IMG/VR virus record: IMGVR_UViG_3300025771_000233
Span: 1-21,560 of that record
DNA length: 21,560 nucleotides
DNA from: a virus
Strand: one strand, 5' to 3'
Made by a program: the position numbers and the translations under genes. Positions 1 through 21,560 of this stretch are shown in pieces. Positions within the stretch are counted from its first letter, which is position 1. The number at the start of each line of letters is the position of its first letter. The notes beneath the pieces are model-generated. The model searched no databases, was not told the DNA's origin, and saw nothing but the letters and a program-made list of their open reading frames with translations.

Positions 1-1
1 C

Positions 2-556
2 ACTGCTCGTATTGAAACAGACAAGCATAGCACCACCATTGCACAGCGTATCATTGCATTGCATGGCATTGATGGGTCATGTTCTAATCAGACTTTCTTC
101 GGTGCTATTGATTTCTTCTGTACCAATGGGCAGATTCGCGGTGAGCATGACAAGGTGCGCCGTAAGAACACTAGCAACTTTACGATGGACAAGTTCATTC
201 GTGACCTGCGTGAATCTTCGCAGTCATTCTATGCACAGTCGGAGTTACTACAACAGTGGGCTGTCAAGCGTCTGTATGTAGGTGATGTGAAGGCTATGCT
301 GGAATCATTGCTCAAGTCTGAACGTACAGCAGAGAAGATGCTGAACCTGTATCATCAAGAGGCAGGTGTTCGTGGTGAGAATGTGTGGGCATTGTATTCT
401 GCCTTCACTAACTTTGCCACCTATGCTGATGACCGCAATGGCTTTGCCCTGCGTAACACTGGCAAGGATACAGAGGCTGTGTCTATGTTCACTCGTGAAC
501 ACAAGGTGGCACAGTGGATTGAAAGCAAGCAGTTCAAGGAGTTGATTGCAGCATGA
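2..556 (+). CDS. DUF932 family phage protein (C-terminal part, 5' end outside window)
   Basis: The frame is open from base 2, so only the last 184 residues are visible and the true start lies upstream. The sequence resembles the C-terminal half of DUF932 (phage/plasmid-like protein) members: an Asn-rich stretch with NVWALYSAFTNFATYADD and a closing basic helix. DUF932 proteins are common in phages and plasmids, usually beside replication or recombination genes; their biochemical role is not settled. The stop codon overlaps the start of the integrase gene as ATGA, so the two are probably translated together. A TTG at 59 could be read as a start, but it has no good ribosome binding site and cuts into a continuous reading frame. 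The family call is from recall of the pattern and is fairly firm; the function is unknown. Confidence 0.75.
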   Translation, partial: TARIETDKHSTTIAQRIIALHGIDGSCSNQTFFGAIDFFCTNGQIRGEHDKVRRKNTSNFTMDKFIRDLRESSQSFYAQSELLQQWAVKRLYVGDVKAMLESLLKSERTAEKMLNLYHQEAGVRGENVWALYSAFTNFATYADDRNGFALRNTGKDTEAVSMFTREHKVAQWIESKQFKELIAA

Positions 557-1665
557 CATTACCGCGATACACACAAGCCAGAACACTGGCAGATGGTCGC
601 ACTCACTATCGCTTCAACCCGCCCCAGCGTTTGATTGATGCTGGGGTGGTGGAGCGTGTCGAGTTAGGCACAGACCTACGCACAGTCAAACCACTGGCAC
701 GAGAGTTAAATGAGCAGATTGATTTGTGGCGAGAAGAACAATCCAAAGTGGTGACGCTTGGCAAGAGCAGCCCACTGTCAGCATTGGTTGATGCCTACTA
801 TCAATCTAATGATTTCAACATGTTGCGTGATGAAACTAAACGAGATTATAAATACTTTCTGTCTGTCTTGACAGAGACATTGGGCAGCAAACCATACAAG
901 ACACTGACCACTAGGCAAGCGAAGGTTGCTTACGAAGAGTGGGTCAAGCGTGGTGTGCAGTTTGCTAATCATGTCTGCACTTGTGCATCTCGTGTGTATC
1001 GTTACGCCATAGACATGGAGTATGCATATGTCAATCCCTTTGCTAGCGTTAAACGCAAGACACCGAAGCCGCGCAAAGTTGTCTGGTCAAAGGATGATGT
1101 GCGTCAATTCCTTGACACTGCCTATAGTGATTTTGACTCACGAAATGTTGGGCTTATTGTGCATATGGCATACGAATGGTGTCAAAGGCTAGGTGATATG
1201 CGTCTGCTTACGTGGGATGACTTTGACTTGGCCGAAGGAAAGCTGTATCTGGAGCAAAGTAAACGCCGTGCGCAAGTTACATTACCCATAAGTGATGACT
1301 TAATGCAGATGTTAGTACAGCAAAACGAAGACTTTGGATTTCAACAGTACGTTGCGCCGCGTCCAAAGCCCGTAGAGGGGGTGTTCCACCCGTATAGCAT
1401 GGAGAGGCTGTCAAAATATGGAAGGCAGCTTATGCGGCAATCTGGGCTGTCTGATGACCTACGCCTAATGGACTTACGAAGAACAGGTACAACGGAAATG
1501 ATTGAAGCAGGTGTCGGTATGGCACAAATCATGTCGGTTACAGGACACAGTAACCCACAGTCAGTAAAACCCTATATGAAAAATACATTTGCAAGTGCAA
1601 ATTATGCATTGACGGAGCGTCAACGGCATGATATAAGCACATACAAGTGCCGACAAGGAGAGTGA
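553..1665 (+). CDS. int: Tyrosine recombinase / phage integrase
   Basis: A 370-residue site-specific recombinase expected to cut and rejoin DNA at att sites through a covalent phosphotyrosine. Residues 70-170 look like the SAM-like core-binding domain and 175-355 like the catalytic domain. Visible catalytic residues are Arg212 (in CQRLGDMRLLTW), Lys237 (in the beta-hairpin QSKRRAQVTLPI), Arg309 (in MDLRRTGTTE), His332 (TGHSN) and the nucleophile Tyr341 (KPYMKN). The first His of the usual HxxR motif is Met306. The start codon overlaps the DUF932 stop as ATGA. No tRNA or obvious core site lies next to the gene. An integrase points to a temperate or formerly temperate phage, but marine podoviruses described as lytic also carry one, so lifestyle cannot be read from this gene alone. 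Confidence 0.92.
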   Translation: MTLPRYTQARTLADGRTHYRFNPPQRLIDAGVVERVELGTDLRTVKPLARELNEQIDLWREEQSKVVTLGKSSPLSALVDAYYQSNDFNMLRDETKRDYKYFLSVLTETLGSKPYKTLTTRQAKVAYEEWVKRGVQFANHVCTCASRVYRYAIDMEYAYVNPFASVKRKTPKPRKVVWSKDDVRQFLDTAYSDFDSRNVGLIVHMAYEWCQRLGDMRLLTWDDFDLAEGKLYLEQSKRRAQVTLPISDDLMQMLVQQNEDFGFQQYVAPRPKPVEGVFHPYSMERLSKYGRQLMRQSGLSDDLRLMDLRRTGTTEMIEAGVGMAQIMSVTGHSNPQSVKPYMKNTFASANYALTERQRHDISTYKCRQGE

Positions 1666-1672
1666 TATATAC

Positions 1673-2455
1673 ATGAATAATATATATAACATTGTAAGTG
1701 ATATGGATATACCTAATGGACATACAAAGCGTATGACTTGTCCTGTTTGTAATGGGTATAATACATTCACAGTGACGAATAATATGGGTAGTCTTGTATG
1801 GAATTGTTACAAGGCATCTTGTTCTGTTAGTGGTGGTACTCGTGTTCATTTATCAGTAGATGATATACGGTCTGGCTTTATAGGAGCAGAACAGTTTGCT
1901 ACAGATACATTTGAAATGCCAAGCTATGTAGTTCCACATAGAGATAAGAGAACTGTAATTCAGTTCTGTGCTAAATGGGACATTGATGAGAACCAACTTG
2001 GTCTAATGTATGATGTAAAGGAAGACCGTGTTGTGTTTCCTGTACGACATGACGGTCGTATTGTAGATGCCACTGGTCGAGCATTAGGAAAGAGACTACC
2101 TAAATGGAAAAGATATGGAAAAAGTGGCTTGCCATACGCATATGGTTATGGTAATGTCGCAGTAGTTGTTGAGGACTGTGTGAGTGCTGCAGTTGTAGGC
2201 AGTGATGTTCGGCTTGTAGGGGTAGCCATGTTGGGGACATCAATGCTTGATTCACACAAGAGGTATCTCTCACAGTTCTCAACAGCAGTAATCGCATTAG
2301 ACCCCGATGCTTTACCAAAGACACTTGCGATTGCGAAAGAATTACGTGGACATGTTTCCGATGTACGTGTACTACGACTGACTGATGATATAAAGTATCG
2401 TCACCCCGATGACATGGATGCACTGGCATCTTTAACCAACAAGGAGATTATGTAA
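1673..2455 (+). CDS. T7-type DNA primase (zinc-binding plus Toprim)
   Basis: A 260-residue primase that would make RNA primers for lagging-strand synthesis. An N-terminal zinc ribbon is visible as Cys23-x2-Cys26 and Cys45-x4-Cys50, followed by a Toprim domain with the catalytic Glu168 (VVVEDCVSA) and the metal-binding Asp210/Asp212 (ALDPDAL). This matches the primase half of T7 gene 4. In T7 the helicase is fused to it; here the helicase is the next gene, sharing one base (TAATG at 2453-2457), so the two are probably made in equal amounts. The start at 1673 has an AAGGAG about 12 bases upstream, which is a long spacing; Met11 at 1703 is an alternative but would remove nothing essential. The gene opens in a very AT-rich stretch. 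Confidence 0.88.
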   Translation: MNNIYNIVSDMDIPNGHTKRMTCPVCNGYNTFTVTNNMGSLVWNCYKASCSVSGGTRVHLSVDDIRSGFIGAEQFATDTFEMPSYVVPHRDKRTVIQFCAKWDIDENQLGLMYDVKEDRVVFPVRHDGRIVDATGRALGKRLPKWKRYGKSGLPYAYGYGNVAVVVEDCVSAAVVGSDVRLVGVAMLGTSMLDSHKRYLSQFSTAVIALDPDALPKTLAIAKELRGHVSDVRVLRLTDDIKYRHPDDMDALASLTNKEIM

Positions 2456-3678
2456 TGGAATTATCACTTATACGCAGTCTCATGGATAAGACATTCTACG
2501 ATGACCATCGTGGTGCTAAATGTCCAGACAGACTATTCAGTAAAGATGTGCGTAAGATTAAGAAGACTATTGATGCAGCTATGGATAGATACAATCGCAC
2601 TGTGTCACCAGATGAAATAGAAGCACTGTTCATGTCTGATAATCCTACGCTGACTACCGCACAGAAGCAGGCATATGCTTCTCTGTTCTCTACCATAAAG
2701 AACGAAAGCACAATGGGACATGACATCTCACAAGAGGTATTGTCCAAGCTATTTCGTCAGGTGATTGGTGAGGACGTAGCTAACATTGGCTTTGACATGG
2801 TAAATGGTGATGCCAATACACTTGAGACACTTCGCAATTTGCTAGAGAACTATGGAGATGACTTCATTCCCAACTTAAATATCGAATGGGATGACATCAC
2901 TATTGAAACACTCATGGCAAAAGCTGAACTGGAAGCACGTTGGACATTCAACATCCCTAGTGTATGCCGCAAAGTAGAGGGCGTGAGTGGCGGTCAGCTG
3001 ATTGAGGTAGGTGCTAGACCAAACACAGGCAAGACATCCTTCCACGCCTCTCTAATCGCTGGCCCGAATGGGTTTGCGCATCAAGGTGCGAAGTGCATTA
3101 TCCTGTGTAACGAAGAACCTACTCACCGTGTTGGTGCAAGGTATCTTACTGCTGCTGCAGGCATGACAGCACGTGAGGTTAGGGATAACATGAGTAAGGC
3201 ACAGGCACTGTATGCACCTGTCATGCAGAACATTAAGATTAAAGAGGCAGGTGGGCGTGACATGGCATGGGTAGAGTCCGTGTGCAAGTCATACAAGCCT
3301 GATGTGCTTGTGCTTGACATGGGTGATAAGTTTGGTGTATCTGGTTCCTTTGCTCGTAATGATGAGGCACTCAAGGCTTGTGCCATCTACGCAAGACAGA
3401 TTGCCAAGACATATGATTGTGCCGTGTTTTATATGTCACAGTTGTCTGCAGAGGCAGAGGGTCGGGCGCAGTTGAATCAGAGCATGATGGAAGGTAGTCG
3501 CACAGGTAAGGCTGCTGAAGCTGACCTCATGATACTGATTGGTAAGTCACCATCTGTTGAAGGGCAGGAAGAAGAAAGCCCACTGCGTCATATTAATATC
3601 GTAAAGAACAAGTTGAATGGTTGGCATGGTATGGTAAACTGTGAACTTAATTATCAGACAGCGAGGTATGAAGGATGA
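2455..3678 (+). CDS. Replicative DNA helicase, DnaB/T7 gp4 type (RecA-fold ATPase)
   Basis: A 407-residue ring helicase expected to unwind the fork using nucleotide hydrolysis. The C-terminal RecA-like core starts near residue 160. It has a Walker A GARPNTGKTS at 186-195, an acidic pair Glu220-Glu221 after strand 2 (CNEE) likely to hold the catalytic base, a Walker B VLVLDMGD at 284-291, the MSQLS motif at 327-331 with the sensor Gln329, and NKLNG near 385. The first 150 residues are helical with no zinc finger or Toprim, so the primase functions are supplied by the preceding gene. The 3' end overlaps the HNH gene start as ATGA. Length and motif order fit a stand-alone replicative helicase rather than a repair RecA. 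Confidence 0.9.
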   Translation: MELSLIRSLMDKTFYDDHRGAKCPDRLFSKDVRKIKKTIDAAMDRYNRTVSPDEIEALFMSDNPTLTTAQKQAYASLFSTIKNESTMGHDISQEVLSKLFRQVIGEDVANIGFDMVNGDANTLETLRNLLENYGDDFIPNLNIEWDDITIETLMAKAELEARWTFNIPSVCRKVEGVSGGQLIEVGARPNTGKTSFHASLIAGPNGFAHQGAKCIILCNEEPTHRVGARYLTAAAGMTAREVRDNMSKAQALYAPVMQNIKIKEAGGRDMAWVESVCKSYKPDVLVLDMGDKFGVSGSFARNDEALKACAIYARQIAKTYDCAVFYMSQLSAEAEGRAQLNQSMMEGSRTGKAAEADLMILIGKSPSVEGQEEESPLRHINIVKNKLNGWHGMVNCELNYQTARYEG

Positions 3679-4205
3679 TGCAATTACATTTATTTGATGA
3701 AGCAATTGACACAGATATTGAGTTCCTTGACATTAAGGATGCGCCTATTTACTTTGGAGATAAAGGCAGACGAAGACAGGATTTGACTACATCCTCTGCC
3801 TTCCTTGCCTCTATACCAGAAGGTAAGTACAGAGTATATCGAACAGGTGGTACGCATTCACTTCCTATGTATTCAGGCCGTTCTGACTTCCCATTCATCT
3901 TGAATGTTAACACAGGCAAAGTACTGCAACCGACATTTAGTAGGGCTGTTTATCCCGCTGTTTCCTTAAACAATGGAAGGTTTACTAAACCAATTTACCT
4001 GCACAGGATATGTGCAATGGCTTTCATACACAACCCAACACCTGTTGATAAATATAATGTTGACCACATCAATGAAGATAAGCTAGACTACGCTGTAGAT
4101 AATCTTCGTTGGGTATCTATGTCAGAGAACATGTCAAATATACGCAACAGGGCAAACAAAACAAACAGTGAGTACAAGTATTACTCAACAAACAATTACG
4201 CATAG
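3675..4205 (+). CDS. HNH endonuclease, probably a free-standing homing endonuclease
   Basis: A 176-residue protein with an HNH nuclease motif in its C-terminal half: His110 (YLHRICAMAF), Asp130-His131-Ile-Asn133 (NVDHIN), Asn143 (DNLRWVS) and Asn152. This arrangement is typical of phage HNH_3-type enzymes that nick or cut DNA at a long recognition site and spread themselves between related phages. The N-terminal 100 residues are probably a DNA-recognition region; I recognise no named domain there. It sits between helicase and DNA polymerase, a common place for homing endonucleases to invade, and its ATGA overlap with the helicase stop shows it is well fitted into the operon. No intron or intein is visible in either neighbour, so it would be free-standing. 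A role in packaging is unlikely from this location. Confidence 0.85.
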   Translation: MMQLHLFDEAIDTDIEFLDIKDAPIYFGDKGRRRQDLTTSSAFLASIPEGKYRVYRTGGTHSLPMYSGRSDFPFILNVNTGKVLQPTFSRAVYPAVSLNNGRFTKPIYLHRICAMAFIHNPTPVDKYNVDHINEDKLDYAVDNLRWVSMSENMSNIRNRANKTNSEYKYYSTNNYA

Positions 4206-4213
4206 GAGATGAT

Positions 4214-6256
4214 ATGAAACTAACACTTGATGTAGAGAACACAGTCACCAAGCGTGGTGGTAAGCTACACCTAGACCCCTTTGAGCCTAACAACTCATTG
4301 ACTATGGTAGGCGTACTGACTGACCAAGGACATGAACAGCACTTCCCTTTTGACCATGCTGATGTTCCTAGTCAACCTGACTACCATGAGCGTGTGCAGT
4401 GGTATCTTGACCAAGCTACTGTACTCATCTGTCACAACGTGGCACATGATTTGCTATGGCTATGGGAGTCAGGCTTCAAGTATGATGGTGCAGTGTTTGA
4501 TACTATGCTTGTTGAGTATGTCTTGCAGCGTGGACTGAAGGAACCTCTATCGCTAGAGGCTTGTGCAGAACGCTATGAGTTAGATACGAAGAAGCAGGAC
4601 ACCCTCAAGGAGTACTTCAAGCAGGGCTACAGTACACGAGACATACCATACAACGAGTTGTGTGAGTATCTATCTGCTGACCTTCATGCTACACAACAAC
4701 TGTCTGACAAGTTGTGGTATCGTTTGAATACACCAGCAGATGCTAGTCTGTTAGACACTGTAACCTTGACTAATCAGGTTGCTGTGTGCCTTGCTCATAT
4801 ATATCAGCGAGGATTTACCGTAGACCGTAGCAAGCTGGATGAAGTGCGTAGAGAGTTTGAGGCAGAGAAGAAACAGCTAGAGATTGACTTACAAAAGCAT
4901 GTGCATGAGTTGATGGGTGACACGCCTATCAATCTTAATAGTCCAGAGCAATTGTCTTGGGTTATTTATAGCCGTAAGGTCATGGATAAAACATATTGGG
5001 GCAATGCCATTGACCCCTACATGGATGACGCTGACTTTCGTAGCTTGATTGCTGGTGGTACAAAGCGTATGTATAAGACTGAAGCAAAACAATGTGATGA
5101 ATGTAATGGTAGTGGACAAGTAAGAAAGGTAAAGAAAGATGGAACACCTTTTGCTAACACAAACAGATGTAAGAATTGTGATGGGAATGGTTACAATCTT
5201 ACTGATACTATGGCTGTGGCGGGGTTAAAGTTTCGTCCACCATCACCAAAGTGGGCAAGTGCTAATGGCTTTACCACAAGTAAAGGTAATCTTGAGGTAC
5301 TTGAGTCTGTCGCCATGTCAAAAGACATGCATGATGCTGTTGACTTTTTGTCAAAGGTGCGCAGACTATCTGCCGTTGATACATACTTATCTTCATTCGT
5401 GGAAGGCATTGACCTACACACAAAGACTGATGGCAAGCTGCATGTGCGCTTGCTTCAACATCGTACTGCAACAGGTAGGTTCAGCGGTGCTGACCCTAAC
5501 ATGCAGAACATGCCACGCGGCGGTACATTCCCTGTAAAGAAAGTGTTTGTATCCCGGTTTGAAGGTGGCAAGATTATGGAAGCAGACTTTGCACAGCTAG
5601 AGTTTCGTGCGGCTGCTTATTTATCACAAGATGGAGTTGCTATTGAAGAAGTATCTACTGGGTTTGATGTACACTCATATACCGCTAAAGTTATTACCGA
5701 TGCTGGTCAGCCTACGAATAGACAGGATGCGAAAGCGCATACATTCGCGCCCCTCTATGGAGCAACAGGATTCGGAAGAACGAAAGCAGAAGCAGCGTAC
5801 TACGAACACTTTACAGAGAAGTATGGGGGAGTTGCCTCTTGGCATTCCCGACTGGCTAAAGAAGCTATAAACACAGGCATGATTACAACGCCATCAGGTA
5901 GGCAGTTTGCCTTTCCTAATGTGCAGCGTAACTCACGAGGTAGAGTATCGCACTTTACACAGATAAAAAACTATCCTGTACAGTCGTTTGCTACAGCAGA
6001 CATTGTGCCTCTTGCATTATTACACATTGATAAATTACTTGACGGTATGCAATCTTGTGTGGTAAACACTGTACATGATTCAATTGTAATTGACGTTCAT
6101 CCTGATGAAGAAAGGAGATGTGTTGAAATAATTCAGGATACAAATAAAGTACTGCCTAGTTTGATTACAATGCGTTGGGGTATAGTGTTTAATGTACCAC
6201 TAGAACTTGAGGCAAAAATTGGTCCAAACTGGCTTGACACAAAAGATGTGTCGTGA
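4214..6256 (+). CDS. DNA polymerase family A with 3'-5' exonuclease and DnaJ-like zinc finger insert
   Basis: The replicative polymerase, 680 residues. The exonuclease domain has Exo I Asp6/Glu8 (LDVEN), Exo II Asp79 (HNVAHD) and Exo III Asp156 (YLSADLHAT), so proofreading should be active. The polymerase domain has TATGRFSG at 418-425, motif A with Asp458 (EADFAQLEFR), motif B with Arg503, Lys507, Phe511 and Tyr515, and motif C His621-Asp622. Phe511 aligns with E. coli Pol I Phe762. Between the two domains, residues 294-326 hold two CxxCxGxG-type knuckles (Cys294/297 and Cys319/322) like the DnaJ cysteine-rich centre; I recall the same oddity in phage HMO-2011. The position is in the thumb region where T7 polymerase carries its thioredoxin-binding loop. 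A good GGAG precedes the start; the gene follows the HNH stop by 8 bases. Confidence 0.96.
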   Translation: MKLTLDVENTVTKRGGKLHLDPFEPNNSLTMVGVLTDQGHEQHFPFDHADVPSQPDYHERVQWYLDQATVLICHNVAHDLLWLWESGFKYDGAVFDTMLVEYVLQRGLKEPLSLEACAERYELDTKKQDTLKEYFKQGYSTRDIPYNELCEYLSADLHATQQLSDKLWYRLNTPADASLLDTVTLTNQVAVCLAHIYQRGFTVDRSKLDEVRREFEAEKKQLEIDLQKHVHELMGDTPINLNSPEQLSWVIYSRKVMDKTYWGNAIDPYMDDADFRSLIAGGTKRMYKTEAKQCDECNGSGQVRKVKKDGTPFANTNRCKNCDGNGYNLTDTMAVAGLKFRPPSPKWASANGFTTSKGNLEVLESVAMSKDMHDAVDFLSKVRRLSAVDTYLSSFVEGIDLHTKTDGKLHVRLLQHRTATGRFSGADPNMQNMPRGGTFPVKKVFVSRFEGGKIMEADFAQLEFRAAAYLSQDGVAIEEVSTGFDVHSYTAKVITDAGQPTNRQDAKAHTFAPLYGATGFGRTKAEAAYYEHFTEKYGGVASWHSRLAKEAINTGMITTPSGRQFAFPNVQRNSRGRVSHFTQIKNYPVQSFATADIVPLALLHIDKLLDGMQSCVVNTVHDSIVIDVHPDEERRCVEIIQDTNKVLPSLITMRWGIVFNVPLELEAKIGPNWLDTKDVS

Positions 6257-6297
6257 TATAACTATGATTTTCTAACTCAAAAGAAGGAGTATAAAAT

Positions 6298-7197
6298 ATG
6301 GAATTAACAACTATTGATACTAACAACTATGCAGCAATGGCGAAAGCTATGGGTATTGCCAACGAGGGTGCAAGTCAGCGTAAGCAAGCAAGCACTCTCG
6401 CTCGTCTGCGCATCAATCATTCACCTGTAATGGGTGAGGCTGATGTCAACGGCAAGAAGGTGAACATGGAAGTTGTGAGTGGTGGTACATATAAACTGGA
6501 AGTACCAGATGGCCCCACATACTATGCAGATTCTGTGAAGATTCGTCCATTCCTGCAACGCTTTATGTACAAGCGTTTCATTCGGGGTATGGGTGATAGT
6601 CCTAATCGGTACGTAAAGACTGTCATGGCTGACAATCTGAACATTGACTTGAAAGATAATGATGGCGGCTTTAACTGTGGTAAACCTGCTGGTTACATTC
6701 AAGACTTTAAAGCACTACCAGAGAAGACACAAGAACTCATCAAGCAGATTAAGCGAGTACGTGTGGTGCTTGGCACAGTTGAACTGGTCAATGCTACTGA
6801 CTCAAGTGGTAACTCTGTGAGTGTAGATGAGATGCCATTCATTTGGGAGATTGATAATCGTGATGCCTTTAAGAATGTAGGCACTGCCTTTACTAAACTC
6901 GCAAAGATGCAACGTCTTCCTGTACAGCATTTGATTACTGCGAATACAGAGGAACGTAAGATTCCTACGGGAGCAGTGTTCTATTTGCCCGTAGTGTCAC
7001 TTGATGTGTCAAAAACTTTGGAACTAACAGACGCAGAACAAAACATGTTTGCTGACTTTATGCAGTGGGTACAGAACTACAACGAGTACATAATCAAAGC
7101 ATGGTCAGATAAAGCTAATGCTTATGACGATGAGGATGATGAGGCTATCGTTGATGGTGTCATTGACTTTGATGAGGAAGAAGTGGAAGTAGCATAA
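6298..7197 (+). CDS. Conserved phage protein, possible single-stranded DNA-binding protein
   Basis: A 299-residue protein I do not recognise by domain. Two things suggest an SSB role: it lies between the polymerase and a recombination nuclease, and its C-terminal 30 residues are extremely acidic (AYDDEDDEAIVDG, then DFDEEEVEVA), as in the protein-docking tails of T7 gp2.5 and bacterial SSB. The body is mixed beta-type sequence with an aromatic- and Arg-rich region around 85-110 (FLQRFMYKRFIRGMG) that could contact DNA. No zinc finger or ATPase motif is seen. Here the tail ends in Val-Ala rather than an aromatic residue, which weakens the comparison with T7 gp2.5. A strong AAGGAG stands in the 41-base gap after the polymerase, and the stop overlaps the next start by one base (TAATG). 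The coding call is firm; the function is inferred from context. Confidence 0.8.
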   Translation: MELTTIDTNNYAAMAKAMGIANEGASQRKQASTLARLRINHSPVMGEADVNGKKVNMEVVSGGTYKLEVPDGPTYYADSVKIRPFLQRFMYKRFIRGMGDSPNRYVKTVMADNLNIDLKDNDGGFNCGKPAGYIQDFKALPEKTQELIKQIKRVRVVLGTVELVNATDSSGNSVSVDEMPFIWEIDNRDAFKNVGTAFTKLAKMQRLPVQHLITANTEERKIPTGAVFYLPVVSLDVSKTLELTDAEQNMFADFMQWVQNYNEYIIKAWSDKANAYDDEDDEAIVDGVIDFDEEEVEVA

Positions 7198-8057
7198 TGA
7201 ACCATCCTGCTGAACTGGCGTTGCATCAATACATGGAGAACGCTGCTAATGGTAAGTCCACAATGTCGGACAAAACTATTAAGCAGATTGGTCAAGATGT
7301 AATGGATGCAGTACAACGCCAGTTTGGTGGGGGCAATCAGCGTGGTGAGTTTCGTCTTCGTATGTCTAACATAGGAAGGCCAAGCTGTCAGCTTTGGTTT
7401 GATAAGAATGAACCAGAGAAAGCATTGCCCTTACCAACCACATTCGTAATGAACATGATGCTTGGAGACATTGTTGAAGCTGTTTTCAAAGGTCTATTAA
7501 CAGAGGCAGGAGTACAATATGAAGATGCTGAACAGGTTACGCTTGAGATTGATGACGATACATCCATCAATGGTACATATGATATTGTTATTGACGGTGC
7601 TGTTGATGATGTTAAGTCAGCCTCTAATTGGTCATATCAAAACAAGTTTGAATCATATGATAAATTAGCGGCACATGATTCCTTTGGTTATGTTGCACAG
7701 CTTGCTGGTTATGCTAAAGCATCAGGCAAACGTGCTGGTGGCTGGTGGGTAGTCAACAAAGCCAATGGTCAATTTAAATATGTACCAGCTACAGGTCTTG
7801 ACATTGATACAGAGATGTCCCATATCAAAGATACTGTACAGAAGGTTACAGACAATAAGTTTGAGCGTTGCTTTGAGCCTGTTCCTGAAACATTTAGAGG
7901 CAAGCCTACAGGTAACACAGTCTTGAATGAGAACTGCATCTTCTGTGCTTATCGCTTTTCATGTTGGCCTACGCTTAAAGAACATCCTGCCGTGATGTCA
8001 CAAGCTAAAGAACCCAAGATGGTATCGTACATTTCAATGGATGAAAAGTACAAGTAG
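7197..8057 (+). CDS. PD-(D/E)XK nuclease, Cas4/RecB-like, with probable Fe-S cluster
   Basis: A 286-residue nuclease of the RecB/Cas4 superfamily. The active site is visible as Asp129 (INGTYDIVID), Asp138-x-Lys140 (VDDVKSAS) and the Gln168/Tyr172 motif (QLAGYAKA). Four cysteines are placed as in the iron-sulfur nucleases Cas4 and AddB: Cys64 (GRPSCQLW) near the start, and Cys247-x2-Cys250-x5-Cys256 at the C-terminal end, which would staple the fold together. Such enzymes resect DNA ends; in phages they serve recombination or host DNA degradation, like T7 gp6 or lambda Exo. Its partners here are the SSB-like protein before it and endonuclease I directly after it, the start of which abuts the stop. 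The lack of a helicase domain argues against an AddB/RecB fusion. Confidence 0.88.
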   Translation: MNHPAELALHQYMENAANGKSTMSDKTIKQIGQDVMDAVQRQFGGGNQRGEFRLRMSNIGRPSCQLWFDKNEPEKALPLPTTFVMNMMLGDIVEAVFKGLLTEAGVQYEDAEQVTLEIDDDTSINGTYDIVIDGAVDDVKSASNWSYQNKFESYDKLAAHDSFGYVAQLAGYAKASGKRAGGWWVVNKANGQFKYVPATGLDIDTEMSHIKDTVQKVTDNKFERCFEPVPETFRGKPTGNTVLNENCIFCAYRFSCWPTLKEHPAVMSQAKEPKMVSYISMDEKYK

Positions 8058-8513
8058 ATGCCTAACGCAAAACAATTTAGGGCGGCACGAAAGTATGGCT
8101 ATCGTAGCGGTCTGGAACTCAAGGTATCTGACTATCTCAAAGAACTAAAAGAAGACTTCTTATATGAAGAGGTTAAGATTGAGTGGGAAGACCTAGCGTA
8201 CAGAACCTACACACCAGACTTCGTGCTGTCTAATGGTATCATAATAGAAACAAAAGGTATGTTCACGGCAGCAGATAGACGTAAGCATCTTGCTATCAAG
8301 AAGCAACATCCAAATCTTGACATACGGTTTGTATTTGAAAACAGTAGGCGTAAACTTCGTAAGGGAGCAAAGTCATCGTATAGTGAATGGTGTATACGAT
8401 ATGGCTTTAGGTATTATGACCGCATCATTCCTGAAGACTGGCTTAGAGAAAAGGGCAGGAATAAACATCCAAAGTTTATTAAGTTCAGTGGTAACAAAGT
8501 GAAAAGGAGATAG
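8058..8513 (+). CDS. Endonuclease I, T7 gp3-type Holliday junction resolvase
   Basis: A 151-residue structure-specific nuclease that would cut branched DNA, resolving recombination intermediates before packaging. The residues known to be catalytic in T7 endonuclease I (Glu20, Asp55, Glu65, Lys67) are found here at nearly the same positions: Glu20 (RSGLELKV), Asp54 (YTPDFVLS), Glu64 and Lys66 (IIIETKG). The total length is also nearly that of the T7 enzyme, and the C-terminus is strongly basic (KFSGNKVKRR), as expected for junction binding. The start codon directly follows the stop of the iron-sulfur nuclease with no gap, so translation is likely coupled, and the two nucleases probably act in the same recombination pathway. 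Confidence 0.95.
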   Translation: MPNAKQFRAARKYGYRSGLELKVSDYLKELKEDFLYEEVKIEWEDLAYRTYTPDFVLSNGIIIETKGMFTAADRRKHLAIKKQHPNLDIRFVFENSRRKLRKGAKSSYSEWCIRYGFRYYDRIIPEDWLREKGRNKHPKFIKFSGNKVKRR

Positions 8514-8516
8514 CAA

Positions 8517-8867
8517 ATGGACGATAGTTTCTTGGAGTTAAGGGAAGATGATTTCGTAGTTCGCGTAAGGCCAACTGTAATAGATAGTGAGTGGACAGGA
8601 GAGGTTGATGTTGCTATTATCACAAGTGCAGACAACAATCTAGATGATGAAAGCTACAGTCAGTTAATGCACTTCACCAAGATGATGTGTGCTACAGTAC
8701 CGTTAATGGAAATTAATGACGACATGCGTAACTTTGTACATACATATGTAATGGAAGAGATTGACAATATACTTGAATCCATTACGGAAGAACCTGTTGT
8801 AACTACTCAAGAAGATGGTAATGTTGTACGGTTAAACTTTGGAACAAGGACGAAAGGAAGGGCATGA
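8517..8867 (+). CDS. Small acidic phage protein of unknown function
   Basis: A 116-residue protein I do not recognise. It is rich in Asp, Glu and Val and has no cysteine pair, membrane segment or nucleotide-binding motif; the single helical stretch is around 75-97 (NDDMRNFVHTYVMEEI). A clear AAGGAG seven bases upstream and the ATGA overlap of its stop with the DUF3310 gene show that it is a real gene in the operon. The small size and acidity would fit an inhibitor or adaptor of a host enzyme, which is speculation. It lies between endonuclease I and the nucleotide metabolism genes. Confidence 0.75.
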   Translation: MDDSFLELREDDFVVRVRPTVIDSEWTGEVDVAIITSADNNLDDESYSQLMHFTKMMCATVPLMEINDDMRNFVHTYVMEEIDNILESITEEPVVTTQEDGNVVRLNFGTRTKGRA

Positions 8868-9163
8868 GACACGAAACATTTATGAAACAAGCTATGTCAC
8901 AATCAGACTCAAAACAGATGTGGCCTGCAGAAAATGCTGTTGATATGGTCAATAGCCCACCTCATTATAATCAGACAGGCATTGAATGTATTCAAGCAAT
9001 TGCCGCTGCGACTGGTGATGGGTTCAAGTATTACCTACAAGGTAACATTATGAAATACCTTTGGCGTTTTGATTACAAAGACAAACCACTTGAGGACTTA
9101 AAGAAAGCGCAGTGGTATTTAGATAAGTTGATTGAAGAGGTAATGGCTGATGATAAGAGTTAA
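8864..9163 (+). CDS. DUF3310 protein (T7 gp1.7-like nucleotide kinase family)
   Basis: A 99-residue protein matching the small DUF3310 family: VNSPPHYNQTGIECIQAI at 29-46 and the helical block from GNIMKYLWRF at 60 to KKAQWYLDKL at 89 are its signature. In T7 the gp1.7 protein, which contains this domain, phosphorylates dTMP/dGMP, so a nucleotide-metabolism role is possible; whether this short version is an active kinase cannot be told from sequence because the family lacks a classical P-loop. It is translated from an ATG that overlaps the previous stop (ATGA), preceded by AAAGGAAGG. It stands two genes upstream of ribonucleotide reductase, and the operon also encodes MazG, which fits a dNTP-supply role. 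Confidence 0.88.
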   Translation: MRHETFMKQAMSQSDSKQMWPAENAVDMVNSPPHYNQTGIECIQAIAAATGDGFKYYLQGNIMKYLWRFDYKDKPLEDLKKAQWYLDKLIEEVMADDKS

Positions 9164-9311
9164 GATGTTCATTACGCTTGACATAGACGAAGAAGAATAC
9201 CCAGTGCCTGCCGATGGTAGAGTCGGTGAGGAATTAGAAGATGGCATTAATGAATATTTCTACGATGTAGAGGGTGCTGTTATCAGAAACATTAGAACAA
9301 TAACGGAGTGA
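9150..9311 (+). CDS. Small acidic protein (53 aa)
   Basis: A short frame filling most of the gap between the DUF3310 gene and ribonucleotide reductase, beginning MIRVKMFITLDIDEEEYPVP. I prefer the ATG at 9150 because AAGAGG stands nine bases upstream; the in-frame ATG at 9165 is the alternative and has no good binding site. The first start overlaps the DUF3310 end by 14 bases. The product is acidic (DIDEEE, EELEDG) with a short beta-like start and resembles tiny phage proteins of unknown function. Its stop overlaps the GTG at 9308 and lies just before the reductase start, so it may act as a translational feeder for that gene. No function is proposed. Confidence 0.55.
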   Translation: MIRVKMFITLDIDEEEYPVPADGRVGEELEDGINEYFYDVEGAVIRNIRTITE

Positions 9312-9316
9312 ACAAT

Positions 9317-11248
9317 ATGATAAGCAATCAATTACCAACAGACTACCAAAACTTTATAGCACTTTCACGTTATGCACGATGGAAAGAAGACGAACAAAGA
9401 AGAGAAACATGGAGCGAAACTGTAGCTAGATACTTTGATTATATAACTAAACATCTAGCAGATAAGCATGACTATAAACTATCGGATTCATTACGCGGTG
9501 AATTGGAAGAGGCTGTGCTTACACAAGCTGTCATGCCTTCTATGAGGGCGTTAATGACTGCTGGACCAGCACTAGACCGCTGCCATGTAGGTGGGTACAA
9601 CTGTTCTTATGTTCCTGTTGATAGCCCACGTGCCTTCGATGAGACTATGTATATACTTATGTGTGGTACAGGTGTAGGCTTCTCTGTAGAGCGCAATAAT
9701 GTGGATAAGCTACCGCAAGTAAATGAAGACTTCCATGATACAGACACAATAATTAAGGTAGGTGATAGTCGCCCCGGATGGGCAAAGTCACTGAAGGAAT
9801 TGATTGCTATGTTGTATACAGGACAAGTTCCCAAGTTCGATGTCAGCGAAGTACGTCCTGCTGGCGCACGGCTAAAGACTTTTGGTGGTCGTGCATCAGG
9901 TCCACAGCCACTCATTGAACTATTTGAGTTTTGTATTCAGAAGTTCAAGGGTGCTGCTGGACGTAGGCTATACCCAATCGAATGTCATGACATCATGTGT
10001 AAGATTGGTGAGGTTGTGGTCGTAGGCGGTGTACGCCGTAGCGCACTTATCAGTTTGTCTAATCTTAGTGATGACCAGATGCGTCATGCTAAAGCAGGCA
10101 AGTGGTGGGAAATGGAAGCACAACGTGGGCTTGCTAATAACTCTGTAGCGTATCACGCGAAACCACATATGGGTACATTCATGCGTGAGTGGCTTGCCTT
10201 ATACGAAAGTAAGTCAGGTGAGCGTGGTATCTTTAACCGTGCTAGTTCAAAGGAACAAGCAGCAAAGAATGGTAGGCGGGATACTAACCATGAGTTTGGT
10301 TGCAATCCTTGTTCAGAGATTATTCTACGTCCTTATCAGTTTTGTAACTTGTCAGAGGTAGTCGTGCGTGAATCAGATACAGTAGAAACACTACGTGAAA
10401 AGGTTCGCCTTGCTACAATCCTTGGAACATTTCAAGCAACACTGACAGACTTTAAATATCTACGCAAGATTTGGAAGACTAACACAGAAGATGAGCGTTT
10501 GCTTGGTGTCTCACTGACAGGTATTATGGATAATAAACTAACATCTACCACTGGTGGTAAGCTAGAGACTGCACTTGAGTTGTTACGTGCTACTGCTGTT
10601 GAAGCCAACAAAGCTATGGCTAAACAGATTGGCATTCCACAGTCTACCGCTGTCACCTGTGTTAAGCCTAGTGGTACAGTATCACAGCTTACTGATGCAG
10701 CCAGTGGCATTCATGCTAGACACAATCCATATTACATTCGCACTGTTCGTGGTGATAACAAAGACCCACTCACACAGTTCCTTATATCACAAGGCATTCC
10801 TAGTGAGCCAGATGTAATGAAGCCAGATAGCACTACCGTGTTTAGCTTCCCAATGAAGTCACCAAAGGGTGCAGTGACACGCACAGATATGACAGCCGTA
10901 GAGCAGCTTGAACTGTGGCTTACCTATCAGCGTCATTGGTGTGAACACAAACCTTCAGTCACTATTTCTGTTAAGGAGCATGAGTGGTTTGAGGTAGGCA
11001 CTTGGGTCTACAAGAACTTTGATGAAGTATCTGGCATTAGCTTCTTGCCACATGATGACCACACATACAAGCAAGCACCTTATCAGGATATTGATGCTGA
11101 ACAGTACAAAGAGTTGTTGACAAAGATGCCAAAGAATGTAGACTGGTCACTGTTGCAAGAGTTTGAGAAAGAGGATACAACTTCAGGTGGGCGTGAGTTA
11201 GCCTGCACTGCAGGTGTATGTGAAATAGTTGACATCGAAGCAGCATAG
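9317..11248 (+). CDS. nrdJ: Adenosylcobalamin-dependent ribonucleotide reductase, class II monomeric type
   Basis: A 643-residue enzyme that reduces ribonucleotides to deoxyribonucleotides using coenzyme B12, so it works with or without oxygen but needs cobalamin from the host. It resembles the monomeric triphosphate reductase of Lactobacillus leichmannii: CGTGVGFSVE at 116-125, Cys96 (YNCSYVP) and Cys343 (FCNLSE) as the redox pair, the NPCSEI motif with the radical Cys332 and Glu334, KPSGTVSQ at about 450, and a C-terminal Cys630-x4-Cys635 (CTAGVC) that would shuttle electrons from thioredoxin or a similar donor. It is about 100 residues shorter than the bacterial enzyme. I chose ATG 9317 because ACGGAG ends eight bases upstream; the GTG at 9308 lies on that binding site. 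Class II reductases are common in marine phages. Confidence 0.95.
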   Translation: MISNQLPTDYQNFIALSRYARWKEDEQRRETWSETVARYFDYITKHLADKHDYKLSDSLRGELEEAVLTQAVMPSMRALMTAGPALDRCHVGGYNCSYVPVDSPRAFDETMYILMCGTGVGFSVERNNVDKLPQVNEDFHDTDTIIKVGDSRPGWAKSLKELIAMLYTGQVPKFDVSEVRPAGARLKTFGGRASGPQPLIELFEFCIQKFKGAAGRRLYPIECHDIMCKIGEVVVVGGVRRSALISLSNLSDDQMRHAKAGKWWEMEAQRGLANNSVAYHAKPHMGTFMREWLALYESKSGERGIFNRASSKEQAAKNGRRDTNHEFGCNPCSEIILRPYQFCNLSEVVVRESDTVETLREKVRLATILGTFQATLTDFKYLRKIWKTNTEDERLLGVSLTGIMDNKLTSTTGGKLETALELLRATAVEANKAMAKQIGIPQSTAVTCVKPSGTVSQLTDAASGIHARHNPYYIRTVRGDNKDPLTQFLISQGIPSEPDVMKPDSTTVFSFPMKSPKGAVTRTDMTAVEQLELWLTYQRHWCEHKPSVTISVKEHEWFEVGTWVYKNFDEVSGISFLPHDDHTYKQAPYQDIDAEQYKELLTKMPKNVDWSLLQEFEKEDTTSGGRELACTAGVCEIVDIEAA

Positions 11249-11369
11249 TGGTAAGTTAGCATGGAAGCGTGGGGATGGTTGGATACAGTTCAATCCCCCA
11301 CGTAGCCACCCTAGCTATGAGGAGTGGCAGAAATTAAAACAGAAAGAAAAGGAGAATGAAAATGAATGA
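11229..11369 (+). CDS. Possible small protein at the end of nrdJ (46 aa, start uncertain)
   Basis: A frame other than that of the reductase runs from a TTG at 11229 to a stop at 11369 and spans the whole interval between nrdJ and the next gene. Its sequence looks like protein (KLAWKRGDGWIQFNPPRSHP, then SYEEWQKLKQ and a charged tail), and other frames across 11249-11355 are interrupted by stops. It overlaps the last 20 bases of nrdJ and the first 8 of the following gene. The weakness is the start: TTG is the only initiator in frame and has no convincing ribosome binding site. It could also be an old tail of the reductase reached by a frameshift. Treat it as a candidate. Confidence 0.4.
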   Translation: MTSKQHSGKLAWKRGDGWIQFNPPRSHPSYEEWQKLKQKEKENENE

Positions 11370-11595
11370 CGAAAAACAAATGATTACTATTGATGGTAAA
11401 GAGTACGACTATGATGAACTAGAAAACAATGAACAGTATCTAGTGAATCAGATTCGTGATTTGAATACGAAGGTTGCTCAAGCACAGTTTGGTATTGACC
11501 AGTTACGTGCGGCACAAGATGCCTTCACAAAGATGCTTATTAGTTCTGTCCAATCACAAGATGAGGAAGCAGAAGATGCAGCAGCTACAGCCTAG
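11362..11595 (+). CDS. DUF6447-like small coiled-coil protein
   Basis: A 77-residue protein beginning MNDEKQMITIDGKEYDYDEL. The pattern ITIDGKEY plus a following helix of about 40 residues with heptad-like spacing (LVNQIRDLNTKVAQAQFGID) matches the small DUF6447-type proteins common in marine cyanophages and pelagiphages. It probably forms a short coiled-coil; the role is unknown. The ATG at 11356 is only one base from the AAGGAG, so I place the start at 11362, seven bases downstream of it. The C-terminal tail (EEAEDAAATA) is acidic. The gene overlaps the start of the next frame by 20 bases. Confidence 0.8.
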   Translation: MNDEKQMITIDGKEYDYDELENNEQYLVNQIRDLNTKVAQAQFGIDQLRAAQDAFTKMLISSVQSQDEEAEDAAATA

Positions 11596-12013
11596 TTTAG
11601 AGAATCGTAAGAAGTTTGACATTGACTTGGAGTATGGTCAGGTACGTGAACAAGTTGTAGCTGACATGCTTCAGGATAAAAAGATTGAGGTTAAAAGTGA
11701 GCGTGATATATGGCAGCGTACTGGAAACATCTGCATTGAGTACGAATCATATGGTAAGCCAAGTGGCATAGCAGCCACTGAATCAGATTATTGGTTTCAT
11801 AATCTGTGTATTGGCGAGGACATCTTTGCAACCATTGTGTTTGATACAAAGAGTTTAAAGCGCATCATAAATAATCTTGACTACAAGAAGTCAGTATCAG
11901 GGGGTGATAACAATGCTTCACGCATGTACCTATTAAACTTGCAGAAGCTGTTTTCATCAGATGTAATCAAAGCATTTAAGGAGAAGCAAGATGAAACAGA
12001 ACAATCAGTTTAG
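11576..12013 (+). CDS. Possible PD-(D/E)XK-fold nuclease, conserved in marine phages
   Basis: A 145-residue protein of a family I have seen in cyanophages and pelagiphages. Residues 14-75 carry the conserved core: FDIDLEYGQVREQ with Glu25, then KIEVKSERDIW with Glu38-x-Lys40, then TGNICIEYESYGKPSG with Glu55, and Thr-Glu-Ser-Asp-Tyr-Trp. The order Glu helix, ExK strand, IEYE strand resembles a restriction endonuclease fold, so a DNA-cutting or junction-resolving role is possible, but the usual Asp before ExK is not clearly placed (Asp34 is very close). I chose ATG 11576, preceded by AGGAAG, rather than 11474, because residues upstream are the shifted shadow of the previous gene. The 3' end overlaps the next gene by 23 bases. 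Confidence 0.72.
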   Translation: MQQLQPSLENRKKFDIDLEYGQVREQVVADMLQDKKIEVKSERDIWQRTGNICIEYESYGKPSGIAATESDYWFHNLCIGEDIFATIVFDTKSLKRIINNLDYKKSVSGGDNNASRMYLLNLQKLFSSDVIKAFKEKQDETEQSV

Positions 12014-12224
12014 TTTGCACGACCATTACGAAAACGGTTACAAGTCATTCTCTAATGTAGAGCAAAGTAAAAACGGCTACTGGTTTGTAGTAGCTAATAA
12101 GCTGAAGCCAAACACAACCCCTGCAAAAGAGTGGCAACGTGGTTGGAACGATGCGTACTTTGGAAAGCCTATGGCATATGATTTAAAAGAAGAGAAACGC
12201 AATGGATTTAGAGGCAGAAGCTAA
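11991..12224 (+). CDS. Small protein (77 aa), weakly reminiscent of ribosome modulation factor family
   Basis: A 77-residue protein with a strong AAGGAG seven bases before its ATG, overlapping the previous gene by 23 bases. I do not recognise it firmly. The pairing of ENGYKSF near residue 14 with AKEWQRGWNDAYFGKP near 45-60 recalls the Gly-Tyr and W-x-x-GW-x-x-A pattern of ribosome modulation factor and related small phage proteins. The middle (NGYWFVVANKLKPN) would be a beta hairpin, which RMF does not have, so the likeness may be chance. The C-terminus is basic. Context next to MazG and a possible nuclease does not settle the function. Confidence 0.68.
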   Translation: MKQNNQFSLHDHYENGYKSFSNVEQSKNGYWFVVANKLKPNTTPAKEWQRGWNDAYFGKPMAYDLKEEKRNGFRGRS

Positions 12225-12234
12225 ACAGTGGATG

Positions 12235-12240
12235 AAGGAG
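12235..12240 (+). promoter_or_regulatory. Ribosome binding site that decides the MazG start
   Basis: AAGGAG six bases before ATG 12247. It supports that start over the in-frame ATG at 12202, whose upstream bases hold only a weaker AAGAAGAG and which would add 15 charged residues not expected in MazG proteins. Confidence 0.7.
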
Positions 12241-12246
12241 AAACAA

Positions 12247-12573
12247 ATGAGTGGCATTACAGCAGCATTGTATCAACAGAAGGCTTGTGAAACAGCTATC
12301 TTCCCAAAAGAAACAGCCCTAGCGTACTTGACGTTAGGACTGGCGGGTGAGGCAGGTGAGATTGCTAACAAGGCAAAGAAGCTGATACGTGATGGGGATA
12401 ACCCTGCTAAACGTGCAGAGATTACTAAAGAACTTGGTGATGTCTGTTGGTACATTGCTGTACTGGCACAAGAGTTAGGAGTTAACCTTGGTAAAGTTAT
12501 GGAAGACAACATTGAGAAACTTGCAGACAGGAAAGCTAGGGGTATGCTTCAAGGTTCTGGGGATAATCGTTAG
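12247..12573 (+). CDS. mazG: MazG-like nucleotide pyrophosphohydrolase
   Basis: A 108-residue single-domain MazG-type enzyme that would hydrolyse NTPs or dNTPs, or the alarmone ppGpp or modified nucleotides, to monophosphates plus pyrophosphate. The all-alpha fold shows the Mg-binding signature EAGE (Glu35, Glu38) and, 24 residues on, ELGD (Glu62, Asp65), with the typical lead-in LYQQKACETAIFPKETAL. Phage MazG has been proposed to alter host starvation signalling or to clear unwanted nucleotides, but which substrate applies is not visible here. It closes the plus-strand operon just before the terminator region, and together with ribonucleotide reductase and DUF3310 gives the phage three nucleotide-pool genes. 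Confidence 0.92.
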   Translation: MSGITAALYQQKACETAIFPKETALAYLTLGLAGEAGEIANKAKKLIRDGDNPAKRAEITKELGDVCWYIAVLAQELGVNLGKVMEDNIEKLADRKARGMLQGSGDNR

Positions 12574-12586
12574 GTATACACTGTTT

Positions 12587-12658
12587 GTGATACTTGTGTG
12601 CTGGTTGTTATACGCATGTAGCATGGGATTAGCTAACGACATATGCGACTGCATATAA
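12587..12658 (+). CDS. Possible tiny membrane peptide at operon end
   Basis: From a GTG at 12587 the frame reads MILVCWLLYACSMGLANDIC plus three residues to TAA at 12658: a hydrophobic helix followed by two more cysteines, like a signal or lipoprotein-like mini-protein. The same frame stays open upstream into mazG and is hydrophobic there too (GIIVRYTLF), with a TTG at 12521 as another possible start. No strong ribosome binding site supports either. It sits after mazG and before the terminator, so it would be cotranscribed. This is an unproven candidate. Confidence 0.3.
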   Translation: MILVCWLLYACSMGLANDICDCI

Positions 12659-12692
12659 AAAGAGGGGGCTTAATTGCCCCCTTTATTTTATC
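12657..12692. terminator. Bidirectional intrinsic terminator between convergent operons
   Basis: GGGGGC at 12664-12669 pairs with GCCCCC at 12676-12681 around a TTAATT loop, extended by A-T pairs. Downstream on the plus strand is TTTATTTTATC; on the minus strand the hairpin is followed by a T tract (complement of AAAAA before it). It lies between the last plus-strand gene and the stop of the minus-strand 1280-residue gene at 12688, so it can end transcription from both sides. The minus-strand stop lies at the foot of the hairpin. Confidence 0.88.
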
Positions 12693-15600
12693 TTATTCTT
12701 GCTGTCTTTGCATATTCTAACATCATATTTAGGTGGTCAAAGTTAGCCATGCTTGGCTTTTCATCTTCTCTACCCATCTGTGCTAATATAGATGGCAATG
12801 CTACAAATGCAGCATCTCTTTCGTCAGGCTTCAATCGTCTGAATTTTTGTTGTGCTGTTATGTATTTTGTTAGTTCTACATTCACGGCCTTTCCGTCTTT
12901 TGTCGTTAAGTCACTACGAACAGCATCCGTTTCTTTACCAGCAGTACTTGCTTCAGTTATGACTTTATCTATCTGTCCTTTGTATACGCCAATCTGGTCT
13001 TGAATAAAGGATATTTGTTGCAGACGAATATATGCGTCATCTGACACTTCATCACGTGCTTCTTGTGGACGCATTCTAGCACGTTCCAGATGAAAATCTG
13101 TGAACGACTTTGATTGTGCGGCTTCTGTTATTGAAGGCAGTACTTCCCTTAATACTTTTGTTTCATAGCGTTGGAATCCCGGAGATATGCTACGACTACG
13201 TATACGATAGTCAGCAAACCCCAAGTCATTAAGGAATTTTCCTGTTTTGCTTATATCCTTTTTAAGCGAGAGTCCTGTAAACACTTTAAGCAAAGGCATA
13301 ACACGTGCTTCTGAATCACCCTCTTGGAAAATAGTTTCACGAAGTGGTGCTTCACCCTCTTTTGATGGAGTGAACAAGTCAAGATAACCCTTTCGTTTAA
13401 ATGCTCCGGTAAATGAGCGTAAGAAAGGTTGACCTTCAAATGTAGGTTCGTTTCTACGGTCACGAAACTCTTCTGACCTAACACCAAAGGCACGTTGGGT
13501 TTCAATTAACTGATTAATCGGTGTCAAGAATGTAGAAGCATACTCGCCAAATGCCTCACCAAAATATTCTTGCGCACGTTCCCCAGCCATTGCATCTGAT
13601 TCAGAGAATATCTTTGATACATCTTGGAATACAGTGCCACCAACACCAGTACGAACATTAGTACCTATGAATGCTTCAGCACCTTCTTTGTAGCCTTGCT
13701 CACGCATCCACTTATTAAGTGTACCATTTCCTTTTCTTTTCATCCATTCAGCAATCCACAAGGATTGTCTAAGAATTGGTGATTGTGCCGATGTATCTAA
13801 CAGTGTGCCATCATCTTTACGTAACATTTTGTAGTCAGAAGGTGCGTCTTCACTGTTGCGATACATAATGGCTGCAGGTGCAATAACAGTCCAGCCAATA
13901 ATGTTACGAGAAATCATACGTCTATCAGCTTTAGTGAATGTTGTTTTGTTTCCTGTAACTGCATTTATAGTTCTCTTAATGATTGGAGCAAATGCACCTG
14001 CACTATATTCACCAGCCAGTTCCATACTATTAAACATGAAGCGTGGGAATGGCATAACGGTAGTCAAACCATTACGTGTAATAAAGGATGTTAACTCACG
14101 AAACACAGGAACTTCGGGTTGTTTTGCGTATGTTATGTCAAGAGATTTACCAACAGAGTCATCAACAAGTTCTTTAAAAGGACGTTTATTTGTGCCTATC
14201 AAATCAGGTGAATCGTTAAGCAAGTCTGGTAGTTTGCCCTGATTAACTACATCAATCAACTCAAGGTCGTATTCACGTTTAACAAGACGCTCTAATTCAG
14301 CAGTAAATGTACCACGCCTAATCAGATATTCTTGCCAACGGTTTGGTGCATTAATAATGTCAACACCTTTTTCTGCCAAGTCAAGTGACTTACCAAGTAA
14401 GGTGTCAGTACCAATGTCTGTAGAACGTCTGACTTCGTTAATCTGATTAAACATTCTATCATATTGATTAGCGAGTTCTGGACGGTCAAGGATATAATCC
14501 GTATACTCTTTCATTGCTGTATAGTTTTTAGGGTCAAAAGTATACTTTAAATGTCTAAAACTATCAGACCAATTCCCTTTAACATCAGCTAGACTTTTTA
14601 GTCCAGATGCTAGACCGTCTTTATCGTAGTTGTACAAGGCTGTATCAAACACATTCTGTAAGCCTTCGAGTGGCGCACGGACACCGGCAGACGATAAGTT
14701 ACGCGCAGCAGTAGCAAGCTGTGATACAAGTAATCCACGGCGAATGTTCTCTACTTTACGGAATGTCTTGAAGAAACCATTTTGCATGTCAAGCATCTGC
14801 GCTTCTTTAAGTGCGTCTAACTCACTCTTTGGCTTAACACGTTTACTTATCTGTGATAATTTGTTCAGTACTTTACCTGCTTCAGATGCAGAGCCTACCA
14901 TCATTGTGGCGTACTCTTCAAATGACAAGTCATATTTGTTTAAGAGTTCAAGTAATTCACCTTCAGGTATAACCTTTTCATCTACAGATAATTCAAAGAT
15001 AACATCTACAAGACGCTTGCCGCCTTTCGGGTCATACTTTACACCTTTACGTTCTATCAAATCTGCAGCAACAGCTACAAATGAATCCAGATTATCTGCC
15101 TTAATAATAGGTACAGTTAAACTGCCTGATTCATCTAGTAGAAACTCTGGAATGTCCCCCTTAACACCTGTAAGTTCTGTCTTTGGCTGCATCATATCGA
15201 GCAAGAAGTTTTGACTTACCTCTGGTGATGCGCCTCTTTCATTTAATAGGGCTGTTCCAGCTTCTCTGTACTTAACAGGGTCAAGTGTAAGCACCCCATC
15301 TTTATCCGCTGAAATAAGTTTACTCTCATCAATAACTTGATTAATATCTAACTTACTACGTGCGCCAAGTTCCTGCTCAAACTCCATAATCATACGTGAT
15401 TGTAGGTTAGTATGAGAGGCAGCAGCAGCTTTAGCCGCATCACGTTTTGCTTTCTTCGTAGTCTTTTCTGCTGCAATCAATGCGTCAGCTGTTTTGAACT
15501 TCTTGGTTGACTCTTTAACTGAATCACCAACATCTTTTAATTGTTTACTGGTAAGACCAGATAGATTTGTTACGGCACTAACAGGTAACATCATACCAAG

Positions 15601-16530
15601 ACTTTCGGAAAACTCTAGAAATGCACCTGTTTCTCGAGAGAAACTTTCCGCAGCAGTCTTCGGGGACATTTTAGCACCAGTCATAGTGCTTACAAATCCG
15701 TTGTAAAAATCAGGAGATTCTTTTTGCATGTTAGAAAAGAAAGTTTCTAACCCATCTGTATATGCAGCACTGGTATAATCAAATAGTTTGCCCATACCTA
15801 CAATAACATTAAATGCTTCTTCTCCTATACCAACTTTTGCAGAGTATTCAAAGAAAGATTTCATTGCACCATCAGGCATATTAGGAAATACGTCCTCTGC
15901 AAAATACTGTTCTTTAGTTTTTCCAGCGTCTTCAGCAGCAGCAGAAAATGTTCCATCCTGTTCAGCGTATTCTTTACGTGTTTTATATAAACGGCTGGTT
16001 GGGTCTTGTGCAAAAGTCGTTAAGCCTAATACTGGTTTATCGGTAGGTAGTGTTCCACCCATAAGTTCACGCATAAATGCCGTACCCTTTTCTGCGGGTG
16101 TTGGCATATCAGTTTCTGCATCGGCAGCTTCATAATCAATTTCTGTTTCTGTAGGCTGCGACATGCGGTCAATAATTCTCTGTTCGTCAGATGAATATAC
16201 CAATCCAAGAGGAAAGGCATCATATCCCTTCTCCTCAAACGCTGCTTGCTTTGCCTTAATTTGTTCCATTAACTGTGCTTCAGTTTTTTGAGAATCTGTA
16301 ATCGCGGAAACAGACTGTTTAGATAACGTAGAAGAATCTACAAGATTTCCATCAGCACGTGGTGGCACATCAACGTCTTCTACTACGTTAAACTTCGAGA
16401 GCGAGTCTCTAGCAGGACTAGGTTGTATTGCAGCTATAGGTTTAGAAACAATTGCACTAGGACCAGCTATATTGTTCTCTTGTTCTTCTTCTAATTCAAT
16501 TATGTTAAATTTTGAAAGAGAGTCTGCCAT
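12688..16530 (-). CDS. Very large virion protein (1280 aa), candidate DNA-ejection/internal core protein
   Basis: The last gene of the minus-strand operon. I recognise it only as the type of giant protein found in HMO-2011-like phages; no enzymatic motif, including lysozyme, is visible. Its size, helical character and place after other virion-type genes suggest an internal or ejected protein comparable in role to T7 gp16, which is inference. Features: DSLSKFN at residues 3-9 and again at 42-48; an Ala/Lys-rich segment from ESTKKFKTADALIAAEKTTK into KAKRDAAKAAAASH; a conserved-looking stretch LVSQLATAARNLSS; and one hydrophobic segment (IIGWTVIAPAAIMY) that may contact membrane. I place the start at 16530, where it overlaps the previous stop as TAATG; the ATG at 16554 lies inside the previous gene without a binding site. 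Confidence 0.85.
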   Translation of the reverse strand: MADSLSKFNIIELEEEQENNIAGPSAIVSKPIAAIQPSPARDSLSKFNVVEDVDVPPRADGNLVDSSTLSKQSVSAITDSQKTEAQLMEQIKAKQAAFEEKGYDAFPLGLVYSSDEQRIIDRMSQPTETEIDYEAADAETDMPTPAEKGTAFMRELMGGTLPTDKPVLGLTTFAQDPTSRLYKTRKEYAEQDGTFSAAAEDAGKTKEQYFAEDVFPNMPDGAMKSFFEYSAKVGIGEEAFNVIVGMGKLFDYTSAAYTDGLETFFSNMQKESPDFYNGFVSTMTGAKMSPKTAAESFSRETGAFLEFSESLGMMLPVSAVTNLSGLTSKQLKDVGDSVKESTKKFKTADALIAAEKTTKKAKRDAAKAAAASHTNLQSRMIMEFEQELGARSKLDINQVIDESKLISADKDGVLTLDPVKYREAGTALLNERGASPEVSQNFLLDMMQPKTELTGVKGDIPEFLLDESGSLTVPIIKADNLDSFVAVAADLIERKGVKYDPKGGKRLVDVIFELSVDEKVIPEGELLELLNKYDLSFEEYATMMVGSASEAGKVLNKLSQISKRVKPKSELDALKEAQMLDMQNGFFKTFRKVENIRRGLLVSQLATAARNLSSAGVRAPLEGLQNVFDTALYNYDKDGLASGLKSLADVKGNWSDSFRHLKYTFDPKNYTAMKEYTDYILDRPELANQYDRMFNQINEVRRSTDIGTDTLLGKSLDLAEKGVDIINAPNRWQEYLIRRGTFTAELERLVKREYDLELIDVVNQGKLPDLLNDSPDLIGTNKRPFKELVDDSVGKSLDITYAKQPEVPVFRELTSFITRNGLTTVMPFPRFMFNSMELAGEYSAGAFAPIIKRTINAVTGNKTTFTKADRRMISRNIIGWTVIAPAAIMYRNSEDAPSDYKMLRKDDGTLLDTSAQSPILRQSLWIAEWMKRKGNGTLNKWMREQGYKEGAEAFIGTNVRTGVGGTVFQDVSKIFSESDAMAGERAQEYFGEAFGEYASTFLTPINQLIETQRAFGVRSEEFRDRRNEPTFEGQPFLRSFTGAFKRKGYLDLFTPSKEGEAPLRETIFQEGDSEARVMPLLKVFTGLSLKKDISKTGKFLNDLGFADYRIRSRSISPGFQRYETKVLREVLPSITEAAQSKSFTDFHLERARMRPQEARDEVSDDAYIRLQQISFIQDQIGVYKGQIDKVITEASTAGKETDAVRSDLTTKDGKAVNVELTKYITAQQKFRRLKPDERDAAFVALPSILAQMGREDEKPSMANFDHLNMMLEYAKTARIR
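16387..16407 (-). repeat. DSLSKFN peptide motif, copy 2 (residues 42-48)
   Basis: Encodes the same seven residues as 16504-16524, followed by Val-Val-Glu where copy 1 has Ile-Ile-Glu. Four of the seven codons differ from copy 1 at synonymous third positions. Confidence 0.85.
16504..16524 (-). repeat. DSLSKFN peptide motif, copy 1 (residues 3-9)
   Basis: Encodes DSLSKFN at the extreme N-terminus of the 1280-residue protein, followed by an acidic run (ELEEEQE). Copy 2 lies 39 residues further on and is also followed by an acidic run (EDVDV). Confidence 0.85.
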
Positions 16531-18077
16531 TAGTACCAGTTCTTTCCGTCCCATATAGCAACGGCAGTACTTCCGTTACTGTCTGTATATCTAACAATGT
16601 CGCCCATATTCAATTGATTATTATTGGCTGCTTGTTCTGCGTCTGCTTTTGAGTTGAATGTTTTATTCATATCGGGATATTTAGTTTTATTAAATTGATT
16701 TAAGTAATCTCTATAGTAGGTAATGTGCTTACCCTTAAATGAATCTACAGCACTAGAAAAGTAATTTGAATCTTTATATGTTTTGCTTTTTAGTTTTTTG
16801 TCCAAATCAGATTGGATAATATCCATATATTGTAGTCTTTGTAGATACTGTGTTACTCTTTCCTCTCCAGTTCCAAATTTAAAATCTAATTGTTCTTCAA
16901 AGGTTTTAACAAATTCTAAACCAGACTGCGAAAACAAACTACGTTCTATTGTTGATACATAATCTAAAGCAGCTTTAGGTGTATTAAATACATCAGTAGT
17001 CTTTGTAGTAGTTCCTGTTTTTGTTTGAACATCATTTTTTCTAGCATATAAAATGTCAAGTTTCTTTTGAAAATTATCTACTACTGATGGGTCAGCGTTA
17101 CCTAGCATTTCTTTTGCCAGTTCAACATTTGTATTTTCTATCATTATGTCAATAGTTTCAGTCTTTTTATCTTTCTCTGGCTCCCGCTTTGCTTTTGATT
17201 CCAGATAAACTTTTTCTTCAACCTCCAAGGCCGCTAATTTAGATTGATTAGTAGCTGGGTCTTTACTCAATTCGTATCTCTCATTAGCAATTGCGTCAAG
17301 ACGTTTATCAATATCAAATTCAGTGTCTTCTTTACCAATGTTACCGTATGCCGTTACGTAGCCTTCATACACGGAAATCTTTGCTTCATCAGGGGCTTCT
17401 TTATTCTTCTCCTCAAGAATCTGTCCGGTATAATATGTTTGTGCCTCTTTTGGTGTATCAAATAGTAGTTCATCTTTTTTACCAAGCGCACTACGCATTG
17501 CTGTGTAATCTACAGATAATTGACCAAGTGGGGGTAAGTCAGTTTCAACGCGACTATCTCCTAATACACCAGCTTTTGCTTCAAACTCTTCTAATAAGGT
17601 AGTTGGGTCTGACACGAACAATCCACCAAGACCATCAGCTTGTCTGCCTTTAAGATATTGACGAGCAATGGTTGGGTCATAGGTTGCTTTAGGACCAAAC
17701 AATGATAGAAACTCCGCATCATCAGTGTCTGCAAATTCTTCTGAATTTTTAACACTATAAAATGTAGAAAAGTCTGCGTCTTTATTTTTCTCGAGTAGTT
17801 TATTATACTGGTTTAATGTATTTGTAACAGCAGTAGAACCACCACTAGCAATCTGAAAACGTGTAGGTGTATTTAGTCCAGTCATAGCCAGTGCAGCCAT
17901 GCCCTCTCTAATTGCTTTGGCATCAGCCTCTGTTTCTTTTTTCTTCTGCAGATATACTTGTGTACCCAAGTCAAGTGCCTTGTCAGTCAGGAGATTGACA
18001 CGCTCTTCTTGGTCTTTAACTCTTTCGGCAATAGTCTGCGACATACCACCTAGAAATGCACCAAAATTAAATCCCAT
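16530..18077 (-). CDS. Virion-associated protein of unknown function (515 aa), largely helical
   Basis: A 515-residue protein lacking any motif I recognise. It begins MGFNFGAFLGGMSQTIAERV and continues into a charged helix with many Lys, Glu and Gln to about residue 60. The middle is Lys/Glu rich with likely coiled coil (e.g. AALEVEEKVYLESKAKREPE around 300). The final 45 residues (SKADAEQAANNNQLNMGDIV, then a Trp-ending hairpin VAIWDGKNWY) look like a small separate beta domain of a kind seen at the ends of phage structural proteins. Its start overlaps the stop of the 183-residue gene (TAATG) with AAGGAG upstream, and its own stop overlaps the start of the 1280-residue gene in the same way. 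Such coupling suggests fixed ratios in one complex, perhaps an internal core or ejection apparatus. Confidence 0.82.
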   Translation of the reverse strand: MGFNFGAFLGGMSQTIAERVKDQEERVNLLTDKALDLGTQVYLQKKKETEADAKAIREGMAALAMTGLNTPTRFQIASGGSTAVTNTLNQYNKLLEKNKDADFSTFYSVKNSEEFADTDDAEFLSLFGPKATYDPTIARQYLKGRQADGLGGLFVSDPTTLLEEFEAKAGVLGDSRVETDLPPLGQLSVDYTAMRSALGKKDELLFDTPKEAQTYYTGQILEEKNKEAPDEAKISVYEGYVTAYGNIGKEDTEFDIDKRLDAIANERYELSKDPATNQSKLAALEVEEKVYLESKAKREPEKDKKTETIDIMIENTNVELAKEMLGNADPSVVDNFQKKLDILYARKNDVQTKTGTTTKTTDVFNTPKAALDYVSTIERSLFSQSGLEFVKTFEEQLDFKFGTGEERVTQYLQRLQYMDIIQSDLDKKLKSKTYKDSNYFSSAVDSFKGKHITYYRDYLNQFNKTKYPDMNKTFNSKADAEQAANNNQLNMGDIVRYTDSNGSTAVAIWDGKNWY

Positions 18078-18628
18078 TATGCTCTCCTTGCCATCAACCC
18101 AGTAGGCTCTTCAGGTGGCAACTCCTGCTGTTCAGGCATTGCCTCTGCTTCAACATCAGGTGCTTGTTGCTCTTGTACCAAATCTTCTGGCTCCATTCCC
18201 ATAGCTTCAAGTTCTTTGTCAATCTTACGCTTAACTTTTGCAATGGTTGTTTCACTATATCCTTTGTCACCAAGTCTGTTATCTTCTGTACCAATAGTGT
18301 AGTCAACACCAGCTTGTTCTGCAAGATATGCCATCATTTCAATAAGCACAGGCATTACAAGAATACCTACGTCAATAGTATGGTAGCCCTGCATGACACC
18401 GCCAACCTGCATAGCGTTGGCAATCGTAGTCAGAGGCACACCCATTTCCATTGTGTCCAATAACTGTGGTGCAATCTGTGGGTCAACCAAACGAGGAATA
18501 TAATATTCAAGTGCATCCTCTACAGTTTCATACTGCGGGGGCTGTTGCCACGGACGATTACCCAACTCTGCTGTTAATGATTGCCCCGGAATAGGTCCAT
18601 CCAGAAACGGTGCTTTTTCTTCAGCCAT
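18077..18628 (-). CDS. Conserved marine-phage virion-type protein (183 aa)
   Basis: A 183-residue protein starting MAEEKAPFLDGPIPGQSLTA. The APF-DGPIPGQSLT and RPWQQPP pattern is one I recall from marine cyanophage and pelagiphage proteins of unknown function located among virion genes. Residues 70-110 are hydrophobic (TTIANAMQVGGVMQGYH, then VGILVMPVLIEMMAYLAEQA) and may form a membrane-active or buried helix pair; the last 35 residues are rich in Glu, Pro and Gln and probably disordered. The start overlaps the 69-residue gene by 8 bases and is preceded by GAGAGG. The stop overlaps the next start (TAATG). A role in virion assembly is inferred from context only. Confidence 0.82.
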   Translation of the reverse strand: MAEEKAPFLDGPIPGQSLTAELGNRPWQQPPQYETVEDALEYYIPRLVDPQIAPQLLDTMEMGVPLTTIANAMQVGGVMQGYHTIDVGILVMPVLIEMMAYLAEQAGVDYTIGTEDNRLGDKGYSETTIAKVKRKIDKELEAMGMEPEDLVQEQQAPDVEAEAMPEQQELPPEEPTGLMARRA

Positions 18629-18830
18629 TCTTTAGTGCCTCTCTCTTTGCACGAATTTGTGCTACATATTTAGCAACACGAGTACGTTCATCATCTACTT
18701 CTGTTTTAGCCTTTTGCGGCGTAGGACGTGTACGAGATAACAAACCACTCATAGGTGTTTCGTTTTCTTTAGGGGTTGACGTGTCGGGAATACGTAAATT
18801 AGTATATGCTTTATATGCTGTATCAAACAT
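18621..18830 (-). CDS. Small basic protein (69 aa) in the virion operon
   Basis: A 69-residue protein, MFDTAYKAYTNLRIPDTSTP followed by a basic helix (RTRVAKYVAQIRAKREALKNG). No family recognised. The AAGG of its ribosome binding site overlaps the stop of the 855-residue gene, eight bases before the ATG, and its own end overlaps the 183-residue gene, so it is embedded in the coupled chain. The charged C-terminal helix could bind nucleic acid or a larger partner; this is inference. The opposite-strand frame here is a shadow. Confidence 0.75.
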   Translation of the reverse strand: MFDTAYKAYTNLRIPDTSTPKENETPMSGLLSRTRPTPQKAKTEVDDERTRVAKYVAQIRAKREALKNG

Positions 18831-18841
18831 TTTTTATATCC

Positions 18842-21409
18842 TTAAAATCCAAACAACTTACCTATCATACTGCTCGATGATGCAGTCAAGAATGTACCAA
18901 TCAAACTACCAAATCCGGCAGAAGAAGCATAGTCATTCTTCATGTCTTGAATATTAGCACTACTATCAGCACGAAGCTGTTCAATAGCTAGATTCACGAT
19001 ACGACTACGTTCATTCTCTGCAGATGTCCATGCCCACTCCATACTGTCACCATAGTATTGCCACAAATTATTATAGGCTTGCTGTGATACACCTAGTACT
19101 GCACTAGCATTAAGTTCGTTAGCACGATTGACTGTTGCATTGTTTACTGTAGCTACTTGTCTGCGCCATTGTGCATTGCTTTGGTCAATCACAAGTCTAT
19201 TGGTAGCATTGAACTGGTCACGCTGGTTATTTAGTTCAGCGTTAAAGCGTTCAACTACGTTACGTTGACCTGCGTTATATTGCGACTGTGCGTTTGCTTG
19301 TGTCGCATTAAACTGTGATACATTGTTAGCAAGGGAAGCGAAGAACTGGTCAACCTGATTCTGTGAAGTGGCATTGAACTGCCGTGCTGCGTTGACCGCT
19401 GACTGGTCATTAAATAGTGCCTGTACTCTTTGCTGGGCATTAAACAATTCAGTCTGCTGCTGATTAGATAAATTAGCCATATCCATCTGCATGAAGTTCT
19501 GCGCATTCATAACTGCAGCTTGTTGACGATTGGACAGGTTAGCCATGTCCATTTGCGATAAGGCAGCAGCCTCTGCCATTACAACTCCTTGCCTATTAGA
19601 TAGATTAGCAAGGTTCATGCTATTAGCAATTCGACTGTTTTCCAAAGCAACCTGCTGTTCAGCAGTGAAGTTCATATTGGCAATGTCACCAATACGTGCT
19701 GCGTTAGCTACACGTGATTGGAACGCTTGGTCAAATTCCTGACCCATAAACTGCGCACGTTGCTGTGCAGCAAGCATAGAACGTTGTTGTCTGTTTGACA
19801 AGTTCTGCTGTTCAAACTGTGCAAACACACTTGCGTCTGCTTGTGCTACCGGCAATGCACTTTCTAATGCAGCTTGCACCATTGCCTGACCAGCAAGGCT
19901 AGATGCACCTAGCCCACGTGCAGCCATCGCGGATGTTACATTACGTAATGCACCTGCAGCCCACGGTGGTGTTTGCCCACCTTGAAACTGCGTCATCAAG
20001 TTTTGCAGCTGACCTTGTACAGTAGCTTGCTGTGATGGTGTAGCTTGTGCTGCCTGCACCTGTTCAGTAAACTGTGCAGCAGTCTGTGCATTAGCTGCAC
20101 CACTAATAAGTTCACCCTGCTGTATCTGACGCTGTGTCGGATTATTCATCAGGATAGCATTACCCTGTGCGGCATTGACATTGCCTACAGATGTAGCTGT
20201 TTGCTGGGCCGCTAGAACCTCTGCCTGCGGGTCTACACTGCCTTGTGCTGCCTGTGTAGCATTGATAGCTGTATTGACCGCTGGTGCGGCTGTAGCAGCC
20301 TGCATAACGTTAGCTTCACTTTCCTGTGGACCCTGTGCAAATGTTGTTGTAGCCATTGCTGTAGGCGTTGCAACAGCACCGCTAACCTGTCCACTGGTAG
20401 ATGGAATCATCTGACCTGCTTCAGTATTTATACCTTGCGCAACTACGGTCGCACCTTCAGGCAGTCCGGGTGACTGCATCATTTGTGCAGATACATCACC
20501 AATTGTAGGGGCAGTCATTTCTGTAAGCACATTGCCTTCAGCATCTGTGACTGGTTTCATATAGTTTGGATTAGGTGTAGTGCCATCAGCTAGAAACTGA
20601 TTAGTATCCATCTTTGGCTTTTCTACTTGCTTAAACTCTTGTTTTGGTACATATGCCTGTTGCAATGGTTGATTAGGTGGAGGTGGTGGGCTAGTTGTTT
20701 CTCCTACTGCACGTGTAGCTGAATTATAAGTAATACCGTTTATTGTTACAGGCTGTCCTAATCCGGGACTGGGTAGTGGCTCCGCTATATTTTCTCCTCT
20801 AGCCAGTGTTACTGGGGCAAGATTATCTTCTTCACCAACAGCTTGTGTTGTTGCATTGAATAGTGGCCCATCACCGGGTTGCTCACCTAAAGCTTTGGTT
20901 ACAGCAAGATGCAGATTACCATCTTCACCTAAAGCTCTTGTCAGGTACTTTTGTGGAGGATTTGGGTTAGGGTCATCCTCACCTACAGCCATTGTTTTAG
21001 CTAGAAACTTCCCATCTGGTAGTTCCGGCAACTGCTGACCATCTTCCTCACCAAAAGCCGCTGTTGTTTGCTTTGCAATTTGTCCAAACTGTGGACTGTT
21101 AGCTGCTACTTGAGTAACAGCACCTAATGCTGCTTGCGTTAATGGGTTACCTATAATCCCGCCAGCTTGTGTAGTTGCTGTACCTGTAAGGGGATTTATT
21201 CCACCTGCCGCTACACCACCTTCACGCATCTTACGTACTGCACCACCTTTAGCCATTTGCATAGCTTGATTAGTATAGTTCTGCATTTGCTGTTGACGCA
21301 TAGGGTCTTGTGCTATGTAATCTTGAAAACCCTGCATGTTTCCTTGATAGCCCATAGACCGTGCTATCTTTTCCATTCCACTAGGTTTAAATGCTTTGAA
21401 CATTGCCAT
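18842..21409 (-). CDS. Repeat-rich virion-type protein (855 aa) with hendecad repeats
   Basis: An 855-residue Gln/Ala/Asn-rich protein. In order: a short helical start (residues 1-60); seven A-x-G-E repeats (117-239) separated by Pro/Asp/Asn-rich linkers; a Thr/Ala/Gln-rich, probably disordered region (270-475); a compact block PPWAAGALRN to MAARGLGASSLAGQAMVQAA (481-515) that I recall from marine-phage structural proteins; then an 11-residue Asn-phased repeat from 536 to 777; and a tail with a hydrophobic end (FGSLIGTFLTAS). No enzymatic motif is seen. A long helical rod or fibre, or an ejection conduit, would fit, but no receptor-binding domain is visible. AGGA lies eight bases before ATG 21409. 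An ATP-grasp gene ends 10 bases upstream. Confidence 0.85.
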   Translation of the reverse strand: MAMFKAFKPSGMEKIARSMGYQGNMQGFQDYIAQDPMRQQQMQNYTNQAMQMAKGGAVRKMREGGVAAGGINPLTGTATTQAGGIIGNPLTQAALGAVTQVAANSPQFGQIAKQTTAAFGEEDGQQLPELPDGKFLAKTMAVGEDDPNPNPPQKYLTRALGEDGNLHLAVTKALGEQPGDGPLFNATTQAVGEEDNLAPVTLARGENIAEPLPSPGLGQPVTINGITYNSATRAVGETTSPPPPPNQPLQQAYVPKQEFKQVEKPKMDTNQFLADGTTPNPNYMKPVTDAEGNVLTEMTAPTIGDVSAQMMQSPGLPEGATVVAQGINTEAGQMIPSTSGQVSGAVATPTAMATTTFAQGPQESEANVMQAATAAPAVNTAINATQAAQGSVDPQAEVLAAQQTATSVGNVNAAQGNAILMNNPTQRQIQQGELISGAANAQTAAQFTEQVQAAQATPSQQATVQGQLQNLMTQFQGGQTPPWAAGALRNVTSAMAARGLGASSLAGQAMVQAALESALPVAQADASVFAQFEQQNLSNRQQRSMLAAQQRAQFMGQEFDQAFQSRVANAARIGDIANMNFTAEQQVALENSRIANSMNLANLSNRQGVVMAEAAALSQMDMANLSNRQQAAVMNAQNFMQMDMANLSNQQQTELFNAQQRVQALFNDQSAVNAARQFNATSQNQVDQFFASLANNVSQFNATQANAQSQYNAGQRNVVERFNAELNNQRDQFNATNRLVIDQSNAQWRRQVATVNNATVNRANELNASAVLGVSQQAYNNLWQYYGDSMEWAWTSAENERSRIVNLAIEQLRADSSANIQDMKNDYASSAGFGSLIGTFLTASSSSMIGKLFGF
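19079..19804 (-). repeat. 33-bp-period coding repeat (11-residue units, about 22 copies)
   Basis: Encodes residues 536-777. The units fall in one unbroken 11-residue register; Asn occupies the first position in 17 of 22 units (starts at 536, 569, 580, 591, 602, 624, 635, 646, 657, 679, 701, 712, 723, 734, 745, 756, 767). Early units pair up as 22-residue blocks containing NLSNRQQ; later ones read as F-N-A-T plus polar residues ending in Gln. DNA identity between units is modest. Confidence 0.85.
20693..21061 (-). repeat. Seven A-x-G-E peptide repeats
   Basis: Residues 117-239 contain AAFGEED, MAVGEDD, RALGEDG, KALGEQP, QAVGEED, LARGENI and RAVGETT, 13-31 residues apart, usually with an aromatic or Leu plus Thr/Ala four to seven residues before (e.g. 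YNSATRAVGE, LFNATTQAVGE). Spacing is irregular, so these look like repeated linear motifs, not a folded tandem domain. Confidence 0.8.
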
Positions 21410-21419
21410 ATTATTAATC

Positions 21420-21560
21420 CTACAGTTTCATTAGTTCATCATGCAAAGTCTTGGATATTTCACCGTTTACTTCTTTATCAAATGCAGCAAACATAGGCAG
21501 TGTATTAACTTCCAGAAACCAATGCTTATCGTTATCATCTACCATAAAATCAGCAGCTGA
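21420..21560 (-). CDS. ATP-grasp ligase, C-terminal end (5' part outside window)
   Basis: The last 46 residues of a protein read into the window from the right; it starts ADFMVDDNDKHWFLEVNTLP and ends in a helix (KTLHDELMKL). The pattern D-x-x-x-D, then F-L-E-V-N-T-x-P, is the end of an ATP-grasp active site in which Glu and Asn hold Mg-ATP, as in RimK, D-Ala-D-Ala ligase and glutathione synthetase. These enzymes join a carboxylate to an amine or thiol with ATP. The substrate cannot be told. The stop lies 10 bases before the start of the 855-residue gene, so it belongs to the virion operon. Only a fragment is seen, so the family call rests on one strong motif. Confidence 0.72.
   Translation of the reverse strand, partial: SAADFMVDDNDKHWFLEVNTLPMFAAFDKEVNGEISKTLHDELMKL

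Follow-up and report, generated by a model that had tools for sequence, protein, structure and literature searches.

The DNA pilot protein H of phiX174 (PDB 4JPP) forms a helical DNA-conducting tube composed of hendecads and heptads, with a length of 17 nm for 121 residues and with N, Q or R at 18 of 23 lumen positions (PMC7354561). The SU10 proteins gp20–24 are present in the virion and are lost on genome release (PMC9509320). The ejection-gene operons of T7 and the Schitoviridae phage DEV provide a further point of reference, and the comparison with them was drawn from PMC10925440.

The locus compared with these systems lies in a stretch of viral DNA of 21,560 nt, all of which is referred to here as the window (IMG/VR record IMGVR_UViG_3300025771_000233, positions 1–21,560). 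The window is from an HMO-2011-type podovirus; its DNA polymerase has 80 % identity to that of Puniceispirillum phage HMO-2011 and includes the DnaJ-type insert, and a class II ribonucleotide reductase and a phage integrase are also encoded. Phages of this type are very common in the ocean and include some of its most abundant viruses. The protein of interest, of 855 residues (18842–21409, minus strand), is the counterpart of HMO-2011 gp25, the family of which is labelled 'hypothetical' in nearly all annotated records. No virion proteomics covering the HMO-2011-type group or the 855-residue protein was found in the literature.

The gp25 family and its gene neighbourhood

Homologues of the 855-residue protein were found in roseophages (CRP) and pelagiphages (HTVC), with more distant homologues in podoviruses of Sinorhizobium, Rhizobium, Vibrio, Aeromonas and Pseudoalteromonas. 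The window protein has the homologous flanking domains and the 11-phase array of the HMO-2011 gp25 family. HMO-2011 gp25 and the counterparts in CRP, HTVC, phiM6, MQM1, CHOED and Slicky01 phages share family, register and gene order with it but differ in the number of array units and in the N-terminal region. One homologue (L096:4378-6969) is labelled 'huntingtin', evidently a naming artefact from its Gln/Asn-rich sequence. Searches of Pfam, PHROGs and NCBIfam with the window protein and the aligned homologues returned no real family, searches of the PDB by sequence and by profile returned no match to the 855-residue protein, phiX174 H included, and a scan of bacterial and archaeal genomes, which reaches close relatives only, returned no relatives.

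The array gene leads a conserved block with which the structural operon ends, composed of genes for a 183-residue protein (18077–18628), a mostly helical 515-residue protein (16530–18077) and a 1288-residue protein (12688–16554), the last gene of the structural block, all on the minus strand. A small ORF of 69 residues (18621–18830, minus strand) lies between the 855- and 183-residue genes, and several relatives also have a small ORF there. The 183-residue gene was located downstream of the array gene, on the matching strand, in all 182 loci where both were found, and is followed in relatives by a gene of about 400–900 residues and then one of about 800–1600 residues, which closes the structural operon. 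The Slicky01 and HTVC104P proteins at the position of the 1288-residue protein match PHROG virion structural proteins; comparison of the predicted model of the 515-residue neighbour matched nothing specific. Genes upstream of the homologue are annotated as tail fibre in HMO-2011 and the CRP phages. In HTVC033P (L089:163-2277), two 2OG-Fe(II) oxygenases and a putative ferrochelatase are annotated just upstream, within the structural region, and in HTVC115P (L088:4006-4455) a gene annotated as a toxin-activating lysine-acyltransferase lies directly downstream of the homologue.

The N-terminal part of the protein (residues 1–466; 20012–21409, minus strand) is variable, rich in A, Q, G, T and P, and of unconstrained length among homologues, the whole proteins ranging from 390 to 1660 residues. 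An A[LVRF]GE motif, mostly preceded by T-x, recurs seven times in imperfect form within residues ~115–240 (20690–21067, minus strand). These are possibly linker repeats or protease sites; so many copies were not seen in the reference homologues. At the other end, the C-terminal tail (18842–18979, minus strand) contains a hydrophobic and Gly-Ser stretch. In the CRP-3, CRP-212, CRP-235 and CRP-738 homologues its place is taken by a Peptidase_S74-type domain (Pfam), which is absent from most homologues. Outside the family, the nearest relatives of these S74-type tails are mainly annotated as DNA injection or ejection proteins, and one as a tail spike/chaperone. The CRP-235 homologue (L098:1411-3945) has a LysM domain near the N terminus in addition to its S74-type C-terminal domain. 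A match of the CRP-212 homologue to the PHROG 4287 'DNA ejection protein' was rejected as due to the S74-type tail alone, since it disappears once the tail is removed; a PHROG 4287 profile match over the protein body was absent, and the window protein had no match at all.

An 11-residue array held in phase

The sequence-only reading had described a single unbroken 11-residue register over residues 536–777 (19079–19804, minus strand; 22 units), and this was confirmed by register count and autocorrelation. Its count of Asn at position 1 in 17 of the 22 units was also reproduced, the remaining five having A, E, E, D and F. Residue-identity autocorrelation over lags 2–44 was raised only at 11, 22, 33 and 44 (z 6.6, 9.8, 6.5 and 6.7, respectively), with the strongest signal at lag 22 because the unit styles alternate (NLSNRQQ... 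then NAQ...). The hypergeometric P for the Asn phasing was 9e-12, the best value from 100 composition-preserving shuffles over all periods 3–30 being 1.2e-5. Tandem Repeats Finder detected no repeat in the DNA of the array region, which indicates an old repeat at the protein level.

The composition of the array is rich in A, Q, N and L with little Gly, and Pro is not among the listed residues; in the window it has low charge and zero Lys. The pattern derived from 2649 distinct units was N(1) A/L(2) S/Q(3) N/A/Q(4) x(5) Q/N(6) Q(7) A/V/M/I(8) x(9) L/Q(10) F/A(11). The register extends beyond the Asn-phased units in both directions. The N-terminal flanking domain (residues 467–535; 19805–20011, minus strand), with the motif QL..PxWAxGA..RGLxxSSxA...PIAxxDA, is in phase from PxW onward as five further units lacking the Asn, PxW being located 55 residues ahead of residue 536 with identical spacing in 163 of 185 homologues. 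The C-terminal flanking domain (residues 745–810; 18980–19177, minus strand) is a predicted helix with the motif NxxWRR ... WxxxxDxxxWxxxSAEN; it overlaps the array in the last three units, and in the alignment the register continues into its W/ENxxR block.

To compare phase between homologues gathered from IMG/VR and phage records, the flanking domains were located by profile HMMs and the distance between them was measured. Of 197 distinct homologues, 196 had a distance divisible by 11, with 17 in-phase lengths of 99, 121, 132, 143, 154, 165, 198, 209, 264, 297, 319, 407, 429, 517, 539, 649 and 759 residues, so that the array spans 9–69 units. The only one of the 18 distinct lengths that is not divisible by 11 was the 298 residues of L111 (L111:3062-5107), in which one residue is inserted just ahead of the C-terminal flanking domain. 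As a control, the remaining parts of these proteins were measured: the N-terminal part had 136 distinct lengths and the C-terminal tail 44, spread across all residues modulo 11. The homologues are related and their counts are not independent, so the argument rests on there being 17 different lengths in phase. The distance between the flanks gives a clean reading, whereas gaps in pairwise alignments give a noisy one, since an aligner may break a gap into pieces. Of all such gaps, 33 % were divisible by 11, and of those of at least 5 residues, 44 %.

Asn dominates one and the same phase in every array length class, and within the 209-residue class no register position is more strongly conserved than Asn(1) (0.24 bits). 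Indels of lengths other than multiples of 11 had been named in advance as a finding that would count against the repeat, and what was found among the homologues is a phase held in all but L111. The conservation of the phase is well supported, and the sequence comparison supports the view that it is maintained by selection on the register.

Two series of array lengths, 209/319/429/539/649/759 and 297/407/517, proceed in steps of 110 residues, or ten hendecads. In L179 and L181 (69 units), blocks of 110 residues (330 nt) are up to 98 % identical over 44 residues and 91 % over 150 nt, and have therefore been duplicated recently, giving a natural series of rod lengths. For most 39-unit arrays the 110-residue lag gives ~50–60 % identity at best, which corresponds to an older duplication. 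With 9–69 units occurring naturally, array length can be compared with the cell envelope and with the head to see whether it follows either.

Predicted helix and hydrophobic stripes

An AlphaFold2 monomer model of residues 464–855, based on 64 sequences, contained helix only and no strand, in agreement with the earlier helical reading. The longest helix was 106 residues; confidence was moderate to low (pLDDT 65, pTM 0.22), and the first half of the array contained breaks. If fully helical, the array would be a rod of ~36 nm, close to the ~35 nm estimated beforehand. Foldseek with the array model gave no PDB match at E≤0.001, and in the viral library the sole significant matches look like members of the gp25 family. 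The best VIA-align result was to the helical lid of DnaK (Z 4.9); an N4 tail chain (9lc0_K, Z 4.1) was disregarded, its rmsd being 65.

On an 11/3 helical wheel, the array has two opposite hydrophobic stripes, at positions 2/6/10 and 11/4/8, with Asn(1) on a polar face between them. Both polar faces are rich in Asn/Gln (position 1 or 7, with 3), and charge is mainly at positions 5 and 9. The single-face moment (first harmonic) accounted for 0–2 % of the hydrophobic variance and the two-face component (second harmonic) for 40–45 %; on permuting the 11 position values, both components were as extreme with a joint P of 0.02, which is only moderately unlikely by chance. Of the features of a hendecad coiled coil, the unbroken 11-phase is present and the single seam (positions a, d, e and h) is absent. 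The presence of two stripes and no single face therefore counts against a classical coiled coil that has one core with layers of Asn in it. The sequence-only reading had proposed a hendecad coiled coil with Asn layers; its helical hendecad array stands, on the basis of the AlphaFold2 model and the composition, but the wheel does not place Asn in a conventional core layer. The two-stripe pattern fits helices that have a partner on either side, an arrangement seen in helical barrels or sheets. A ladder of Asn residues and a spectral peak at 164 degrees were the grounds for considering beta structure. It was rejected, as the AlphaFold2 model is free of strands and the peak also coincides with the second harmonic of 98 degrees.

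Proposed function and known delivery systems

The reading that we favour, with a probability of roughly 45 %, is that the 855-residue protein is a DNA-ejection protein of HMO-2011-type podoviruses, the Asn/Gln hendecads of which build a helical rod or tube. The rod is well supported and the membership of an ejection module is moderately supported; an oligomeric tube and contact with DNA we infer. In such a protein, the Asn/Gln-rich hendecads would form one long, nearly straight helix of 11 residues per three turns, with hydrophobic stripes running along two opposite sides. Several copies could align side by side as a hollow rod or tube used during DNA delivery, and Asn/Gln side chains would then line its lumen, in a manner similar to the H tube of phiX174. 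The array changes length in whole 11-residue units only, and the reason proposed is that a one-residue shift would turn both stripes away from their partners' register.

Evidence for this reading comes from the phase conservation, the helix prediction, the two stripes, the parallel with phiX174 H, the operon layout, the S74-type tails of the CRP homologues and the LysM domain of CRP-235. Against it are the low AlphaFold2 confidence, the joint P of 0.02, the unclear stripes in the H hendecads, and an array and flanks without detectable homology to any ejection protein. The main difficulty is the nearly 8-fold spread in array length (15–114 nm if straight), which is odd for a tube matching the periplasm. 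In a bolder version, which is rather doubtful, the family would be a novel type of DNA conduit for dsDNA phages: an alpha-helical barrel lined with Asn/Gln, 9–69 hendecads long, convergent with the phiX174 H tube and evolving in length by whole units and 110-residue blocks. The phase-locked helical array of adjustable length is a concrete candidate for the conduit or internal rod of these viruses.

The S74-type tails also bear on a different structure, the shaft of a trimeric tail fibre or tail needle, in which the array would be a three-stranded hendecad coiled coil and the tail a trimer-forming intramolecular chaperone that is later cleaved off. A shaft is consistent with the C-terminal Pfam domain Peptidase_S74 ('chaperone of endosialidase') of four homologues, with the tail-fibre annotation of the upstream neighbours and with the variable N-terminal region. 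It is nonetheless unlikely: the array has no single hydrophobic seam, most homologues lack S74, the S74-type tails are closer to annotated injection or ejection proteins than to fibres, and the conserved part is the N-terminal flanking domain, unlike a receptor-binding fibre. The protein could alternatively be an internal head rod or assembly protein, analogous to a core or scaffold, that organizes portal, core and DNA in assembly and is not a conduit. The location in a structural block beside putative ejection genes, the spacer-like and strongly variable array length grown by 110-residue duplications, and the low charge and absence of Lys in the window array would suit this role; it appears improbable given that the structural-operon neighbours and the resemblance of the S74-type tails point to ejection and that no scaffold-specific feature was found.

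Alpha-synuclein and perilipin have 11-residue repeats that form 11/3 amphipathic helices with one hydrophobic face. A helix of this kind, resting along the surface of a membrane while the DNA enters, would share the 11-residue pitch and the interspersion of hydrophobic with uncharged polar residues, but the single-face component of 0–2 % disfavours it and makes it very unlikely here. A functionless low-complexity expansion, acting as a disordered Asn/Gln-rich linker, would agree with the Asn/Gln/Ala-rich composition and with length change by duplication. Since the phase is kept while the flanking parts vary freely, and Asn(1) is highly conserved, selection on the register is indicated and such an expansion is scarcely credible.

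For the ejection reading, the closest comparisons by gene layout are with SU10, T7 and DEV. The SU10 gp20–24 block, likewise last in its structural operon, resembles the array-gene block, the neighbour genes here being only putative ejection genes. SU10 gp21 and gp22 fall in PHROG 4287, as does the Salmonella 7-11 gp020 'DNA ejection/injection protein', the S74-type tail of which resembles those of the CRP homologues but which is without an Asn hendecad array. Outside the S74-type tail there is no profile homology between these proteins and the array family, and hhalign against the SU10, 7-11 and PVA1 ejection-block proteins gave <1 % probability. For T7, the protein sizes of gp14, gp15 and gp16 were used in comparing gene order. 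The order of small, middle and very large genes in T7 (gp14–gp15–gp16) and DEV (gp73–gp72–gp71) resembles the 183–515–1288 block, but these ejection proteins have no detectable sequence or fold match to the window neighbours, and no hendecad array is described for them in these reports (PMC8954989, PMC10925440).

The phiX174 protein H differs in being from a microvirus with ssDNA, in having mostly heptads after three hendecads and in being much shorter, with no sequence homology detected to the array protein and no variable unit number described. It is similar in being helical, with 11-residue repeats containing one amide residue per repeat. Its heptad part, from the sequence printed in PMC7354561, has a first harmonic of 1 % and a second of 42 %, resembling the two-stripe pattern of the window array; for its three hendecads alone the pattern is not clear. 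Membership in the H family is not claimed, and the analogy suggests that the array protein may work like the H tube. If true, this would add to phiX174 H a second DNA-delivery protein with amide-rich hendecads, apparently of independent origin.
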